64,000 nucleotides of DNA. Origin: Fimbriimonadaceae bacterium (GTDB lineage Bacteria; Armatimonadota; Fimbriimonadia; Fimbriimonadales; Fimbriimonadaceae). The notes under the pieces are model-generated. The model was not told where the DNA came from. It worked only from the letters and a program-made list of their open reading frames with translations, and did not search any database. The position numbers were made by a program, and so were the translations under genes. Each line of letters starts with the position of its first letter. Position 1 is the stretch's first letter. Positions 1 through 64,000 of this stretch are shown here, in pieces. The stretch is from assembly GCA_019187105.1 (NCBI GenBank), contig JABAQM010000001.1, positions 2,634,734 through 2,698,733 of the forward strand, given 5' to 3'.

Positions 1-11
1 AAAATAACGCC

Positions 12-722
12 TTGCCGCTGCGGATTCTCCACACCGGCGACTTTCACGGAAAACTCGACCCCAAGCGCTTGGTGCCGCTCAAGGCGCTACGATCGCAAGC
101 CGAGCTGTACTTCGACTGTGGCGATGGGGTTAGCTTCGGCAATCTCGCCATCCCGACCAAGATCGATCCGGTTTGGCAGCGGCTGGCTGACCTCTCTTGC
201 ACGGCAACGGTTCCGGGAAATCGTGAGTCTCACGTTCTCTCAAGTGCCCACCTGAAGAAACTCGCAGGAGCCGCTCAGCCGATCCTGTGCGCAAACCTCG
301 TGGATCGTGCCGGAAAACCGGTTCACCAGGCCTCAGTGGTTGTCGACGGCGTCGGGATCTTCGGTGTTATGGTCCCGATGGTGACCGAGCGCATGGCCAG
401 CAAGGTGATCAGCGATTATCTATGGCTCAATCCAATCAAGACGGCAAAGCGAATCGTCGCGGAACTCAGGCCAAAGGTGGAAGTGCTGATCGCTCTAACC
501 CATATCGGATATCCGCAGGATGTCGCCCTCGTGGGGGAATGCCCTGGGATTGACCTCATTCTGGGCGGGCATTCCCATACCCTGCTTGAGGAACCGGTGC
601 TGCACGGAGAGACGTGGGTTGCCCACACCGGCAGTCATGGGAGGTTTGCTGGTCTCTATTCCTATGATTCCGGCACGAAAACCCTTAGCGGAAGCCTGCA
701 TAGCCTCGCGCCAAGCGGATAA
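12..722 (+). CDS. Calcineurin-like metallophosphoesterase (5'-nucleotidase/UshA type)
   Basis: Predicted metal-dependent phosphoesterase, probably hydrolysing nucleotides or related phosphoesters. Visible motifs in order: GDFHG at residues 9-13 (first metal-binding box), PGNRESH near residue 69 (the GNHE-type box, with R instead of H), THIGYPQD near 163, and GGHSHT near 185, which is diagnostic for the UshA/CpdB family. At 236 residues it is only the catalytic domain; the C-terminal substrate domain of full 5'-nucleotidases is absent. The frame stays open to the left edge and the TTG at 12 has no ribosome site, so the real start may lie outside the window. An SDR gene follows after 9 bases, so the two are probably co-transcribed. 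Substrate unknown. Confidence 0.75.
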   Translation: MPLRILHTGDFHGKLDPKRLVPLKALRSQAELYFDCGDGVSFGNLAIPTKIDPVWQRLADLSCTATVPGNRESHVLSSAHLKKLAGAAQPILCANLVDRAGKPVHQASVVVDGVGIFGVMVPMVTERMASKVISDYLWLNPIKTAKRIVAELRPKVEVLIALTHIGYPQDVALVGECPGIDLILGGHSHTLLEEPVLHGETWVAHTGSHGRFAGLYSYDSGTKTLSGSLHSLAPSG

Positions 723-731
723 CCTTGCAGC

Positions 732-1439
732 ATGATACGTCATGCCGTCGTGACCGGCGCGACAAGCGGGATAGGTCGGGAAACCGCCCTACAGCTTGCC
801 TCAAATGGTTGGCATCTGATTTTGGTTTCCAGACGAACCACGATGCTCGACGAAGTTCGGGGTGAGGCACTGAGCATGGGAGCGCTCTCGGCCGCCACTT
901 TTACCCACGACATCACCAGCCGCACAAACGAGACGCTTGCCAAGTTTGTATCCGCCACGTTTCACTCACCGTTTGCGCTGGTCAATGCGGCAGGCGGGGC
1001 CGGGTTCGGCGACGTGATGACCGTATCGCAGGATGAAATGGTGGATCAGGTGGAGCGCAACCTCATAGGCACGATGCTGATGTGCCATGCCCTCCTTCCG
1101 GCCATGGTCGAATTTGGTGCCGGCCATATCGTCAACGTCCTGAGCGTCTGCAGCAAGGTCGCCTTTGCCGGTACGGCGGCTTATGGAGCGGCCAAGGCCG
1201 GCGCCCTAATGTTTACCAACTGTTTGAATGCAGAGGTCCGTAAGAAGGGGGTAAGAGTTAGCGGACTGATGCCCGGTGCCGTGGATACGCCGTTATGGGA
1301 TGGCAAGGGCTGGAAGCCGGAACAATCCGATATGCTCAAGCCTGCGGCGGTCGCTCAAACGATCGTGGATATTTTGGAGTCTCCGGCAGATCGGTCTTTT
1401 GACGAGGTGTTTCTCATGCCTCCAAAGGGCGTGCTTTAG
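732..1439 (+). CDS. Short-chain dehydrogenase/reductase (SDR)
   Basis: Classical SDR oxidoreductase of 235 residues, NAD(P)-dependent and cytoplasmic. The Rossmann glycine motif TGATSGIG is at residues 8-15, NAAG at 85-88, and the catalytic tetrad can be read as N110, S138, Y151 and K155 (YGAAK). The SRR around 33-35 after the second strand favours NADP(H) as cofactor. It starts 9 bases after the metallophosphoesterase stop and ends before a hairpin-rich gap. The substrate cannot be told from the sequence. Confidence 0.85.
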   Translation: MIRHAVVTGATSGIGRETALQLASNGWHLILVSRRTTMLDEVRGEALSMGALSAATFTHDITSRTNETLAKFVSATFHSPFALVNAAGGAGFGDVMTVSQDEMVDQVERNLIGTMLMCHALLPAMVEFGAGHIVNVLSVCSKVAFAGTAAYGAAKAGALMFTNCLNAEVRKKGVRVSGLMPGAVDTPLWDGKGWKPEQSDMLKPAAVAQTIVDILESPADRSFDEVFLMPPKGVL

Positions 1440-1441
1440 AA

Positions 1442-1487
1442 TAAAAAAGAGCCTGTGCGGAAGGAGAGGACAAAACCGCACAAGCCC
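1442..1487 (-). terminator. Rho-independent terminator, minus strand
   Basis: Arms 1451-1460 (GCCTGTGCGG on the plus strand) and 1476-1485 form a 10-bp stem with one G-U pair and a 15-base loop. Read on the minus strand it is followed by TCTTTTTTAT, a good U-tract. It lies about 215 bases beyond the stop of the minus-strand aspartase/fumarase gene, so it ends either a long 3' UTR or a separate small RNA. On the plus strand there is no T-run after the stem. Confidence 0.8.
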
Positions 1488-1700
1488 GTAGTGCACGTCG
1501 TCTTTTCGAGGCTTAGTCGACAATCGTTGTTGTCGCTCCAAAGACTTTGAGATTTGTTTCTCGCGGCTCGCGTCAGAACCGCTTGATCTCATTATAAGGA
1601 ACAAACCTCTTGGTTGGTGAGTTCCTTCCACAGATTAGGACGAAAGGACTACCGTATAGGTTCGTGTTCCTAGACCCTAGCACGATTGCCGGCCAAAACC
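1488..1700 (-). ncRNA. Candidate structured RNA or long 3' UTR (unclassified)
   Basis: No coding sequence is supported here. On the minus strand four hairpins follow each other before the terminator: arms 1663-1666/1681-1684 with inner CTAG 1670-1673/1677-1680; AAGGAAC 1596-1602 with GTTCCTT 1621-1627 plus inner AACC/GGTT; GAGAT 1549-1553 with ATCTC 1586-1590 enclosing GCGG/CCGC; and GTCTTT 1500-1505 with AAAGAC 1540-1545 enclosing CGACAA/TTGTCG. I cannot match this to a known RNA family. It may be a processed sRNA, or simply the 3' UTR of the upstream enzyme gene. Confidence 0.35.
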
Positions 1701-1701
1701 C

Positions 1702-3102
1702 CTAATTTTTACCAGGTATTCCAGGCTCGGTGAGCAAGGCCGGATCTAATGCTTTTTTAAGGGTCTCCTCGTCCAAAAGGCCCTGCGACCGTACGATCTC
1801 TGGAACTGTCTTGCGTTCCTTCAGGGCTTGCTTGACCACATCTGCCGCTACCTTGTAGCCCAGGTAAGTATTAAGCGCCGTCGCAAGCGACGGAGACGTT
1901 TCGGCGTACTGGCGGCAGCGTTCGGCGTCTGCCTCAATCCCGAGGACGCAGTTACTCGTAAAGGTTCTTAGGGTGTTCGTCAAAATTTGGAGGCTGAACT
2001 GTGAGGAGAATGCCATTCCCGGCATCATGACGTTTAGTTCAAGCTGGCCCGCCTGGACACAATAGTCGATACTCTGACACTGCCCGAGAACCTGAAAGAG
2101 AACGATATTCAGATTCTCCGCCATCGAAGGGTTGATCTTGCCCGGCATAATGCTCGAGCCCGGCTGAACCGGGGGCAACACGATTTCCGCAAATCCGGTC
2201 AACGGGCCGGAACAAAGCAGCCGGAGGTCGTTTGATATGCGCGTCAGTTCCAGACACAGCAACCGCAGTCCGGCCGCCAAGGCGGCCATGGCCAGATTGC
2301 TCTGCATCGATTCCCGGAGGTCTCCTGCCGGCCGGAACGGAATGCCGGTGTAAGAGCTCAGCCGCTCCACCACCCGCCTTCGATAGTCCGGATGGGTGTT
2401 CATTCCGGTGCCAGCCGCACTGCCACCGATTCCCAGCTCTTCAAGCTCATAGCCGGCCTCCACCAGCCACCGCTTCGCCTTACGGATGGCGACGGCATAG
2501 GCGGCAAATTCCTGTCCCAAGCGAATTGGTACGGCATCCTGCAGGTGGGTTCTGCCGCTCTTCAGAATGCCATCGAACTCTCTTCCCTTGGCCTCGAAGC
2601 CGACGGCGAGCTCATCAACGGCTACCAAGAGATCGGATAGGAGCAATCGCGACATCACTCGCATAGCGGTCGGGAAAGTGTCGTTCGTGCTTTGGCCGTA
2701 GTTCACATGATCGTTAGGATTGACCAGCGAATAGGAGCCAAGGGCTCCGCCGAGAATCTCCTCTGCCCTGTTCGCCAAGACCTCGTTAACGTTCATGTTG
2801 AAGCTTGTGCCGGCGCCCATGTGGAAGACGTCGACCGGGAACTGATCCCGGTATTTCCCACCAAGCACGTCGTCAGCGGCCTGCACGATCGCACGACCGA
2901 CCTCCGCATCGAGCAGTCCCAACTCGGCGTTTGCCTCAGCCGCCGCCTTTTTAACCATGACGAAGGCGTCGATCATCCTGGGGTGTTCTGTCAAGCCGCT
3001 GATGGGGAACAATTGTCTAGACCTTTCCGCCTGACTGCCCCAATACACACCGATTGGCACCTTGACTTCGCCAAGGCTGTCCCTCTCCACCCGGAATTCC
3101 AT
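1702..3102 (-). CDS. Aspartate ammonia-lyase / class II fumarase family enzyme
   Basis: Lyase that adds or removes ammonia or water across fumarate: aspartase (L-aspartate to fumarate) or fumarase (malate to fumarate). 466 residues, the normal length. Family signature GSSIMPGKINP at 315-325; GTSFNMNVNE at 98-107; NPNDHVN at 128-134; STND at 138-141; GRTHLQDAVP near 183. The LFPISG start, NPNDHVN and LRLLCSGP stretches resemble aspartase more than FumC, while GTGMNTHP and SNDTFPTAM-like parts resemble fumarase, so the reaction is left open with a lean to aspartase. It sits 20 bases downstream of ygfZ on the same strand, and a hairpin-rich 3' region follows. Confidence 0.85.
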   Translation of the reverse strand: MEFRVERDSLGEVKVPIGVYWGSQAERSRQLFPISGLTEHPRMIDAFVMVKKAAAEANAELGLLDAEVGRAIVQAADDVLGGKYRDQFPVDVFHMGAGTSFNMNVNEVLANRAEEILGGALGSYSLVNPNDHVNYGQSTNDTFPTAMRVMSRLLLSDLLVAVDELAVGFEAKGREFDGILKSGRTHLQDAVPIRLGQEFAAYAVAIRKAKRWLVEAGYELEELGIGGSAAGTGMNTHPDYRRRVVERLSSYTGIPFRPAGDLRESMQSNLAMAALAAGLRLLCLELTRISNDLRLLCSGPLTGFAEIVLPPVQPGSSIMPGKINPSMAENLNIVLFQVLGQCQSIDYCVQAGQLELNVMMPGMAFSSQFSLQILTNTLRTFTSNCVLGIEADAERCRQYAETSPSLATALNTYLGYKVAADVVKQALKERKTVPEIVRSQGLLDEETLKKALDPALLTEPGIPGKN

Positions 3103-3122
3103 ATCCCGAGTTTACCGGCGGG

Positions 3123-4094
3123 CTATCCGAACCTTAGAAACGGCAGATCGAGAACGTCCGCGGTTTGCCCTTCGATCTCGACTTGCTCGCCGGACATGGC
3201 GAACTCGTTCTTGATGTACGCGGCGGCGATTGGGCCAAACGTAGGAGAGAAACCAGAGCTTGTGATTGTGCCGATCTCTTGACGCTGCTTGATGATCTTC
3301 GCTCCGGCACGCATTTCGGCGTCTGCCTGCAGGCCCATCCAAGTGCGATTGGTATGGCCGCGACTATGAATGCGCATCAAGATCTCTTGGCCGGTGTAAC
3401 AACCCTTGCTGTAGTTGATGTTCTGGGCTTCGAAGGCAGGTCCGAGCTCAGGAGGAAGGGTCTTGGAATCAGTGTCAATTCCGAACCGCGGAATGCCGGT
3501 CTCCAACCGCGCGATATCGAAGGCGGTGGGCATGACCTGTTCGACCGATTCAAGAATCTTTTTCCGAACAACCTTTGCGGTCGCGGGGAGCAGCAGGTCC
3601 CAACCACCGTAACCCGAGTGGTTGGATCGAAGGCACACCGCTTCGGCCTTCCCAATCGAAACGTTGCCGGCGTCTAGGGAGGGCAATTCGAACATGGATG
3701 TCAGTTGTCGGGTGGCCGTTGGGCCTTGGAGGCTAACCCATATCCCGTCCCAAGCCCGAGCTTGAACGTCCTCCATGACGACCATTTCTCGGCACCGCTG
3801 CAAGACGGCATCTACGGCGCTTCGGTCCACGAGCACCATATAGCGGTCAGCAAGAGACCAAATTCGAAGTGCGGCCAGCAACTGACCCGTTGGCTGGCAC
3901 ATGCAGGCCGAAAGCGAGCCAAATGACCGCAGGGCGCGCATATCGTTGGTAACTTGACCCTGAAGCCATCCCTTTCTGTCCTCCCCGGTAATCTCGATGA
4001 AGGCAAGATGGGACATGTCTACCCATCCGCATGTTTCACGGAGCAGGCGATAGTGGTGATCCAATCCAGTGGGGTTTTCAAGCGTCTCGCACAT
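3123..4094 (-). CDS. ygfZ: YgfZ/GcvT-like folate-binding protein
   Basis: Tetrahydrofolate-binding protein of the GcvT-related family, which in other bacteria supports assembly or repair of some Fe-S enzymes such as MiaB (established for E. coli YgfZ). The hallmark K-x-C-Y-x-G-Q-E motif is present as KGCYTGQE at residues 230-237; LQGQVTND at 44-51 is the conserved N-terminal box. 323 residues, the usual length. It is the first gene of a minus-strand pair with the aspartase/fumarase gene and diverges from the LmeA-like gene at 4193. A miaB gene is present elsewhere in the window (47676-49052). Confidence 0.88.
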   Translation of the reverse strand: MCETLENPTGLDHHYRLLRETCGWVDMSHLAFIEITGEDRKGWLQGQVTNDMRALRSFGSLSACMCQPTGQLLAALRIWSLADRYMVLVDRSAVDAVLQRCREMVVMEDVQARAWDGIWVSLQGPTATRQLTSMFELPSLDAGNVSIGKAEAVCLRSNHSGYGGWDLLLPATAKVVRKKILESVEQVMPTAFDIARLETGIPRFGIDTDSKTLPPELGPAFEAQNINYSKGCYTGQEILMRIHSRGHTNRTWMGLQADAEMRAGAKIIKQRQEIGTITSSGFSPTFGPIAAAYIKNEFAMSGEQVEIEGQTADVLDLPFLRFG

Positions 4095-4192
4095 AAATCA
4101 GCCTCGAAGGTGAGGGAAATGCGAAGGGTCGGCGTCCTTGCCGGCTTCGTCTCTTGTTCCTACGATTTTGACAGGAATAGCGTGCCAATTCA

Positions 4193-5092
4193 ATGAACGC
4201 GATCGTGTTAGCCGCAGCAAGCCTGTTATTTGGGCTGGGACACCATGAGATCCGGCGATTCGAGCGGCTTGCCACCGAGGACATTCGCTCCCGCCTCAAC
4301 ACAACAGCCGAGACCAGAATCCAAGTCCGCAGCAAGCTCGCCAACCCCATTACCGGCCCGTTCGGCGACATCAGCTCCGTTCTCATCGAGGCGGAGAATT
4401 TTCAAACGGACGCGCTTCCGCTTTTCACCGAACCATGGCGATCTACCAAGGGAAAGGTTGGAGTCCTAAAGCTAAGGCTGAGGGAGTTTTCTCTCGGCAA
4501 ACTTCGCATTCAGGAACTGAGCGCCGACATCCCTCATTGTCGCTTCGATTATGCGCTCGCGGTTTCGAAGAAGCAGATCCGGCTAAGCCGAAGCGGTCTT
4601 GGCACGGGTTACGTCGCCATCCGGGAAGCGGACTTGGCGGCGTTCGCCCTCACAAAATTCCGGGAAATCAAGCGCATGGACATCCGGATCCAGAAGGACA
4701 AGGTGATGGTCGACGGCTACGGCGAATTTATCATCGCCAAGACCCCGTTCCAGGTGATCGCCGACCTGGAGTCACCGGATGGAAATCGCCTTATCCTGAG
4801 TCGTCCACGCATCTATTTCGATTGGGTGCGAACGGACGAGATCTCCAGCCAGGCGCTCCTTAAGACCCTCAATCCCCTTGTCGACTTGCAGGAAGATCTT
4901 GGACTCTTCGGAGCCATGACGATCGACCGTCTTCGTCTCCGCGATGGTTTGCTGGAGGCATGGGGAAGGACGAAAATACCGGAAGCTCCAACGGGTAGCA
5001 TCTTCATGCGGCCCGGTCCGGGTTTAGACCTCCTGTATCCGCAGAGCAACTCATGGTTGAAGAAGGAGAGGCCTTTCCCAATTTTTCGCTAA
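4193..5092 (+). CDS. LmeA-like (DUF2993) putative lipid-binding exported protein
   Basis: 299-residue protein with a short hydrophobic N-terminus (residues 2-15, AIVLAAASLLFGLG) consistent with a signal peptide. The rest, with repeated beta-strand-like segments such as LLKLRLREFSLGKL-type amphipathic stretches and GYVAIREADLAAFAL, resembles the DUF2993/LmeA family, whose mycobacterial member binds phospholipid and helps lipomannan elongation. Family assignment is from general resemblance, not from a sharp motif. Its last 40 bases overlap the start of bcp, so the two are translationally linked; it heads the bcp-panB-panC operon, which says little about its role. Confidence 0.55.
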   Translation: MNAIVLAAASLLFGLGHHEIRRFERLATEDIRSRLNTTAETRIQVRSKLANPITGPFGDISSVLIEAENFQTDALPLFTEPWRSTKGKVGVLKLRLREFSLGKLRIQELSADIPHCRFDYALAVSKKQIRLSRSGLGTGYVAIREADLAAFALTKFREIKRMDIRIQKDKVMVDGYGEFIIAKTPFQVIADLESPDGNRLILSRPRIYFDWVRTDEISSQALLKTLNPLVDLQEDLGLFGAMTIDRLRLRDGLLEAWGRTKIPEAPTGSIFMRPGPGLDLLYPQSNSWLKKERPFPIFR

Positions 5093-5502
5093 GAGACGAT
5101 GGCGGCAACGTCGTCGACAACTCCGTTCTCGCCGGAAGGAAAGCCGTTTTATTCTTCTATCCGAAAGACGACACCTCCGGCTGCACGATTGAGGCCTGCC
5201 AATTCCGCGACGCGCTGCCTCAAATGAGTGGTGTCGCGGTGTACGGCATTAGCCCAGATAGCGCGAAGAGCCACCAGAAATTTATCAAGAAGCACGCCTT
5301 GAATTTCCCGTTACTTGTCGATGAGAACCATGGACTCGCGGACAAGCTCGGGATCTGGGTTGAGAAGCAGCTCTACGGGAAGAAGTACATGGGCGTGGAA
5401 CGCACGACCTTCTTGATAGATCAGGCGGGAAACATCCTTAAGATCTGGCGAAGGGTTAAGCCGGAAGGGCACTCGGCGGAGGTCACGGCTGCACTTGGCT
5501 AA
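5053..5502 (+). CDS. bcp: Thiol peroxidase, Bcp/PrxQ-type peroxiredoxin
   Basis: Cytoplasmic thioredoxin-dependent peroxiredoxin that reduces hydrogen and organic peroxides. The active site YPKDDTSGCTIEAC gives the peroxidatic Cys44 and the resolving Cys49, the C-x4-C spacing typical of two-Cys Bcp proteins. 149 residues, full length. The ATG at 5053 lies inside the upstream gene (40-base overlap), and AAGAAGGAGAGG only occurs after it, so translation is probably coupled to the upstream reading. panB starts 8 bases before its stop codon. Confidence 0.92.
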   Translation: MVEEGEAFPNFSLRDDGGNVVDNSVLAGRKAVLFFYPKDDTSGCTIEACQFRDALPQMSGVAVYGISPDSAKSHQKFIKKHALNFPLLVDENHGLADKLGIWVEKQLYGKKYMGVERTTFLIDQAGNILKIWRRVKPEGHSAEVTAALG

Positions 5503-6277
5503 ACAAAGTGCTCCAAAAATACGAGCGATGAAGGGCGACCGTCCCATCGTCTGTCTCACCGCATACGACTTTCCGAGCGGTCAATGGGCGGATGCGGCCG
5601 GCGTTGACCTGATCCTGGTAGGAGACTCCCTCGGCAATGTCGTCCAGGGCCAATCGACGACCATCCCGGTAACCGTCGAGGAAATGGCCTACCACACCCG
5701 GATCGTTGCGCGTGCGGTTCGCCAGGCGCTTCTTGTTACGGACATGCCTTTTGGAAGCTTTCAGTCGGGCGTCAATGCTGCGGTAGAGAACGCCGTGACG
5801 CTGATGAAGGGTGGCGCCGAAGCCGTCAAGCTCGAAGGTCCTTATGCCGATGAGATTCGGGCAATGTGCAAGGCAGGCATTCCCGTAATGGGCCATGTGG
5901 GAATGACCCCCCAAAGCTATCACCAGTTTGGCGGATTCAAAGTACAGGGTCGAGAGGTTGAAGAAGGGGAGCGGGTCCTCGACGAAGCACGGCAAATTGC
6001 TGACGCCGGTGCGTTTGCGATCGTTTTGGAGCTCATACCGATCGACTTGGCCCGCTTCATAACCGATACCCTAGACATTCCGACGATCGGAATCGGAGCC
6101 GGCCCACACTGCGACGGACAGATTCAGGTGCTGCACGACGTTTTGGGACTGAGCGAAGGCATGTTCCGCCACGCCAAACGCTATATCGAGGGTAGGGAAT
6201 TGCTCGGCAAAGCGATCGAAGAATACGCCGAGGACGTGCGAGCCGCCCGCTTCCCGACCAGGGAGCATGGCTTTTGA
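5495..6277 (+). CDS. panB: 3-methyl-2-oxobutanoate hydroxymethyltransferase
   Basis: First committed enzyme of pantothenate synthesis: ketoisovalerate plus methylene-THF to ketopantoate. 260 residues. Recognisable blocks: LTAYDFPSGQWAD near 22-34, LVGDSLGNVVQG near 41 (metal-binding Asp), VKLEG near 113, GHVGMTPQS near 133, and IGIGAGPHCDGQIQV near 198. TTG start overlapping the bcp stop by 8 bases, with GGAGG about 12 bases upstream. The panC TTG overlaps its stop as TTGA. Together with panC it supplies the coenzyme A precursor. Confidence 0.95.
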   Translation: MAKQSAPKIRAMKGDRPIVCLTAYDFPSGQWADAAGVDLILVGDSLGNVVQGQSTTIPVTVEEMAYHTRIVARAVRQALLVTDMPFGSFQSGVNAAVENAVTLMKGGAEAVKLEGPYADEIRAMCKAGIPVMGHVGMTPQSYHQFGGFKVQGREVEEGERVLDEARQIADAGAFAIVLELIPIDLARFITDTLDIPTIGIGAGPHCDGQIQVLHDVLGLSEGMFRHAKRYIEGRELLGKAIEEYAEDVRAARFPTREHGF

Positions 6278-7104
6278 TCGTCGCCAGGACGATCGAAGAG
6301 ATCAAGCATGCACGGTCACAAGCTGATGGCATTGGATTCGTGCCCACCATGGGTGCGCTCCACGAGGGACACCTGTCCCTCATTCGACGCGCCGCAAGCG
6401 AGAATGAGGCTGCTTGGGTCTCGATATTCGTAAACCCTCTTCAGTTCGGTCCGGGTGAGGACTTTTCTCGTTACCCAAGGTCGGAAGCGCAGGATTTCGA
6501 AGCCGCTGAAGCCGCCGGTTGCCGGGTGATGTTTGCTCCCGACGTAACAACTATGCTAGCCGATGACACCACGTCGGTTGTGGTCCCTGACATTTCCGAC
6601 CTATGGGAAGGCACGCATCGGCCCGGACATTTTGTCGGAGTTGCAACCATCGTGCTAAAGCTATTCAATATTTTGAGGCCAAGGGTAGCTTACTTTGGGT
6701 GGAAGGACTTCCAGCAATGCATGGTCATCCGACGAATGGTGGAAGACCTTTTCGTTCCTGTTGAGCTGACGTTCTGTGACACTGTTCGGGAGGCGGACGG
6801 ATTGGCGATGTCAAGTCGTAATCGGTATCTTTCACCGGCAGAACGTGCAAAAGCAGTATTGCTCTATCAGACCCTCATGAACTTGAGATCTGGGCTTCGA
6901 TCGGTTCCGGGCCTTGAGACCACGGGATTGTTTGAAACCGCCGTGAAAGTACTGAGTGGAGGGGGATTTTCTGTTGATTATCTTGCCCTGGTGGACGAGA
7001 AAACCCTTCAACAAGTCGACCGATGGCAGCCGTGTGCGCGTCTGATAGTTGCGGCTAGGATCGGATCGACACGCCTTATCGATAACGTTTCCACAGACGG
7101 CTGA
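6274..7104 (+). CDS. panC: Pantothenate synthetase
   Basis: ATP-dependent condensation of pantoate and beta-alanine to pantothenate, cytoplasmic. 276 residues. N-terminal nucleotidyl-transferase motif PTMGALHEGHLSL near 24-36, with HEGH as the HIGH-type box; VSIFVNPLQFGPGED near 49; SSRNRYLS near 180 as the KMSKS-like loop. TTG start shares TTGA with the panB stop, so translation is coupled. panD is not in the window. Confidence 0.95.
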   Translation: MIVARTIEEIKHARSQADGIGFVPTMGALHEGHLSLIRRAASENEAAWVSIFVNPLQFGPGEDFSRYPRSEAQDFEAAEAAGCRVMFAPDVTTMLADDTTSVVVPDISDLWEGTHRPGHFVGVATIVLKLFNILRPRVAYFGWKDFQQCMVIRRMVEDLFVPVELTFCDTVREADGLAMSSRNRYLSPAERAKAVLLYQTLMNLRSGLRSVPGLETTGLFETAVKVLSGGGFSVDYLALVDEKTLQQVDRWQPCARLIVAARIGSTRLIDNVSTDG

Positions 7105-7192
7105 CTTTGACTCGGCTGATAAATTAGAAACTTGTCGTCTATTTCCTTGGGTATCATGCGATATACCATCTCAAGGATGGAGAGAGAGATCC

Positions 7193-7600
7193 ATGGCAAA
7201 AGCAGTTGAAAAGGTAAAAGGCGGATTGAAGCTAAGAGCCGCCAAAGCAAAAAAAGCTTCACTTTCGTTGAAGATCGGTGTCAAGAAGTACGAGCTTCCA
7301 CTCGACGCATTCGAGGCCCGCTATATTAACTCTGACAGATATATCTTCGTTCACATCCCGCCTGCAGCCGAACTTTTGGAGATCTCGGATGGTAAGGCGT
7401 CCCTCATGTCGCCGAAGGCGGACGCTACAGAAGCCTTGGCGTCGTTCCGTACCGTGCGAACTCGCCGAAAGCGAGCGAAGACGGAAATCCCTGACAACAT
7501 CAAGGAGATCCTTCGACAAATTCCGGCCGGTTTCAAGATTGCCTACTCGGCCGACGGATCGCCGCGGCTGGTAAAGACCCGAAAGCGCAAGACCAAGTAA
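7193..7600 (+). CDS. Small basic protein of unknown function
   Basis: 135 residues. I place the start at the ATG at 7193 because GGAGAGAGAGATCC precedes it; the frame is open further upstream (to 7049) but that part overlaps panC and has no ribosome site. The N-terminus is Lys/Ala-rich (AKAVEKVKGGLKLRAAKAKK), the middle hydrophobic (YIFVHIPPAAELLEI), and the C-terminus again basic (KTRKRKTK), which suggests nucleic-acid or ribosome association. No family recognised. It sits 88 bases after panC and 13 bases before tRNA-Thr. Confidence 0.6.
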   Translation: MAKAVEKVKGGLKLRAAKAKKASLSLKIGVKKYELPLDAFEARYINSDRYIFVHIPPAAELLEISDGKASLMSPKADATEALASFRTVRTRRKRAKTEIPDNIKEILRQIPAGFKIAYSADGSPRLVKTRKRKTK

Positions 7601-7613
7601 GCTTTTCCCGTCA

Positions 7614-7688
7614 GCCGACGTAGCTCAGTGGTAGAGCGGCTGTTTTGTAAACAGCGGGTCGCGGGTTCGAATCCTGTCGTCGGCTCCA
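7614..7688 (+). tRNA. tRNA-Thr (anticodon UGU)
   Basis: Complete cloverleaf: acceptor GCCGACG 7614-7620 pairs with CGTCGGC before the discriminator; D-arm GCTC/GAGC; anticodon stem GCTGT/ACAGC with loop TTTGTAA, giving anticodon TGT (reads ACA, Thr); T-arm with TTCGAAT. The 3' CCA is encoded. Confidence 0.97.
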
Positions 7689-8076
7689 CGGTCTGATCCC
7701 ACCTGCACTTTCGCCCAGTCATGCCAAGTGGGTGGCTACCGCCATTCAGATCGCCCTCTCGGGTGGCAGGTCGCGGGTTGGCCACATTGGTTCCCGCTCC
7801 CGTCCTCAACCGCGGGCAGCCCACGGCCCACCCCCGGTGAATTGGCTGGGAACATCCGGTGGACACCCATAGTCTGAAATTCCGCAGGAGGTCACGGCTT
7901 TTTGTAGTAGGATTAAAGCCAGTGTTCTTCTGGCAGGTGAGTGGGTAATGGCAAAAATCCGCGAGTCAAGCAGGGATGTTGGACTTTCCAGCCCTCGCCC
8001 GGAAGAAGCCAGTGTTTTGAGGTTCGCGCGAAAGCGCGCTTGACGGCCGTAGAAAGGCGTTTGACAAGAAGGAGCG
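7689..8076. other. Non-coding gap between tRNA-Thr and the response regulator gene
   Basis: 388 bases without a supported gene. It holds a short hairpin GCCAG/CTGGC near 7918-7934, and a CGCGC-GAAA-GCGCG hairpin at 8025-8038 with a GNRA loop, about 40 bases before the regulator start. No riboswitch family could be recognised. The promoter of the regulator gene is expected here, but no convincing -35/-10 pair was seen. Confidence 0.5.
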
Positions 8077-8868
8077 ATGAACAACTTCCACTATACGGAT
8101 ACACAGTTTCAGATTCGACCGAATGGCACCCAGGCCACTGCCAAGGAGCCAGCGGAAAACTTGACGACGACGGGAACGTCGCCCAAGGTACCGATCCTTG
8201 TAGTTGAAGACGACCAAGCGATTCGGAGGCTGTTGGCGGCTGCGTTTTCTGACTCCGAATTTCGGCTAGTTGAAGCTGCGACATTCTTGCAGGGACTCGC
8301 CGCCGCAACGAAGGGCCGTCCAGAGGTCATTCTTCTTGACCTGAACCTTCCCGACTTCGATGGCGTGGAATTTGTCCGGCGTGTCCGCACCTGGTCACAG
8401 GTACCGATTATCGTCGTATCTGCAGAGGGGCATGAGGACCGCAAGGTTGACGCCCTTGACGCCGGAGCGGACGACTATGTCACCAAACCGTTCGGAGTTG
8501 CCGAGCTCATGGCGCGCGTTCGCTCATCCTGGCGCCGCTACCAGCGGAGCGGGCTCCCAACCTCGGAGCCAAACATAGAAGTTGGCGATGTCGTGATCAA
8601 TCTGGATACGCGGCAAGTCAAAAAGAACGACGAATTGATCCACCTAACTCCCATTGAATATAACTTATTAGTACTGCTTGCGAAGCACGCAGGGCGCGTC
8701 ATTACTCAGCGCCAGTTATTGACTACAGTTTGGGGTGAAGAATACTCCGAGGAGTCTCAGTATCTGCGAATTTACATTGGGTACCTTCGCAAGAAATTAG
8801 AAGACGATCCCGCCAATCCGAAGCTGGTCATCACCGAGCCTCGAGTGGGATACCGCATTCAGGGCTGA
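8077..8868 (+). CDS. OmpR/KdpE-type response regulator
   Basis: Two-component response regulator: an N-terminal extension of about 38 residues, receiver domain from PILVVEDDQ (residue 39) with phospho-acceptor Asp88 in ILLDLNLPD and the conserved Lys in YVTKPFG, then a winged-helix DNA-binding domain ending GYRIQG. The receiver (VPIIVVSAEGHEDRKVDALDAGADDYVTKP-like region, with DALDAGADDY) is closest in style to KdpE. No kdpABC or paired kinase is adjacent, so it is an orphan. AAGGAG lies only 2 bases before the ATG; the TTG at 8161 is an alternative start and would remove most of the N-terminal extension. Confidence 0.88.
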   Translation: MNNFHYTDTQFQIRPNGTQATAKEPAENLTTTGTSPKVPILVVEDDQAIRRLLAAAFSDSEFRLVEAATFLQGLAAATKGRPEVILLDLNLPDFDGVEFVRRVRTWSQVPIIVVSAEGHEDRKVDALDAGADDYVTKPFGVAELMARVRSSWRRYQRSGLPTSEPNIEVGDVVINLDTRQVKKNDELIHLTPIEYNLLVLLAKHAGRVITQRQLLTTVWGEEYSEESQYLRIYIGYLRKKLEDDPANPKLVITEPRVGYRIQG

Positions 8869-8985
8869 AGCGGCAATTCAGACAATTTTCATATCGCCGA
8901 CGAAGCCTTACTTGCCTTGTTCATAGCATAACTATCGTAACCTGAATACGAAGCGCACCTGTTGCGCATAAGTGCGAGGTAGACG

Positions 8986-9537
8986 ATGACGCTAGATAGA
9001 ATGCGGAAGTTTGACGAGTTTTGCGGAATGGCTTATCAGAAGGCCCTAAGATTCGCCAAAAGTATTGTCAGGGAGCCAGAGGAAGCTGCTGATATCCTGC
9101 AAGAGGCGTTCGTAAAGGCATACCGCGCTTACGAAAAGACCGATGAATTGCCGACGGGACCGAACTGGCTCTATCAGATCATCCGAAGGGTCCACATTGA
9201 CCGAATCAGGGCGCGTAATCGCCGCGTTCAGACCGTATCTCTTCAGGAAACGGCGCTGACCCACCCTGGATTCGAGCCGATCGACCCGGACTCGGACATT
9301 GAACGGACTGTGATGGCTCAGGTCCCCGACACGGAATTCGAAGAGCTTCTTTCGAGCTTGACTCCCGACGAGGAGCGAGCACTCCGCCTCAGTCTCCGGG
9401 AGGATATCACCGACGTCGAAATGGCCCGGCAGATGAACTGCAGCAGAACGTCATTCAAACGCAAGATGGCTGTTGCGCGCCGCAGACTGGTGCAAGCGGT
9501 ACGGACCTCCGGTGCGGTGCCAGCCCCCGGAACATAA
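8986..9537 (+). CDS. RNA polymerase sigma factor, ECF type
   Basis: 183-residue extracytoplasmic-function sigma factor. Region 2 is visible from CGMAYQKALRFAKSIV to QEAFVKAYRAYE and PNWLYQIIRRVHIDRIRARNRR; region 4 from LLSSLTPDEERALRLSL to the helix-turn-helix MNCSRTSFKRKMAVARRRL. The region 4 helix is atypical (TSFKRKM rather than the usual GTVKSRL). No anti-sigma factor gene is next to it; the following genes are small stress-type genes with good ribosome sites, which may be its targets (inference). GAGG lies 6 bases before the ATG at 8986. Confidence 0.85.
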   Translation: MTLDRMRKFDEFCGMAYQKALRFAKSIVREPEEAADILQEAFVKAYRAYEKTDELPTGPNWLYQIIRRVHIDRIRARNRRVQTVSLQETALTHPGFEPIDPDSDIERTVMAQVPDTEFEELLSSLTPDEERALRLSLREDITDVEMARQMNCSRTSFKRKMAVARRRLVQAVRTSGAVPAPGT

Positions 9538-9548
9538 GGAGACTCACC

Positions 9549-9839
9549 ATGAAAACTTTTGAAGAGAAAGACAGTGCCCCCACTTGGATGGCAATCGCTG
9601 TTTCGGCGGCGGTTGGCGCCGCTACCTATCTGATGCTCAAGAAAAAGGGCACTGCGGTCATACCGATGCTCGTCGCTGGTGCACGCAACGGACTGGGCTC
9701 ATTCGCCATGACCAAGCTTGCTACGTCGCCGTTCTTTCGACATTCATACAATCACGAACAGCACCATGATGGTGTCCATAGCAAGCCTGCCGTCAACCAG
9801 CGCAAGCGAACTTCTACGTTCGGTGAGGAGACACGATGA
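9549..9839 (+). CDS. Small predicted membrane protein, unknown function
   Basis: 96 residues with one hydrophobic segment near 13-28 (MAIAVSAAVGAATYLML) followed by a second weaker one (VIPMLVAGARNGLG). The C-terminal third is hydrophilic and His/Lys-rich (HSYNHEQHHDGVHSK). AAGGAG stands 7 bases before the start. It begins 11 bases after the ECF sigma gene and its stop overlaps the next ATG as ATGA, so all three are one operon. No family recognised. Confidence 0.6.
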   Translation: MKTFEEKDSAPTWMAIAVSAAVGAATYLMLKKKGTAVIPMLVAGARNGLGSFAMTKLATSPFFRHSYNHEQHHDGVHSKPAVNQRKRTSTFGEETR

Positions 9840-10357
9840 ACCAAAAGGACGGGCTGCACGAGCTATATATCCACACGCTTCAAGACTCATACAGTGCTGA
9901 GAAGCAAATCACCAACGCACTGCCAAAAGTTATCGATGCCGTTAACGATGGACAGTTGAAGCAGGCACTTTCTTCGCATCTGCAGGAGACGATCGGGCAT
10001 GCAGCTCAAGTCAAGGCCATGATCGAAACCTACGGTGAGGATGCCGATGGTGAAATGTGTGATGGAATGAAGGGCCTCTTGGAAGAGGGCGAATCCATCA
10101 TCAAAGATTTCGACAACGGTCCCGTGCGGGATGCGGCGCTAATCAGCGCTTGTCAAAAGGTCGAGCATTACGAAATGGCTGCGTACGGCACCTTGCGGGT
10201 GTTTGCGTCCCACCTCGGCTACCAGGAAGATATCAACCGCTTATCGGACATCCTGGGCCAGGAATACAATGCGGACGACACACTGACGCAAATTGCCGAA
10301 GGAAGTGTGAACTGGAAGGCTGAAGGCGCCCAAATGCCGAATATGGCGGGAAACTAA
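9836..10357 (+). CDS. YciE/YciF-type ferritin-like protein (DUF892)
   Basis: 173-residue four-helix ferritin-like protein of the YciE/DUF892 family, members of which are induced by osmotic and general stress. Family features: LYIHTLQDSYSAEKQI at the N-terminus, CDGMKGLLEEGESII in the middle, and the ACQKVEHYEMAAYGTL block whose Glu and His residues would bind metal, with QEYNADDTL near the end. Stress role is known for relatives, not shown here. Overlaps the upstream gene by 4 bases, has a GAGGAG site, and is followed after 2 bases by a DUF1328 micro-gene. Confidence 0.88.
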   Translation: MNQKDGLHELYIHTLQDSYSAEKQITNALPKVIDAVNDGQLKQALSSHLQETIGHAAQVKAMIETYGEDADGEMCDGMKGLLEEGESIIKDFDNGPVRDAALISACQKVEHYEMAAYGTLRVFASHLGYQEDINRLSDILGQEYNADDTLTQIAEGSVNWKAEGAQMPNMAGN

Positions 10358-10359
10358 CG

Positions 10360-10524
10360 ATGACTCGATGGGCAGCGCTCTTTTTGGTCGTTGCCATTGT
10401 CGCTGGAATCTTTGGTCTATCTGGTCCGGCGGGAACGTCGACCGGGTTAGCCCAGGCCTTGTTCATCGTTTTCCTGGTCTTTTTCCTCCTCTCGGTTTTC
10501 GTGAGGCGGCAAAGCCAAGCTTAG
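10360..10524 (+). CDS. DUF1328 small membrane protein (YtjA-like)
   Basis: 54-residue hydrophobic micro-protein starting MTRWAALFLVVAIVAGI and ending FFLLSVFVRRQSQA, with two transmembrane helices separated by GLSGPAGTSTGLAQ. This layout (RWA..FLV, an AG.FG turn, AGT..G.A, a second helix, short basic tail) matches the DUF1328/YtjA family, widespread in stress operons. It begins 2 bases after the DUF892 stop, so it belongs to the ECF sigma operon. It is short enough to be missed by standard ORF cut-offs. Confidence 0.8.
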   Translation: MTRWAALFLVVAIVAGIFGLSGPAGTSTGLAQALFIVFLVFFLLSVFVRRQSQA

Positions 10525-10551
10525 CGGTTAATCGGCAGGAGCAAAAAACTC

Positions 10552-10890
10552 ATGTATTCAACAGATCCAAGAGCGACTAAATTCGGCGCACCGTGGCGGC
10601 AAGTCAACTGGGATGAGATGACTTATGACGAGGCCAGCGACTTGCTGACGGAGTATGAGACCGACTTTCGCCAATTCGAGAATGAGAACCGCGAAGGTTT
10701 GAGGGATTGGTGGAACGAGGGAAGGCGTGACATCCAGCGTCAAATGGCGGAAATGCGCGAAAAGCTGGATTCGATTCAGGAGAACGCGCCCGACGCCTGG
10801 GGCGAAATGAAAGACGCCTTTGCCGGAGCCATGTCCGAGCTATCCGAAGGCTACCACCGGACGGTTCGGGAGCTCAGAAAGAAAGTTTAA
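10552..10890 (+). CDS. Acidic coiled-coil-like protein of unknown function
   Basis: 112 residues, strongly helical and charged, with heptad-like spacing from about 25 to 75 (FENENREGLRDWWNEGRRDI, MAEMREKLDSI) and a helical end (YHRTVRELRKKV). AGGAG lies 10 bases before the ATG. No signal peptide or membrane segment, so cytoplasmic. Last gene of the sigma factor operon; a GC-rich hairpin follows. No known family recognised. Confidence 0.65.
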   Translation: MYSTDPRATKFGAPWRQVNWDEMTYDEASDLLTEYETDFRQFENENREGLRDWWNEGRRDIQRQMAEMREKLDSIQENAPDAWGEMKDAFAGAMSELSEGYHRTVRELRKKV

Positions 10891-10921
10891 CGTCCAACTC
10901 CAACCTCCATACACCCCACAA

Positions 10922-10949
10922 TGGCCGGTCCTTCTCTCGGGGCCGGCCA
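10922..10949. terminator. GC-rich hairpin between convergent genes
   Basis: TGGCCGG at 10922-10928 pairs with CCGGCCA at 10943-10949, a 7-bp stem with a 14-base loop, placed exactly between the ends of convergent genes 10890 and 10957. No strong T-tract on either side, so efficiency is uncertain. Confidence 0.45.
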
Positions 10950-10956
10950 CCTCACA

Positions 10957-12852
10957 TTACGAGGATTCCGATGGTCCCTTTTGAGGCCTTTCCGCAATCT
11001 CCATGATCGTGGATATCAGTTGATTGGTGTCAACGGGCTTAGCCAGGAATGAGTCAAATCCGGAAAGGATCGCGCGGTCTCGATCCTCGTGCCCGGTAAA
11101 GGCGGTTAGCGCAATAGCGGGGACTTTGGCGACCGCAGGATCGTCATGGGCACGAAGCCTCTGGATGAACGTGAAGCCATCCATTTCTGGCATCCCGAGG
11201 TCGCTGAGCACGACGCTGGGTTTGGTCGACTCCAGTAGTTGGAGACCGGCTTGACCGCTACCTGTGGCGGTCACGGTGGCGCCGTGGATGGACAACAGTT
11301 TTTCGACGACGCGCCGGGTCGCCTCATCGTCTTCGACCACGAGGACACGCATGCCTGCCATAGACCTCGGCGTGCCGTTCTGTACTTGTCCCTTAGGGGA
11401 TGAAACCTCGGCAATGGGTAGCCGAACGGTGAAGGTCGCCCCCTTTCCCTTGCCGTCGCTTTGGGCCGTTACCGTACCGCCGTGAGCCTCGACGAGTTGG
11501 CGGACGATCGCCAGACCAAGACCCAAGCCGCCGTGCCGGCGAGAAATCGTGGGGTGGCCCTGTCGAAACCGATTGAAGATCACGGGAAGGACCTCCGGTT
11601 CGATTCCTTGCCCGTCATCGGTTACCGTAATGACGGCGATTCTCCCCTCCCTCTTGCAGCCCAGACTCACGTGTCCCCCCTCGTTGGTGAACTTGAGCCC
11701 ATTGGTTACAAGGTTCGAGATGACCTGGTGGAGGCGGCCGGCATCGGCTCGGACGAGAACTCCCTGATCGCACGCATCGCACGAAAGGGTCCGCTCGTTC
11801 AGCATGGCGGTCGGAGCTTGCTCCCGAACCACCGCCTGCAATTGCTCCCCGAGGTCGACAATCTCCTTATGCAGGGCGAGATTTCCCGTAACGATGCGGC
11901 TCATATCGAGCAGGTCGTCAATGAGCTGGGCCTGAACTTTGGCAGCCCGGTCAATCGCGGTGAGGCCCTCGCCAAGAAACGGTTGAGGATCGCTTGCGCT
12001 GCAAAGGATCTCGGTCCATCCGAGGATAGCCGTCATCGGTGTGCGCAGCTCGTGGGACAGCATGGCAACGAAGTCATCCTTTGAACGATTGCGTTGCTCG
12101 GCGTCGCTGCGCTTGGCACGCTCGTGGGCAAGCGCCCTTTCTCGAGTCCTCTCGAGTTCGTGCTGAGCGGTGATGTCCTGGATGAAGACAGGTATCCGCT
12201 CCAAATCAGGCGATGCGAACACCCGAAACTGGTACCACTGGCTGTCAGCACTGGCAGGTAGATCGATCGTCACCGGCAGACTCGTCGTGAACGATCGTTC
12301 CATGAGTTTTCTCACCGAGGGCTGAAGGTGGGCGGAGAAAACCTCCCAAATCGGTCGGCCCACCACTTCGCTTTCCTCACGCTCGATGAGCCGCAAAGCA
12401 GCCGGATTGACCATCTGGATTTGCCAGTGTTTGTCGATCATGAAGAAGCCGTCGGAGATCCGATTGAGCACTTCCGAAAGTCGCTCTTCCGTTTCCAGCT
12501 TCTGCAAGTTAGAGCGACGCTCCGACTCTCGCCGTCTTATCGCGATCTCGCAGATGACCGCGACCAGCATCCATGTTGCGATGAACGACGTAATGTTGAC
12601 CGGCGATAGCACTCGCGACGAGGGTTGGACAAAGAAGAACGTTCCGCAAAGGATCCCCAGGCTAAGCGCCAGGAGACCCGGAAGAAAGCCGCCGGTAAGT
12701 GCCGCCGCAGCAATGGGCACGCCAAAGAAGATGAAAGCGGCTTGCTCACCTACTTGTCCTGCGATCGAAAAGCGGAAACCTGCAACCAGGGCCGTTCCAA
12801 GGACGGCGATTGCATATGGGCCGTAACGCCTTAATTGCTGGGCCTTAGACAT
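10957..12852 (-). CDS. Hybrid sensor histidine kinase (DUF4118-PAS-HisKA-HATPase-REC)
   Basis: 631-residue membrane hybrid kinase. Residues about 10-105 hold four hydrophobic helices of the KdpD-type DUF4118 kind (FFGVPIAAAALTGGFLPG, then FFFVQPSS). A PAS domain covers about 120-230 (ISDGFFMIDKHWQIQMVNPA). The dimerisation helix has phospho-acceptor His267 in MLSHELRTPMTAILG; the ATPase core shows the N box (LVTNGLKF), DDGQGI and GGLGLGLAI. The C-terminal receiver (about 500-620) has VLVVEDDEAT and the acceptor Asp in VVLSDLGMPEMDG. No partner output regulator is adjacent; the KdpE-like orphan at 8077 is the nearest. Confidence 0.92.
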   Translation of the reverse strand: MSKAQQLRRYGPYAIAVLGTALVAGFRFSIAGQVGEQAAFIFFGVPIAAAALTGGFLPGLLALSLGILCGTFFFVQPSSRVLSPVNITSFIATWMLVAVICEIAIRRRESERRSNLQKLETEERLSEVLNRISDGFFMIDKHWQIQMVNPAALRLIEREESEVVGRPIWEVFSAHLQPSVRKLMERSFTTSLPVTIDLPASADSQWYQFRVFASPDLERIPVFIQDITAQHELERTRERALAHERAKRSDAEQRNRSKDDFVAMLSHELRTPMTAILGWTEILCSASDPQPFLGEGLTAIDRAAKVQAQLIDDLLDMSRIVTGNLALHKEIVDLGEQLQAVVREQAPTAMLNERTLSCDACDQGVLVRADAGRLHQVISNLVTNGLKFTNEGGHVSLGCKREGRIAVITVTDDGQGIEPEVLPVIFNRFRQGHPTISRRHGGLGLGLAIVRQLVEAHGGTVTAQSDGKGKGATFTVRLPIAEVSSPKGQVQNGTPRSMAGMRVLVVEDDEATRRVVEKLLSIHGATVTATGSGQAGLQLLESTKPSVVLSDLGMPEMDGFTFIQRLRAHDDPAVAKVPAIALTAFTGHEDRDRAILSGFDSFLAKPVDTNQLISTIMEIAERPQKGPSESS

Positions 12853-13055
12853 ACGGTCACTGTAGAGCCTATCGGGCGAATCATATGAGACCTATAAGAA
12901 TGAGCCTCGCCGGATAGGGTAGGCATAAATACAGGACGGCGACTGCCTCAGGCTGGTTCCACCTATGACTTTTATATGAACGCATTCCGGGCTCTTCTGT
13001 CAGATTTACCGGCAATTTCGTATTAGGGAAAGTACCGCCAGACGGAGGAGTTCCG

Positions 13056-13457
13056 ATGAAGAAGCTCACTTTTCCCCTCATAGCGGGGTTATTTGCCATT
13101 CTGCTTGGATGCGCAAATACCGTTGAAGGGGTCAAGAAGGATGCCGAGGAGGCCTCTAGGTCTACAGAGAAAACCATGGAAAAAACCTCAGAACAAATGG
13201 GTGAAACGGCTCGGGACATTGGGGCTGCTGCTACCTTGACACCCCTCATCAAGAATGCGATTATCGCAGATCCGACACTCAACGACTCCGGCAACAACAT
13301 CAATGTCGAGACGACAGAAGAGAAGGTCACCTTAAAAGGTCATGTCAGGACAACCGAAATGAAGATGCTTGCCCAAAGCATCGCCGAACGGACCCTGCTT
13401 GACAAGAAAGCAACCCAGACCGTCGATAACCAGCTCGAAATACGCCCCTCTTCCTGA
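13056..13457 (+). CDS. BON-domain lipoprotein
   Basis: 133 residues. Signal peptide with lipobox: MKKLTFPLIAGLFAILLGC, so lipidation is expected at Cys19 and the protein is anchored to an envelope membrane. A Lys/Glu-rich linker (EGVKKDAEEASRSTEKTMEK) resembles entericidin-like and YMGG stalks. From about 60 on follows one BON domain (LTPLIKNAIIADPTL to VTLKGHVRTTEMKMLAQSIAE to VDNQLEI). BON proteins such as OsmY act in envelope stress. GGAGGAG precedes the ATG by 6 bases. Confidence 0.85.
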   Translation: MKKLTFPLIAGLFAILLGCANTVEGVKKDAEEASRSTEKTMEKTSEQMGETARDIGAAATLTPLIKNAIIADPTLNDSGNNINVETTEEKVTLKGHVRTTEMKMLAQSIAERTLLDKKATQTVDNQLEIRPSS

Positions 13458-13502
13458 CGTTCCCAACGTGAGGTCCAACCGGTAATTCGGAACAAAAACA
13501 AA

Positions 13503-14132
13503 ATGAAGAATAACATACATGTTGCGTTTAGAACGCATGAGGCCGCCTCACGGGCGGTCGGCGCGCTACTAGATCACGGTGTCGACGCACACGACATCAG
13601 CGTTTACGTCAAGAACATGCCGCAAGCTTGGGAGCAGCCTTCGACAACCGGAACAGAAGTCGAATCGAAGGCAACCGAGGGCATAACAGTGACGACGGCA
13701 GCCGATGCCGTCGAAGGAGCGACCAAGGGCGCGGGAATCGGCCTCGGTATTGGCGTGTTGGCGGCCTTGGCCTCCGTGATGGTCCCGGGAGTCGGATTTG
13801 TTCTCGGCGGCGCTGCCTTGGGTACTGCTGTGGGTGGTGCTGTGGCGACGACCGCAGCCGGAGCCATTGCCGGCGGAGCCTACGGCTACCTCAAGGATCA
13901 GGGCATCGATGAGGAGGCAGCCCGCTACTTATCGAACCATTTGGAAACCGGCGGCGTACTAGTAAGTGTCTCCGGCCCTAGCAACAACGTCTCGATCGAC
14001 ACGATTCAGAAGGTCCTTACAAAATATACGGAACAGCAATACGCTGTTGCCGATATTCGCGAGGGTGACGAAAGGCCCGCAGAAGAGGCCATGAATCCTC
14101 AGATCTTCGTTACACCGCAACGCCCTGTCTAG
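13503..14132 (+). CDS. Glycine-zipper membrane protein with YflT-like N-terminus
   Basis: 209 residues. The N-terminal 40 (NNIHVAFRTHEAASRAVGALLDHGVDAHDISV) has the fold pattern of the YflT/GSP17M general stress domain. Residues about 78-130 form a Gly/Ala-rich hydrophobic region (GLGIGVLAALASVMVPGVGF, GGAALGTAVGGAVATTAAG), a glycine zipper likely to sit in a membrane. A second alpha-beta stretch follows (DEEAARYLSNHLETGGVLVSVSG). Probably a stress-induced envelope protein; exact role unknown. A strong hairpin stands downstream. Confidence 0.65.
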   Translation: MKNNIHVAFRTHEAASRAVGALLDHGVDAHDISVYVKNMPQAWEQPSTTGTEVESKATEGITVTTAADAVEGATKGAGIGLGIGVLAALASVMVPGVGFVLGGAALGTAVGGAVATTAAGAIAGGAYGYLKDQGIDEEAARYLSNHLETGGVLVSVSGPSNNVSIDTIQKVLTKYTEQQYAVADIREGDERPAEEAMNPQIFVTPQRPV

Positions 14133-14149
14133 GGCTTACTGCCCAACGG

Positions 14150-14224
14150 TCCGCGCCCCAGCCGTTTGCCTTACTCCTCCCGGCAGCAAGGGGCGCGGAT
14201 CCACATCCGTTGATTTGGTTTTTT
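14150..14224 (+). terminator. Strong hairpin with distal T-run (probable terminator)
   Basis: TCCGCGCCCC at 14150-14159 pairs perfectly with GGGGCGCGGA at 14190-14199 (10 bp, 30-base loop). A run of six T lies at 14219-14224, 19 bases after the stem, which is far for a classical terminator; it may instead be part of the 5' region of the gene at 14250. Confidence 0.5.
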
Positions 14225-14249
14225 GGATTGCGTTTGAGAGAAGTTTTCT

Positions 14250-16535
14250 ATGAAAAAAAGTGGAGTGTCAAGAATTGTAGTGCTCGGATCCTATGTGCCG
14301 CGTCAATGCGGGATCGCGACGTTTACCTGCGACCTGTTACATGCCATGGCGGCGCACGGCCATCACGTGGAAGCGATTGCCGTTGAAGATCACTACGGTG
14401 CCTATCAGTATCCGCTTGAAGTCACATACAAAATTCGACAGCACGAGTTAGCCGAATACATTGGTGCCGCCTCGTGGATCGATCGGCGAAACTTCGACTA
14501 CGTCTCCGTCCAGCACGAATTCGGAATCTATGGTGGGCAATCCGGAAGCTACCTGCTGGAGTTGCTCAAGAGGGTCAACATGCCGATTGTCCCCACCTTG
14601 CACACAATTCTCGAAGAGCCTTCTGCGGACCAGCGGAGGGTTTTTGAGGAACTCATGGATCTCAGCGACAAAGTTGTCTGCATGAGCAAGAAGGGGGCAC
14701 AGTTGCTCGAGACCGTTTACGGCGTAGACTCGGCAAAGGTCGAAGTCATTCCCCACGGCATTCCGTCGGTAGACATAAAGTCCGTTTACCGAGCGAAGGC
14801 GTCGCTAGGGTACCGGGATGAGCGGGTTCTGTTTACGTTTGGACTGCTTTCGCCAGACAAGGGCGTCGAGGACGTCATCTCGGCGATGCCGGATATCGTT
14901 CGGGAGCATCCAAATACGGTCTATTCAGTGGTTGGTGCAACCCACCCCCAGATCCGCGCAGCTCACGGCGAATCCTATCGGGATTCTTTGGTGAGGCTTG
15001 CGTCCGATATCGGCATGGCCGACCACGTTCGATTTGAGAACAACTACGTTTCGCTCGACGAGCTGACTACCCGCCTCCATGCTTGTGATATCTACATCAC
15101 CCCCTATCGAAAGAGGCAGCAGATTACGTCCGGAACGCTGGCCTATGCTTACGGGTGCGGCAATGCCGTGATATCGACTCCTTACTGGCACGCCTCCGAG
15201 CTATTGGCAGCTGGCCGGGGCGTGCTGGTTCCCTTTAACTGTCCAAAATCGATCGCTTTCGAGTCCTGTCGCCTCTTGAGCGATGACCATCGGTTGGGCC
15301 AAATCCAGAAGGCGGCGTTCGAAGCCGGCAAGGAAATGCAGTGGCCGGAAGTTGGAAAACGCTACGCCGAGGCCTTTCGGTCGATTGAGCGGCGCCCAGC
15401 TTCGATCGTGAACCTTGGCGATCGAATCCCCTTATCAGAGGAGCTCGTCGTCGAGGAGGCGATTCCCGGTCTGAACTATCTCGTCGGGCTCACGGATCGC
15501 GTTGGCATCCTGCAGCACTCGACGTACGGCATCCCTAACCGGCACGAGGGATACTGTTTGGACGACTGCTCAAGAGCTGCTCTCGTGTTGTCTCGGGTCT
15601 TGACGCTGCAAAACACAAGCGACGACGTCAGGAGGGCCCTCGATACCAATCTCGCCTTCATTGGGCATGCGCTAGATCCCACCACGAGGCAATTCAGGAA
15701 CTTCATGGCTTTCGATGGAACGTGGCTTGGAGAGCCGGTTTCCTCGGACGCGATCGGACGAGCGGTCTGGTCGCTCGGTACCATCGCGGCGAAGGACGTT
15801 TCCTCAAACCGGCGACAATACGCCAGAGCGATGCTTTCTGCGTCAAAGCACGCGATGCAATCGGTCACGAGCTTGCGGGGCAAGGCCCTTTTGATCCTTG
15901 GTCTGCTCGAGTGTGCCCGCGCCGACATAAGAGAATTCGAGTCGATCAGAATGTCGTTGGTGAGGGAACTGTCCGACCTCTGGCAAGCGCACGCCGATAA
16001 AGAGTGGCCTTGGATCGAAAGCGTCCTGCTCTACGACAACGCCTTGCTGCCGCATGCCCTGATCGCGGCCGGTTCACACGATGCGGATTACGAACTTCTG
16101 GATAAGGGTCTGGTGGCTCTGGACTGGCTGTGCGATATCCAGTCCACACCAATCGGGACGTTTCGGCCCATCGGCAGCGACTCCTTCTACTCCCGTGGCT
16201 GCCAGCGGTGCAACTTTGACCAGCAGCCGCTCGAGGCGTGGACGGTTATCGAAGCCTGCCTGGCCGCCTACCATGCCACACAGGACGAACGATGGCTGGT
16301 TTCAGGTGGTAGCGCATACCAGTGGTACCACGGGAGGAATGACCTGGAAGTTTCAATGGTTGACCCAGAAACGGGTGGTTGCTACGATGGCCTCACTCCA
16401 TACGGACCGAATCGGAACCAAGGCGCAGAAGCCGTTATAAGTCTTGTAGGTGCGAAGACCGCACTGGCGCTGGCCAACGTCAGCGTCCCAGTTTATTCTG
16501 CTACACAATCCATGACGGTGTTTGACGTTGCATGA
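14250..16535 (+). CDS. GT4-family glycosyltransferase with C-terminal alpha-barrel domain
   Basis: 761 residues, two parts. Residues 1 to about 380 form a GT-B glycosyltransferase of the GT4 kind (PRQCGIATFTCDLLHAM at the nucleotide-binding loop start, VSVQHEFGIYGG, IPHGIPSVDI, FGLLSPDKGVEDVI, and TSGTLAYAYGCGNAVISTPYWHASE near the sugar donor site). Residues about 390-755 are helical with YCLDDCSRAALVL, SRGCQRCNFDQQPLEAW and TGGCYDGLTP, as in (alpha/alpha)6-barrel glycosidase-like domains. Its stop overlaps a GH130 gene by 4 bases, so both act on the same, probably mannose-containing, glycan (inference). Confidence 0.85.
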   Translation: MKKSGVSRIVVLGSYVPRQCGIATFTCDLLHAMAAHGHHVEAIAVEDHYGAYQYPLEVTYKIRQHELAEYIGAASWIDRRNFDYVSVQHEFGIYGGQSGSYLLELLKRVNMPIVPTLHTILEEPSADQRRVFEELMDLSDKVVCMSKKGAQLLETVYGVDSAKVEVIPHGIPSVDIKSVYRAKASLGYRDERVLFTFGLLSPDKGVEDVISAMPDIVREHPNTVYSVVGATHPQIRAAHGESYRDSLVRLASDIGMADHVRFENNYVSLDELTTRLHACDIYITPYRKRQQITSGTLAYAYGCGNAVISTPYWHASELLAAGRGVLVPFNCPKSIAFESCRLLSDDHRLGQIQKAAFEAGKEMQWPEVGKRYAEAFRSIERRPASIVNLGDRIPLSEELVVEEAIPGLNYLVGLTDRVGILQHSTYGIPNRHEGYCLDDCSRAALVLSRVLTLQNTSDDVRRALDTNLAFIGHALDPTTRQFRNFMAFDGTWLGEPVSSDAIGRAVWSLGTIAAKDVSSNRRQYARAMLSASKHAMQSVTSLRGKALLILGLLECARADIREFESIRMSLVRELSDLWQAHADKEWPWIESVLLYDNALLPHALIAAGSHDADYELLDKGLVALDWLCDIQSTPIGTFRPIGSDSFYSRGCQRCNFDQQPLEAWTVIEACLAAYHATQDERWLVSGGSAYQWYHGRNDLEVSMVDPETGGCYDGLTPYGPNRNQGAEAVISLVGAKTALALANVSVPVYSATQSMTVFDVA

Positions 16536-17605
16536 CCTTGTTTGAAAGAAACTCCAACAACCCGATTCTGAAACCATCCGACTGGCCCTACCCCATCAAT
16601 TCGGTTTTCAACCCCGGGGCGACGAGGCTCGCCGATGGCAGGACCCTACTCCTATGCCGATGTGAGGACTACCGCGGCATCTCGCACCTTTGCAAAGCGG
16701 TCTCGGACAACGGGATCGACGGCTGGACGATCGATTCAAAGCCGACGTTCGAAGGAAGGCCACGACGATTCCCGGAAGAACTGTGGGGTGTAGAAGACCC
16801 CCGCATTACGTTCGTGGATGAGTTTGGGCAGTATGCGATCGCCTACACGGCCTTTGGAGAAGGCGGTCCCGGCGTGGCGTTGGCCTTTACGAAGGACTTC
16901 GTGACGTATCGCCGGCGAGGATTGGTGATGCAGCCCGAAGATAAGGATGCGGCCCTCTTTCCCAAGCGATTCAAGGAAGGCTATGCCCTCATCCACCGAC
17001 CCGTTACCGGTGAAAGGGCAGATATGTGGGTCTCCTACTCACCTGACCTGAAGAACTGGGGCAGGCCAAAGTTGGTGATGAAGGCTCGCCGCGGCGCCTG
17101 GTGGGATGCAAACAAAATCGGCCTATCTCCGCCACCCATTGAAACCAGCGAAGGCTGGCTCGTGCTCTACCACGGGGTGAGAAAGCACGCCTCCGGGAGC
17201 CTCTACCGCGTCGGCGCCATGTTGCTGGATCTCAACGACCCCACAAAGCTACTCCGGCGCGGCCATGAGTGGATCTTTGGTCCGGAGGCGGACTACGAGC
17301 GTCAAGGGGACGTACCAAACGTGGTCTTTCCGACCGGGTGGACGGTGGGACCCGACAACGATACGCTGTTTATGTATTACGGCTGCGCCGATACCGCGAT
17401 CTGCTTGGCAACCACCAGCATTCAGAAGATGCTTGATTGGCTGATGCAAAACGGCAGGTTGGACGCTTATCTGGAAGAGGAATCGATGCTGATGACCGAC
17501 ATTCCGGGGCAGCCGCACTCGGCGCACGAGCCGGTGACGAGCGAGAATATCGACGAAGAGGAGCTTGAGCTGGACTTCATCCCGACGCGAGGCTCGGGAG
17601 GGTGA
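16532..17605 (+). CDS. GH130 family mannoside phosphorylase/hydrolase
   Basis: 357 residues of the five-bladed beta-propeller GH130 family, whose known members phosphorolyse or hydrolyse beta-mannosides. Catalytic Asp89 is in the VEDPRI motif (87-92); NPGATRLADGRTLLLCRCED near the N-terminus and GWLVLYHG near 208 are further family blocks; the MYYGCAD motif near 285 closes the propeller. Starts 4 bases before the stop of the glycosyltransferase gene (ATGA). No signal peptide. Phosphorylase versus hydrolase cannot be settled by eye. An acidic tail (ENIDEEELELDF) ends the protein. Confidence 0.9.
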   Translation: MTLFERNSNNPILKPSDWPYPINSVFNPGATRLADGRTLLLCRCEDYRGISHLCKAVSDNGIDGWTIDSKPTFEGRPRRFPEELWGVEDPRITFVDEFGQYAIAYTAFGEGGPGVALAFTKDFVTYRRRGLVMQPEDKDAALFPKRFKEGYALIHRPVTGERADMWVSYSPDLKNWGRPKLVMKARRGAWWDANKIGLSPPPIETSEGWLVLYHGVRKHASGSLYRVGAMLLDLNDPTKLLRRGHEWIFGPEADYERQGDVPNVVFPTGWTVGPDNDTLFMYYGCADTAICLATTSIQKMLDWLMQNGRLDAYLEEESMLMTDIPGQPHSAHEPVTSENIDEEELELDFIPTRGSGG

Positions 17606-17689
17606 TCATACGCATTCCATACGGTTACTTCCCAGATTCTTCGGTCTCCCAAAGAACCCAGGTCGTATTCTGAACTGAGGTCCAATAGA

Positions 17690-17989
17690 ATGCCAACTGG
17701 AGACAAATCCAAATACACGGACAAACAAAAGCGACAAGCTGAGCATATCGAAGACAGCTATCGCGAAAAAGGTGTTGGTGAGGAGAGATCGGAGAGAATC
17801 GCCTGGTCGACCGTCAACAAGCAAACTGGCGGCGGTAAGAAACCAGGCGGCTCAGGCTCCGCAGCAGCAACGAAGTCGGCCCCGGCCAACAAGGCCATGG
17901 GCGGGCGGAAGGCTTACTCCTCACGGAGTCGTAGCGAGGCGGCGAGAAAGGGCTGGGAAACTCGAAGGCGTAACGCTAACCAGCGTTAG
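17690..17989 (+). CDS. Small KGG-like basic stress protein
   Basis: 99 residues, very polar. The N-terminal half (GDKSKYTDKQKRQAEHIEDS, then ERIAWSTVNKQTGGGKK) matches a widespread family often labelled plasmid stabilisation or stress protein without experimental support. The C-terminal part is Ala/Ser/Arg-rich and ends SEAARKGWETRRR, similar to KGG repeats. GAGGT lies 9 bases before the ATG. Likely cytoplasmic and disordered, perhaps DNA-binding. A terminator follows at 18013. Confidence 0.65.
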   Translation: MPTGDKSKYTDKQKRQAEHIEDSYREKGVGEERSERIAWSTVNKQTGGGKKPGGSGSAAATKSAPANKAMGGRKAYSSRSRSEAARKGWETRRRNANQR

Positions 17990-18012
17990 GATCGGTCCTC
18001 GTTATTACGGTA

Positions 18013-18060
18013 GGTAGGCGCTGGCCCCCATCGGCAGGGTCGGGGCCTACCATTGTTTTT
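18013..18060 (+). terminator. Rho-independent terminator
   Basis: GGTA 18013-18016 and GGCCCC 18023-18028 pair with TACC 18048-18051 and GGGGCC 18042-18047 (a five- to six-base bulge on the left arm), followed by ATTGTTTTT. It ends transcription of the gene at 17690 just before ligD. Confidence 0.7.
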
Positions 18061-18079
18061 GGGCAAAATCATTGGCGTA

Positions 18080-20386
18080 GTGACGCAAAAGGCCGACAAG
18101 CTCAACCGGTATCGCGAAAAGCGCAAGTTCGACATCACTTCGGAACCCGAAGGAACTGTCGCGGCTGAAGCTGGCCGCATCTTTGTTGTCCAGGAGCATC
18201 ACGCCCGCAGGCTCCATTGGGATTTGCGACTTGAGCACAACGGCGTCCTCTTGAGTTGGGCTGTTCCCAAGGGTCCGCCCGAAAAGATCGGTGACCGAAA
18301 GCTAGCCGTTCATGTGGAAGACCACCCGATCGAATATGCGAGTTTTCAAGGGGAGATTCCGGCCGGCCAGTATGGCGCCGGAACCGTTAGCCGGTGGGAC
18401 AGAGGAACTTGGGAGCCTTATGGAGATGTGGATACCCAGTTGGAAGAGGGAAAGATCGAGTTCCGAATCGACGCCCAAAGGTTGAAGGGAGATTACGTTC
18501 TCGTACGCCTGGAGAGCGAAAAGGACGAGTGGCTGTGGATGAAAATGAAGGCGAAGAGCCGACCGCAGCCCACCAGAGAAAGACCATCCGTGGTCGAACC
18601 AATCGGAACTCCGGGAGCGGTACCGCAGGAGCTCGCTCCCATGCTCTGTTCGCCCGCAACCGCGCCCCCGACAGCCGACGGTTGGCTGCATGAAATCAAA
18701 TGGGACGGGTATCGCATCCTTGCCTGGGTCGGGGAAGACGATACGGAGTTCAAAACACGGAACGGTCTGGCGATCCGATTTTCAGGATTGGAGAAAGCCA
18801 TGACGCAGGCCTTTCCGCCTAACTCAGTCATCGATGGCGAGGTGGTCGTCTTCGACGAAAAGGGAGTCAGTCGGTTTCCGCTTCTTCAGCAGGCGCTTCG
18901 AACATCGAAAACCGGAAGCGCAGTGTTCATCGCGTTTGACTGTCCGTTTCTGCAGGGAAACGATCTCCGCTCTCTACCGCTCGGGGTCCGCAAGGACGCT
19001 CTGTCGAAGGCGTGCTCCACCCAGCCGCGAGTCCGGTTGTCTGACCATCACGCCGGTCCAGGAAAGGCCCTGCTTGAAACCGCATGTCGAGCTGGACTCG
19101 AAGGAATCGTGAGTAAGCGTGCAGACAGTGCGTACCAGTCAGTCCGGTCGAAGAACTGGATCAAAGTGCGGTGCGAAAAGCCTCTAGAGGTCGTGATCGG
19201 CGGTTTCACGCTGATGTCCGACGCGGATGATCGAATCGGCGCCATCTTAGTGGGCGACAAGGGCGCCGACGAGAAGCTCCACTACTACGGCAGGGTCGGG
19301 ACCGGCTTTAGCGACGGACTTCGGCACGATTTGTTTCGACAGCTGAAGGCCCTGCAGGTAGATACTAGCCCCTTCGAACCGGCTCCTCCCCGAGACCCCA
19401 GAGCCAAGCTGTTCTGGGTCAGCCCGGAAGTCCGGGCTTCCATTCAGTTCCTCGATTGGTCCGCGGACGGGCTGCTTCGCCAGGCTAAGTTGCTCGGCAT
19501 TCGCGAGACCATACGGGCTGAAAGTCCCAGCAAGTCCATGAGCAAGATAACCAATCCGGGGCGCGTGGTGGATCGCGCAAGCGGGCTGACCAAGGGAGAA
19601 GTGGCAGCCTACTACCACGAGATTGCCCCACTCCTTCTACCGCACCTGGCCAACCGGCCCCTCAGCCTCCTGCGTTGCCCGGAAGGGGTGGATTCGGAGT
19701 GTTTCTTCCAGAAACACCGGATGCAGGGCCTGCCGGATTCGGTCCACAGCATCGAGGTTAAGGAAGATAACGAGAAGGGAGCACCGTATGTGTACGTGGA
19801 CTCGACTGAGGGCCTGGTCGCCCTCATTCAGTTTGGCGTGATCGAGATCCATCCTTGGGGTAGCCATGTTGACGACCTGGAGCGTCCCGACATCTTGATT
19901 TTTGATCTTGACCCCGCCGATGACGTGCCATGGGCGACCGTGGTCGACGCTGCATTTCACGTGCGCGATCTCCTGGTCGGCTTGGGCTTTGATCCGGTAA
20001 CTAAGGTCACCGGTGGTAAAGGTATCCACGTTGTGGTGCCGGTTCATCCCGCTCTTGGCTGGACGGCGGCCAAACGCTTCTGTGAAGCCTTCGCCAAAAA
20101 CATGGCCATCCGAGATCCAAAGCGTTACATCGCCAAAGTATCGAAGGCGGAGCGCCAGGGCAAGGTGCTGATCGATTACCTTCGCAACGGAAGGGGCGCA
20201 ACCGCGGTTGCACCGTACAGTTTGCGCGCCCGCCCAACCCTACCTGTCGCGGTACCCGTATCCTGGGACGACTTGGCCGGCCTCGCCCCGGGCGGGAAGA
20301 CGATCGCCCAGGTCATCGGCGACGCCGCGAAGGGTATCGATGCGTGGGCAGACTTCGAGGACCATCGCCGCAAGTGGCCCGGCTAA
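18080..20386 (+). CDS. ligD: Multifunctional NHEJ DNA ligase D
   Basis: ATP-dependent ligase with end-processing activities for non-homologous end joining. Three domains in the order PE-LIG-POL (residues from the GTG at 18080): 3'-phosphoesterase about 10-165 (HHARRLHWDLRLEHNG, with WAVPKGP); ligase about 185-490 with nucleotide-accepting Lys207 in EIKWDGYR, DGEVVVFDE and the EGIVSKR motif; polymerase/primase about 505-768 (RPLSLLRCPEGV, LIFDLDPADDVPW, TGGKGIHVVVP). The GTG at 18080 is chosen because the TTG at 18053 lies in the terminator T-run; no clear ribosome site at either. Its stop shares CTAA with the convergent ku gene. Confidence 0.95.
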   Translation: MTQKADKLNRYREKRKFDITSEPEGTVAAEAGRIFVVQEHHARRLHWDLRLEHNGVLLSWAVPKGPPEKIGDRKLAVHVEDHPIEYASFQGEIPAGQYGAGTVSRWDRGTWEPYGDVDTQLEEGKIEFRIDAQRLKGDYVLVRLESEKDEWLWMKMKAKSRPQPTRERPSVVEPIGTPGAVPQELAPMLCSPATAPPTADGWLHEIKWDGYRILAWVGEDDTEFKTRNGLAIRFSGLEKAMTQAFPPNSVIDGEVVVFDEKGVSRFPLLQQALRTSKTGSAVFIAFDCPFLQGNDLRSLPLGVRKDALSKACSTQPRVRLSDHHAGPGKALLETACRAGLEGIVSKRADSAYQSVRSKNWIKVRCEKPLEVVIGGFTLMSDADDRIGAILVGDKGADEKLHYYGRVGTGFSDGLRHDLFRQLKALQVDTSPFEPAPPRDPRAKLFWVSPEVRASIQFLDWSADGLLRQAKLLGIRETIRAESPSKSMSKITNPGRVVDRASGLTKGEVAAYYHEIAPLLLPHLANRPLSLLRCPEGVDSECFFQKHRMQGLPDSVHSIEVKEDNEKGAPYVYVDSTEGLVALIQFGVIEIHPWGSHVDDLERPDILIFDLDPADDVPWATVVDAAFHVRDLLVGLGFDPVTKVTGGKGIHVVVPVHPALGWTAAKRFCEAFAKNMAIRDPKRYIAKVSKAERQGKVLIDYLRNGRGATAVAPYSLRARPTLPVAVPVSWDDLAGLAPGGKTIAQVIGDAAKGIDAWADFEDHRRKWPG

Positions 20387-21276
20387 CCGCGCTTCTGCTT
20401 GGGATTGTCCTCTTCCGTTTTGCCTGAGAGGCTCTCGCGCAGGAGTGCAGCCAAGTCGATGACGTTGGCGGATTCTCGCAACGGCTCGTCTTCCGTGGGG
20501 GCCTTCGGCGTAAGTCCACCGGACTTCACCCGCTCTTCGATGAAGTTGATGAGTGCGGTCCGATACTCGTCCTCGTACTCACTCGGGTCCCAGTTCACCG
20601 TCATCGCTTCGACCAATTGCCGGGCAAGATCATGCTCTCGTTCGGAGATGTTATAAGCCGATGGATCCTCTCTCGGTACGCGGAAGGCAGAAGGCTTTCG
20701 CAACTCCTGTGCGAACCGGAGGAGCATAACGACCATTGCAGGACCTCGCGGAACCAAAGCGGCCAGATACTCGCGGGTTCGGATTGCTACCTTTGCGATG
20801 CCGACCCGGTCGGTTTCGGCAAGAACGTCCCGCAAGAGAACGTAACCCTTTTCCGCCTTCTTCTTTGGCACCACGATGTAGGGCTTATCGTAAAAGATCT
20901 CGTCGATTTCCGACCGTTGCACGAAGGCCTTGACGTCGATGGTCTTTACCGAATCCAGCTGGATGTTTTTAAGCTCTTCGGGGGTTAACACCACGTAGTT
21001 GTCGTCGCTGTATTCGTAAGCTTTGACGATCTCGCTCCAGGGGACTTCTTCCCCAGTGGCCTCGTTAATACGCTGGTACCGGATGCCTGCTTTGTCTCGG
21101 CCATCCAGCATCCGAAAATGCAGGTCGGATCGCTGTTCCAACGAATAGAGGGCGATGGGCACATTGACTAATCCGAAAGAGATGCTTCCCGACCATATCG
21201 GCCGCCCGTTACCTGAAGATTCTTCGGTTGAATCCTCGGTTTCGGTAGCGGCTCTATCCGAGTTCTTCTCCGGCAT
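20383..21276 (-). CDS. ku: Non-homologous end joining protein Ku
   Basis: 297-residue bacterial Ku homodimer subunit that binds DNA ends and recruits LigD. Core features: GRPIWSGSISFGLVNVPIALYS-type opening (IWSGSISFGLVNVP), HFRMLDGRDKAGIRYQRIN, GYVLLRDVLAETDRVGIAK and VLTPEELKNIQ. The ATG at 21276 (MPEKNSD) is chosen; the frame is open up to 21402 but that stretch has no Ku similarity. The tail from about 255 (APTEDEPLRESANVIDLAAL to KQKRG) is the usual variable basic end. It converges on ligD with a 4-base stop overlap and diverges from the DUF892-repeat gene. Confidence 0.95.
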   Translation of the reverse strand: MPEKNSDRAATETEDSTEESSGNGRPIWSGSISFGLVNVPIALYSLEQRSDLHFRMLDGRDKAGIRYQRINEATGEEVPWSEIVKAYEYSDDNYVVLTPEELKNIQLDSVKTIDVKAFVQRSEIDEIFYDKPYIVVPKKKAEKGYVLLRDVLAETDRVGIAKVAIRTREYLAALVPRGPAMVVMLLRFAQELRKPSAFRVPREDPSAYNISEREHDLARQLVEAMTVNWDPSEYEDEYRTALINFIEERVKSGGLTPKAPTEDEPLRESANVIDLAALLRESLSGKTEEDNPKQKRG

Positions 21277-21521
21277 GCATATAAAGGTACGACAAAAACC
21301 TCTGGCGATGCTAGAAATGTTCGCTGTTGGTTCAAGTCGCCGCTGGCGAGCATCGGGGCTGTTGCTGCTTGCCGTCCACTGCCGTATCCGGCGTTGGGAC
21401 AAGTCTCACGGACGGTATACAGCCAGCCCATCCACCATGCCGTGGCTGGCTCATACCGCATTCTTACGAGGGAGTCCAACCATCTGTCGGCAAAAAGATT
21501 TAATCGCGCGTTTCGCCATAT
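21277..21521. promoter_or_regulatory. Divergent intergenic region of ku and the DUF892-repeat gene
   Basis: 245 bases between two divergent genes, so it should hold both promoters. A hairpin is visible, AGCCAGCC 21421-21428 with GGCTGGCT 21444-21451. I could not assign -10/-35 boxes with confidence. Confidence 0.4.
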
Positions 21522-23264
21522 ATGCCGAAACAGCCCGAATCTCAGATGAAAATCGTGGACAATTCGGCTCTTTTTCTTTCGGGGGTTAACGACCTCATAA
21601 GTGCTGAGGAGCAAATCCTTCAAGCTCTCCCGAACCTAGCCGAAATGGCGCAGGCGGCGGAGCTAAAGAACTTGCTGACGAGTCACCAGGACCAGACCAA
21701 ATCCCAAAAGGAGCGCCTGAACCAGGTGTTGCAAGCCATGCAGGCAAAGCCGTCGGGCGAGCCCTGCAAAGCAATGACCGGGTTGCTGGAAGAAGGCTCG
21801 AGCCTTCTTGAAAAGGTGTCAGAGGGTCCGGTTCGGGACTTGGCCCTCGTTACTGCCGCAGCCAAGGTTGAGCACTACGAAATGTCAGCCTACACTTCGG
21901 CCGCCTCGCTTGCGGAGTCTCTGGGATTTTCCGATCTTGCGGAGATTCTCCGAAAGTCGCTAAACGAGGAGATGGCCGCAGCGAGGAAGCTGGAGACGTT
22001 CGCACGGCAATCGCTCAAGTTGGGCAAGCGCTGGAGTACCGCCGAAGAGTACGCGGAAGGTCAGGGCGATTCCGAGTCCATGGGGAACGGTAACACTGGC
22101 CGCCAGAAGGGAGCCAAATCGACGAAATCAACGACGCAGGACAAGGAGAAACTAACCATGCCACGGACAATGGAAGATGATTACCGAACCAGGGATGACG
22201 ACCGTCAAAGGTATCGCAGTCGCGATGATGACGACCGCTATTCTCGATCTCGAGGTGGCGGTCGTTCCAGTTATGGGGACGACGAATATGAAAACCGTTC
22301 CCGCACATCCCAACAGCGCGAGCGTGACGAGTATGGTCGCTTTGTCAGCGAAGACGACCGCGGTGCTTCCCGCTCCCGCAGTGGCGGTCGTTCCGGCTAC
22401 GGAGACGACGAATACGACAATCGGTCTCGCGCCGCCCAACAGCGTGAGCGTGACGAGTATGGCCGATTCGTAAGCGAAGATGATCGCGGAAGCTCACGAT
22501 CTCGGGGTGGCCGCGGCGGTGGATGGGACGACGATTACGATGGCCGCTCCAGGGCCGCGCAACAGCGCGAGCGCGACGAGTACGGCCGCTTTGTCAGCGA
22601 AGACGACCGCCGTGGCGGATCACGATCGCGCGGACGCGGCGGCTACGACGACGACAACGACGGCCGGTCGCGAGCTGCCCAGCAGCGAGAGCGCGACGAG
22701 TATGGTCGCTTCGTCAGCGAAGACGATCGAGGCGGATCACGATCGCGGGGTCGTGGCTACGATGACGATGATCGCTACTCACGATCGCGAAGTGGCGGCG
22801 GTGGCGGAATGCGGTCCGGTGGCTGGGACGATGAGCACGAGAATCGATCGAGAGCGGCTCAGCAGCGAGAGCGCGACGAGTACGGTCGATTCACCAGCGA
22901 TGACGACCGCGGTGGCCGTGGCGGAATGCGCTCAGGTGGACGTGGATACGATGACGATGACCGAGGCTCGCGATCGCGGGGCGGCGGTGGCGGAAGCCGC
23001 GGCGGCTGGGACGACGAGCACGAGAACCGATCGAGAGCAGCCCAGCAGCGAGAGCGCGACGAGTACGGTCGATTCACCAGCGATGACGACCGTGGTGGCG
23101 GTAGTGGCATGCGATCACGAGGGCGCGGTTATGACGATGACGATCGTTATTCCCGGTCGAGAAGTGGTGGCAGCGGCGGTTGGGACGACGAACATGAGAA
23201 TCGGTCACGGGCGGCGCGACAGCGCGAACGTGACGAATATGGCCGCTTCGTCAGTGATCGATAA
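21522..23264 (+). CDS. DUF892 ferritin-like domain fused to Arg/Asp/Gly repeat domain
   Basis: 580 residues in two parts. Residues about 10-170 are a YciE/DUF892 ferritin-like domain (LISAEEQILQALPNLAEM, MTGLLEEGSSLLEKV, AAKVEHYEMSAYTSA), similar to the protein at 9836. After a linker (STKSTTQDKEKLT) residues about 213-580 are low-complexity and consist of seven copies of an RERDEYGRF(V/T)S unit joined by DDR/SRSRGG/GYDDDD stretches; the spacing is 40-42 residues for the first three steps and 58-61 for the last three. Highly charged and surely disordered. An internal ATG at 22158 has an AAGGAG site, so the repeat part may also be made alone. Divergent from ku. Confidence 0.85.
   Translation: MPKQPESQMKIVDNSALFLSGVNDLISAEEQILQALPNLAEMAQAAELKNLLTSHQDQTKSQKERLNQVLQAMQAKPSGEPCKAMTGLLEEGSSLLEKVSEGPVRDLALVTAAAKVEHYEMSAYTSAASLAESLGFSDLAEILRKSLNEEMAAARKLETFARQSLKLGKRWSTAEEYAEGQGDSESMGNGNTGRQKGAKSTKSTTQDKEKLTMPRTMEDDYRTRDDDRQRYRSRDDDDRYSRSRGGGRSSYGDDEYENRSRTSQQRERDEYGRFVSEDDRGASRSRSGGRSGYGDDEYDNRSRAAQQRERDEYGRFVSEDDRGSSRSRGGRGGGWDDDYDGRSRAAQQRERDEYGRFVSEDDRRGGSRSRGRGGYDDDNDGRSRAAQQRERDEYGRFVSEDDRGGSRSRGRGYDDDDRYSRSRSGGGGGMRSGGWDDEHENRSRAAQQRERDEYGRFTSDDDRGGRGGMRSGGRGYDDDDRGSRSRGGGGGSRGGWDDEHENRSRAAQQRERDEYGRFTSDDDRGGGSGMRSRGRGYDDDDRYSRSRSGGSGGWDDEHENRSRAARQRERDEYGRFVSDR
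22158..23264 (+). other. Possible internal translation start of the repeat domain
   Basis: In-frame ATG at 22158 (MPRTMEDDYRTRD) preceded by AAGGAG with 9 bases spacing, a better initiation site than that of the full-length gene. Use of it would give a 368-residue protein made only of the repeat region. Ribosome use is not shown by sequence alone. Confidence 0.4.
22311..23243 (+). repeat. Seven coding repeats with RERDEYGRF core
   Basis: Coding tandem repeat inside the DUF892 fusion gene. The Gln-Gln (or Arg-Gln) codons that open each unit begin at 22311, 22437, 22560, 22680, 22860, 23043 and 23217. The repeat is conserved at protein level while third codon positions vary, so it has been selected as protein. 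Confidence 0.9.
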
Positions 23265-23304
23265 CGGTCGGCGCAAAACGACCAAAGTAGCCTAACACTG
23301 GTCC

Positions 23305-23342
23305 GGGCCGGCATCAAGCGAATAATCGCTTGAAGCCGACCC
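23305..23342 (+). terminator. Hairpin downstream of the repeat gene
   Basis: CAAGCGA and TCGCTTG around an ATAA loop, extended outward by GGGCCGGC/GCCGACCC arms with one mismatch (23305-23342). A short T-run (GTTTTC) follows about 9 bases later. Probable terminator of the gene ending at 23264. Confidence 0.5.
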
Positions 23343-23432
23343 GCATCGGTGTTTTCAGGTCCTTCTTTCCAATCACAACGTGGGGAAGAAGATTGCAGGG
23401 AAGGGTCGGCTGCGAACTAAACTTGACCAAGG

Positions 23433-25334
23433 ATGGGCTCCGGTTCTCAAGTTAACTCGGCGTGGTTCGCCGGCCCGAAGGCGGAAAATGCCGACTGGTT
23501 CGCCGAGATCTTGAACAAGGTTGTCTGGGACTATTACTTTTGGCGCCGGAACTACTATCCGCAGGACGGCGCCGTAATCGGCTCCAAGGACCGCCGGCAT
23601 GAAGAGGAGTTTCATGACCAGTTCGAGGACCTTCTCAATGAACTTCTTGGCCGGCTAAAGGGAGACTGCCCATTCCATAGCCCGCGCTACGCCGGTCATA
23701 TGCTCTCCGAGCAGACCTTGCCCAGCATCGCCGGATACTTTGCCGCGATGCTCTACAACCCCAACAATGTGACCAACGAGGTTGCCCCCGTAACCGTGGA
23801 GTTGGAGATCGAGGCAGCAAGGCTGATCAGCCAAATGCTGGGCCATGGACCCGAGGCATGGGCCCACCTCTGCAGCGGCGGCACCATGGCGAACTTCGAA
23901 GCCCTTTGGGTCGCTCGGTCCATGCTTTATCTGCCGATCATGGTTCACGACGCCCGGCATCGGTTGGGCCTCCCTTCGGATTCCGAACCTAGGACCGGTC
24001 AGTCACCCCAGCATGCCCTTGCGGAATACGCGGAGTTGTTCCGGGATCGTCAGTGCGGCGAGGTACGGGCGGCCATCGCCGGAGCCCGCGGAAACGTGGC
24101 TGAGCGCGGCTTCCATGAGGTCGAGCGAGATTGCGATCTTCGACCAGTCATCCTCATCCCAGAGACCCACCACTATTGCTTCAACAAGGGGCTGGACCTT
24201 CTGGGCTTCGGGCGTTCTTCCCTGGTCCGCATTCGGGTAACTGACGAATTCCGAATGGATGTGGCTGACCTTGACTCGAAGCTGCGCGAGATGGGACAGG
24301 CTGGAAGACACGTCGCTGCTGTCGTTGCCATCATCGGCACCACAGAGGAGGGTGCCATCGACCCACTTGACGAGATTGTCGAGCTACGAAGCGAGCTCGA
24401 GGCCGCCGGTAAACCGTCATTCTGGCTTCATGCCGATGCCGCATATGGTGGGTACCTGCGGTCAATGATTTTGCCGGAGCGGATCGGGTTGGGCGACCCC
24501 AGAGCCGAGGTCATCCAAAATGGCGAACGCCGCCATATCAACATCCACTTGCCGGAGAACCATGCCTGCGATGCGCTAGAAGTTCTAGGCGAATGCGATT
24601 CGGTAACCGTGGACCCTCACAAGCTCGGATACATCCCTTACCCTGCCGGAGCTATCAGTTTTCGCGACGCCAGGATCAAGCCGCTGGTTCGGCAAGTTGC
24701 CCCATACCTTAATGAAGGGTCGACAGCCTTTGACGAGGACATCCAGTCGCACCAGATCGGCGTTTACTCCCTGGAAGGCAGTAAGCCTGGTGCAGTCGCG
24801 GCAAGCGTATGGCTGAGCCACAAATCGATTCCCCTGGATGTAACGGGCCACGGCGCTCTCATGCGAGAAACGATCCGCCAAGCCAGCACCCTTTACTCGT
24901 TGCTGCTCAACCAGCCGTCGCAATCGGTCAAGGCGGTCCCGCTCTGCTATCCCGGCTCCAACATCGTTTGTTACGCCTTCCGACCGCTGACGACGACCAC
25001 TTTGGCCCGCATCAATCGGCTCAATCAGGACATCCACGAGCGCCTGAGCCTTGGGCGCGAGATGCAGCACAACATCTATGCCCAGCGATTCTTTGTGAGC
25101 CGAACGACCTTGTCGCCGGACCAGTACTCGGGTTGCACCGTCGCCAAGCTGCTTAAGGAGCTTGGTGTTACTGAGGCGGAGTTCCTAGAGGAAGGGGTGT
25201 TTCTCCTACGAAGTGTCCTGATGAACCCGTGGTACGAAGCGGCAAAACGTCGCGGCCACGATGTTCTTTCCGGCTTGGTGTCGCAGCTGTTTGCAGATGC
25301 CGAGCGAATCGTGTCAGACACAGTTGAAGGCTAG
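23433..25334 (+). CDS. PLP-dependent group II decarboxylase (tyrosine decarboxylase-like)
   Basis: 633-residue PLP enzyme that decarboxylates an amino acid, most like bacterial tyrosine decarboxylases in length and motifs. Visible: NEVAPVTVELEIEAARLI near 115 and CSGGTMANFEA near 147, ETHHYCFNKGLDLLGFG near 244, HADAAYGGY at 333-341 (Asp binding the pyridine nitrogen), and the Schiff-base Lys397 in VDPHKLGYIPYPAGA. Start ATG 23433 lacks a clear ribosome site. Its last 21 bases overlap the end of the convergent cysteine synthase-like gene. Substrate (Tyr, Glu or other) not settled. Confidence 0.85.
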   Translation: MGSGSQVNSAWFAGPKAENADWFAEILNKVVWDYYFWRRNYYPQDGAVIGSKDRRHEEEFHDQFEDLLNELLGRLKGDCPFHSPRYAGHMLSEQTLPSIAGYFAAMLYNPNNVTNEVAPVTVELEIEAARLISQMLGHGPEAWAHLCSGGTMANFEALWVARSMLYLPIMVHDARHRLGLPSDSEPRTGQSPQHALAEYAELFRDRQCGEVRAAIAGARGNVAERGFHEVERDCDLRPVILIPETHHYCFNKGLDLLGFGRSSLVRIRVTDEFRMDVADLDSKLREMGQAGRHVAAVVAIIGTTEEGAIDPLDEIVELRSELEAAGKPSFWLHADAAYGGYLRSMILPERIGLGDPRAEVIQNGERRHINIHLPENHACDALEVLGECDSVTVDPHKLGYIPYPAGAISFRDARIKPLVRQVAPYLNEGSTAFDEDIQSHQIGVYSLEGSKPGAVAASVWLSHKSIPLDVTGHGALMRETIRQASTLYSLLLNQPSQSVKAVPLCYPGSNIVCYAFRPLTTTTLARINRLNQDIHERLSLGREMQHNIYAQRFFVSRTTLSPDQYSGCTVAKLLKELGVTEAEFLEEGVFLLRSVLMNPWYEAAKRRGHDVLSGLVSQLFADAERIVSDTVEG

Positions 25335-26267
25335 TTGCTTGCACCGCGACTCGAATAGGCATTGCCCCGGCTTGGAAGCGCACAAACCGTGGTCCTTGTA
25401 TTTCATGTACCCGTCGGCAAAGACGGTGGCGACCACTTCGTGAAAGTTCTGACGTCGCTTTGCCGCCGCAAAGTTGGCGCCCGATGAAATGCCGATGCAG
25501 AGACCATGCTTCGTTCGAAGCTCGTTGGCGGTCGCGATGGCTTCTGCACTGCTGACAACCTCGACTGCACTGATGAGTGGATGTAGGCCACCGCCCCCGT
25601 CAGAAGCCAGTGCGGGTATGAATCCGTCCCCGATTCCGTAAATTGCATGCGGGCCAGGAGAGCCACCTGACATGACGGCTGACTCCGCGGGTTCGACGGC
25701 GACGACGTCTGTCCGGCCGAATGCTTCCGTCAGGGCCTGACCCACACCGATGAGCGTGCCGCCAGTCCCAACACCAGCCACGAAAGAATCGATGCGTTTG
25801 CCGTACTCGAGCAGCTCCTGCCCAGTCGTCCACCGGTGACACTCGGTGTTCAACGGGTTGGAAAACTGATCCGGGTTGAACCAGCCTCGATCGGCTGCGA
25901 TGCGGTCACGGATCTCCGCCGCTTCAGCAAAGCTGCCTTCGGCGGAGCACAGTATCAGGTCGGCACCCCGTTCCCGAATAATCGCCTTGCGTTCGTTGGT
26001 CATGTTCTCCGGCATGACGATCGTTACCGGATAGCCGAGTTGCCTTCCGTAGTGGGCGAGAGCGATGCCGGTATTGCCGCTCGTAGCTTCGATGATGGGC
26101 TGGCCGGCATGCAGGAGGCCAAGTCGGCGTGACTCCGTGAGAATAGTCCAGGCGATCCGGTCCTTGATGCTGCCGGTGCGGTTGACGCACTCCAGCTTGA
26201 TCAGTATCCCGTCAATCTCAATGACCGGGGTGTGTCCGACGCCTGGACAGGGTTTAAATTGCCGCAT
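25314..26267 (-). CDS. Cysteine synthase family protein
   Basis: 317-residue fold-type II PLP enzyme of the CysK/CysM group, using O-acetylserine or a related substrate. PLP Lys35 in GSIKDR; phosphate and substrate loop EATSGNTGIALAHYG near 60; glycine-rich PLP-phosphate loop GVGTGGTLIGVG near 165; ISSGANFAAA near 270. The C-terminus (GYMKYKDHGLCASKPGQC and CKQLAFNCV) is unusually rich in Cys, four or five in the last 25 residues, which is not standard for CysK and might serve redox or metal sensing. Convergent overlap with the decarboxylase gene; divergent from the dehydratase-like gene. Confidence 0.82.
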   Translation of the reverse strand: MRQFKPCPGVGHTPVIEIDGILIKLECVNRTGSIKDRIAWTILTESRRLGLLHAGQPIIEATSGNTGIALAHYGRQLGYPVTIVMPENMTNERKAIIRERGADLILCSAEGSFAEAAEIRDRIAADRGWFNPDQFSNPLNTECHRWTTGQELLEYGKRIDSFVAGVGTGGTLIGVGQALTEAFGRTDVVAVEPAESAVMSGGSPGPHAIYGIGDGFIPALASDGGGGLHPLISAVEVVSSAEAIATANELRTKHGLCIGISSGANFAAAKRRQNFHEVVATVFADGYMKYKDHGLCASKPGQCLFESRCKQLAFNCV

Positions 26268-26393
26268 TGGCCTCAGCTATAGGATGGTCGATGCGCAGAG
26301 CCGATTCAGCGCATGTCGTCTGAAACTTCGACAGGCTAACCAACCTCCAGAACCGGCGGACGTCCGCAGGCGGAACATCGTAAACTCGCGGGA

Positions 26394-27350
26394 TTGGAAG
26401 CGCCCACTGCCGAAGATGTACAGTCCGCCCATGAACGAATCAAGCCATGGGTGAGGCGAACGCCGATCGAAACCTCGCGAACTTTCGACGCAAAGATTGG
26501 AGCCAAGGCCTTCTTCAAGTGCGAAAACCTGCAGCGTGCGGGCGCGTTCAAGTTTCGCGGCGCCACCCATGCGATGACCCGGCTCACCGCCGAGGAACGC
26601 GAAAGAGGGGTCCTGACTTTCTCCTCCGGGAACCACGCCCAGGCGCTGGCACTCGCAGGGAGGAACTTCAGCGCACCTGTAACCGTGATCATGCCGTCAG
26701 ACGCTCCGGAAGTGAAGGTTCGCGCGACCAAGGGCTACGGCGCGACCGTGATTTCATATGAGAGAGACGAGACGACCCGCGAGGCGTTTTCGCAGGAGTA
26801 CAACAAGGACCGGAACCTGACGGTAGTCCCACCCTATGATCATCCATGGATCATCGCCGGCCAGGGAACTGCGGCGGCAGAGCTTCTTGAGGACGTGCCG
26901 GACCTCGATGTTCTCATCGTTCCGTGCGGCGGAGGTGGTCTCCTGAGTGGTTCTGCCTTGGCCGCACGTGCCGCCAGACCTGGCATCCGGATCATCGGAG
27001 TCGAGCCGGAAGCCGGTAACGACGGTTGCCTGAGTTTTCAATCAAAGTCGCTCCAGTCGGTGAGAGATCCCCAAACCATCGCCGACGGGGCGAGGACTCC
27101 ATCGCTTGGCCACTACACGTTCCCTCTCATTCTTGACCTTGTTGACGATATGGTCACGGTCACCGATGGAGAACTCGTGGCGACGATGGGGTTTATCTGG
27201 GAGAGGATGAAGCTGGTGGTGGAGCCGACCGGGGTTCTGGCGGCTGCCTATGCGGTTAAGCGGGCCGGAGGCTGGGATGGAGCAAAGATTGGCATTGTCC
27301 TTAGCGGTGGCAACGTCGACCTCGCCAGAGCTGGCGAATTCTTCGCCTAA
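26394..27350 (+). CDS. Threonine/serine dehydratase or serine racemase-like PLP enzyme
   Basis: 318 residues, fold-type II PLP enzyme similar to catabolic threonine dehydratase and serine racemase: no C-terminal ACT domain. PLP Lys53 in AFKFRGA; SSGNHAQALALAG near 77-89; the PLP phosphate loop CGGGGLLSG near 178; LSGGNVDL near the end. Starts at TTG 26394; no ATG in frame nearby and the ribosome site is weak. Divergent from the cysteine synthase-like gene and 23 bases before dapL, so likely co-transcribed with it. It would convert Thr/Ser to ketobutyrate/pyruvate, or racemise Ser. Confidence 0.85.
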   Translation: MEAPTAEDVQSAHERIKPWVRRTPIETSRTFDAKIGAKAFFKCENLQRAGAFKFRGATHAMTRLTAEERERGVLTFSSGNHAQALALAGRNFSAPVTVIMPSDAPEVKVRATKGYGATVISYERDETTREAFSQEYNKDRNLTVVPPYDHPWIIAGQGTAAAELLEDVPDLDVLIVPCGGGGLLSGSALAARAARPGIRIIGVEPEAGNDGCLSFQSKSLQSVRDPQTIADGARTPSLGHYTFPLILDLVDDMVTVTDGELVATMGFIWERMKLVVEPTGVLAAAYAVKRAGGWDGAKIGIVLSGGNVDLARAGEFFA

Positions 27351-27373
27351 GCGGCAAAGGTACCCTGTCCATC

Positions 27374-28570
27374 ATGGTTGCCCCCGCCAAGCGCTTGGCC
27401 GCAATTCCGCCCTATCTCTTTGCCGAAATCAGCCGCATCAAGGCTGCTGCCATTGCCAGTGGCGCCGATGTGATCGATCTTGGTATCGGCGATCCCGATA
27501 TGCCGACTCCGGTCCAGATTCGCCAAGCGCTCAAGGAGGCCGTCGACCACCCTGAAACCCACCGCTACGATGAGACGCCCCACGGCTGGAAATCCTTCCT
27601 TCAGGCCGCAACCGAATTCTACGAGCGCAGTTTCGGCGTTTCACTCGATCCTGGCAAGGAGCTTGGCCAGGTAATCGGAAGCAAGGAAGGTCTTGCCCAC
27701 CTTGCTTGGGCGTACCTCGATCCGGGCGACCTCGCCATCGTTCCCAATCCAGCGTATTCCGTTTACAAGGTGAACAGTCTGATGGCGGGTGGGGAAGTGT
27801 ACGAAACTCCACTCAGGGCCGAGAATGGTTTCCTTCCCGACCTTTCCACCATTCCGTCAGACGTGGCTCGAAAGGCGAAGCTGTTTTATGTGTGCTACCC
27901 AAACAACCCGACGGGCGCCATAGCAACGCGGGAGTTTTATGAGGATCTCGTTCGATTCTGCCGTGAGTACGACATCCTCCTCGTAAACGACATGGCCTAT
28001 GGCACGGTTGCGTATGACGGTTTCGTCAACCCGACTGCGCTGCAGATCCAGGGTGCGAAGGACGTGACGATCGAGTTCCACTCCCTCAGCAAGATGTTCA
28101 ACATGACCGGCTGGCGGCTCGGCTTTACCGCTGGAAATCCTGAAGCGGTTGCAACGCTTCAGCGCTTGAAATCCAACCTCGACAGCAAGGCCTTCCCGGC
28201 AATTGCCGAAGCCGGTGCCTATGCGCTGCGAAACGTCGACAATTCGGAGACGATCGCCATGTACCAGGCTCGCCGAGACAATCTTTGTGACGGACTCAAT
28301 GCCATTGGCTGGAAGGTTGACAAGCCCAAAGCGGCATTTTACGTTTGGGCCCGGGTTCCAAGGAGCGACATGTCGTCGGCGGAATTCGCGAAGGAGATTC
28401 TCGAGCGAGCCCATATCGTCCTCATTCCCGGCACAGGCTATGGCAGCGAAGGGGAGGGTTATGTCCGCATGAGTCTCACTTTGCTCGGCGACCGCAATGG
28501 AGACCGCTTCCAGGAAGCCGTGAAGCGCATTGCCGATTCCGGCCTGATCCCGCAGCCAGCGATCGCTTGA
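27374..28570 (+). CDS. dapL: LL-diaminopimelate aminotransferase (DapL type)
   Basis: 398-residue class I/II aminotransferase. Shape and motifs match DapL-type enzymes, which convert tetrahydrodipicolinate to LL-DAP in one step for lysine and peptidoglycan synthesis: LGIGDPDMPTP near 36, HRYDETPHGWKSF near 63, CYPNNPTGA near 174, and PLP Lys240 in HSLSKMFNMTGWRLGF. C-terminus GYVRMSLTL. Other aminotransferases of the same fold (for example AspC-like) cannot be fully excluded. Its stop overlaps the TTG start of folC as TTGA. Confidence 0.82.
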   Translation: MVAPAKRLAAIPPYLFAEISRIKAAAIASGADVIDLGIGDPDMPTPVQIRQALKEAVDHPETHRYDETPHGWKSFLQAATEFYERSFGVSLDPGKELGQVIGSKEGLAHLAWAYLDPGDLAIVPNPAYSVYKVNSLMAGGEVYETPLRAENGFLPDLSTIPSDVARKAKLFYVCYPNNPTGAIATREFYEDLVRFCREYDILLVNDMAYGTVAYDGFVNPTALQIQGAKDVTIEFHSLSKMFNMTGWRLGFTAGNPEAVATLQRLKSNLDSKAFPAIAEAGAYALRNVDNSETIAMYQARRDNLCDGLNAIGWKVDKPKAAFYVWARVPRSDMSSAEFAKEILERAHIVLIPGTGYGSEGEGYVRMSLTLLGDRNGDRFQEAVKRIADSGLIPQPAIA

Positions 28571-29844
28571 CGTACGACCAAGCCTTAGCCGCCTTGTCGT
28601 CGCTCGCCCCCCGGGGGTGGAGGCTCGGCCTCGATCGGATGGAGGAATTCATCCGCCGGGCCGGACTCGAAAGTGCGGTTGATGGCACCGGTCCAAAGTT
28701 CCTCCACATCGGCGGCACAAACGGCAAGGGTTCGGTCACTGCGTTCGTCCAAAGCATTGCGATCGAACATGGCCACCGAACTGGCGCCTTCTTCAGTCCC
28801 TATGTGGTCGATCTGCGTGAGCGAGTCCAGTTTGGCCGAGATCTCATCTCGAAGGTGGACTTTGCCCGCCTCGTCGAAGAGCTGCTCCCGATCGGCGACC
28901 AACTTGCCGGGACGCATTTCGGAGGCATCACCGAATTCGAGCTAAAAACCGCGATAGGGTTCAAGTACTGGAGTGAGAAGGCTTGCGAATGGGTAGCTCT
29001 CGAAGTCGGCCTTGGCGGGCGCCTCGATTCAACCAACGTCGTGACGCCGGCAGCCTCGGCCATCGTCTCGATCGGCCTCGACCACGTTGATATCCTGGGG
29101 GATACCATCGAAAAGATCGCGGAAGAAAAGGCCGGGATCATCAAGCCCGATGTACCAATCGTGGTCGGTGAGATGCCGCCCGAGGCCTTGGCCGTCATTG
29201 CCCGGCGAGCTGCCGACCTCGATGCGAGACTCCTCCGGTATGGACCGGAATTCGATTTCTGGAGCGAGCCGGGAGAAGGAAGGATCATCACACCGCAATT
29301 CTATGACCGGGTTGAATCGCTCGGCTTGGAGGGTGAGGTCCAATGGCATAACGCTGCCGTTGCCGTGATGGTCTGCGAGGCCGGCGGGATGCGATTGGAG
29401 CGCGAAAAGGTGATGCGAGGACTTGCCACGGCTTCTGCCCCCGGCCGATTTCAACGAGTGAAAGCTCGCGGTTTGGAGTGGATCGTGGACGGCGCCCACA
29501 ACGCTGAGGCCGCCGCCAAGCTCGCCCAATCCCTCAACCGCGCCTTCGGAGACCGCAAACTCAACCTCGTGATGGGAATGGTTAAAGGTCACGACCCCGT
29601 GCGGCTGCTCCAAGCGTTGCGCCCGGTGGCCAGCCATATCGACTTCGCTCCCATCGACTTTCCTCGTTCCCGAACACCAGAGGAGTTGCTCGAGGTCGCG
29701 AAATCGATCGGGATCGAGTCCGAGGCACACGCCTCCTTGCAGGTGGCCCTGGCAGCTTCCGCATGGCGTGGCTCGAACCCGATTGTTATCACCGGCAGTT
29801 TCTATCTGGCCGGGGAGGCGCTTCGCGAGTTGGAGCAGGCTTAG
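28567..29844 (+). CDS. folC: Folylpolyglutamate / dihydrofolate synthase
   Basis: Adds glutamate to folates (and dihydropteroate to give dihydrofolate) using ATP; cytoplasmic Mur-ligase relative. From the TTG at 28567 the protein has 425 residues: GLDRMEEFIRRAGL near 22, P-loop IGGTNGKGSVTAF near 48, SPYVVDLRERVQF near 72, EVGLGGRLDSTN near 137, IVDGAHNAEAA near 300. The longer frame upstream (to 28345) lies inside dapL and is not protein-like, so the TTG at 28567 overlapping the dapL stop is preferred. Confidence 0.93.
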   Translation: MTYDQALAALSSLAPRGWRLGLDRMEEFIRRAGLESAVDGTGPKFLHIGGTNGKGSVTAFVQSIAIEHGHRTGAFFSPYVVDLRERVQFGRDLISKVDFARLVEELLPIGDQLAGTHFGGITEFELKTAIGFKYWSEKACEWVALEVGLGGRLDSTNVVTPAASAIVSIGLDHVDILGDTIEKIAEEKAGIIKPDVPIVVGEMPPEALAVIARRAADLDARLLRYGPEFDFWSEPGEGRIITPQFYDRVESLGLEGEVQWHNAAVAVMVCEAGGMRLEREKVMRGLATASAPGRFQRVKARGLEWIVDGAHNAEAAAKLAQSLNRAFGDRKLNLVMGMVKGHDPVRLLQALRPVASHIDFAPIDFPRSRTPEELLEVAKSIGIESEAHASLQVALAASAWRGSNPIVITGSFYLAGEALRELEQA

Positions 29845-29866
29845 GCTGACGCCGGTAACCTCACAG

Positions 29867-30802
29867 TTGTTGCGGGTCCTGATTGTAAGGCTTTCGGCGC
29901 TGGGTGACGTAGTTTGCACGCTCCCTGTTGCCGTCGCCCTACGCCGCCAGTTTCCCGAGGCTAAAATCGTTTGGGCGTGTGATCCGAGGTTTGCAGGCAT
30001 CGCCGAATGCTGCACGGCGGTTGATCAGGTCATCCGTGTTAAGCCAGGATGGAATCCTAAAACCTGGAGGGTCAAACCCGCAGGCTTTGATTTGGCGCTC
30101 GACATGCAGGGCTTGTTGAAGTCCGCCTTGGTTGCCGCATCCGCCAGGGCTAAGGATGTTTTGGGATACCACTGGCAGCGCGAGGGTTCGTGGCTGCTCT
30201 CCAGCAAGGTACTCCCTGATCCAACGTCTTTCCATATTGTCGACCAGTACGTTGATGTGGCCCGCGCGTGCGGCGCAACGATGGATCGCGCGGAGTTCGG
30301 GCTTGCACCGCATCCAGACGATCGCACGCGGATCACCACGTGGCTTGGAGATGCTGGTGTGCAGGGCCGGTACGTCGTCCTGAACGCAGGCGCCGGTTGG
30401 GCAACCAAACGCTGGCCCGCTTCCGGCTTTGCTGCCGTCGCCGACTGGCTCGCCGGCCAAGGCATTGCTTCGGTCTTCATCGGGGGTAAGGCTGCACCGG
30501 ATCGGGAAGCCTTCGATGAGGTTGCCGCTCTCGCAAAGTCAGATCCGGTGAGTGCGGTAGGGGCAACTTCGGTGCGGGAGCTGGCTGCGATGCTCTCCGG
30601 TGCTGCTGCCCATGTCGGGGGCGACACGGGTAGCTCCCATCTTGCCGCAGCCCTCGGGATTCCAGCTATTGGTTTGTACAGCATCACGCGCCCTGCCCGT
30701 TCGTGCCCTTATGGCCAGATCGACCGCTGTCTTTATGATCCGGCCGCGCTGGCCAATATCCGGCCAGAGAGCGTCGTCGACCTCCTCTCAACTATCCTTT
30801 AG
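29867..30802 (+). CDS. Glycosyltransferase family 9 (heptosyltransferase-like)
   Basis: 311-residue GT9 enzyme that would transfer ADP-heptose to lipopolysaccharide core. Opening RVLIVRLSALGDVVCTLPVAVALRR is the standard first strand and loop (shown in parts: LIVRLSALGDVV); ALDMQGLLKSA near 88; VLNAGAGWATKRWP near 182; GDTGSSHLAAALGIPAIGLY near 264. TTG at 29867 or 29870 is the likely start, as the earlier frame is inside folC. It is followed after 2 bases by the heptose adenylyltransferase gene. Confidence 0.85.
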   Translation: MLRVLIVRLSALGDVVCTLPVAVALRRQFPEAKIVWACDPRFAGIAECCTAVDQVIRVKPGWNPKTWRVKPAGFDLALDMQGLLKSALVAASARAKDVLGYHWQREGSWLLSSKVLPDPTSFHIVDQYVDVARACGATMDRAEFGLAPHPDDRTRITTWLGDAGVQGRYVVLNAGAGWATKRWPASGFAAVADWLAGQGIASVFIGGKAAPDREAFDEVAALAKSDPVSAVGATSVRELAAMLSGAAAHVGGDTGSSHLAAALGIPAIGLYSITRPARSCPYGQIDRCLYDPAALANIRPESVVDLLSTIL

Positions 30803-30804
30803 GC

Positions 30805-31263
30805 ATGGCTGTGATCACGCTCGAAGAGGCCCTGCGACGCCGGCACGGACGGCGCCTTGTCACCACGAACGGCGTGTTCGACATCCTTCACGTTGGACAT
30901 GTGAGATATTTGGCGGCAGCCAAAGAACTCGGTGATATCCTCTTTGTTGCCCTCAACAGCGACGACTCCGTCCGGCGACTCGGCAAGGGACCGAATCGAC
31001 CGATCAACGCTCTGGATGACCGCGCAGAGGTTGTCGCCGCGCTACGCAGTGTCGACGCGGTACTGGCTTTCGATGAAGACACGCCAGAGGCCGTCTTGAG
31101 CGTGCTCAAACCAGAAGTCCATGCCAAAGGTGGCGACTACGACCCGGAGACCATGCCCGAGACGCGATTGGTTCGCTCTTGGGGCGGAGAAGTCGTCATT
31201 ATCCCCCTCGTCGCCGGACACTCCACAACCCGGATCGAGAGCCTGCTGACGGTCGATCAGTGA
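30805..31263 (+). CDS. hldE: D-glycero-beta-D-manno-heptose 1-phosphate adenylyltransferase
   Basis: 152-residue nucleotidyltransferase corresponding to the C-terminal half of HldE (RfaE2). It makes ADP-heptose for LPS. Motifs: TTNGVFDILHVGHVRYL at 20-36, with the HVGH box, and GKGPNRPINALDDRAEVVAAL near 56, EDTPEAVLSVLKPEVHAKGGDY near 90 (shown in parts). The kinase half is not in the window. Context with the GT9 gene supports the assignment. Confidence 0.9.
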   Translation: MAVITLEEALRRRHGRRLVTTNGVFDILHVGHVRYLAAAKELGDILFVALNSDDSVRRLGKGPNRPINALDDRAEVVAALRSVDAVLAFDEDTPEAVLSVLKPEVHAKGGDYDPETMPETRLVRSWGGEVVIIPLVAGHSTTRIESLLTVDQ

Positions 31264-31308
31264 AATTTAGCAAGTTCCGATAAGTGCCTTGACGGCCTAC
31301 CGATTAGA

Positions 31309-31671
31309 ATGCATGGCATGGGATTGCACACGATTTGTCACGTCGAGTACGACGTAACCGACTTGGAGCGTTCGCGCGCCTTCTACGAAGCGATGTTTGG
31401 CTGGAGTTTCCGACAGTTCACCGACGACATGGTCGTATTCGGATCCGGCGAACAGCATATCGGCGGCTTGAACCGAAAGGCGACGGTCAACCCCGGCAGC
31501 TCTCCTTCGATATGGTTTGAGGTCGAGAACGTGGCCGCAATGCTTGAAAAGGCGTCCGGTATCGGCGGAACGGTCCAGTCGGCCAAGAGTGAGGTCCCCC
31601 ATGTGGGCTGGTCGGGAGTGGTCGCGGATCCGGACGGCAATGCTGTGGGACTGGTCCAGTTCGCTAAATAG
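31309..31671 (+). CDS. VOC superfamily (glyoxalase-like) protein
   Basis: 120 residues with the betaalphabetabetabeta pattern of the vicinal oxygen chelate fold: CHVEYDVTDLERSRAFYEAMFGW at the start, IWFEVENVAAMLEKASGIGGTV in the middle, and VADPDGNAVGLVQ at the end. The GDPDGN-type end is typical. The enzyme reaction cannot be deduced. ATG 31309 or the ATG at 31318 could be the start. It ends exactly at the base before the stop of the convergent rpoN. Confidence 0.8.
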   Translation: MHGMGLHTICHVEYDVTDLERSRAFYEAMFGWSFRQFTDDMVVFGSGEQHIGGLNRKATVNPGSSPSIWFEVENVAAMLEKASGIGGTVQSAKSEVPHVGWSGVVADPDGNAVGLVQFAK

Positions 31672-33045
31672 CTAGGCGGACCGCCGACGACGGGAACTCA
31701 GTAGGCGATAGCGGTCCCGGTACTTGTTTACGGTTCGCCTGGCGACTTGGACCCCGCGCTCACCGAGGATTTGGGAGATCTGCTCATCGCTCATCGGTTG
31801 GCTGGGGTTCTCGTTAGCGAGGATCTCCTCGATCATCTTCTGTATTCTCAGCGCGGGCTTGAAGAACAGCTCGAACGCCACGACCTCACCGTTGGGCAGT
31901 CGGACGAACTTGCCCTGGGTTGCGCGACTGACCGTACTTTCGTGAACGCCGAGGTCGCGCGCCATTTGAGTTCGCGTCATCGGCCGCAGAAACTCAACGC
32001 GACCGTTCGAGAGAAAGCCGACTTGGTGATCGGCTAAGTAGGCTCCGATCCTTCTCAGGGTCAGTTTTCGCTGGTCGAGTGCGTCGAGGAATCGATTGGC
32101 TCGGTCCACCTGTTCGGTAATATGCCGCTTTTCGTCCCGGCATCCTCGGCGTCCAGCCTTATAGTTCGCGTACAGGCGGCTGTAATGCCGGTTGATGGCG
32201 AAGGACCCTCGTTCGGCACCGGGGACCTCAACGGTCCAGCCAATCTCGCTGTAGTTGATCGCAAGGTCGTAGGTCGCAGCCGCCTGGCGGAGCGAGCGCA
32301 CGTGCGACGATGACCGGAACGCCTCGCCGGGGAACGGCGTCAGAGCGGCGATTTCTCTGAAGGCCGCCTCGACAAGGTCCGGCATTACCTTCAGCCGTCG
32401 CATGATCGGACGAACGCGACCAGCCACAAAGTCGTCGAAGGATCGCTCCACAATCCTGTGGGCCACCTTTCCTTCGACGGATTGAGTGTCCCGTAGCTGG
32501 AGTAGAAGGCATTCCTGGAGGGTCGACGCGCCTACGCCAGCCGGTTCACAGGATTTGAGCAGTCCGATGAGCCGTTCCGCCTCGTCAAAATCGCACTGGC
32601 AGTCGTTGGCGACTTCCTCGGCGGCCACCGTCAAATAGCCCCGTTCGTTGATGCTGGATACGAGGTATTCGACCACGTGCTCCAGAGAAGAATCGACCTG
32701 TGGCAGGAGCTGTCCACGAAGGTGGTCCCAGAGGCTGGTTTCGCTGGCGGCCAGATCGAGCCAGTCAGTCTCCTCCAGCGCGCCCGGCAAGGAACGGGCG
32801 AACTCAAAGTCGTCGGTCCCGGGCCGCAATTCGTCCGGAGCAATGCTTCGAAGGATGGCCTCTTCGGTTACCGCCTCCTCTTCTTCGAGCCGCTGGAGCG
32901 CCGGGTTCTCAGCAAGTTCCGTATCGATGGCCGACTCCAGCTCTTGGTGGGTGAGCTCCAGAAGTTGACTCGCAAGCACGACCCGAGGGTCGAGCCGCAA
33001 GGATGTCGCCGTCTTTAGCTCGGTTCGCTGGTTGAAATTGGCCAT
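31672..33045 (-). CDS. rpoN: RNA polymerase sigma-54 factor
   Basis: 457 residues, the alternative sigma factor that needs an AAA+ activator. N-terminal region I (LRLDPRVVLASQLLELTHQELESAI) is the activator-contact region, followed by an acidic stretch; the core-binding part is central (SCEPAGVGASTLQECLLLQL); the C-terminal RpoN box is ARRTVNKYR, close to the canonical ARRTVAKYR. It converges on the VOC gene with no gap, and its upstream neighbour is the divergent flagellar operon, suggesting a flagellar role. A DNA-binding-domain-less activator lies at 57366. Confidence 0.95.
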   Translation of the reverse strand: MANFNQRTELKTATSLRLDPRVVLASQLLELTHQELESAIDTELAENPALQRLEEEEAVTEEAILRSIAPDELRPGTDDFEFARSLPGALEETDWLDLAASETSLWDHLRGQLLPQVDSSLEHVVEYLVSSINERGYLTVAAEEVANDCQCDFDEAERLIGLLKSCEPAGVGASTLQECLLLQLRDTQSVEGKVAHRIVERSFDDFVAGRVRPIMRRLKVMPDLVEAAFREIAALTPFPGEAFRSSSHVRSLRQAAATYDLAINYSEIGWTVEVPGAERGSFAINRHYSRLYANYKAGRRGCRDEKRHITEQVDRANRFLDALDQRKLTLRRIGAYLADHQVGFLSNGRVEFLRPMTRTQMARDLGVHESTVSRATQGKFVRLPNGEVVAFELFFKPALRIQKMIEEILANENPSQPMSDEQISQILGERGVQVARRTVNKYRDRYRLLSSRRRRSA

Positions 33046-33200
33046 CTGCCTGTCACTTTCCTTATTTACTCGGCACGTCCGCCCATTTCGGCCCTACGCA
33101 ACAATGCGAGAATTCTTGCCGCAGCCGGCCTTAAGATTCACCCGGATCGACCGATAACCGAACTGATAACCCTGCTTGTCAGCGGATTTTTCGAGCTACC

Positions 33201-34205
33201 GTGTCCGACGTTCTATCTCAAGCCGAAATCGAAGCACTGTTGAATTCCCTCTCCGGGAGCGAAGGGGGGGCCGAACTTCCTGCCTCTACTACTGGCGGCT
33301 CTATTCCAGCAAAGACCGCCACGACGGCACCGATTGCTTACGAGGTTTACGATTTTCGGCGGCCTGACAAGTTCTCCAAGGAGCAGCTTCGCACCCTGCA
33401 AATGCTCCACGAGACCTTTGCACCTCTTGCGGGTTCTGCCTTGTCCGCCACCCTAAGGTGCCCGGTCAGTATCGATCTAATCTCACTCGAACAGGTCCCC
33501 TACGAGGAGTATCTACGCGGGATCAACCACTCGGTCTTCACGATCACTTCGCTTCCTCCTCTCACCGGACAAGCCGTCATGGAGGTCGAGTTCACCTTGT
33601 TCTTCGCGATGATCGACCGTCTATTGGGCGGCCCGGGACGATCCATCGCTCGCACATCGTTGACCGACATCGAGCGTCCCCTCGTGAAACAGATCATCGA
33701 GCGAATGTTCGTAGCGCTCAAAACTGCGTGGGAAGGTGTCGTCATCGTCAATCCCGGCATCGAAGGCATGGAGACGAGCGCGCAATTCGTTCAGATCGCC
33801 CCGCCCAACGATATCGTTGTGACCATCTTGTTCGAAGTCAAGATCGGCAATACGCGGGGCGCAATGAGCCTCTGTATTCCGTATCTGGTCCTCAAGCCGA
33901 TTACGACCAAGCTGAGCGCTCAAAAGTGGTTCGTCGCCGCCAGCAGGAAGCACAGTCCGGTAAGCCGACGCCAGCTTGCCCAGCACCTGCGGCATTCCAA
34001 TGTCGAGTGTTCGCTCGAGCTCGGTAAGACAAGGCTGTCGGTTCGCGACTTCCTGAGTTTAAGAAAGGACGATGTGCTGCGACTCGACCAACGGACTGCA
34101 TTCGACCTTAAGTTCTATGTCAGTGGCCAGCCGAAGCTTGAGGGCAAGCCGGCGCTCAATGGGAAGAAGCTGGTCTTTACAGTATCTGGATCAATAGAAG
34201 AGTGA
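33201..34205 (+). CDS. fliM: Flagellar motor switch protein FliM
   Basis: 334-residue C-ring component that binds phospho-CheY and sets rotation. N-terminal peptide DVLSQAEIEALLNSL at 3-17 is the CheY-binding motif; YDFRRPDKFSKEQLRTLQMLHE near 48 is the CheC-like core entry; the C-terminal SpoA domain (LGKTRLSVRDFLSLRKDDVLRL) is complete. Start GTG. First gene of the fliM-fliN(Y)-fliO-fliP-fliQ-fliR-flhB cluster; only 1 base separates it from the next gene. Confidence 0.95.
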   Translation: MSDVLSQAEIEALLNSLSGSEGGAELPASTTGGSIPAKTATTAPIAYEVYDFRRPDKFSKEQLRTLQMLHETFAPLAGSALSATLRCPVSIDLISLEQVPYEEYLRGINHSVFTITSLPPLTGQAVMEVEFTLFFAMIDRLLGGPGRSIARTSLTDIERPLVKQIIERMFVALKTAWEGVVIVNPGIEGMETSAQFVQIAPPNDIVVTILFEVKIGNTRGAMSLCIPYLVLKPITTKLSAQKWFVAASRKHSPVSRRQLAQHLRHSNVECSLELGKTRLSVRDFLSLRKDDVLRLDQRTAFDLKFYVSGQPKLEGKPALNGKKLVFTVSGSIEE

Positions 34206-34206
34206 T

Positions 34207-35130
34207 ATGGGCATAATTCCTGAAGACGTAATTAGCAAATTCAATAGCAGCCAGAATCAAATCTGGCAGACGGTTTCACAAATCGTCTCCGAGGCAAGCA
34301 ATACCCAATTCAGCTTCATCAACCCATTGGTATTGGTGACGCCAACCGCTGACATCTACTCTGAAATGGCGGCACCGAAGCTCGTCATTCAGTTTGCCCT
34401 GTCCAACTCTCCGGAGAACTCGTCGATCGTTCTTCTTTCCCAGGAGACCCTCGCCGATATGGCGACGGTCTTGCTTGGCAAGCCGGTCACCGAGGTTGAC
34501 GACAATGTCGTCGCCGAGATCAGGCCGACGATCGAGGGCATCGTCCAGGGGATGTGCGTGGCGATCGGCAATATCAAGAACGAGCCGATCGTTGCAAGCG
34601 GCCTCAGTATTCGCTTCCAGATTTTTAACTTCCCGCCGAACCTGCAGAACACACAGGAACTGCTGCGAACCAATATTGCGATCTCGACCGAAGGAGTAAA
34701 CGGCTCGGCGATCTGGCTGATCGACAATGAAACCGCCCACAACATTCTCAACATGGCGATCGTGGAGGATGATGGCGGCCAGCCCTTCGCTGCGGCGGAT
34801 TACCACGCCGAGGGCGGCGGTGGCAATTCTTTATCGGCCAGCAGTCTGACCAGCGAAGTCGATGCCAGTCTTGAGATCCTGCTCGACATTCCATTGGAAA
34901 TCAGCGTCGAACTCGGCAGAGTCAAGATGCAGATCAAGGACGTTCTTGAGCTAGGATCCGGATCCATCGTGGAGATCGATAAGGCAGCCGGCGAGCCCGT
35001 CGACGTTCTTGTCAATGGCCGCATGGTAGCCCGTGGGGAAGTGGTCGTTATTGAAGACAACTTCGGAGTGCGAATCACCGAGATCCTCAAGCCCCACGAG
35101 CGAATGATGCGGCTGAATGAGGTCGCCTAA
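34207..35130 (+). CDS. fliN: Flagellar switch protein FliN/FliY
   Basis: 307 residues, much longer than a minimal FliN. The N-terminal about 200 residues resemble a CheC-like segment as in FliY (SQETLADMATVLLGKPVTEVDDNVVAEIRP and IEGIVQGMCVAIGN); the C-terminal about 80 are a SpoA domain (LDIPLEISVELGRVKMQIKD, GEPVDVLVNGRMVARGEVVV, FGVRITEI). Part of the motor C-ring, contacting FliM and the export gate. Gap to fliO is 2 bases. Phosphatase activity of FliY is known for Bacillus; the catalytic E-x2-N pattern is not clear here. Confidence 0.88.
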   Translation: MGIIPEDVISKFNSSQNQIWQTVSQIVSEASNTQFSFINPLVLVTPTADIYSEMAAPKLVIQFALSNSPENSSIVLLSQETLADMATVLLGKPVTEVDDNVVAEIRPTIEGIVQGMCVAIGNIKNEPIVASGLSIRFQIFNFPPNLQNTQELLRTNIAISTEGVNGSAIWLIDNETAHNILNMAIVEDDGGQPFAAADYHAEGGGGNSLSASSLTSEVDASLEILLDIPLEISVELGRVKMQIKDVLELGSGSIVEIDKAAGEPVDVLVNGRMVARGEVVVIEDNFGVRITEILKPHERMMRLNEVA

Positions 35131-35132
35131 GC

Positions 35133-35585
35133 GTGGACCGGTTCATCGCCACGCTCAACCTCGGCACAAAGAGCGATGTCGTTGGCGGCACCATGGAGGC
35201 TCCGGCTCTCCCGATCCTGCCGACCTTGGCGGGAATGGTCCTTGTGTACGTTCTCCTCAAGTGGCTCGCACCAATCCTTCACAAGAAGGGTCTGAAGAAG
35301 CTAAACACGACACTAGGTAGCTCCATAAGGATCGAGGAGTCGGCGACGTTTCCCGGCGGAACGCTTTACGTTGTCGAAGCGCGAGGAAAGACCCTGTTGA
35401 TTGGTCAGGGAGCGACAGGACTTTCGTGCCTGGCTGACCTCACCGAGGGCGAGTCCCAGCAGCCCGCATTCTTCGAGCTCGTCGATGCGGCACAAAAGCA
35501 AGTTGCGACCGCAGTTGTCTCTGCTCCTGATTCCAACAACGACCTCGAAAAGCTTCGGCGATTGGAGAGACTGCTTGGTGCCTAG
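35133..35585 (+). CDS. fliO: Flagellar biosynthesis protein FliO
   Basis: 150 residues with one transmembrane segment near 27-44 (LPILPTLAGMVLVYVLLKWL) and a cytoplasmic domain (RIEESATFPGGTLYVVEARGKTLLIG). FliO sequences are poorly conserved; position between fliN and fliP and this layout make the call. It helps assemble the FliP ring of the export gate. GTG start at 35133; fliP begins 8 bases before its stop. Confidence 0.8.
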   Translation: MDRFIATLNLGTKSDVVGGTMEAPALPILPTLAGMVLVYVLLKWLAPILHKKGLKKLNTTLGSSIRIEESATFPGGTLYVVEARGKTLLIGQGATGLSCLADLTEGESQQPAFFELVDAAQKQVATAVVSAPDSNNDLEKLRRLERLLGA

Positions 35586-36330
35586 GGCTGCCTGGAAGTG
35601 GATCGCCGTCGCCGTCCTGCTACTCGTCGCAGGGTGGGCGATTGCGGCACCGACCATGCCGATTCCTAAGATCAGCTTGGGAATCGACAGCGCCAAGGAC
35701 CCAAAACAGGTCAGCACCTCGCTTCAAATTCTCGCTTTGCTTACCGTGCTGAGCGTTGCGCCGGCCCTCTTCATTCTAACGACGGCTTTCACGCGCATTG
35801 TCATCATCCTTGGCTTCGTGCGTAGCGCGCTCGGCACGATGAACATCCCGCCGACTCAGGTCATCGTGGGGCTTAGCCTGTTCTTGACCTTCTACGTGAT
35901 GGGCCCGACCTGGAACGAGATGCACCGGGTTGGACTCAAGCCTTACATGGAAGGAAAGATCGACTTCGACGTTGCCCTCAAGCGGACCCAGAAGCCACTC
36001 AAGGACTTCATGCTCAAGAACACCTACGAGCGCGACCTCCAGATGTTCATGGAGTTACGAAAGGAGAAGCCTCGAGTGCGCGACGACGTCAACATCCTAT
36101 CGCTCATTCCGGCCTTCATTATCAGTGAGCTGAAGACCGCCTTTATCATCGGCTTCTACATCTTTGTCCCGTTCATCGTCATCGATCTCATCGTCAGCAG
36201 CACGTTAATGAGCATGGGCATGATGATGCTTCCCCCCGTAGTCGTGTCGCTCCCTGCCAAGCTGCTGATCTTCGTGCTGGCTGACGGCTGGTCGGTCTTG
36301 GTGCAGGCGATCGTCAGCGGATTCAAATAG
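35578..36330 (+). CDS. fliP: Flagellar type III export protein FliP
   Basis: 250-residue export gate membrane protein. Signal-like start (MPRAAWKWIAVAVLLLVAGWAIAA in two parts), large helices (LQILALLTVLSVAPALFILTTAFT), and FliP blocks RIVIILGFVRSALGTMNIPP and IPAFIISELKTAFIIGFYIF. Start GTG at 35578 (a TTG at 35575 is possible), since upstream frame extensions lie inside fliO. Overlaps fliO by 8 bases; fliQ follows after 9 bases. Confidence 0.93.
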   Translation: MPRAAWKWIAVAVLLLVAGWAIAAPTMPIPKISLGIDSAKDPKQVSTSLQILALLTVLSVAPALFILTTAFTRIVIILGFVRSALGTMNIPPTQVIVGLSLFLTFYVMGPTWNEMHRVGLKPYMEGKIDFDVALKRTQKPLKDFMLKNTYERDLQMFMELRKEKPRVRDDVNILSLIPAFIISELKTAFIIGFYIFVPFIVIDLIVSSTLMSMGMMMLPPVVVSLPAKLLIFVLADGWSVLVQAIVSGFK

Positions 36331-36339
36331 GAGCTAGGC

Positions 36340-36609
36340 ATGGATCAAAGTCACGCTCTTGAGCTCACGCGTCAGGCGCTTCTCGTTGCGCTCATGGTCT
36401 CGGCGCCAGTGTTAACCGTTGCCTTGTTCCTTGGCGTCATCGTCAGCGTATTCCAGGCGATGAGCCAGGTGCAGGAAATGACGCTGACGTTTGTGCCGAA
36501 GATGGTGGGGGCTGCTCTCGTCACCCTGATGTTCGGCCACTGGATGCTGACGACGCTCGTGCAGTTCACGAGGCTCTGCTTCGAGCACGCCACCGAGATC
36601 GTGCGATGA
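36340..36609 (+). CDS. fliQ: Flagellar type III export protein FliQ
   Basis: 89 residues, two transmembrane helices (ALLVALMVSAPVLTVALFLGV and MVGAALVTLMFGHWMLTTLV) linked by SVFQAMSQVQEMTLTFVPK, the conserved FliQ loop. Export gate component. Stop overlaps the fliR start as ATGA. Confidence 0.95.
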   Translation: MDQSHALELTRQALLVALMVSAPVLTVALFLGVIVSVFQAMSQVQEMTLTFVPKMVGAALVTLMFGHWMLTTLVQFTRLCFEHATEIVR

Positions 36610-37379
36610 GCTTGGATTCTGCCCTGCTGTGGTCTTTCCTGTGCGTCTTTATGCGACTCTCGGCGATGCTGATTTCGTCGCCGCTCTTTGGGGCAGCCAA
36701 CGTTCCCCAGAAGGTGCGGATTGGGATTTGTCTGGTGCTTGCGATGGCAGTGACACCCATTGTCGGGCAGTCGGTCGGAACGATCCCGACCGACTGGTAC
36801 GGTGTTGCCTCGCGGGTGGCGGCCGAGCTTGCCGTTGGTCTGACGATGGGCCTGACCCTCCAACTGGTGCTCCAAGCACTTCTCATGGCGGGGTCCCTGC
36901 TGGATCTTCAGGTTGGCCTTGGCGCCGCCCAGACCCTTAACCCGGTGATCGGAACGCAAGTCACGATCCTTTCTCAGTTCAAGTTCCTTCTCGCGGTTGT
37001 TATTCTCCTGCTTAGCAACGGCCACTTGATGATGCTTCAGGCGTTCGTGGCGAGCTACCAGGTGTCCATCGATATCGGACTCCATACGGTTCCTCACATG
37101 GCCGAAGAGCTGGTTCGGTACATTAGCGCGCTCGCGATTCTTTCGATGCAGGTTGCCGCACCGGTTGTCGCGGTCGGTCTCGTGGTGGATGCGGCAATGG
37201 GCATTGTCAACAAGGCCGTCCCCCAAATGCAGGTTTTCATCGTTGCCCTGCCGGCGAAGATCGCGGCCGGCATCGTCACGCTGGCGGTTGGCCTTCCGAT
37301 GACGGTTCAGGCCGTGACGACGGGGGTCGATTCCGCCATTGAAACCATGAGCCGGATGCTCGAGGCCAGGCCGAAGTGA
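36606..37379 (+). CDS. fliR: Flagellar type III export protein FliR
   Basis: 257-residue multi-helix export gate protein. Blocks: VFMRLSAMLISSPLFGAANVPQKVRIGI near 14-40, LTMGLTLQLVLQALLMAGSLLDLQVG near 78-103 and VAAPVVAVGLVVDAAMGIVNKAVPQM near 178-203, the last with the typical NKAVPQ. Overlaps fliQ by 4 bases and shares the GTGA junction with flhB. Confidence 0.94.
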   Translation: MSLDSALLWSFLCVFMRLSAMLISSPLFGAANVPQKVRIGICLVLAMAVTPIVGQSVGTIPTDWYGVASRVAAELAVGLTMGLTLQLVLQALLMAGSLLDLQVGLGAAQTLNPVIGTQVTILSQFKFLLAVVILLLSNGHLMMLQAFVASYQVSIDIGLHTVPHMAEELVRYISALAILSMQVAAPVVAVGLVVDAAMGIVNKAVPQMQVFIVALPAKIAAGIVTLAVGLPMTVQAVTTGVDSAIETMSRMLEARPK

Positions 37380-38446
37380 GCGAAGGTTCAACCCAGGAAA
37401 GAACAGAGGAAGCCACTCCTCGTCGTAAACAGGAAGCGCGAAAAAAAGGGAATGTCGCCCGATCGGTGGAATTGACTCATGCCCTTGCCCTGCTCGTGGT
37501 CGCCGTCGCCATGCCAACCGTGATCGGCATGACCGGCCCCGGCTTGCTGGTCGGCGTGCGCGACGCCATCTCCCATACGCCGACCGAGGTTTCGACCGGC
37601 TTGGTGTTCACGCATGCGGCTCGAATCCTCCTCCCGGCGATGGGTGGTCTGGTCCTGCTGTGCGGGCTCCTCATGGCAGTCGGCGTGGTCGGCAATTTCG
37701 CCCAGGTCGGTTTCATGCTATCGGCTGAACCTATCGCACCCCGACTCGCGAAGATCAATCCGCTCGCGGGCTTCAAACGGCTGTTTTCCGCGAGGGTCTT
37801 CGTCGAAGGCTTGAAGGCGCTCGTCAAGGCGATCGTCTTCGGCTGGCTCGCGTGGTCTGCCATTCTTGGCGACTGGACGCGTCTAAGCGCACTGTCTGAA
37901 CTGGCTCCTATCCAGGCGGCGATCGTTGTTGGCGAGGTTATCCATCGGATTGTTTGGCGCGTAGCGGCCGCTTGGCTGGCGATTGCCGCGCTCGACTATT
38001 TCTTTCAGCGCAAACAAATGGACAAACAGCTACGAATGACCCGGGACGAGTTGAAGCGCGAAATGAAGGAAGCCGAGACCAGCCCCGAGATGAAGATGGC
38101 CCAAAATCGACGACGCCATAAACTTGCAAAGGGGCAACTGGTCGACGCCGTTAAAAAGGCGGACGTTGTCATCACCAACCCGACCCACTTTGCGGTGGGC
38201 ATTCAGTACGATCGCTCCAAGATGCACGCCCCGATCGTCGTTGCGAAAGGGCAGGACTACCTGGCGCTGAGAATTCGAGAACTGGCCGAGCAAAACAAGG
38301 TGCCGATCGTGCCCAATCCTCCCTTGGCGAGAAAACTGTACCGGCAATGCGAGATTGGGGAATTCATTCCCCGCGATCTCTTCATGCCCGTCGCTGAGAT
38401 ACTCGCCTTTGTCCTGGAGAGCGTGAAGAAGGCCAAACGCCGATGA
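37376..38446 (+). CDS. flhB: Flagellar biosynthesis protein FlhB
   Basis: 356 residues. N-terminal motif QERTEEATPRRKQEARKKGN at 6-25; four transmembrane helices to about 210; cytoplasmic domain with the autocleavage site NPTH in VITNPTHFAVGIQYD near 262, the substrate-specificity switch. C-terminal half includes APIVVAKGQDYLALRIRELA. Start GTG overlaps the fliR stop. Last flagellar gene of the cluster; flhA is not in the window. Confidence 0.95.
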   Translation: MSEGSTQERTEEATPRRKQEARKKGNVARSVELTHALALLVVAVAMPTVIGMTGPGLLVGVRDAISHTPTEVSTGLVFTHAARILLPAMGGLVLLCGLLMAVGVVGNFAQVGFMLSAEPIAPRLAKINPLAGFKRLFSARVFVEGLKALVKAIVFGWLAWSAILGDWTRLSALSELAPIQAAIVVGEVIHRIVWRVAAAWLAIAALDYFFQRKQMDKQLRMTRDELKREMKEAETSPEMKMAQNRRRHKLAKGQLVDAVKKADVVITNPTHFAVGIQYDRSKMHAPIVVAKGQDYLALRIRELAEQNKVPIVPNPPLARKLYRQCEIGEFIPRDLFMPVAEILAFVLESVKKAKRR

Positions 38447-38454
38447 ATGGCTGG

Positions 38455-39162
38455 TTAGAGCCGGACCTGAATGCCAGAAGAGCTTCCGCCGCTGCCGCCC
38501 GAAGGCGGCTTGTGGATCAAGAACCCACCCAAGGCGCCCCAGCCCAGAACCAGCAGAACAAAAAAGATGTAGGCCGAAGCCTTCTGCATGGCTAGCTGAG
38601 ATTGCTCACTGACGGTGATGCCCCAGCGGATACAAAAGTTCCATACGCCGTAAGACAGGTGATAGGCAGCGCAAATGATGCCGAAGGCATAGATGAGGAG
38701 GGGCAGGTAAAAGTAAGAGGTCAACATGTCCTGCCACGCCTGGTAGTAGATGACATGCTCGCCATTGATCTTTGCATTGAGCGTCGTCGTCATCACATGG
38801 GCGATGAGAAGGAAGAAGAGGAACACGCCGGTCCAGCGTTGCCAGCCGAACATCCGGTTCTCCAGAAACTGAAAGTTCGGGTTACTAATGTTTGGTTCCG
38901 CCCGACGAATGATGATCAAGCCGTAAATGGCATGAAACAGGATCGGTAGGCCCAGAACCAGGAATTCAAGGGCTAGGAGCAGGTGCTTCGGAACGCCCGC
39001 GAAAAAGGAGATCACCGAATCGAACTTGTCGGGCCCGGCAATGCTGAAGGAATTCAGCGTGAGGTGCTGGACCATATAGAATCCGATCGGGATGATCCCG
39101 GTGAGAGAATGAACCTTATGCCAGAAGTAGCTTTCGCGAAAGGCGACGTTCGATTGGGCCAT
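38455..39162 (-). CDS. sdhC: Succinate dehydrogenase cytochrome b subunit (b558 type)
   Basis: 235 residues, five hydrophobic helices. N-terminus FRESYFWHKVHSLTGIIPIGFYMVQHL contains the His residues that ligate heme b, as in the Bacillus-like SdhC; FHAIYGLIIIRRAEP and WQRWTGVFLFFLLIAHV are further blocks. Start ATG at 39162 chosen over the longer frame, which gives non-membrane sequence. sdhA and sdhB are not nearby, so it is separated from its partners in this window. Convergent with flhB. Confidence 0.85.
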   Translation of the reverse strand: MAQSNVAFRESYFWHKVHSLTGIIPIGFYMVQHLTLNSFSIAGPDKFDSVISFFAGVPKHLLLALEFLVLGLPILFHAIYGLIIIRRAEPNISNPNFQFLENRMFGWQRWTGVFLFFLLIAHVMTTTLNAKINGEHVIYYQAWQDMLTSYFYLPLLIYAFGIICAAYHLSYGVWNFCIRWGITVSEQSQLAMQKASAYIFFVLLVLGWGALGGFLIHKPPSGGSGGSSSGIQVRL

Positions 39163-39329
39163 CAGGGCTCTTGCTGCCTCAAAAGCATACCTATGGCGGT
39201 CGATCAGGCGACAAGGCGTGGCGCGAACATGGCCGAGCTGGTCCGCTCCGGTCGTGCCGCACAAGCGTCGTCGTGGCAGTAGAAATCACGACATCTTGTG
39301 GGGCATGAAACGTAACATTGCCGTGCTAC

Positions 39330-40349
39330 CTACCCCTGCTCGGAGGGCAGGCTGCGAACCAAGTTGCCAGGCGCCGGCTTCGGCCCCCATTTGATGCTCG
39401 CAAGGATCGAAACTGCGAGAATGGCAACGATGATCCCCAGGGAAAGGGCGACAGGAAACTTGCTTAACTCCGGGACAACGGCCTTTTCGTAGTAGTTATA
39501 GAGCATCTTCCCGCCCACAAAGACCAATATCGCGGCCAGCCCGTAGCTCAGGTAATGGAACAGCTGCAATAGCCCTGCCAGCGCGAAAAAGAGGGCTCGC
39601 AAGCCCAGGATCGCGAACACGTTCGAGGTGAACACGATGAATGGATTGCTTGTGATTGCAAAGATCGCAGGAATCGAGTCAACCGCAAATATCACGTCGG
39701 TCAGTTCAATGAAAATCAAACAGACCAGCAAGGGCGTTGCCCAAAGCTTTCCATCAATTCGAGTGAAGAACTTCTGACCGACATATCCCGGAGTCACCGG
39801 AATCAATCGCCGCACAAGCCGAATGAGTGGGTTCTTCTCTGGCTCAATCTTCTTGTCGTGGAGAACCGCCATCTTGATACCGGTGGCGATCAGAAACACA
39901 CCGAACACGATCATCATCCAGAAGAAGCGTTCGAGCAGAGCGGAACCTGCGGCGATAAAGATCGCCCGAAAGAGAAGGGCTCCTATGATCCCCCAGAAGA
40001 GAACACGGTGCTGGTACTTTGCCGGCACCTGGAAGTAGGTGAAAACGATCAGGAAGACGAATATGTTGTCAACGCTCAGCGCCTTCTCGACAAGGTAACC
40101 GGCCAAGAAAGCCAATCCGGCTTCCTTTGCCGTGTAACCGCTTGAAGCTCCAATCCGATCCCAAAACAGAAAAATACCAAGGTTGAACAAAAGGGCGATG
40201 CCGATCCAAATGCCGGTCCAAGTGAGAGCTTCCCTCATTCGAATTTCGTGCGATTCGCGATGAAACACTCCGAGATCCAGGGCAAGCATGGCGAACACAA
40301 ACGCCATGAAGCCTCCCCAAACAACCAATGGAATCCCAGCCAGTTCCAT
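39330..40349 (-). CDS. TerC/Alx family membrane protein (probable Mn exporter)
   Basis: 339 residues with about nine membrane helices. Conserved acidic stretches FLAGYLVEKALSVDNIFVFLI and FIELTDVIFAVDSIPAIFAI are the TerC signature; Alx of E. coli exports manganese and is controlled by a yybP-ykoY riboswitch. Last gene of the htpX/zinc-ribbon/TerC operon, 49 bases after the zinc-ribbon gene. The riboswitch at 41592 sits at the head of the same operon, which supports a manganese role (inference). Confidence 0.88.
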   Translation of the reverse strand: MELAGIPLVVWGGFMAFVFAMLALDLGVFHRESHEIRMREALTWTGIWIGIALLFNLGIFLFWDRIGASSGYTAKEAGLAFLAGYLVEKALSVDNIFVFLIVFTYFQVPAKYQHRVLFWGIIGALLFRAIFIAAGSALLERFFWMMIVFGVFLIATGIKMAVLHDKKIEPEKNPLIRLVRRLIPVTPGYVGQKFFTRIDGKLWATPLLVCLIFIELTDVIFAVDSIPAIFAITSNPFIVFTSNVFAILGLRALFFALAGLLQLFHYLSYGLAAILVFVGGKMLYNYYEKAVVPELSKFPVALSLGIIVAILAVSILASIKWGPKPAPGNLVRSLPSEQG

Positions 40350-40398
40350 AGAACCTCCTCAGAAAAGTCAAACCCCCGCGGTGGGGGTGACCTTGGTT

Positions 40399-40707
40399 TT
40401 AGTCGAAGTCAAAGATTTCGCTCAGGATTCCTTTGCGCTTGCGACGCCTATCATTGCCTCGGTAGTCATCGTCGTCGTCCCAATCGCGTCGCCGCTCAGC
40501 ACCCTGTGATGGCGGATAAGGTGCGGTTGGAATGGCCGGAGCACCTGGATCCGGAGCAAAGGACGGTGCCCCTGCGGCCCGATCGATCAGCTTGTCGAGC
40601 TCGCCTCGATCGAGCCATACGCCGCGGCAGGTCGGGCAATAATCCACTTCGATTCCGCTTCGATCCATCATGAGCAGCTGTGCGCCGCAACCTCGTGGGC
40701 AAGTCAT
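40399..40707 (-). CDS. TFIIB-type zinc-ribbon protein
   Basis: 102 residues. The first 40 form a zinc ribbon CPRGCG..., DYCPTCRGVWLDRGELDKLI, with two Cys pairs to bind zinc (Cys3, Cys7, Cys24, Cys27 or similar). The rest is proline-rich then acidic/basic (DWDDDDDYRGNDRRRKRKG), ending ILSEIFDFD as in many homologues. Well spaced AGGAGGAG site before ATG. Sits between htpX and terC, so its function is probably linked to them; unknown in detail. Confidence 0.78.
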   Translation of the reverse strand: MTCPRGCGAQLLMMDRSGIEVDYCPTCRGVWLDRGELDKLIDRAAGAPSFAPDPGAPAIPTAPYPPSQGAERRRDWDDDDDYRGNDRRRKRKGILSEIFDFD

Positions 40708-40727
40708 TGGTAGTCTCCTCCTGGTGA

Positions 40728-41573
40728 TTAAGCAGCCAACTTGAGCTCGCGAAGCTTGGCAATTCGCTGCTCGATCGGCGGGTGAGTCGAAAATAGTCCA
40801 GCGATCATGCCGCCCATGCCGCTGAATGGATTCACGATGCAGAGGTGCGCCGCTCCCGGATTGATATGTCCGGGAATGACCTGAACCCCGCGGTGGAGCT
40901 TGATCAGGGCATTCTCGAGCCCAATCGATGACCCGACCAATTCGGCCGCAGCGCGGTCTGCTTCGAACTCGCGAGCCCGGGAAATGCCCATCTGCACCAT
41001 GACTGCGGCGAGCGGCGCCACGATGGAGATGACGAGCAGCACAAGCGGGTTTCCGCCTTCTTCATCCGACCCTCCAAAGAGCGCGGCGAAGCGAAAGAAC
41101 TGGGCGACCGTCATAATCGCGCCAGCCAGCGTCGCAACGATCGCCATCGTAAGCGAGTCACGGTGTTTGATATGCCCGATCTCATGGGCGACGACGCCTT
41201 CAACTTCACGCGGCGACAGGATGTCGAGCAAACCCTGGTTGACGGCAACGACACCGTGCTCCGGATTGCGTCCGGTAGCGAAGGCGTTGGGAGAGGGATC
41301 AGGCACCAAGTACAAGCGTGGCGTTGGTATCCCAGCTCGCTCGGAGATCCGTTCGAGCATCGCGTACAACTCTGGAGCCGCACCGCGATCAATCGGCTGG
41401 GCGCGGGTCATGGCGAGCACGATCTTGTCACTGAACCAGTAGCTGCCAAGGTTCATTGCAACCGCCAAGACCAAGGCGATCATGGCGCCGGCTGCGCCCC
41501 CCAGTGCGCTGCCGACCCATACGAAAATGGCGGTAAGCACGGTAAGTAAGATGCCGACTTTTAAGGTGTTCAT
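40728..41573 (-). CDS. htpX: Membrane-bound M48 metalloprotease HtpX
   Basis: 281-residue zinc protease of the cytoplasmic membrane that degrades misfolded membrane proteins with FtsH. Two N-terminal helices (VGILLTVLTAIFVWVGSALG, and AMIALVLAVAMNLGSYW), LVPDPSPNAFATGRNPEHGVVAV near 90, catalytic HEIGH at 130-134, and a further hydrophobic pair near 150-190. The third zinc ligand Glu lies in SRAREFEADRAAAEL near 205. First gene of a three-gene operon and directly after the yybP-ykoY riboswitch. Confidence 0.95.
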   Translation of the reverse strand: MNTLKVGILLTVLTAIFVWVGSALGGAAGAMIALVLAVAMNLGSYWFSDKIVLAMTRAQPIDRGAAPELYAMLERISERAGIPTPRLYLVPDPSPNAFATGRNPEHGVVAVNQGLLDILSPREVEGVVAHEIGHIKHRDSLTMAIVATLAGAIMTVAQFFRFAALFGGSDEEGGNPLVLLVISIVAPLAAVMVQMGISRAREFEADRAAAELVGSSIGLENALIKLHRGVQVIPGHINPGAAHLCIVNPFSGMGGMIAGLFSTHPPIEQRIAKLRELKLAA

Positions 41574-41590
41574 ACTCTTTCAGACGTCAA

Positions 41591-41623
41591 CAAAAAACCT
41601 CCGCCGCGGGATCGCGGTGGAGG
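41591..41623 (-). terminator. Riboswitch-linked intrinsic terminator
   Basis: Minus-strand hairpin: CCTCCACCGCG (41623-41613), loop ATCC, CGCGGCGGAGG (41608-41598), then six T. Left arm shared with P1 of the riboswitch. One A-C mismatch in the stem. Confidence 0.88.
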
Positions 41624-41704
41624 TCTCGCTGATTCTGGACGAACCCGGCCCGTAGGCGTCCTGACGAATTCGTCCTCCCGTTGAACGGGACGCTACTCCC
41701 CTCC
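41592..41704 (-). promoter_or_regulatory. yybP-ykoY (manganese) riboswitch with terminator, upstream of htpX
   Basis: On the minus strand the conserved 5' element GGAGGGGAGTAGCG (41704-41691) and the conserved 3' element CAGCGAGACCTCC (41631-41619) are both present and pair as P1 (GGAGG 41704-41700 with CCTCC 41623-41619). The same CCTCC also starts the terminator hairpin 41623-41598, which has 11 bp with one mismatch, an ATCC loop and a TTTTTTG tail (41597-41591). P1 and terminator are mutually exclusive, so ligand binding should switch htpX and terC on. Known ligand of the family: Mn2+. Not verified by covariance search here. Confidence 0.88.
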
Positions 41705-41716
41705 AGGGAAGCATCT

Positions 41717-41735
41717 GTTGTTATTGAGTAACAAC
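41717..41735. promoter_or_regulatory. Operator-like inverted repeat next to the riboswitch
   Basis: GTTGTTA (41717-41723) and TAACAAC (41729-41735) form a perfect 7-bp dyad with a 5-base spacer, 13 bases upstream of the riboswitch on the minus strand and 70 bases before the TerC gene at 41805. Could be a transcription factor site in the promoter of htpX, or part of the plus-strand leader. Confidence 0.35.
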
Positions 41736-41804
41736 GCCTGCGATTGCCGGTCAGTTCCAGGATTACCGGCGGCTCAATGGCGACCGTGGTACAACTCTGA
41801 GTCC

Positions 41805-42551
41805 ATGGAATGGCTTGCCGATCCGGCCGTCTGGGCCTCATTTCTGACTTTGACGGTCCTCGAAATTGTCCTGGGCATCGATAACGTCATCTTCATTTCG
41901 ATCCTTGTCGGCAAGCTGGCGCGGGAGAACCAAGCCAAGGCTCGGCAACTTGGACTCGCATTGGCTCTGATCATGCGGGTGCTGTTTCTCCTGTCAATCG
42001 GCATCATTGTTCGATTGAGCGAGCCAGTCTTGTTCCTCGGCCCCAAGGGTCTTTCGTGGCGTGACATCGTGCTGCTGGTCGGCGGTCTATTTCTGGTCTG
42101 GAAGGCGACAAAGGAAATTCACGCCAAGCTGGAAGGGGACGAACATCACGCTGAACACGGAGCTGGTCAGGCAGTCGCCTCGATGGCCTCTGTGGTTGGG
42201 CAGATCGCCGTGCTGGACATCGTCTTCAGCATTGATTCGGTTATAACGGCGGTTGGCATGGCCGATCAGGTGTCCATCATGATCGCAGCAGTCGTGGTAT
42301 CGATCGCCGTCATGCTAATGTTTGCGGGCAAGATCAGCGACTTCGTGGACCAGCACCCGACCGTTAAGATGCTTGCTCTGGCGTTCCTCGTCCTCATCGG
42401 CGTGAACCTGATCGCCGAAGGCTGGGGCCAACACATCCCCAAGGGGTACACCTACTTCGCAATGGCTTTCTCGGTGATTGTCGAAGTCCTTAATCTGCGG
42501 ATGAAGAAAGCGAAGACCAAGCCTGTCGAGCTTCGCAAGCAAGAGCCATGA
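41805..42551 (+). CDS. TerC family membrane protein
   Basis: 248 residues, seven to eight membrane helices. TerC signature LTLTVLEIVLGIDNVIFISI and VGQIAVLDIVFSIDSVITAVG. Start ATG at 41805 (MEWLADPAVWASFL) is chosen, as homologues begin there; the open frame upstream to 41718 overlaps the riboswitch leader. Different in style from the TerC at 39330 (no Alx-like N-terminal). Overlaps the DUF423 gene by 4 bases. Confidence 0.88.
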   Translation: MEWLADPAVWASFLTLTVLEIVLGIDNVIFISILVGKLARENQAKARQLGLALALIMRVLFLLSIGIIVRLSEPVLFLGPKGLSWRDIVLLVGGLFLVWKATKEIHAKLEGDEHHAEHGAGQAVASMASVVGQIAVLDIVFSIDSVITAVGMADQVSIMIAAVVVSIAVMLMFAGKISDFVDQHPTVKMLALAFLVLIGVNLIAEGWGQHIPKGYTYFAMAFSVIVEVLNLRMKKAKTKPVELRKQEP

Positions 42552-42916
42552 GATCGTGGCTAGTTGCCGGTTCACTCAGCGGCGCCCTGGCGGTCGCGCT
42601 CGGAGCCTTCGGCGCCCACGGGCTCAAGGAGACGTTAGGCGACGACTTGCCCACATGGCAAACCGCTGCGCAGTACCACCTGATCCACACCGTGATGTTG
42701 CTGATAACCGCCCATTCGGGCTATCGAAACTCGATGCGGCTCTTTGGGATCGGCATGCTTATCTTCTGCGGAAGCCTCTATTTATTGGCAGCCGTCAAGC
42801 TAAGGTGGATGGGAGCGATAGCGCCCATCGGCGGGACCTGCTTGATCCTTGGATGGATAGTGCTGGCAATGGAGCTCGCAAAGGAACACGGTACCGGAAC
42901 CGCAGAGAGGGGCTAA
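42548..42916 (+). CDS. DUF423 family membrane protein
   Basis: 122 residues, three to four membrane helices. N-terminal block AGSLSGALAVALGAFGAHGLKETLG is diagnostic for DUF423; GAIAPIGGTCLILGWIVLAM ends the core. No known function. ATG overlaps the TerC stop (ATGA), so they are co-translated. Confidence 0.88.
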   Translation: MRSWLVAGSLSGALAVALGAFGAHGLKETLGDDLPTWQTAAQYHLIHTVMLLITAHSGYRNSMRLFGIGMLIFCGSLYLLAAVKLRWMGAIAPIGGTCLILGWIVLAMELAKEHGTGTAERG

Positions 42917-42923
42917 GTTGCCG

Positions 42924-43859
42924 CTATGACGGCTTTCGGAAGACGCTGAACCACACCGCGAAGTCCTTTTCCAAATCCATTGCTCCATCCCCCTTGTCCC
43001 ATCCAAAGGCTCTGGCGTAACTCCGCATGGCATCCGTATCGACCACATCGTAAGCGAGGGTCTTGAAGCCTGCCTGCTCCCATTCCGCACGAGGGAACGG
43101 ATTCTCGCCGTCCGCCCAAGGGACGTAAGGTTTGTCTGGCGCAGCCTTTGCCGGGCAAATGTTGTAGACCATCACCCAACCGCCGGGTTTCAATGAACGG
43201 AAGATCGACTCGATGAAGCTACGGTCGTTGACGCCGAGGTTTACCAGCATTCGCTCGTCCACGGGCCGGGCCGGGTGGACGTAGCCGCGCTTCAGCGTGT
43301 TCTTGCTGATGAACAGGTCGAGGTTCCCAACCTTCTGGCGCAGGGCCCGATCGGCTGGCCACCGTCCGGTGAGGAGCTCGATCGAACCCGTACCGACGTT
43401 GCCCGTATCTCCGGGCTGCGAATAGAACATTGCCAAAAGAGGGTCGATATCGATACCGATCGTGTCGGCCCCACATGCAGCCATGAGCCTCAGCTGGCCG
43501 ATATTGCCATAGCCAAAATCGGCGATCCGTTTACCCTTCAACGATCCGAATCCGAGCCCGCCAAGGATTTCGAGAGGTCTTGCGTAGGCCAACGGGGTTC
43601 CGTAGCGCGTGTTGTAGTAGAAGTCCTCACCGAGTTCGACTTTCTCAAAGCCGGGCTGGGCCTGCGCGCTCCATTGCCGGGTCTTGGGGTGGCGATAGAG
43701 CGTGCGCGAAGAGACCCGTGGCAGTTTTGCCGTCGCCGAAAGATATCCCTTCGCAACGGGCGTTCCTACCAATGGAAGGGCCGCCTTGGACTCGGTTTGG
43801 AGCCGGTCCAAGGCGGATTGGGGCTGCGTGAGCAGCACCGCGCATAACGAAAGAACCAT
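42924..43859 (-). CDS. Putative SAM-dependent methyltransferase-like protein with signal-like N-terminus
   Basis: 311 residues. The core has a class I methyltransferase motif I, GKRIADFGYGNIGQLRL followed by ADTIGIDIDPLL near 128-150, a later PGGWVMVYN strand near 240, but no obvious substrate domain. The first 15 residues (MVLSLCAVLLTQPQSA) are hydrophobic, like a short signal peptide, which is odd for an enzyme that uses cytoplasmic SAM. Convergent with DUF423. Function unknown. Confidence 0.6.
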   Translation of the reverse strand: MVLSLCAVLLTQPQSALDRLQTESKAALPLVGTPVAKGYLSATAKLPRVSSRTLYRHPKTRQWSAQAQPGFEKVELGEDFYYNTRYGTPLAYARPLEILGGLGFGSLKGKRIADFGYGNIGQLRLMAACGADTIGIDIDPLLAMFYSQPGDTGNVGTGSIELLTGRWPADRALRQKVGNLDLFISKNTLKRGYVHPARPVDERMLVNLGVNDRSFIESIFRSLKPGGWVMVYNICPAKAAPDKPYVPWADGENPFPRAEWEQAGFKTLAYDVVDTDAMRSYARAFGWDKGDGAMDLEKDFAVWFSVFRKPS

Positions 43860-43869
43860 ACAAAGAATA

Positions 43870-43896
43870 TAGGACCTATAGCGCGTATAGGTCCTA
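43870..43896. terminator. Perfect 11-bp inverted repeat between Tricorn and methyltransferase-like genes
   Basis: TAGGACCTATA (43870-43880), GCGCG loop, TATAGGTCCTA (43886-43896). Lies between the Tricorn stop at 43908 and the next ATG at 43859, so it could be the terminator of the Tricorn gene (weak T-run TATTCTTT on the minus strand) or an operator over the methyltransferase-like gene. Confidence 0.5.
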
Positions 43897-43907
43897 CATT
43901 TCCTGGA

Positions 43908-46900
43908 TTAGCCGCCGATCTTTGCCTTTGGAAAGTCGGGGCGCTTCCAGTTCCGACCCGGCTTCTTGAGCTCCGCAAGCAGGTGCTCGACAGCCTTCTC
44001 CAGCTGCGGGTCCTGTCCCTTGGCGATCAGGTCCGGCCGCGCGTCGATATCGATGTCAGGATCGACACCGGTATTCTCGGCGATCCATTTGCCGGTTTTA
44101 AGGTCGTAGAGACCAAACTCTGGCGCGGTAAAGAAACCGCCGTCGATCAGGGGTGCACTGCCGGTAATGCCGACAAGGCCGCCCCACGTGCGCTTGCCCA
44201 TTAAGGGGCCAAGCTCTGCTTCACGGAACAGCCAGGGCAGCATGTCGCCGCCGGAGCCGGCATAACCGTTGATCAGCATGACCTTGGGTCCGTCGAGCGC
44301 CTGAGTTGGGAACCGAACGTCACCGCCGTTGCGCTGCCGGAAGGCCGTACCCGACTGTCGGGCAAGCTTCTCAATGAAGAAGGTGGGAATCATCCCGCCG
44401 CCGTTAAAGCGCTCGTCGATGATCCAAGCCTTCTTATCGCTCTGGCTGTAGAACCCGCGGATGAAGCCGATCACGCCTTCCATGGAGGTGTTCGGAACGT
44501 GCATGTAACCGATCTGACCATTGGACATCTCGGAAACTTTCTTCCGGTTGTTCTCGACCCAATCGACGTACCGTACGCCCTGGTCGTTGGCGATGGGCCT
44601 GACCTGGACTTTGCGGGCGCCGTCCTTCGACGGCTTGTCGTTAACGGTTAGGGTTACGATGCGGCCGGCCTTGCCGATTAGGCGCTCCGAAGGGTGAACG
44701 GTGCCACCCACGGGTCGGCCATCGATCTCCAGCAGGTAGTCGCCTTCCTTGATATTGATGCCAGGCTCGGCGAGCGGTCCGCGCTGGCCCTCGGCATGGA
44801 CGTAACCACGGTAGATCTTCCCGAAGCGAACGTTGGTCGTTCCCTCGTAATCGGCAGCGAGACTGCCAACCTGGGGCTGTGGTGCGGTAGCGAAAACTCC
44901 GTTATCGCCGCCACCGACGTAGGCGTGACCCGTGCCAAGCTCGCCGATCATGAGGCCCAGAATGTAGTTCAGGTCTTGTCGATGCGCAACATGCGGCAGG
45001 TACTGGGCATATTGCTTGCCGACGGCATTCCAGTCGACACCGGTGAAGTTGGGATCGTAGAACCGGTCGCGCATGTAGCGCCAGGCCTCCCAGAAGATCT
45101 GCTCCCATTCCTCCTTCGGGTTCACCATCGCCATGACGCCGCCGGTATCGACCCGACCAGCTGCCGGCTGGATGCCTGGGCGGAGATCAGCGATGCCAAC
45201 CGTATTGCCAACCATGTAGGCGATCTTCGTTCTAGCTGCGTTAAGCGTGAGCGCTCGCGCACCCTCGAGGATGTCCATCGATTGACGCTGGGTGACGCTG
45301 AACTGCATCAGCTTGTTGCCGCTGATGGTCAGAACGCCGTCCTTGACACCGAGAATGGCCAGGTAGCTGCCCGCCGGCCAGGGAAGCGGTATTGCGCGCT
45401 CTGTGATGCCATCGATGTCGATTTTCATCGCCGGCTTGTCTTCGGGCTTTTTCTCTTCCGGCTTAGGAGCATCGCCGCCCGCAGGTTTAGGCGGCGCGGC
45501 GGCTGCCTCCGGCTCCTCGTCGGAGGATGGGATCAAGGGGTTGGTAAGGTCCTTTGTCAGAGGGATCATATAGACCCGGGATCCCGCACCCATATCCATC
45601 TGGAATTCGAACGTGCCGCCCTGCGGATTGAACGTTCGCATCGAGATGATGTACAGGTACTTGCCGTTCAGGTCGAACGCCACGCCGGAATCGTTATACA
45701 TGCCATCCGTCGCCTGATGAACCTTGCCACCCTTGACGTCGTAGAGGAACGTCGCCTGCTGAAGATTGTCCAGCGTGTCGATGAAGGCAATCCAATTGGA
45801 ATCGGGCGACCAGTCGTAGGTGCTGATGCTCCCGTACTTGCCGCGGTGAACCACGGTTGATTTGGCCGAAGCGACATCAAAGAGAACGAGATCGTTCTCC
45901 TCGGTGAGGTAGGAAATGGTCTTGCCGTCCGGTGACCAATCAAATCCGCGAATGCGGTGATTAGCGGGGGTAGCCAGTTTCTTTCGCTCGCCTCCGCGCT
46001 GCGGCACGGTGTAGATCTGCTTCTCGCCGGATTCGTCGCTGAGATAGGCGATGGTCTTACCGTCCGGCGACCAGGCTGGAGCCTGCTCGCGGTAGCGGGT
46101 CGTCTCCGTCATGTTCCGCGTATCGCCGTTCTTTGCCGGAAGGCTGAATAGCTCTCCACGAGCTTCTACGACGATTCGATTCCCGCTCGGTGACAGCGTG
46201 AAGTTGGTGATCTGATCGGCGAGAGGCCGTAGCACTTCTCGTGCCTGAACCTTGTCACTGAGGACACGCGGCATCACCGTCTTCAGATTTCCGCTAGCGA
46301 GATCGTAAGTACACAGGTAGCCGTTTCGCTCGAAGACGATGCGCTTGTCATCGAAACCTGGGTTCTTGATGTCCGCATCGGCGAACTTCGTGAGCTGCGA
46401 CACCTTCTTTGATTTGGTGTCGTACCGGTAAAGGTTGACGGTGCCCTGGTTTTTGTCGGACACGTAGTAAACGGCATCGCCCACCCACATTGGGAACCAA
46501 GAGTTCTCACGCTCGGCAGGAATCTCGCTGTAGCTGTTGTTTCGAAGGTCGAAGAAGCTGATCTTGCCCTGCGAGCCGCCACGATAGCGTCGCCAGTTGA
46601 ATTGGTGGGAATAGAAGCGGTGATAGGCAAGGGTATTGCCATCCGGGCTCAGCGAGCCCGCATCGATTTCGTAAACCTTGGTGCCGTTCGGAATGCCGCC
46701 TTTGGGATCGACCGTCCAGAGCCTCTCGGTAAACCCACCGATCGACCCGGCCGTCGACGTATACATGATCTTTCCGTCGTTTGTCCAACCGATCGGCACG
46801 TCGGCCTCTGGGTCGAAGGTGAGCCGCTTGGGTTCGCCTCCCTCTGCAGGCATCACATAGACATCGGGGTTGCCCGAATAAACCCCAAGGAACGCGACCC

Positions 46901-47114
46901 ACTTGCCATCAGGCGAGAACTTGGCATATTGCTCCGAGCCAGGATGCGACGTGAGTCGGCGGGCAACGCCTCCATCTGTCGTACACACCCAAAGATCGGT
47001 GGCATAGGTGAAAACAATTTGGTCTCCGTAAATGTCGGGGAACCGAAGCAGTCGCATCTCATCGGCTTGTCCGGTGAGCATGACTGCGCCCAGCGCATAA
47101 GTCAGTACTGTCAA
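43908..47114 (-). CDS. Tricorn-type S41 protease
   Basis: 1068 residues, the usual length for Tricorn. N-terminal two beta-propellers (about 20-600) made of repeats such as SPDGKWVAFLG, SPDGKTIAYLS and SPDGKTISYLT; a proline/acidic linker (about 535-575, EAAAAPPKPAGGDAPKPEEK); a C1 helical domain; a PDZ-like domain near 750-830; and C-terminal S41 core. Catalytic His in LGTGHAYVGGGD near 735 and nucleophile Ser in GYAGSGGDMLP near 970. TTG start with GGGAGG 6 bases upstream; hydrophobic first residues suggest export. Degrades peptides from proteasome-like or other proteases in archaea; its role in bacteria is less clear. Confidence 0.92.
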   Translation of the reverse strand: MTVLTYALGAVMLTGQADEMRLLRFPDIYGDQIVFTYATDLWVCTTDGGVARRLTSHPGSEQYAKFSPDGKWVAFLGVYSGNPDVYVMPAEGGEPKRLTFDPEADVPIGWTNDGKIMYTSTAGSIGGFTERLWTVDPKGGIPNGTKVYEIDAGSLSPDGNTLAYHRFYSHQFNWRRYRGGSQGKISFFDLRNNSYSEIPAERENSWFPMWVGDAVYYVSDKNQGTVNLYRYDTKSKKVSQLTKFADADIKNPGFDDKRIVFERNGYLCTYDLASGNLKTVMPRVLSDKVQAREVLRPLADQITNFTLSPSGNRIVVEARGELFSLPAKNGDTRNMTETTRYREQAPAWSPDGKTIAYLSDESGEKQIYTVPQRGGERKKLATPANHRIRGFDWSPDGKTISYLTEENDLVLFDVASAKSTVVHRGKYGSISTYDWSPDSNWIAFIDTLDNLQQATFLYDVKGGKVHQATDGMYNDSGVAFDLNGKYLYIISMRTFNPQGGTFEFQMDMGAGSRVYMIPLTKDLTNPLIPSSDEEPEAAAAPPKPAGGDAPKPEEKKPEDKPAMKIDIDGITERAIPLPWPAGSYLAILGVKDGVLTISGNKLMQFSVTQRQSMDILEGARALTLNAARTKIAYMVGNTVGIADLRPGIQPAAGRVDTGGVMAMVNPKEEWEQIFWEAWRYMRDRFYDPNFTGVDWNAVGKQYAQYLPHVAHRQDLNYILGLMIGELGTGHAYVGGGDNGVFATAPQPQVGSLAADYEGTTNVRFGKIYRGYVHAEGQRGPLAEPGINIKEGDYLLEIDGRPVGGTVHPSERLIGKAGRIVTLTVNDKPSKDGARKVQVRPIANDQGVRYVDWVENNRKKVSEMSNGQIGYMHVPNTSMEGVIGFIRGFYSQSDKKAWIIDERFNGGGMIPTFFIEKLARQSGTAFRQRNGGDVRFPTQALDGPKVMLINGYAGSGGDMLPWLFREAELGPLMGKRTWGGLVGITGSAPLIDGGFFTAPEFGLYDLKTGKWIAENTGVDPDIDIDARPDLIAKGQDPQLEKAVEHLLAELKKPGRNWKRPDFPKAKIGG

Positions 47115-47164
47115 GAATAACCTCCCGGGGAATTACTGGAGATTGTAGCCGGGACGTTGCGATG

Positions 47165-47674
47165 CTAGTAGGTGAGGATGTACTTTTCGATCAGCGCAAG
47201 TGCGATATGGACATCTTTCCAGCCTAAAACATCCACGTGCTTCTCTTCTAGCGATTTGTAGATCTCGAAGAAATGACTGATCTCCTTTTGGACGTGGTCG
47301 TTGAGGTCCTTCAGGCTGTGCCACGTGTTGTAGCGCGGGTCCTTGGTCGCCACGCACAAAATTTTCTCGTCCTGACCCTTCTCGTCCCTCATGGAAAGGA
47401 CGCCGATCGGGCTCGCCTCGACGACGCAGCCAGGGAACGTAGGGTGGGAAAGGATGACCAGGGCGTCCATCGGGTCGCCATCGATATACAAGGTCTGAGG
47501 AATATAGCCGTAGTCGAAGGGATAGAAAAGAGGCGAGTGAAGGACGCGGTCCAGCTTGATCACACCGGTCTTCTGGTCAACCTCGTATTTGTTGGTCGAT
47601 CCCTTGGGGATCTCGATAACGACGTTGACGACCTCAGGCGGGTTGGGACCGATCGGGACGTTCAGCAGGGACAT
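47165..47674 (-). CDS. ppa: Inorganic pyrophosphatase
   Basis: 169 residues, family I soluble pyrophosphatase that removes PPi to drive biosynthesis. Motifs: EIPKGSTNKYEVD at 21-33, YPFDYGYIPQT near 51-61, DGDPMDALVI near 65-74 with the metal-binding Asp cluster, and KEISHFFEIYKSLE near 130. Directly downstream of miaB (1 base gap), so probably co-transcribed. Confidence 0.96.
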   Translation of the reverse strand: MSLLNVPIGPNPPEVVNVVIEIPKGSTNKYEVDQKTGVIKLDRVLHSPLFYPFDYGYIPQTLYIDGDPMDALVILSHPTFPGCVVEASPIGVLSMRDEKGQDEKILCVATKDPRYNTWHSLKDLNDHVQKEISHFFEIYKSLEEKHVDVLGWKDVHIALALIEKYILTY

Positions 47675-47675
47675 T

Positions 47676-49052
47676 TCAGGCCAACACCCTACCGCTCAAT
47701 CCCCAGAGGTGAGCCTCCGTGGCCCTCACTTTGACCAGTTGCCCAATCTGGTCTGTCGATCCAGCAAAGTGCATCATCTTGAATTCCCTCGTATATCCCT
47801 GCAGCAAATTGGGGTCCTTTGGCGATCGACCCTCAACCAGTACCTCGAACTCCTGCCCAACAAGCCTCGAATTCCGTTCGCACGTAATCTCATTCTGCAG
47901 AGCGGCAAGCTCCACGAGCCGTTGCTGCTTGAGCGCGTAGGGAAGCTGCTCCCTATCCGCCGCCGGCGTTCCGGGTCGTGGACTGTAGATGAACATATAG
48001 GCGCCGTCGAACCGGACCTCTCGCACCATATCGAGGGTGCGTTCGAACTGCGAATCGGTCTCACCAGGAAAGCCGACAATGATGTCCGTCGTGATCGCGA
48101 TGTTCGGCACCGCAGCGCGCAGCTCGGCAACGATCTCAAGAAACGACTCCCGCGTGTAGAGCCGCTTCATCGCTTTCAGCATGTCGTTGTCGCCAGATTG
48201 CAGAGGCATGTGAACGTGCTCCATCACCTTGGGACAATCCCGTATCGTCTGGATCAGATCGGTCTTAAAGTCCCGCGGGTACGGGCTGGTGTAGCGGATT
48301 CGCCAAAGGTCAGGTACCTCCGCCAGCGTGAGCAACAGCTCTGCAAACGGCACCCGGCCCTCGGCGAGGTTCTTCCCGTAGCTGTTCACCGTCTGGCCCA
48401 GCAGGGTGACTTCTCGGGCGCCGAGCTCGGTTAGCCGCTGGACTTCCTCGACGATATGGGCAGTCGGCCGGCTACGCTCCCGCCCGCGCGTGGTGGGCAC
48501 GATACAGAACGTGCAGAACTTGTCGCAGCCGTACTGGATCGGGACGAATGCCTTTAGCTTGCCGGTCCGTTCGACTTTGCGCTGCGGGATGTCGGTAACG
48601 ACCGCGCCCTTACGCTCGGGGAGTTCGACACGTTTGCGAAACGCGCGCTTCTGCAGAACCTCCTCGACCAGTCCCGCAACCGAGCTCAGGTTGGCGGTGC
48701 CGACAACGAAGTCCACATGGGGAGCACGCCGGCGAATCTCGTCGGCCCTCAGCTGGGCCATGCATCCGCACACCCCGATCACCATTTCGGGGCGCTTCAG
48801 TTTGGTGAGTGCCAGTTCGCCAAGCAGGCTGAATGCCTTGTCTTCCGGCTTCTTTCGCACGCTGCAGGTGTTGAGAAGGACGACATGAGCGTCATGGATC
48901 GAGCCTGCAAGACCGAAACCGATCTCCTCCAGGTACAGGCCGAGCTGCTCGCTGTCCTCTTCGTTCATCTGGCAGCCCCAGGTTTGGACATAGTACGTGC
49001 CTCGCTTGGTTTGGCGCTCAAGCGGCCGGTTCAGCAGGGCGACAGTAGACAT
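47676..49052 (-). CDS. miaB: tRNA-2-methylthio-N6-dimethylallyladenosine synthase
   Basis: 458-residue radical SAM methylthiotransferase acting on A37 of tRNAs that read UNN codons. N-terminal UPF0004 domain with TWGCQMNEEDSE and Cys residues for the auxiliary cluster (TCSVRKKPED, GVCGCMAQ); radical SAM CxxxCxxC in GCDKFCTFCIVP; C-terminal TRAM domain (VRATEAHLWGLSGRVL). All three Cys pairs for the two 4Fe-4S clusters are visible. YgfZ at 3123 may assist its maturation (known in E. coli). Confidence 0.96.
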   Translation of the reverse strand: MSTVALLNRPLERQTKRGTYYVQTWGCQMNEEDSEQLGLYLEEIGFGLAGSIHDAHVVLLNTCSVRKKPEDKAFSLLGELALTKLKRPEMVIGVCGCMAQLRADEIRRRAPHVDFVVGTANLSSVAGLVEEVLQKRAFRKRVELPERKGAVVTDIPQRKVERTGKLKAFVPIQYGCDKFCTFCIVPTTRGRERSRPTAHIVEEVQRLTELGAREVTLLGQTVNSYGKNLAEGRVPFAELLLTLAEVPDLWRIRYTSPYPRDFKTDLIQTIRDCPKVMEHVHMPLQSGDNDMLKAMKRLYTRESFLEIVAELRAAVPNIAITTDIIVGFPGETDSQFERTLDMVREVRFDGAYMFIYSPRPGTPAADREQLPYALKQQRLVELAALQNEITCERNSRLVGQEFEVLVEGRSPKDPNLLQGYTREFKMMHFAGSTDQIGQLVKVRATEAHLWGLSGRVLA

Positions 49053-49155
49053 AGGGAGCCTAAATAGGATACCGCCCAGGTCGAATTGAGCCGAACGGAT
49101 GAATAGTTCCTGATCGTAGAAACTGTGGGCAGCGGACCTGGGTTACCTTAAGAGT

Positions 49156-49686
49156 ATGAAGAACGCAATCCTTTGGGTAGTGGCACTGACAGTTATCCTT
49201 GGTGCGGCGTTATGGGCCATTTCACCGGTCACGGCGGCCGAGCAGGCAAAACCCAAGCAGGTCACAAAGCAGCAGAAGAAATATAAGGTGAGCATGAGCG
49301 ACCAGGAATGGAAAAAGAAGTTGGATTCCGAGCAGTTTAGAGTTCTTCGACAAAAGGGCACTGAAAGGGCCTTCACGGGCAAGTACTGGGACAACCACGA
49401 AGCGGGCGTTTACAAATGTGCCGGATGCGGCCAGGCGCTTTTCCTATCGGAGACGAAGTTCGAATCGGGGACCGGATGGCCAAGCTTCTATAAACCCGCT
49501 ACGGTTCAGGCGGTCGAAGAGCATGCCGACAACTCCTACGGGATGCGGCGGGTCGAAGTGGTCTGCAGTAACTGCGGAGGCCATTTGGGCCATGTCTTCG
49601 ACGACGGTCCCGAACCGACAGGGCTGCGATATTGCATCAACTCCGCGAGCCTCGAGTTCGCCAAGAAGAAAGAAGAAGCCGAATAG
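49156..49686 (+). CDS. msrB: Exported peptide-methionine (R)-S-oxide reductase
   Basis: 176 residues. N-terminal hydrophobic stretch (residues 4-24, [20 protein letters not shown]) is a signal peptide or anchor, so it repairs methionine sulfoxide outside the cytoplasm. MsrB motifs: KYKCAGCG-like [11 protein letters not shown] near 90, [11 protein letters not shown] near 108, [18 protein letters not shown] near 135 with two zinc CxxC pairs, and catalytic Cys in [10 protein letters not shown]. Divergent from miaB. Confidence 0.93.
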
Positions 49687-49725
49687 CGCGCTGAATAATT
49701 GCCCCACATCGTCTTTCCAAATGAC

Positions 49726-50154
49726 ATGTGGAAGGAGTTCAAGGAGTTCGCCCTCCGCGGAAACGTGATAGACCTAGCGGTTGGCGTGATTATCGGCGGA
49801 GCCTTCCAGCGAATCATCGACTCGGTGGTGAAGGACCTCCTGATGCCGCCACTTGGCATGCTGACTGGGGGCATCGACTTTGCCAACCAGTTCGCCGTGC
49901 TCAAGCACGGCACCCCAGCCGGCCCCTATCCATCGGTGGACGCAGCCACGAAGGCCGGCGCCGTTACCCTGAACTACGGGCTGTTTCTGAACGCTACGAT
50001 CCAGTTTGTCCTGATGGCTTTCGCCGTCTTCATGATCGTGAAGGCAATGAATCGCCTTCGACGACGTGAAGAGGCTGAACCGGCACCGGCTGCACCTCCG
50101 CGGCAAGAGGTCTTGCTTGAAGAAATCCGGGATGCGATCCGCAGTCGCGCGTAG
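49726..50154 (+). CDS. mscL: Large-conductance mechanosensitive channel
   Basis: 142 residues, opens under membrane tension at hypo-osmotic shock. Opening [27 protein letters not shown] is the standard start (in parts: [14 protein letters not shown], first membrane helix with the Gly-rich gate); the second helix is [22 protein letters not shown]; the C-terminal tail is [11 protein letters not shown]. The ATG at 49726 fits family starts; the TTG at 49699 is a possible alternative. Follows msrB by 39 bases and may be co-transcribed. Confidence 0.93.
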
Positions 50155-50156
50155 CT

Positions 50157-50175
50157 TAAACCGGTGACCGGTTTA
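50157..50175. promoter_or_regulatory. Perfect inverted repeat between mscL and ppdK
   Basis: TAAACCGG (50157-50164), TGA, CCGGTTTA (50168-50175). It lies 2 bases beyond the mscL stop and 113 bases before ppdK. No T-run follows, so an operator for ppdK is as likely as a terminator. Confidence 0.35.
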
Positions 50176-50288
50176 TCCAGCAACGAAAGGTAAACTGAGC
50201 CCAAATCCCGCCTTCGCCAGTGTCGTCGTAGGTGTTGCATCGGCCCCATAACCGCTGGGCCGGCGACCGGGACCTTACGACTATAACC

Positions 50289-53003
50289 ATGAACTCCAAA
50301 CGCGTTTATCTCTTTCGAGACGGCAATGCCACCATGCGCGACCTGCTCGGCGGCAAGGGCGCCAACCTCGCCGAAATGACCCAGATCGGATTGCCCGTGC
50401 CGCCAGGCTTTACCATCACCACCGAAACCTGCATGCAGTACTACGCTGAGGGTGGGAAGCTGCCGACCGGACTGATGGACGAGGTTAGGGAAGCCGTCAA
50501 GGACGTCGAACGACAAATGGGGCGAAACTTCGGGGGATCCGAAAAGCCGTTGCTGGTCTCCGTCCGTTCTGGCGCCAAGTTCTCGATGCCAGGCATGATG
50601 GACACCGTCCTCAACCTCGGCCTCAATCCGGTGACCCTGGAAGCCATGATTGCTGAAACCGGTGACGCAAGGTTTGTCTATGACAGCTACCGCCGGTTTA
50701 TCATGATGTTCTCGGACGTGGCGTTTGGCCTTAGCAAGCACGGCTTTGATCAGGAGATCTTCCAGGCCTATAAGGTAAGAGTCGGAGCGAAGCAGGATCT
50801 TGACCTCACTGCCGAGCAACTCAAGGAAGTTAGCGACCTCTTTCTCGACCATGTGCGTGCAAAAGCCGGACGAGACTTCCCGACGGATGTCTGGGAGCAG
50901 TTAGCTTTGGCCGTTGAGGCCGTTTTCAAGAGCTGGAACAACGATCGCGCCATCGTGTACCGCCGAACCGAGAAGATCCCGGACGAAATCGGAACGGCCG
51001 TAACCGTTCAGTCGATGGTCTATGGCAATGCCGGCGACGACTGCGGTACCGGCGTCGCCTTCACCCGCGATCCCTCGACCGGCGAAAAGGCCCTGTTTGG
51101 CGAGTACCTGATGAACGCACAGGGCGAAGACGTGGTTGCCGGCGTCCGTACGCCGGTGCCGATCAGCGAACTGGAGAAGCAGAATCCCGCCGTGTATGCG
51201 GAGTTCGTCAAGACCTGTGATCTTCTCGAGCGCCACTACCGGGACATGCAGGATCTCGAATTTACGATTGAGCACGGCAAGCTGTTCATGCTCCAGTGCC
51301 GCGCCGGCAAGCGAACCGGTCCCGCGGCGGTGAAGGTCGCCGTCGAGATGGTGCACGAAGGTCTGATTGAAAAGGAGGTCGCTATCCAGCGCGTCACGGG
51401 CGCCCACCTGGACCAGCTACTTCACCCCAGAATCGATCCTGCAGCCATCGAATCCGCCACGTTGCTCGCCCGTGGACTTGCCGCATCGCCCGGCGCCGCA
51501 GTTGGCTCCGCCGTTTTTGACGCCGATACCGCCGCCGAGCTTGGTGTTCACGGCGGAGCGGGTGACAAGGTTATTCTGATTCGCGACGAAACCAATCCGG
51601 ACGATGTCCACGGCATGCTCGCGTCTCAAGGCGTGCTAACGGCACGTGGCGGAAAGACCTCGCACGCCGCCGTCGTCGCCCGCGGATTCGGCATCCCCTG
51701 TGTAGCCGGCGCCGAAGCCATCGAGGTCGACGCTCACGCTCGCCACATGAAAGCGGGAGGCCACACGATTCGACAGGGGGAAATCATCACACTCGACGGG
51801 TCGACCGGGAACGTCTACATGGGTGCCCTCCCTCTCATCGCTCCGGAAGTGAGCGGTGCCTTTGGGGAACTGATGGCTTGGGCGGATGGTGCACGAACGC
51901 TAAGGGTCCGGGCCAACGCGGACAACCCGCGTGACAGCCGCCAGGCGCTCGAGTTTGGGGCCGAGGGGATAGGCCTCTGCCGAACGGAGCACATGTTCTT
52001 CGAAGCCGACCGACTCCCACTTGTCCAGGAGATGATCCTGACCAAAGATCCGGCAACGCGCCAGCAGATGTTGGACAAGCTGCAGGTCGTCCAGCAGAGT
52101 GACTTCGAAGGGATCTTCGAGGCGATGGAAGGACTCCCAGTCACCGTCCGGCTTATCGATCCCCCGCTCCACGAATTCCTGCCGTCGCATGAGACGTTGG
52201 TACGTGAAACAACGGAGCTCAAGGTCCGGCTGGGCATCCTGCCGCCTGACGACGACACCACCGAGACCATGCGGCTTCAGTTCGAAGAAAAGATGAAACT
52301 GCTGGCAGAGGTCGAGGCGATGAGGGAGCAGAACCCGATGCTTGGTCTTCGGGGCGTGCGACTCTCGATCATCCTCCCGGGCTTGGTCGTCATGCAGACG
52401 CGAGCCATCCTGCAAGCGGCGGCCAAGCTGATCAAAGCCGGCAAGCGAGTCTATCCGGAGATCATGATCCCCTTGGTCTCGACTGTCAACGAGCTCAAGG
52501 TCGTGCAGAGCCAGTTAGAAAGCGAGGCCAAGCGCGTGGTGGAGGAGCAGGGCGTCGAGATCCCTTACACCTTCGGCACCATGATCGAGATTCCTCGTGC
52601 CGCCCTGACGGCCGGCGAGATCGCCGAGTACGCACAGTTCTTCAGCTTTGGCACCAACGACCTCACCCAGACCACGTTCGGCTACAGCCGGGACGATGCG
52701 GAAGGGAAGTTCCTGCAGCGATACGTCGAGCAGAAAATCCTGTCCCGCAATCCGTTCGAGACGATCGATCAGTCCGGCGTCGGTCGCCTGATGCAGATCG
52801 CGGTGGACGAGGGCCGGCGGTCCCGCGAGGGGCTCAAGTGCGGCATCTGCGGTGAGCACGGCGGCGACCCCGAGTCGATCTATTTCTGCCACGACCTCGG
52901 CCTCGATTACGTCAGCTGCTCTCCGTTCCGCGTCCCGATTGCGCGACTTGCCGCCGCCCAGGCTGCCATCCGCAACCGCGTGACCGTCACCGCCGACAAG
53001 TAA
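50289..53003 (+). CDS. ppdK: Pyruvate, phosphate dikinase
   Basis: 904 residues, interconverts pyruvate + ATP + Pi and PEP + AMP + PPi; works with pyrophosphatase in glycolytic/gluconeogenic flux. N-terminal ATP-grasp part (LFRDGNATMRDLLGGKGANLAEM near 7, VRSGAKFSMPGMMDTVLNLG near 95); central phospho-histidine in GGKTSHAAVVARGFGIPCV near 455; C-terminal PEP/pyruvate barrel with FGTNDLTQTTFGYSRDD near 795 and CGEHGGDP near 855 (catalytic Cys). Start ATG 50289; the longer frame is not conserved. Followed by a terminator. Confidence 0.97.
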   Translation: MNSKRVYLFRDGNATMRDLLGGKGANLAEMTQIGLPVPPGFTITTETCMQYYAEGGKLPTGLMDEVREAVKDVERQMGRNFGGSEKPLLVSVRSGAKFSMPGMMDTVLNLGLNPVTLEAMIAETGDARFVYDSYRRFIMMFSDVAFGLSKHGFDQEIFQAYKVRVGAKQDLDLTAEQLKEVSDLFLDHVRAKAGRDFPTDVWEQLALAVEAVFKSWNNDRAIVYRRTEKIPDEIGTAVTVQSMVYGNAGDDCGTGVAFTRDPSTGEKALFGEYLMNAQGEDVVAGVRTPVPISELEKQNPAVYAEFVKTCDLLERHYRDMQDLEFTIEHGKLFMLQCRAGKRTGPAAVKVAVEMVHEGLIEKEVAIQRVTGAHLDQLLHPRIDPAAIESATLLARGLAASPGAAVGSAVFDADTAAELGVHGGAGDKVILIRDETNPDDVHGMLASQGVLTARGGKTSHAAVVARGFGIPCVAGAEAIEVDAHARHMKAGGHTIRQGEIITLDGSTGNVYMGALPLIAPEVSGAFGELMAWADGARTLRVRANADNPRDSRQALEFGAEGIGLCRTEHMFFEADRLPLVQEMILTKDPATRQQMLDKLQVVQQSDFEGIFEAMEGLPVTVRLIDPPLHEFLPSHETLVRETTELKVRLGILPPDDDTTETMRLQFEEKMKLLAEVEAMREQNPMLGLRGVRLSIILPGLVVMQTRAILQAAAKLIKAGKRVYPEIMIPLVSTVNELKVVQSQLESEAKRVVEEQGVEIPYTFGTMIEIPRAALTAGEIAEYAQFFSFGTNDLTQTTFGYSRDDAEGKFLQRYVEQKILSRNPFETIDQSGVGRLMQIAVDEGRRSREGLKCGICGEHGGDPESIYFCHDLGLDYVSCSPFRVPIARLAAAQAAIRNRVTVTADK

Positions 53004-53015
53004 CCGCTCGGCCAT

Positions 53016-53045
53016 AAAAAAGCCACCCGACCATCGCCGGGTGGC
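53016..53045 (-). terminator. Rho-independent terminator of the pseudopilin gene
   Basis: GCCACCCG 53022-53029 pairs with CGGGTGGC 53038-53045. On the minus strand the stem is followed by six T (53021-53016), 21 bases after the pseudopilin stop. Also ends ppdK from the other side by position. Confidence 0.88.
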
Positions 53046-53066
53046 TTAGCCCAGAGTCCGAAGCGC

Positions 53067-53858
53067 TTAGCGGAACCGGAAGTAAAAGCCGGTGCCGAAG
53101 CTCAGCACCTTCTTTGCCGACACCGTGCTCACGTGGCCGTCGGCAAACACCATCGGCGTCACACCATCGTCCTTGCCGGTCTTCTGGTAGATGCAGTAGA
53201 TCGGTTTGAGCTGGCTGGGAGGTAGGTTCTTAAGTTCCTTCACCAAGTCGCGATCGCTGATCAAAGGCAGGCCCAGGCGGGGATCGGCCGGATCGTTCGA
53301 GGCCTTGCCGTTGTAAGGGCTCCAGACATAGCCGCGATACTTGTCGGCCAGCGGCCCCCAGCAGGTCACCGCAAACAGCGGCACCTTGGTCACTTCGTCG
53401 GCACGGGCAAAGTTCGTCGCGTTCACAAAGCCCTCGCAGCCGGTCGTGTCACCCTGCCCCTCGACGCAGCCGCTGGCGGTCTGGTCCACCGCAGTGGCGC
53501 CGTTATAGCCCACATTCTGCTGGTTGCGGGTGTTCCAATCCTCGGCATATTTGGCGTCCGTCCCATAAGCGCGGAAAATCCCGCGGTCCTTCACGTAGGG
53601 AAACAGCTTGGGCGTCCAGATCTCGCGGTTGCCGTCAGCCGAGTAAATCGTGGCGGGGACGAGATAGTCGTCCGAATCGCCGGCGTACATCATCACGCTC
53701 GCGCTGAGTTGCTTCATCTGCGCGATCGAGTTCGTCTTCTTCGCCGCCTCTTTGGCTTGGCTGAAAACCGGGAACAGGATAGCGGCAAGGATCGCGATGA
53801 TGGCGATCACGACGAGCAGTTCGATGAGCGTAAAGGCGCGATTCCTCTGCATGGACAA
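53067..53858 (-). CDS. Type II secretion/type IV pseudopilin-like protein
   Basis: 263 residues. Prepilin signal: short basic leader MSMQRNRAFTLIELLVVIAI with cleavage before Phe9 and the conserved Glu in position 5 of the mature protein, followed by a long hydrophobic helix. Then AKKTNSIAQMKQLSASVMMYAGDSDDYLVP, a pattern widely seen in Armatimonadota and Planctomycetota proteins. The C-terminus has PMVFADGHVST, like the H-x9-DG region of these families. Stand-alone gene with its own terminator. Exact function (pseudopilin or surface protein) unknown. Confidence 0.88.
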   Translation of the reverse strand: MSMQRNRAFTLIELLVVIAIIAILAAILFPVFSQAKEAAKKTNSIAQMKQLSASVMMYAGDSDDYLVPATIYSADGNREIWTPKLFPYVKDRGIFRAYGTDAKYAEDWNTRNQQNVGYNGATAVDQTASGCVEGQGDTTGCEGFVNATNFARADEVTKVPLFAVTCWGPLADKYRGYVWSPYNGKASNDPADPRLGLPLISDRDLVKELKNLPPSQLKPIYCIYQKTGKDDGVTPMVFADGHVSTVSAKKVLSFGTGFYFRFR

Positions 53859-53938
53859 TCTCTTTCTCCCCAGAATCTAACACAGTTTCGACGCCCGGCA
53901 AAATGAATTCGTTCGAACCGTTCGCCGTCGCGAGTTCC

Positions 53939-54328
53939 TTACCGTGTCAGTACCTCATAGGTTACGAACTTTGAGCTCATCGGTGGTTCCTCTCCTTGCT
54001 CCTTGGCTCTTCTGAGGTCCGCAAAACCTCGCTGGTGTCCTTCCACGAATTCAGAAGAACCCACCCAAGCATCAAAGTGGTCTTTGGACTTCCAGTAGCT
54101 GACCACCAGGTAAGGCTCGTCACTATTGGCCGCTCGAAGCACATGCATCCCGCAAAACCCCGCCATCCGGTCGATAGCCTGAGCCCTCGAGCAGAAGAGG
54201 CATTCAAACCGTTCGCGGTAGCCCTGCGTGCAAGAAATGTAGTTGATGGCGACGAAGCTGGCGCGCTCTTGATCAATGGGCAGTGAGCACATGGCATCGG
54301 CCGAGCATCCGGCGATGGGAGTTTCCAT
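53939..54328 (-). CDS. Antibiotic biosynthesis monooxygenase (ABM)-domain protein
   Basis: 129 residues with the ferredoxin-like fold of ABM/IsdG-type proteins: FVAINYISCTQGYRERFECLF, RAQAIDRMAGFCGMHVLRA, EPYLVVSYWKSKDHFDAWV and SSEFVEGHQRGFADL. Relatives degrade heme or oxidise small quinones. Five or so Cys residues (Cys8, Cys14, Cys33, Cys44, Cys47, and Cys59) stand out compared with most relatives. A strong operator-like dyad lies upstream. Function not provable. Confidence 0.72.
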   Translation of the reverse strand: METPIAGCSADAMCSLPIDQERASFVAINYISCTQGYRERFECLFCSRAQAIDRMAGFCGMHVLRAANSDEPYLVVSYWKSKDHFDAWVGSSEFVEGHQRGFADLRRAKEQGEEPPMSSKFVTYEVLTR

Positions 54329-54344
54329 GAAACGACGATACCCT

Positions 54345-54373
54345 AATCTTTACTATTTAGTACAGATTGTCAA
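54345..54373 (-). promoter_or_regulatory. Promoter with operator-like dyad upstream of the ABM gene
   Basis: Dyad AATCTTTACT (54345-54354), ATTT, AGTACAGATT (54359-54368), perfect except for the T/C pair at 54350/54363. On the minus strand a full consensus -35 TTGACA occupies 54373-54368, so the dyad fills the spacer toward the -10. Such placement is typical of repressor sites. The -10 is poor. Repressor unknown. Confidence 0.6.
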
Positions 54374-54382
54374 GGGCCAGAA

Positions 54383-54409
54383 AGCCCTCCGAACGGACTA
54401 CGAAGGGCT
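54383..54409 (-). terminator. Weak terminator of the lipoprotein gene
   Basis: AGCCCT 54383-54388 pairs with AGGGCT 54404-54409 (6 bp, extended by two more after a mismatch), 8 bases after the gene stop at 54418 on the minus strand. Followed by TTTCT. Confidence 0.4.
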
Positions 54410-54417
54410 AAGGCCGA

Positions 54418-54885
54418 TTACTGCTTGGTCGTGTTGAAGAAGGCGACCGCGTCGTTTCCGTTAACGTTCTTGAGCGCTCTTCGGAAATTGTCGTCGGCGT
54501 TGCCCACGACCTCGAGCTTATTGCCGTTGTTGCGGACGATACCGACATAGCTCCGCATCGTCTGGTTGCTGAAGGTCGGATCCAAGAACATCTGCATCTG
54601 GCTGTTCAGGATTGAAATGCTGCCCGAAATGGTCTGGTCGATCCCGTTGCGGGTTGCGGTCCCGGTGAAATTGCCATTCTCCTGAATGATCAGATCTACC
54701 GTCCACGTTTCGTCCCGAGGATTGCCCTGGACGTAATTGGTCCAGTAGTCGAGACTACCGAGCCAGCGTCCAGCAAAGGCGAAGAGGGTGTCGATGGCAC
54801 TGCCGCCACCGCAGCTGGACGAAACGACAAGACCGGTCAGCAACGCGACCTTCCATCCGTGGCGAATGATCGATTTGGGCTTCAT
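54418..54885 (-). CDS. Hypothetical lipoprotein
   Basis: 155 residues. Signal peptide with lipobox VVSSSC (Cys25), so anchored in the envelope. The remainder is Asn/Gly/Thr-rich beta-type sequence (NGNFTGTATRNGIDQTISGS) without a recognisable domain. Divergent from the GH29 gene 47 bases away, so they may share a regulatory region. No function suggested. Confidence 0.55.
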   Translation of the reverse strand: MKPKSIIRHGWKVALLTGLVVSSSCGGGSAIDTLFAFAGRWLGSLDYWTNYVQGNPRDETWTVDLIIQENGNFTGTATRNGIDQTISGSISILNSQMQMFLDPTFSNQTMRSYVGIVRNNGNKLEVVGNADDNFRRALKNVNGNDAVAFFNTTKQ

Positions 54886-54932
54886 GCGAAAAACGTCTCC
54901 TTGCGGACATTATCTCCTAGAGGTTCTCGTCC

Positions 54933-56648
54933 ATGCTGATTTCCGCCCTTCTCACCTTGTCCACACTATTTATAACGCCGACGGATCGAATGGCCTGGTT
55001 TCGCGAAGCGCGCTTCGGCATGTTCATTCACTGGGGCCTCTACGCCGTCCCGGCTGGAAAGTGGCAGGGAAAGGAGGTGCAAGGGGCAGGCGAATGGATC
55101 CTGTTCTCCGGCCAGATCAAGGTGAAGGACTACGAGCCGTTGCAGAAGCAGTTCAACCCGGTGAAGTTCGACGCCAAGGAATGGGTGCGGATCGCGAAGG
55201 ATGCGGGGATGAAGTACATCGTCATTACGAGCAAGCACCACGACGGCTTCGGCCTCTTCCATTCGAAGGAGACGGACTGGGACATTGCGGGGACGCCGTT
55301 CAAACGCGACGTGCTGAAGGAGTTGGCCTCGGCGTGCAAGGACGGCGGGATTCGGCTGTGCTTCTACCATTCGATCATGGATTGGCACCACCCGGACTAT
55401 CTTCCTCGCCGTCCTTGGGATCCTCGCCCCGAGCATCAGGCGAACTTCGAGAACTATGTCCGATATATGAAAGCGCAGCTGAAGGAGCTGCTGACGAATT
55501 ACGGGCCGATCGGGATTCTCTGGTTCGACGGTGAATGGGAAGGGACCTGGACCCACGAGCATGGCAAGGATCTCTACAGCTATGTCCGCTCGCTCCAGCC
55601 CGACATCATCATCAACAACCGGGTGGACAAGGGACGCCAAGGCATGGCGGGTCTCACGAAGGGCGATTTCATGGGCGACTACGGCACTCCCGAGCAGGAA
55701 ATCCCTGGCAACGGGATTCCCGGGGTGGACTGGGAGAGCTGCATGACCATGAACGACACGTGGGGCTACAAGAAATCCGACCACAACTGGAAGTCGGCGG
55801 AAACCCTCATCACGAACTTGATCGACTGCGCATCGAAGGGCGGCAATTATCTGCTAAACGTCGGCCCAACCGATCTCGGTGAAATACCCGGTGCAAGCGT
55901 CGAGCGGCTCAAGAAGGTAGGGGACTGGATGCGGCTCAACGGCGAAGCCATTTACGGCACGCAAGCAGGCCCGTTCAGCCGGCGCCTATCCTGGGGGAAG
56001 GTAACCCGCAAGGGACAAACGTTGTATCTCTGTCTCACCGAAGGCTATCGACCCAAGGTTGAAATGCCCGGGTTGAAGCTCGATGTCGAAGCAGCATCGT
56101 ATCTTGGCCAGCGAACCAGGCAGCTGCTGAAGGTCGATCGCAATGCGAATGGGGTTACGGTGGAGCTGCCAGAGTCTGCGAAATCCCTGACCATTCCCGT
56201 CATCGCCCTGCGCTTCAAGGGCGAGCCGGTTGTGGAAACCATTCCCATTCGCCCCAACGCCGCCGGCGATGTGGAGCTACTGGCCGTGGATGCAACCATC
56301 GAAGGCCATGCGCAGTACGAGGCAGACAAAAACTGCATCGGATACTGGACGGATAAGGAAACCGCCGTCAGTTGGGATTTCGACTTGCCTGCCAAGGCAA
56401 ACTACACGGTCGTGGCGATCCTTGCCTGTGAGCCAAAGTCAGAAGGATCCGAGGTCTTATTCGACGTCGGCGCGGCCAAGTTTCAGTACAAGGTCGAGCC
56501 GACAGCCTCGTGGAGCGACTTTAAGGAGGTCAAGCTTGGAACGCTTGAACTCTTGCCCGGAAAACAAAAGGTCCGGGTCTTGCCGCTAACCAAGCCCGGA
56601 CTTGCGGTGATGAATCTGCGTGGAGTTTATCTGCGAAGGTCGAAATAG
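54933..56648 (+). CDS. GH29 alpha-L-fucosidase, exported
   Basis: 571 residues. Weak hydrophobic N-terminus (LISALLTLSTLFI) as signal peptide. GH29 barrel: FGMFIHWGLYAVPAGKW near 29-45, YIVITSKHHDGFGLFHS near 95-111, the nucleophile Asp in ILWFDGEWEGTW near 198, WESCMTMNDTWGY near 268, and GNYLLNVGPTDLGEIP near 307. About 410-571 forms a beta-sandwich that may bind carbohydrate. Releases L-fucose from plant, algal or microbial polysaccharides. No sugar operon partner nearby. Confidence 0.9.
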   Translation: MLISALLTLSTLFITPTDRMAWFREARFGMFIHWGLYAVPAGKWQGKEVQGAGEWILFSGQIKVKDYEPLQKQFNPVKFDAKEWVRIAKDAGMKYIVITSKHHDGFGLFHSKETDWDIAGTPFKRDVLKELASACKDGGIRLCFYHSIMDWHHPDYLPRRPWDPRPEHQANFENYVRYMKAQLKELLTNYGPIGILWFDGEWEGTWTHEHGKDLYSYVRSLQPDIIINNRVDKGRQGMAGLTKGDFMGDYGTPEQEIPGNGIPGVDWESCMTMNDTWGYKKSDHNWKSAETLITNLIDCASKGGNYLLNVGPTDLGEIPGASVERLKKVGDWMRLNGEAIYGTQAGPFSRRLSWGKVTRKGQTLYLCLTEGYRPKVEMPGLKLDVEAASYLGQRTRQLLKVDRNANGVTVELPESAKSLTIPVIALRFKGEPVVETIPIRPNAAGDVELLAVDATIEGHAQYEADKNCIGYWTDKETAVSWDFDLPAKANYTVVAILACEPKSEGSEVLFDVGAAKFQYKVEPTASWSDFKEVKLGTLELLPGKQKVRVLPLTKPGLAVMNLRGVYLRRSK

Positions 56649-56649
56649 C

Positions 56650-57255
56650 CTAGGACGGGCTCATGCAGCAGTTCGGCTTGTTGCACCGCCGGGCTTTCTC
56701 GAACTGGTCGAGCCGCTCGCGCAGCCGCTTGTGAATGCGGTGAAGCCGCGACCGGATGGTGCCAACCGGCGTGTCGAGCATGTCGGCGATTTCCTGGTAG
56801 GGAACGCGCTCGACGTCGGCGAGCATGATCAGCATCCGTTGGTCTTCGGATAGTTCGCTGAGAGTGCACTCCAGGGGCTCCGAGAAGTGGCGTTCCAACA
56901 GGACCTGTTCCGGCCCCGCCGAAGGATCGGCCGTGTCGAGCGTCACCGTGTCGTCGGTTGCGTCGCTGCGAAGAGGGGCATCGCTGGAAACCGTCTGCAC
57001 ACGCCGCTTTCGCCGTCGTGTCATATCCAGGAATAGGCGCGTTACGATCCGGAAAATCCAGTTTTCAAAGGGTCGGTCCCCCTCATAGCTGTGGAAGCCT
57101 CGATAAGCTCGGTAGTAAGCCTCCTGGGTTAAATCCTCGGCGTCGGATCGGTTGCCGGCTAGGCGATAGGCGAGATTCAGCACTTTGCGGTAAGAGGCTT
57201 CGGAAAGCTCGTTGAATCGCTTTTGCTCGTCTAAGGACAGGACCGGGGATACCAT
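56650..57255 (-). CDS. RNA polymerase sigma factor, ECF type
   Basis: 201 residues. Region 2: NLAYRLAGNRSDAEDLTQEAYYRAYRGFHSYEG then RPFENWIFRIVTRLFLDMTRRRKRR; region 4: LSELSEDQRMLIMLADVERVPYQEIADMLDTPVGTIRSRLHRIHKRL, the standard HTH. Start ATG 57255 has AGGAG 8 bases upstream. The C-terminus is short and holds Cys residues (CNKPNCCMSPS), unusual and possibly redox-sensing. No anti-sigma gene next to it. It lies downstream of the NtrC-type gene with a 110-base gap. Confidence 0.9.
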   Translation of the reverse strand: MVSPVLSLDEQKRFNELSEASYRKVLNLAYRLAGNRSDAEDLTQEAYYRAYRGFHSYEGDRPFENWIFRIVTRLFLDMTRRRKRRVQTVSSDAPLRSDATDDTVTLDTADPSAGPEQVLLERHFSEPLECTLSELSEDQRMLIMLADVERVPYQEIADMLDTPVGTIRSRLHRIHKRLRERLDQFEKARRCNKPNCCMSPS

Positions 57256-57365
57256 GATGTTTCTCCTTGGCCAGCTAACAGCCGGACACAATCAGTAGAA
57301 CATCTATAGTGGTACCAAAGTTCCCCCGCAATCTATGCTTGGGAAAAACACCGTTGCCAATAGTT

Positions 57366-58544
57366 CTACGCCGCCTTTCGCAAGGAAATCGGCAGGTGGG
57401 TCTCGAGAAGCTCAACTTCGTCCTTTCCGGCCAGCACGACCGCACGCTCCATCATGTTCTCGAGCTCACGCACATTCCCGGGCCACGCGTAAGCCTCAAG
57501 CATCGCCTGAGCCTTTGACCCAATCTCAGTCAGCTGCCGACCATTCTCCCCGCTGTACCGTTCCAAAAACAGCTTCGCGATTGGGACGATGTCTTCGTGA
57601 CGGTCCCGCAAAGGCGGAAGGTGGATCTCCATGACTTGCAACCGGTATAAGAGGTCAAGCCTAAAGACGCCTTCGTCGACCGCGTGGACGAGGTTCCGGT
57701 TCGTCGCCGTGACTAGCCGCACGTCGACGCGCGTCGGCGCGGTCGCTCCCAGCCGCTCGAATTCCCGTTCTTGAAGTACGCGCAGGAGCTTGACCTGGAT
57801 GGAAAGTGGGATTTCGCCGATCTCATCCAAGAACAATGTGCCGGTATCGGCCAGCTCGAACCTTCCCGGCTTGTCGCCACTGGCGCCGGTAAACGCGCCC
57901 TTCTCGTAGCCAAAGAGCTCGCTCTCCAGGAGCGATTCCGGCAGTGCGGCGCACGAGACAGCCACGAAAGCCTGTTCGGCGCGCGGAGACAAGTCATGGA
58001 TGAGCCGCGCAACGACCTCCTTTCCGGTGCCGCTCTCGCCCGTAATCAGGACGGTTGCGCGGGAGTCGGCCACTCGCTCGATCATGTCGTAGATCGACTT
58101 CATGGCGGGTGACTCGGCGATGAAGCTCCTGGATTTTTGGGCCGCCTTTGCGGTCTTCTTTTTGCCAACCGGGGCGGTTTCGCCTTCGATCGCCCGATCG
58201 GCCATCTTCTTCAGCACGGCCAGGTCGAATGGCTTAGTCACGAATTCGAACGCTCCATCCCGGATTGCCTGGATGGCCTGGGGGATGGTACCGAAGGCGG
58301 TCATCACGATAACGGGCAGCTCAGGTTCTATGCTTCGAATCTCGCGCTGGAGCTCATAGCCGGACATTCCTGGCATCGTCACGTCGGTCAGGACCACGTC
58401 CGGCCGAACGGCCATTTTGCGAAGCGCTGACTCGCCGGTATCTGCCAGATCGACTTCCCAGCCCGCCTTTTCGAACGTGGCCTGAAGAATCCGCCGAATA
58501 TTTGGCTCGTCATCGACAACTAGAATGCGTTTGGCTCGGCTCAT
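57366..58544 (-). CDS. NtrC-type sigma-54 response regulator without DNA-binding domain
   Basis: 392 residues: receiver domain (1-120, acceptor Asp54 in [10 protein letters not shown]), then an AAA+ sigma-54 activator domain (about 145-380) with Walker A GESGTGKE, the sigma-54 contact loop GAFTGA, and the arginine finger region. The protein ends right after the AAA+ lid ([20 protein letters not shown] then SLRKAA): the C-terminal Fis-type HTH found in NtrC is missing, and no frameshifted HTH lies in the 110 bases beyond. Known DBD-less analogue: Helicobacter FlgR, a flagellar activator. Start ATG 58544 overlaps the kinase stop (ATGA), with AGGAG 9 bases upstream. Confidence 0.92.
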
Positions 58545-59956
58545 GCCGCTAATCTCCTCTTGAATCGAATAACAAAGCTGGCGCCCGCGCCTGGAGTCGA
58601 ATCGGCTGTGATCGACCATCCGTGGGCATCGACGATGCGCTTCACGTTCGCGAGACCGAGGCCGGTTCCGGAAGGCTTCGTGGTCGCAAAGGCGGTAAAG
58701 AGTCTTTCCATAAGTTCCGGCTGGATTCCGTCTCCGGTGTCACGGATGGTCAGGGCGTCTTCGTCCAGCAAGACCGTAACGGTCCCACCCTGCGGCGTCG
58801 CTTCACGAGCATTGCGAAGCAAGTTCAGGAGAACCTGCCGGGTCCTCGGGCCGTCGCAAGCCAGACTGGGGTCGGCGTTGCAGTCGAATACGAGCGCAAT
58901 TCCCGCTTCGCTGAATTCCGGCCGAACCTGGATGATGACGCTTTCAACCAGATCCGCAAAGCCGACGGGAACAAGGTCCAGCTCAAGCGGTCGGGCGAAA
59001 TGGAGGAATTCGTTGCACAGGTCGTTTAGACGCTCGCACTCTTCCTCAATGATGGCGGCAAACTCTTCGACCGAATCAGGCTGAGTCCGCAAATACGCGG
59101 CAGCTGCCCGAATGCCCGTCAGCGGATTACGAATCTCATGGGCAATCGCTGCGGTCATTTGGCCGATCTCGGCCAGTCGCTCAAGGCGCTCGCGTTCCCG
59201 GTGGTAACGGTCGAATTCCTCGAGGTCCACGGCCGTGACGAGGAACGCTGAGTTCGAGACTCGCTTCGAGGAGATTCTGAGCAGGCCAAGTGGCTCCACT
59301 GTCACGAATGTCGCCCCCGAGGAGGCGGCCTCCCGAAGAGAGAGGTGGAGCTGTGAGGAACCTTCAAGCCAGGCTGATGCGAGCTCATTCAGTGGCTTGA
59401 TCGCTTCCCCTGCGGCAACCCAAAATAGGGCGGAGTCCGTCGCCCGAACGACCTCGTCGACATGCTCTTTCTGTGCCTGAACTTCGGCATACGAACGAGC
59501 GTTTTCGAAGGCAAGAGCCAGTTTTGCCGACAGCTCCTGTGCTTGCTCCAGATCCGAATCACCGAACTCGGGATGGCCACACATTCGCGTCAGGTTGAGT
59601 ACGCCAACCCGCAGGCCGGATGGCGCGATCAGGGGCAGAATCATGCCGCTGGCGATTCCAGCACGCCTGCGCGATCCCTGCACCAACCTCGGCGTGCCAC
59701 TTACGATTGCCTTGCCTGCCGTACCCTCGCCACTTCGGACAAAGACGGTTTGTTGGGACCATTCGCTGGCCCCATGCTGGGCCGCCAAGCGGAAGGTGTC
59801 TTGGTCTTCCCGTAAGAAAAGCGTCACCCGCTGGGCGTCAAAGACCTCTGCGGTCTTTTCGACCGCCCGCTTTAGCCACGACCCGTCCGTGGACACCACG
59901 TGAAGGTCGAATAGGTCTAGCAGCTCGCGCGTTGGCATGGAAGGACGTGTGTTCAT
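58541..59956 (-). CDS. GAF-domain histidine kinase
   Basis: 471 residues, cytoplasmic (no membrane helix). GAF domain about 15-170 (VFDAQRVTLFLREDQDTFRLA, GLRVGVLNLTR), a variable middle with PAS-like features, HisKA box AIAHEIRNPLTGIRAAAAYL with the phospho-acceptor His, and HATPase core (NLLRNAREATPQGGTV, DTGDGIQPELMERLF, GTGLGLANVKRIVDAHG). Start ATG 59956 (MNTRPS) chosen; the frame upstream is shadow. Shares ATGA with the NtrC-type regulator, so they form one two-component system. Divergent from ogt by 41 bases. Confidence 0.92.
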   Translation of the reverse strand: MNTRPSMPTRELLDLFDLHVVSTDGSWLKRAVEKTAEVFDAQRVTLFLREDQDTFRLAAQHGASEWSQQTVFVRSGEGTAGKAIVSGTPRLVQGSRRRAGIASGMILPLIAPSGLRVGVLNLTRMCGHPEFGDSDLEQAQELSAKLALAFENARSYAEVQAQKEHVDEVVRATDSALFWVAAGEAIKPLNELASAWLEGSSQLHLSLREAASSGATFVTVEPLGLLRISSKRVSNSAFLVTAVDLEEFDRYHRERERLERLAEIGQMTAAIAHEIRNPLTGIRAAAAYLRTQPDSVEEFAAIIEEECERLNDLCNEFLHFARPLELDLVPVGFADLVESVIIQVRPEFSEAGIALVFDCNADPSLACDGPRTRQVLLNLLRNAREATPQGGTVTVLLDEDALTIRDTGDGIQPELMERLFTAFATTKPSGTGLGLANVKRIVDAHGWSITADSTPGAGASFVIRFKRRLAA

Positions 59957-59997
59957 GCAAATTGTCGGTAACCTCAGGCGGGGTTCCACACCGGAAA

Positions 59998-60492
59998 ATG
60001 GCGACATTAGCTTGGGAAACACCGATTGGCCCACTGACGATCGCGGTGCGGCCCCGCGGGGATGTCTCCAGGCTCCTCTTCGGAAAATCGGGCCCAACCG
60101 AGCCGAGTCCGAACTGGAGCGAGACCGAGAGGGCGGTGATCGAGAAAATGCAAGGTTTGATCGACCGCTATCTTGGTGGCGAGAAGGTGGAATTCGATGT
60201 ACCGATTCACCAAGAGGGTTCACCCTTCCAGCTACAGGTTTGGAGGGAGCTGCTCACCATTCCCTACGGCCAGACCCGAAGCTACGGGGAGATCGCCAGC
60301 CGATTGGGTGGGAACGAGATCGCTCGGGCAGTTGGACGCGCCTGTGGCGAGAATCGCATCGTAATTGTGGTGCCCTGCCACAGGGTCATTGGCTCCGCGG
60401 GGCGGCTCACGGGTTTCGGGGGCGGCCTTGAACTGAAAGACCGCCTTCTCAGATTGGAACAGGGATGTTCGAAAACCCTCTTCGACGACTAG
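59998..60492 (+). CDS. ogt: Methylated-DNA-protein cysteine methyltransferase
   Basis: 164 residues, suicidal O6-methylguanine repair protein. The HTH-containing C-terminal domain (PFQLQVWRELLTIPYGQTRSYGEIA, then AIARAVGRACGENR-like ARAVGRACGENR) ends in the active site PCHRV with acceptor Cys127, followed by TGFGGGLELKDRLLRLE. Start ATG 59998 with a weak CCGGAAA site. No Ada N-domain, so Ogt/MGMT type. Convergent with the M48 gene, with stops overlapping by 4 bases. Confidence 0.94.
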   Translation: MATLAWETPIGPLTIAVRPRGDVSRLLFGKSGPTEPSPNWSETERAVIEKMQGLIDRYLGGEKVEFDVPIHQEGSPFQLQVWRELLTIPYGQTRSYGEIASRLGGNEIARAVGRACGENRIVIVVPCHRVIGSAGRLTGFGGGLELKDRLLRLEQGCSKTLFDD

Positions 60493-62285
60493 TCCAAACG
60501 AACCGGGGAAGCGGTGACGGCAACGACCTTGCCGCTTTCGATCCGGACGCCCATCTGCAGATTTGGCCAGTATTTCCAAGTCTCTGGCGCCGAACCTCGC
60601 ACCAACTTGACATCGATGCCAGATGCGAGATCGACAAGCTTCTTGAGCTCGTCTTCGGTCATACCGACCTTGATGGAGTAACCGCCCGATACGGATTTGT
60701 CGCGAAGCTGGAGAAAAATGAAGCTTCCTGGTTCATAGCTGGTGACTCGCATCACTTGACCGCGCTCCGTGAGGACTCGAAAACCGCCCGAATTCCAACT
60801 GACTTCAGCCATATCTGGAAATTTCGGATCGAACACCAGGCGATTGCCCGGTGCTCCAAGAGACTTCTCGACGTCGGCCATTTCCAAGAATAAGCCGATT
60901 TCATAGCCATTGAGAAACACTGAAGCGGCTTGGCAGAGCATCACCGGCATCGGTGTAGGTTCCTTGAGGGTGCCACCCAGCTTCTTCACACTCTCCTGGT
61001 ATGCCTTGTAAACCACATCGTAGTACGGGGCCGTCTTGGTTGCTCGAATCAGCCACGTGTACATGACATCGGCCGCCAGGGCCTCATCGTCCTTGTTACG
61101 GTCCGAAACGGTCAGCCGGCCAAGGTTTTCGCCTGCTGCGTAGTTGAACAGCTTCGTTTGCTTTTGCGAATCCAGCAGCAGGGTGTAGGCGCGGCCGTAC
61201 TGGCTCAACCGCCCAAATCCAACCGCAGCGTTGTTGACGTAGCGCAGCATCGTGGCTTCGTCTTTCTCTGCCGCAGCAAGCTTGGCGAGCGCCTCTGCGC
61301 CAGCGCCGACGACGTCCGGCTTGGCGTCGGGTTCAAGCACCTGATGCAGCGCCATAAGCTCAGCCAGTTTCGGGTTGCCTCCGGCGAGCTTGGCGGCGGC
61401 GGCAAGCTTGTCGCCAGCCCTTGCATATCGCGCCCGATCCGCGTCCGTGACTTTGCCGTCGTCCTTAACTGGTGCGGTTGGTGTGTTGAGGACCGGCCCG
61501 AAATCAGGCCGGAGCCAGGACTCACGGACCTTGAAGGAAAGGAGATCGTAGTAGTAGTTTAGAGAGCATTGAGCCGAATTGATGTGAGCCTCGACCAATT
61601 TCGGCTCCTGTGCGATCGCCTTGTCGAAGAACTGCCCCGCCATATACCAGCGGCGGCTCTCGGCAAATGCCAGTCCCACGTCAAAGGCCATCAACGATCG
61701 TAATACTCTGGGATCCTCTGCGACCTCGGCTGCTCGTGCCTTGGGGTCGGCATGATCGCCGCAGATTCGGCCCCAGAACGAACCCGTGCGACCCCGCAGC
61801 GCCTCCAAGCCGAGCAAAACCTTGACCATATCGGCCTTCGACCTGCCCAGTCGCTGCAATGCAGAAGCCCCGACCACATCGGCCTCGAACTCCTGCTGGC
61901 GGGTGAACAGATTGTCGAGATCTTTGACCGTAAAGACCAACCCGCTAAGGTGGCCACTTGACAGGTGTGCCACCTCGTGGGCTACAACCGCCCGAATGAT
62001 GTCCTTGTCGCCTTTGAAATATTCGACCAAGCCCGTGAACACAACCATAATCGCCTGCGGCTTTTCGCCGTCCTTTGACTTCTCAATCGAAGCGTAGGCG
62101 TTGACTTCCTTGTCGGTCTCCACCGAACATTTGATTGGATATTTGAGGTTGGGGTCCTTCGGCAGGACCGCCTCGAGCTCGCGGACCATGCCCTCTAGGT
62201 CCTTGACGGTGAAGGCGTCGGCCCAAGAGCAAGCGACAAGCAGCAGCAGGGAAAGCGTCGAAAAGAAGCGATTAGCGGTTTTCAT
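60489..62285 (-). CDS. Secreted M48 family metallopeptidase
   Basis: 598 residues. Signal peptide with a lipobox-like VACSWA near residues 17-22 (Cys19 in LLLLVAC), so possibly a lipoprotein. M48 catalytic HEVAH at 103-107, with the third ligand Glu in RQQEFEADVVG near 132. Beyond about 190 the protein is helical, TPR-like (FDVGLAFAESRRWYMAGQFF, KLVEAHINSAQCSLNYYYD). A beta-rich C-terminus (about 500-598) has no recognised domain. Periplasmic or outer-membrane quality control is likely by analogy with BepA/LoiP; not proven. Confidence 0.82.
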   Translation of the reverse strand: MKTANRFFSTLSLLLLVACSWADAFTVKDLEGMVRELEAVLPKDPNLKYPIKCSVETDKEVNAYASIEKSKDGEKPQAIMVVFTGLVEYFKGDKDIIRAVVAHEVAHLSSGHLSGLVFTVKDLDNLFTRQQEFEADVVGASALQRLGRSKADMVKVLLGLEALRGRTGSFWGRICGDHADPKARAAEVAEDPRVLRSLMAFDVGLAFAESRRWYMAGQFFDKAIAQEPKLVEAHINSAQCSLNYYYDLLSFKVRESWLRPDFGPVLNTPTAPVKDDGKVTDADRARYARAGDKLAAAAKLAGGNPKLAELMALHQVLEPDAKPDVVGAGAEALAKLAAAEKDEATMLRYVNNAAVGFGRLSQYGRAYTLLLDSQKQTKLFNYAAGENLGRLTVSDRNKDDEALAADVMYTWLIRATKTAPYYDVVYKAYQESVKKLGGTLKEPTPMPVMLCQAASVFLNGYEIGLFLEMADVEKSLGAPGNRLVFDPKFPDMAEVSWNSGGFRVLTERGQVMRVTSYEPGSFIFLQLRDKSVSGGYSIKVGMTEDELKKLVDLASGIDVKLVRGSAPETWKYWPNLQMGVRIESGKVVAVTASPVRLD

Positions 62286-62412
62286 CGAACAAGTCCAAGG
62301 CGCCCAAACTCGGACGCCTAAATCTCCATCATCTGACTTTTTAGACCAATATCGGTTTCGTCGGCAAGCGTCTGGACTATGATAGAGTTGCGAGAATTCT
62401 AGCGAAAGTCAA

Positions 62413-64000
62413 GTGAGGCATCAGTCCAGCCAGGTCGAGCGAGTCGCTTACCGATCGCATCAGCATTCGGTCGTGGTCGGCGTTGCCATGCTGGTGCTTG
62501 CCGCGATTTTTATGGGATTTTGGTTCTCGAACGCCTACGACCTCCGCTGGCATGTCGACGACCACCATGTGATCAACACCGCTGGGCGCCAACGCCTTTA
62601 TGCCGAGCGGGTTTACAGCGCCGCACTTCGGCTTGAGGCCTCTGCCCTGGAGGGAAGCGCGGACGCCATTCGATTCCAGCAGCAGAACCTCAGGGATACG
62701 TTCTCAAGCTTCGCCGAAACTCATGCTGTGTCGCGAAGCAACCTAATCAAGATGCTGGAGCCAGCTGATCGCGGAGCGCAGCTAATTGAGGAGCAAGACC
62801 AGCGGGTGAACGAACTCCGTCGACACGTCTCGGAGCTGGCGCAAGCAAATCCCTCGGATATGTCGATGGTGCACCTCCTGGTAGAGCGCATTCAGGACAC
62901 CAAAGAATCCTATCGGCAAATCATCGATACGCAAGTTGACCTTATTGCGAACTCGGCTACCACGCGGCTCAACCGTCTCCAGTCAGAACAAACCGTGTTC
63001 CTCGGCTCGGCAGCGCTGGTGCTGCTCGCCGGACTCTTTCTGCTCTTTCAGCCAATGGCCAAGAAAGCCGTTGAGGCGGCCGATCGAATCGCCAGGCAGA
63101 ATCAGGAACTGGAAGCCAAGCTCAAGTACGAACGGTTAGTGGCGGGCTTGGCAAGGCCCTATGTGGATCACGACCCTGACCGTTTCATCTCTGATACCAA
63201 CAGCGCGCTGCTTGCGATGGCCAAGTTTGCCGGAAGCTCGGCAGCCGGCATGATGCGACTGGACGATTCGGAACAGCGTATCGAGTCGATCACCATCGTG
63301 CGGGTCGATCCCCAGGCGACAATTCACCGTGCGATCGATCTTGCCGCATCCGAGTTGCCACAGCTGGCTACTATCCGAAACGAATCGGGATGGAAGCTCG
63401 TCCCCGGGACAAAACAGCTCATGGCTCAGCTTGCAGGAATCGACGAAGGTTCCGTGGTGAGCAATTACTTTTCGATTGCTAAACTGGAGGCGGGAGGCAG
63501 GTTCCTCGGCATTCTCGGACTTGGCTGGGCAGAGCGCCCAGACGAGACCATTCTAAGCGATGAGCCGTTACGCACGGCGATCACGCTGTTCGCCGGCGCC
63601 CTCGCCCACCAACGATTGGAGGAGTCGACCCGCCTGGTACACCGAAGGATCGGTCTTCGCCCCGAACACCTGGTCAAGCTCAACCGTACCGAGCTGCTGG
63701 CCTTTCTCGAGCGTACCAACCGGGTCGAGACCATCGGATCCGTGGCTGGCGGCATTGCGCACGACTTCAATAACGTGTTGAGCGCTATCCGGCTGGCTGC
63801 CGATAACGCCAAGCTCGGATCGGGTGATCCACTGTCGTTGGCGAGCAATTTGGAACGAATCAAAGTTGCTGCCGAACGGGGCAAGGAACTTGTAGCCAGG
63901 ATCCTCGACTTTGCCAAGCCTCCGGAACATGAGCCGTCGGTTTCTGACTTCGCTCACGAGGTCGCCAATGCCATTGATCTGGTCAAGGGTTCGTTGCCGC
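62413..64000 (+). CDS. Sensor histidine kinase with PilJ-like sensor, truncated by window end
   Basis: About 529 residues seen; the frame is open to the window edge, so the ATPase domain lies outside. Starts at GTG 62413 (no upstream start in frame because of a TAG at 62383). Transmembrane helix 1 at residues 18-38 (HSVVVGVAMLVLAAIFMGFWF), sensor with NTAGRQRLYAERVYSAALRL near 54, as in PilJ/NarX-type four-helix sensors, transmembrane helix 2 near 195 (FLGSAALVLLAGLFLLFQPM), a GAF-like domain (about 230-400), then HisKA box GSVAGGIAHDFNNVLSAI near 440. A TATGAT -10-like box lies at 62379-62384. Confidence 0.85.
   Translation, partial: MRHQSSQVERVAYRSHQHSVVVGVAMLVLAAIFMGFWFSNAYDLRWHVDDHHVINTAGRQRLYAERVYSAALRLEASALEGSADAIRFQQQNLRDTFSSFAETHAVSRSNLIKMLEPADRGAQLIEEQDQRVNELRRHVSELAQANPSDMSMVHLLVERIQDTKESYRQIIDTQVDLIANSATTRLNRLQSEQTVFLGSAALVLLAGLFLLFQPMAKKAVEAADRIARQNQELEAKLKYERLVAGLARPYVDHDPDRFISDTNSALLAMAKFAGSSAAGMMRLDDSEQRIESITIVRVDPQATIHRAIDLAASELPQLATIRNESGWKLVPGTKQLMAQLAGIDEGSVVSNYFSIAKLEAGGRFLGILGLGWAERPDETILSDEPLRTAITLFAGALAHQRLEESTRLVHRRIGLRPEHLVKLNRTELLAFLERTNRVETIGSVAGGIAHDFNNVLSAIRLAADNAKLGSGDPLSLASNLERIKVAAERGKELVARILDFAKPPEHEPSVSDFAHEVANAIDLVKGSLP

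Follow-up and report, generated by a model that had tools for sequence, protein, structure and literature searches.

The gene under study lies in the 64,000-nucleotide stretch of DNA analysed here (the window) and was found to join a DUF892 bundle, in a single reading frame, to a long disordered repeat tail, with a Shine-Dalgarno (SD) sequence and an ATG at the joint. The reading preferred here, with a probability of about 70%, is that of a dual-start gene derived from genes of the yciF/yciG type, whose products, as predicted from sequence, would be a bundle-tail protein and a free tail. Ribosomes entering at the DUF892 start would make a protein of 580 (or 572) aa in which a YciF-like diiron-type bundle carries a 368-aa disordered polyampholyte tail, and those entering at the internal SD and ATG would produce just the tail, a disordered protein of the stress type that resembles KGG/YciG. 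As no stop codon separates bundle from tail, the long product follows whenever the bundle is translated; the short product is a prediction based on the conservation of the initiation region at the joint, and we infer that both are made. The first-pass annotation described one fusion protein; the fusion stands, but the internal start (ATG 22158) had been missed, and this changes the reading to two products. The features are collected in Table 1.

Table 1. Features of the dual-start candidate gene and its neighbourhood (window coordinates)
Feature	Coordinates	Strand	Basis
Syntenic block: response regulator, ECF sigma, second DUF892 (9836-10357), hybrid histidine kinase, GT4, GH130, ligD, ku	8077-21402		Same order in G024 C5; domain scans
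Long ORF, DUF892 bundle and repeat tail, 580 aa	21522-23264	+	Open frame; same fusion in G024 and G013
DUF892/YciF-like four-helix bundle, residues 16-164	21567-22013	+	Pfam PF05974, E 2.7e-40
Shine-Dalgarno AAGGAG, 9 nt before the internal ATG	22143-22148	+	Sequence
Predicted nested in-frame gene, free tail protein of 368 aa, starting MPRTMEDDYR	22158-23264	+	Internal ATG and SD; weak local RNA structure; separate MPRT-start gene in G010
Seven RERDEYGRF units, first to last	22317-23249	+	Exact motif count; TRF

The long frame is open without interruption over 580 codons, and an alternative start at ATG 21546 would give the 572-aa form. The bundle is clearly a member of the DUF892/YciF-YciE family (PF05974) by profile, fold and conserved residues. 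Its profile score was 138.5 bits against a curated cut-off of 23.7, and its sequence matched the YciF structures 2gyq (3.7e-29) and 2gs4 (8.9e-25) and also 4eru in the PDB; in Foldseek, 2gyq was matched with a TMt of 0.89 and 2gs4 with 0.92-0.94, with a fold match to 4eru too. These matches bear out the ferritin-like half that had been proposed for the protein. The AlphaFold model of the bundle is confident (pLDDT blocks of about 80-95 across residues 20-160), and the residues E29, H55, E117, H118, E120 and E150, which are conserved in the family, are retained. The Gln at position 58, where the helix-B Glu is lost, was considered as a hint that the metal site is dead, an idea that was dropped, Gln being common there (21/69 domains). 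Members of this family are usually stand-alone proteins of about 165-220 aa, whereas the bundle in the window carries a long tail.

The tail extends over 368 aa from residue 213 and includes seven exact copies of RERDEYGRF, at residues 266, 308, 349, 389, 449, 510 and 568. The spacing is 42, 41 and 40 residues and then 60, 61 and 58, in agreement with the seven units of about 40 and later about 60 residues first described, and the repeat arrays were recovered independently by TRF. The description of this half as highly charged and disordered also held up, the charged fraction being 0.47 and the AlphaFold pLDDT below 50 for most of residues 168-554, the last repeat possibly forming a weak helix. 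With 23% Arg, 17% Asp, 18% Gly, 12% Ser, 6% Tyr, no Lys and a net charge per residue of -0.016, the tail is a balanced polyampholyte. Across 21 repeat-unit pairs pN was 0.096 and pS 0.707, with synonymous differences near saturation, and the dN of 0.10 and dS of 2.1 indicate strong purifying selection; a low pN alongside a nearly saturated pS argues that the motif is kept by selection on the protein. Profile scans found no Pfam or NCBIfam family over the tail. Weak matches of CCT, NF-YA and GapR profiles to the tails were disregarded as low-complexity sequence, and a match in the gene's own genome (L002) was attributed to chance (46% over 37 residues, E 0.15), E-values for low-complexity tails being only rough. 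A 271-codon open frame rich in Ala and Thr overlaps the repeats in another plus-strand frame (window 22480-23295) and is taken to be a by-product of the repeat codon pattern.

The internal in-frame ATG falls exactly where the tail begins and is preceded by gacAAGGAGaaactaacc, so that the start codon and SD which mark an in-frame nested gene both lie inside the open frame. An SD of at least 6 nt was found at only 4 of the 375 internal in-frame Met codons of the 64-kb window, which by itself served as the baseline. A scan for one promoter type detected no sigma-70-like promoter inside the DUF892 part, and a separate tail transcript is thus without support. Cas11b of a type I-B CRISPR system (PMC11899642) is a known case in which an internal start, in frame, yields the C-terminal part of a protein as a separate product; the inner product predicted here differs in being a whole disordered protein, which has its own gene elsewhere and is nested behind different bundle families.

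The joint was compared across a wider set of tails. A scan for RDExGRF...DD in one genome per species (84,980 species) yielded 75 stretches, and 47 frames were taken as true tails. Pfam assigned hemerythrin to 24 and DUF892 to three of 46 tail frames; the fused set used, defined by direct comparison, comprised 25 hemerythrin-like and three DUF892 genes, the fused-gene hosts belonging to Armatimonadota, Alphaproteobacteria and Gammaproteobacteria. All 28 fused genes had a joint ATG preceded by an SD 4 nt long or longer. At the stricter length of at least 5 nt the joint SD was found in 27/28, against 13/79 other internal in-frame Met codons and 4/100 out-of-frame ATGs. Each gene offered one to four candidate Met codons at the joint and the one with the best SD was taken, which slightly inflates the count. 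When the set was thinned to 21 lineages, the figures were 20/21 at the joint and 9/67 for controls (Fisher P 6e-12). The SD is mostly encoded by AAG/CAG GAG codons, and the choice of SD-forming codons had a log10 P of -9.5 under each gene's own usage, with related genes not independent of each other. In L066 and L095 it is formed by other codons (QKG and NGE), which argues for selection at the nucleotide level. In 28 of 30 genes the region from -25 to +20 had less structure than windows of matching GC taken from the same gene (Wilcoxon P 1.3e-8), and the G+C content of the junction lay below that of its gene in 21/21 (mean 0.50 vs 0.65). Joint SDs were also seen in cases outside the first sample, namely G013 (AAGGAG), G642 (AAGGAG) and the Beijerinckia indica plasmid pBIND01 (AAGGA), whose gene stands in the public record as a single 482-codon hemerythrin-domain protein. 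In L104, L050 and L100 the tails follow much diverged hemerythrin-like helices, for which the hemerythrin profile gives a low score or none, and AGGAGG and an ATG are found at the joint.

Tails behind a DUF892 bundle are carried by the window, which lies in an Armatimonadota genome, by the related Armatimonadetes bacterium SZAS-8 (G024, contig JAFDWX010000005), by G013 and by one alphaproteobacterium (L066). The SZAS-8 gene is an in-frame fusion of the same layout with 592 codons, and that of G013 has at least 482 codons. Among 201 genomes of the phylum, setting aside one sub-threshold hit, only the window, G024 and G010 have a DUF892 frame of at least 400 codons; the G013 gene is a fourth. 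Within the family, 3 of 85 genomes contain the exact RDEYGRF pattern, which makes the tail patchy in distribution, and pattern scans of Alphaproteobacteria and of the families of two carriers gave few further carriers, so that either the tail family is unevenly distributed or the exact patterns were too stringent. No plasmid record covered most of the query, and among the matches listed the DUF892 part alone was matched. A tree built from 69 DUF892 domains groups the fusions of the window, SZAS-8 and G013 (97/94), attaches G010 to them weakly, and places the alphaproteobacterial L066 with a DUF892 protein of E. coli that is regarded as YciF (98/86). The tree separates the fusions of the Armatimonadota from the alphaproteobacterial one, which indicates independent joins; counting the hemerythrin fusions, the tail family is judged from the sequences to have been joined to bundles at least three times independently.

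It could be argued that only the long protein is made and that the internal SD and ATG are a relic of a former second gene. The single long CDS annotated on the Beijerinckia plasmid agrees with this, and G010 suggests that the genes were once separate. A relic would be expected to decay, however, and here almost every fused gene still has the SD, the ATG and the unstructured stretch, whether its host belongs to Armatimonadota, Alpha- or Gammaproteobacteria, and in three or more joins made independently; a plain fusion is rather unlikely. G010 is itself a counter-case to the two-start reading: its DUF892 gene has a different disordered tail with no internal SD, and a separate downstream gene, which starts MPRTSERYRS and lacks a good SD, holds seven RDEYGRF units. 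The different tail, shared by G010, L012 and L163, is Gly/Tyr/Arg-rich (475-codon frame), and the RDEYGRF gene begins 176 nt on.

The opposite arrangement, in which the product of the internal start is the important one and the bundle-tail protein a minor by-product, is favoured by the strength of the internal SD, there being none at either candidate upstream start in the window, and by the free-standing tail genes L057, L072 and L085. It is nevertheless unlikely, as the bundle retains its conserved Glu/His positions and is kept in frame in three genera, the long start in G024 has an SD of its own (GGAGG before TTG), and repeated, independent joining to this one type of bundle suggests a role for the joined form. 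Other tail genes with no in-frame bundle stand close to DUF892, 176 nt (G010), 226 nt (L099) and 246 nt (L082) after it, and DUF892 was found within about 2 kb of the tail genes L050, L058, L100, L104 and L109.

For the two-product gene that we prefer, the origin would lie in neighbouring genes of the yciF/yciG type, the intervening stop having been lost and the ribosome-binding site of the second gene retained. In E. coli, yciG, encoding a disordered KGG protein, adjoins yciF and yciE (both DUF892), and the yciGFE operon of enterobacteria thus pairs the same bundle with a disordered stress protein. The genes there are separate, with the disordered one first, whereas in the window there is one frame, the bundle comes first and the second start is nested; by this analogy the window gene resembles a fused yciF-yciG operon. 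Among the open-licence papers listed, none seemed to deal with these fusions or with their internal starts. The remark in the first-pass annotation that no function was known for such a fusion overlooked the close parallel of yciG and yciF, where KGG and DUF892 stand side by side. KGG proteins are RpoS-controlled, are reported to be intrinsically disordered and are required for stress resistance (PMC7161692; PMC5437024). From the analogy with YciF and YciG we infer a protective role in stress: the pair might protect cell contents when the cell is starved, dried or oxidatively stressed, the bundle would deal with iron or peroxide, and a bundle dimer might tie several tails together with free tails filling the space between.

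The likeness of the tails to KGG/stress-induced acidophilic repeat proteins (PF10685) is indirect. GWxGDxxGHSEAAxxGW units occur in related tails, that of G013 included, and their GWFGDxxGHSEAARRGW form is similar to KGG units. A profile of 127 GW units matched a KGG protein of G013 at E 2e-9 (best of 500 shuffles 0.033), with other KGG proteins not above noise. This 141-aa protein (L174, G013:C123) has GRGWHGDPQGHAEAGRKGG between its KGG repeats and so contains both kinds of unit. Through this one bridging protein the tail family appears, by sequence, to resemble the KGG kind. In L174 the KGG repeats are seen to be mixed with an GWHGDPQGHAEAGRKGG unit, which bridges the two kinds of repeat. 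The window tail has only RDExGRF in common with the wider tail family; the KGG profile gave no match in it and no GW or KGG unit could be detected, and it is for this reason not filed as KGG.

The gene starts divergently from ku, as first stated. The window from 8077 to 23264 is syntenic with G024 C5, the fusion following Ku, and the block is thus conserved in two genera; it also holds a Gly/Ala-rich protein with no Pfam match between the hybrid histidine kinase and GT4. LigD and Ku were identified by reading their sequences alone. The block looks like a stress-response and DNA-repair island. The stress-sigma motif GGAAC-N-GTT was not enriched in the window and was absent upstream of the gene, and nothing convincing was found among upstream motifs shared across the block. 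It had been proposed from this setting that the protein coats or compacts DNA in stress, and a role alongside Ku/LigD in break repair can be added. The proposal is consistent with the position beside ku and ligD, with the synteny in G024 and with a fold related to Dps at the superfamily level. Against it, neither Ku nor LigD was seen next to the gene in the parts of G010 and G013 that were read (the G013 contigs being short), which limits the linkage to the window and G024; the tail is net neutral and free of Lys, the best structural matches of the bundle are YciF, Dps ranking far below in Foldseek, and no DNA-binding motif was found. DNA coating is accordingly very unlikely. That an assembly error or frameshift joined two genes is practically negligible, as no frameshift was seen and in-frame fusions with the same kind of junction occur in independent assemblies of two other genera (G024 and G013), where the repeats, whose absence from close relatives had been raised as an objection, are present.

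What might have been a curiosity of one genome becomes a testable rule, that a disordered tail is repeatedly joined to iron-binding bundles with a translation start kept at the joint. On a broader proposal our opinion is evenly divided: a recurrent design in which a disordered stress-type gene is captured in frame, in distant bacteria, behind different four-helix iron-binding bundles (DUF892 or hemerythrin) with its own start always kept, so that one mRNA would give anchored multivalent and free tails in a set ratio, possibly tuning a protective condensate. Should both forms be produced, the gene would offer a simple, natural means of fixing how much scaffold there is relative to free disordered protein, as well as a handle on the joint role of the poorly understood YciF/DUF892 and KGG stress proteins. 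Free tails may be absent from predicted proteomes, as the sole annotated example examined (Beijerinckia) lists the long protein alone. The same RDExGRF...DD scan also brought up a small, unrelated-looking family (L046, L049, L065, L112 and others) that shares RDExGRF within the sequence MSKRELIEPNPGDKRYVRRDExGRFTESDDVGRSL.
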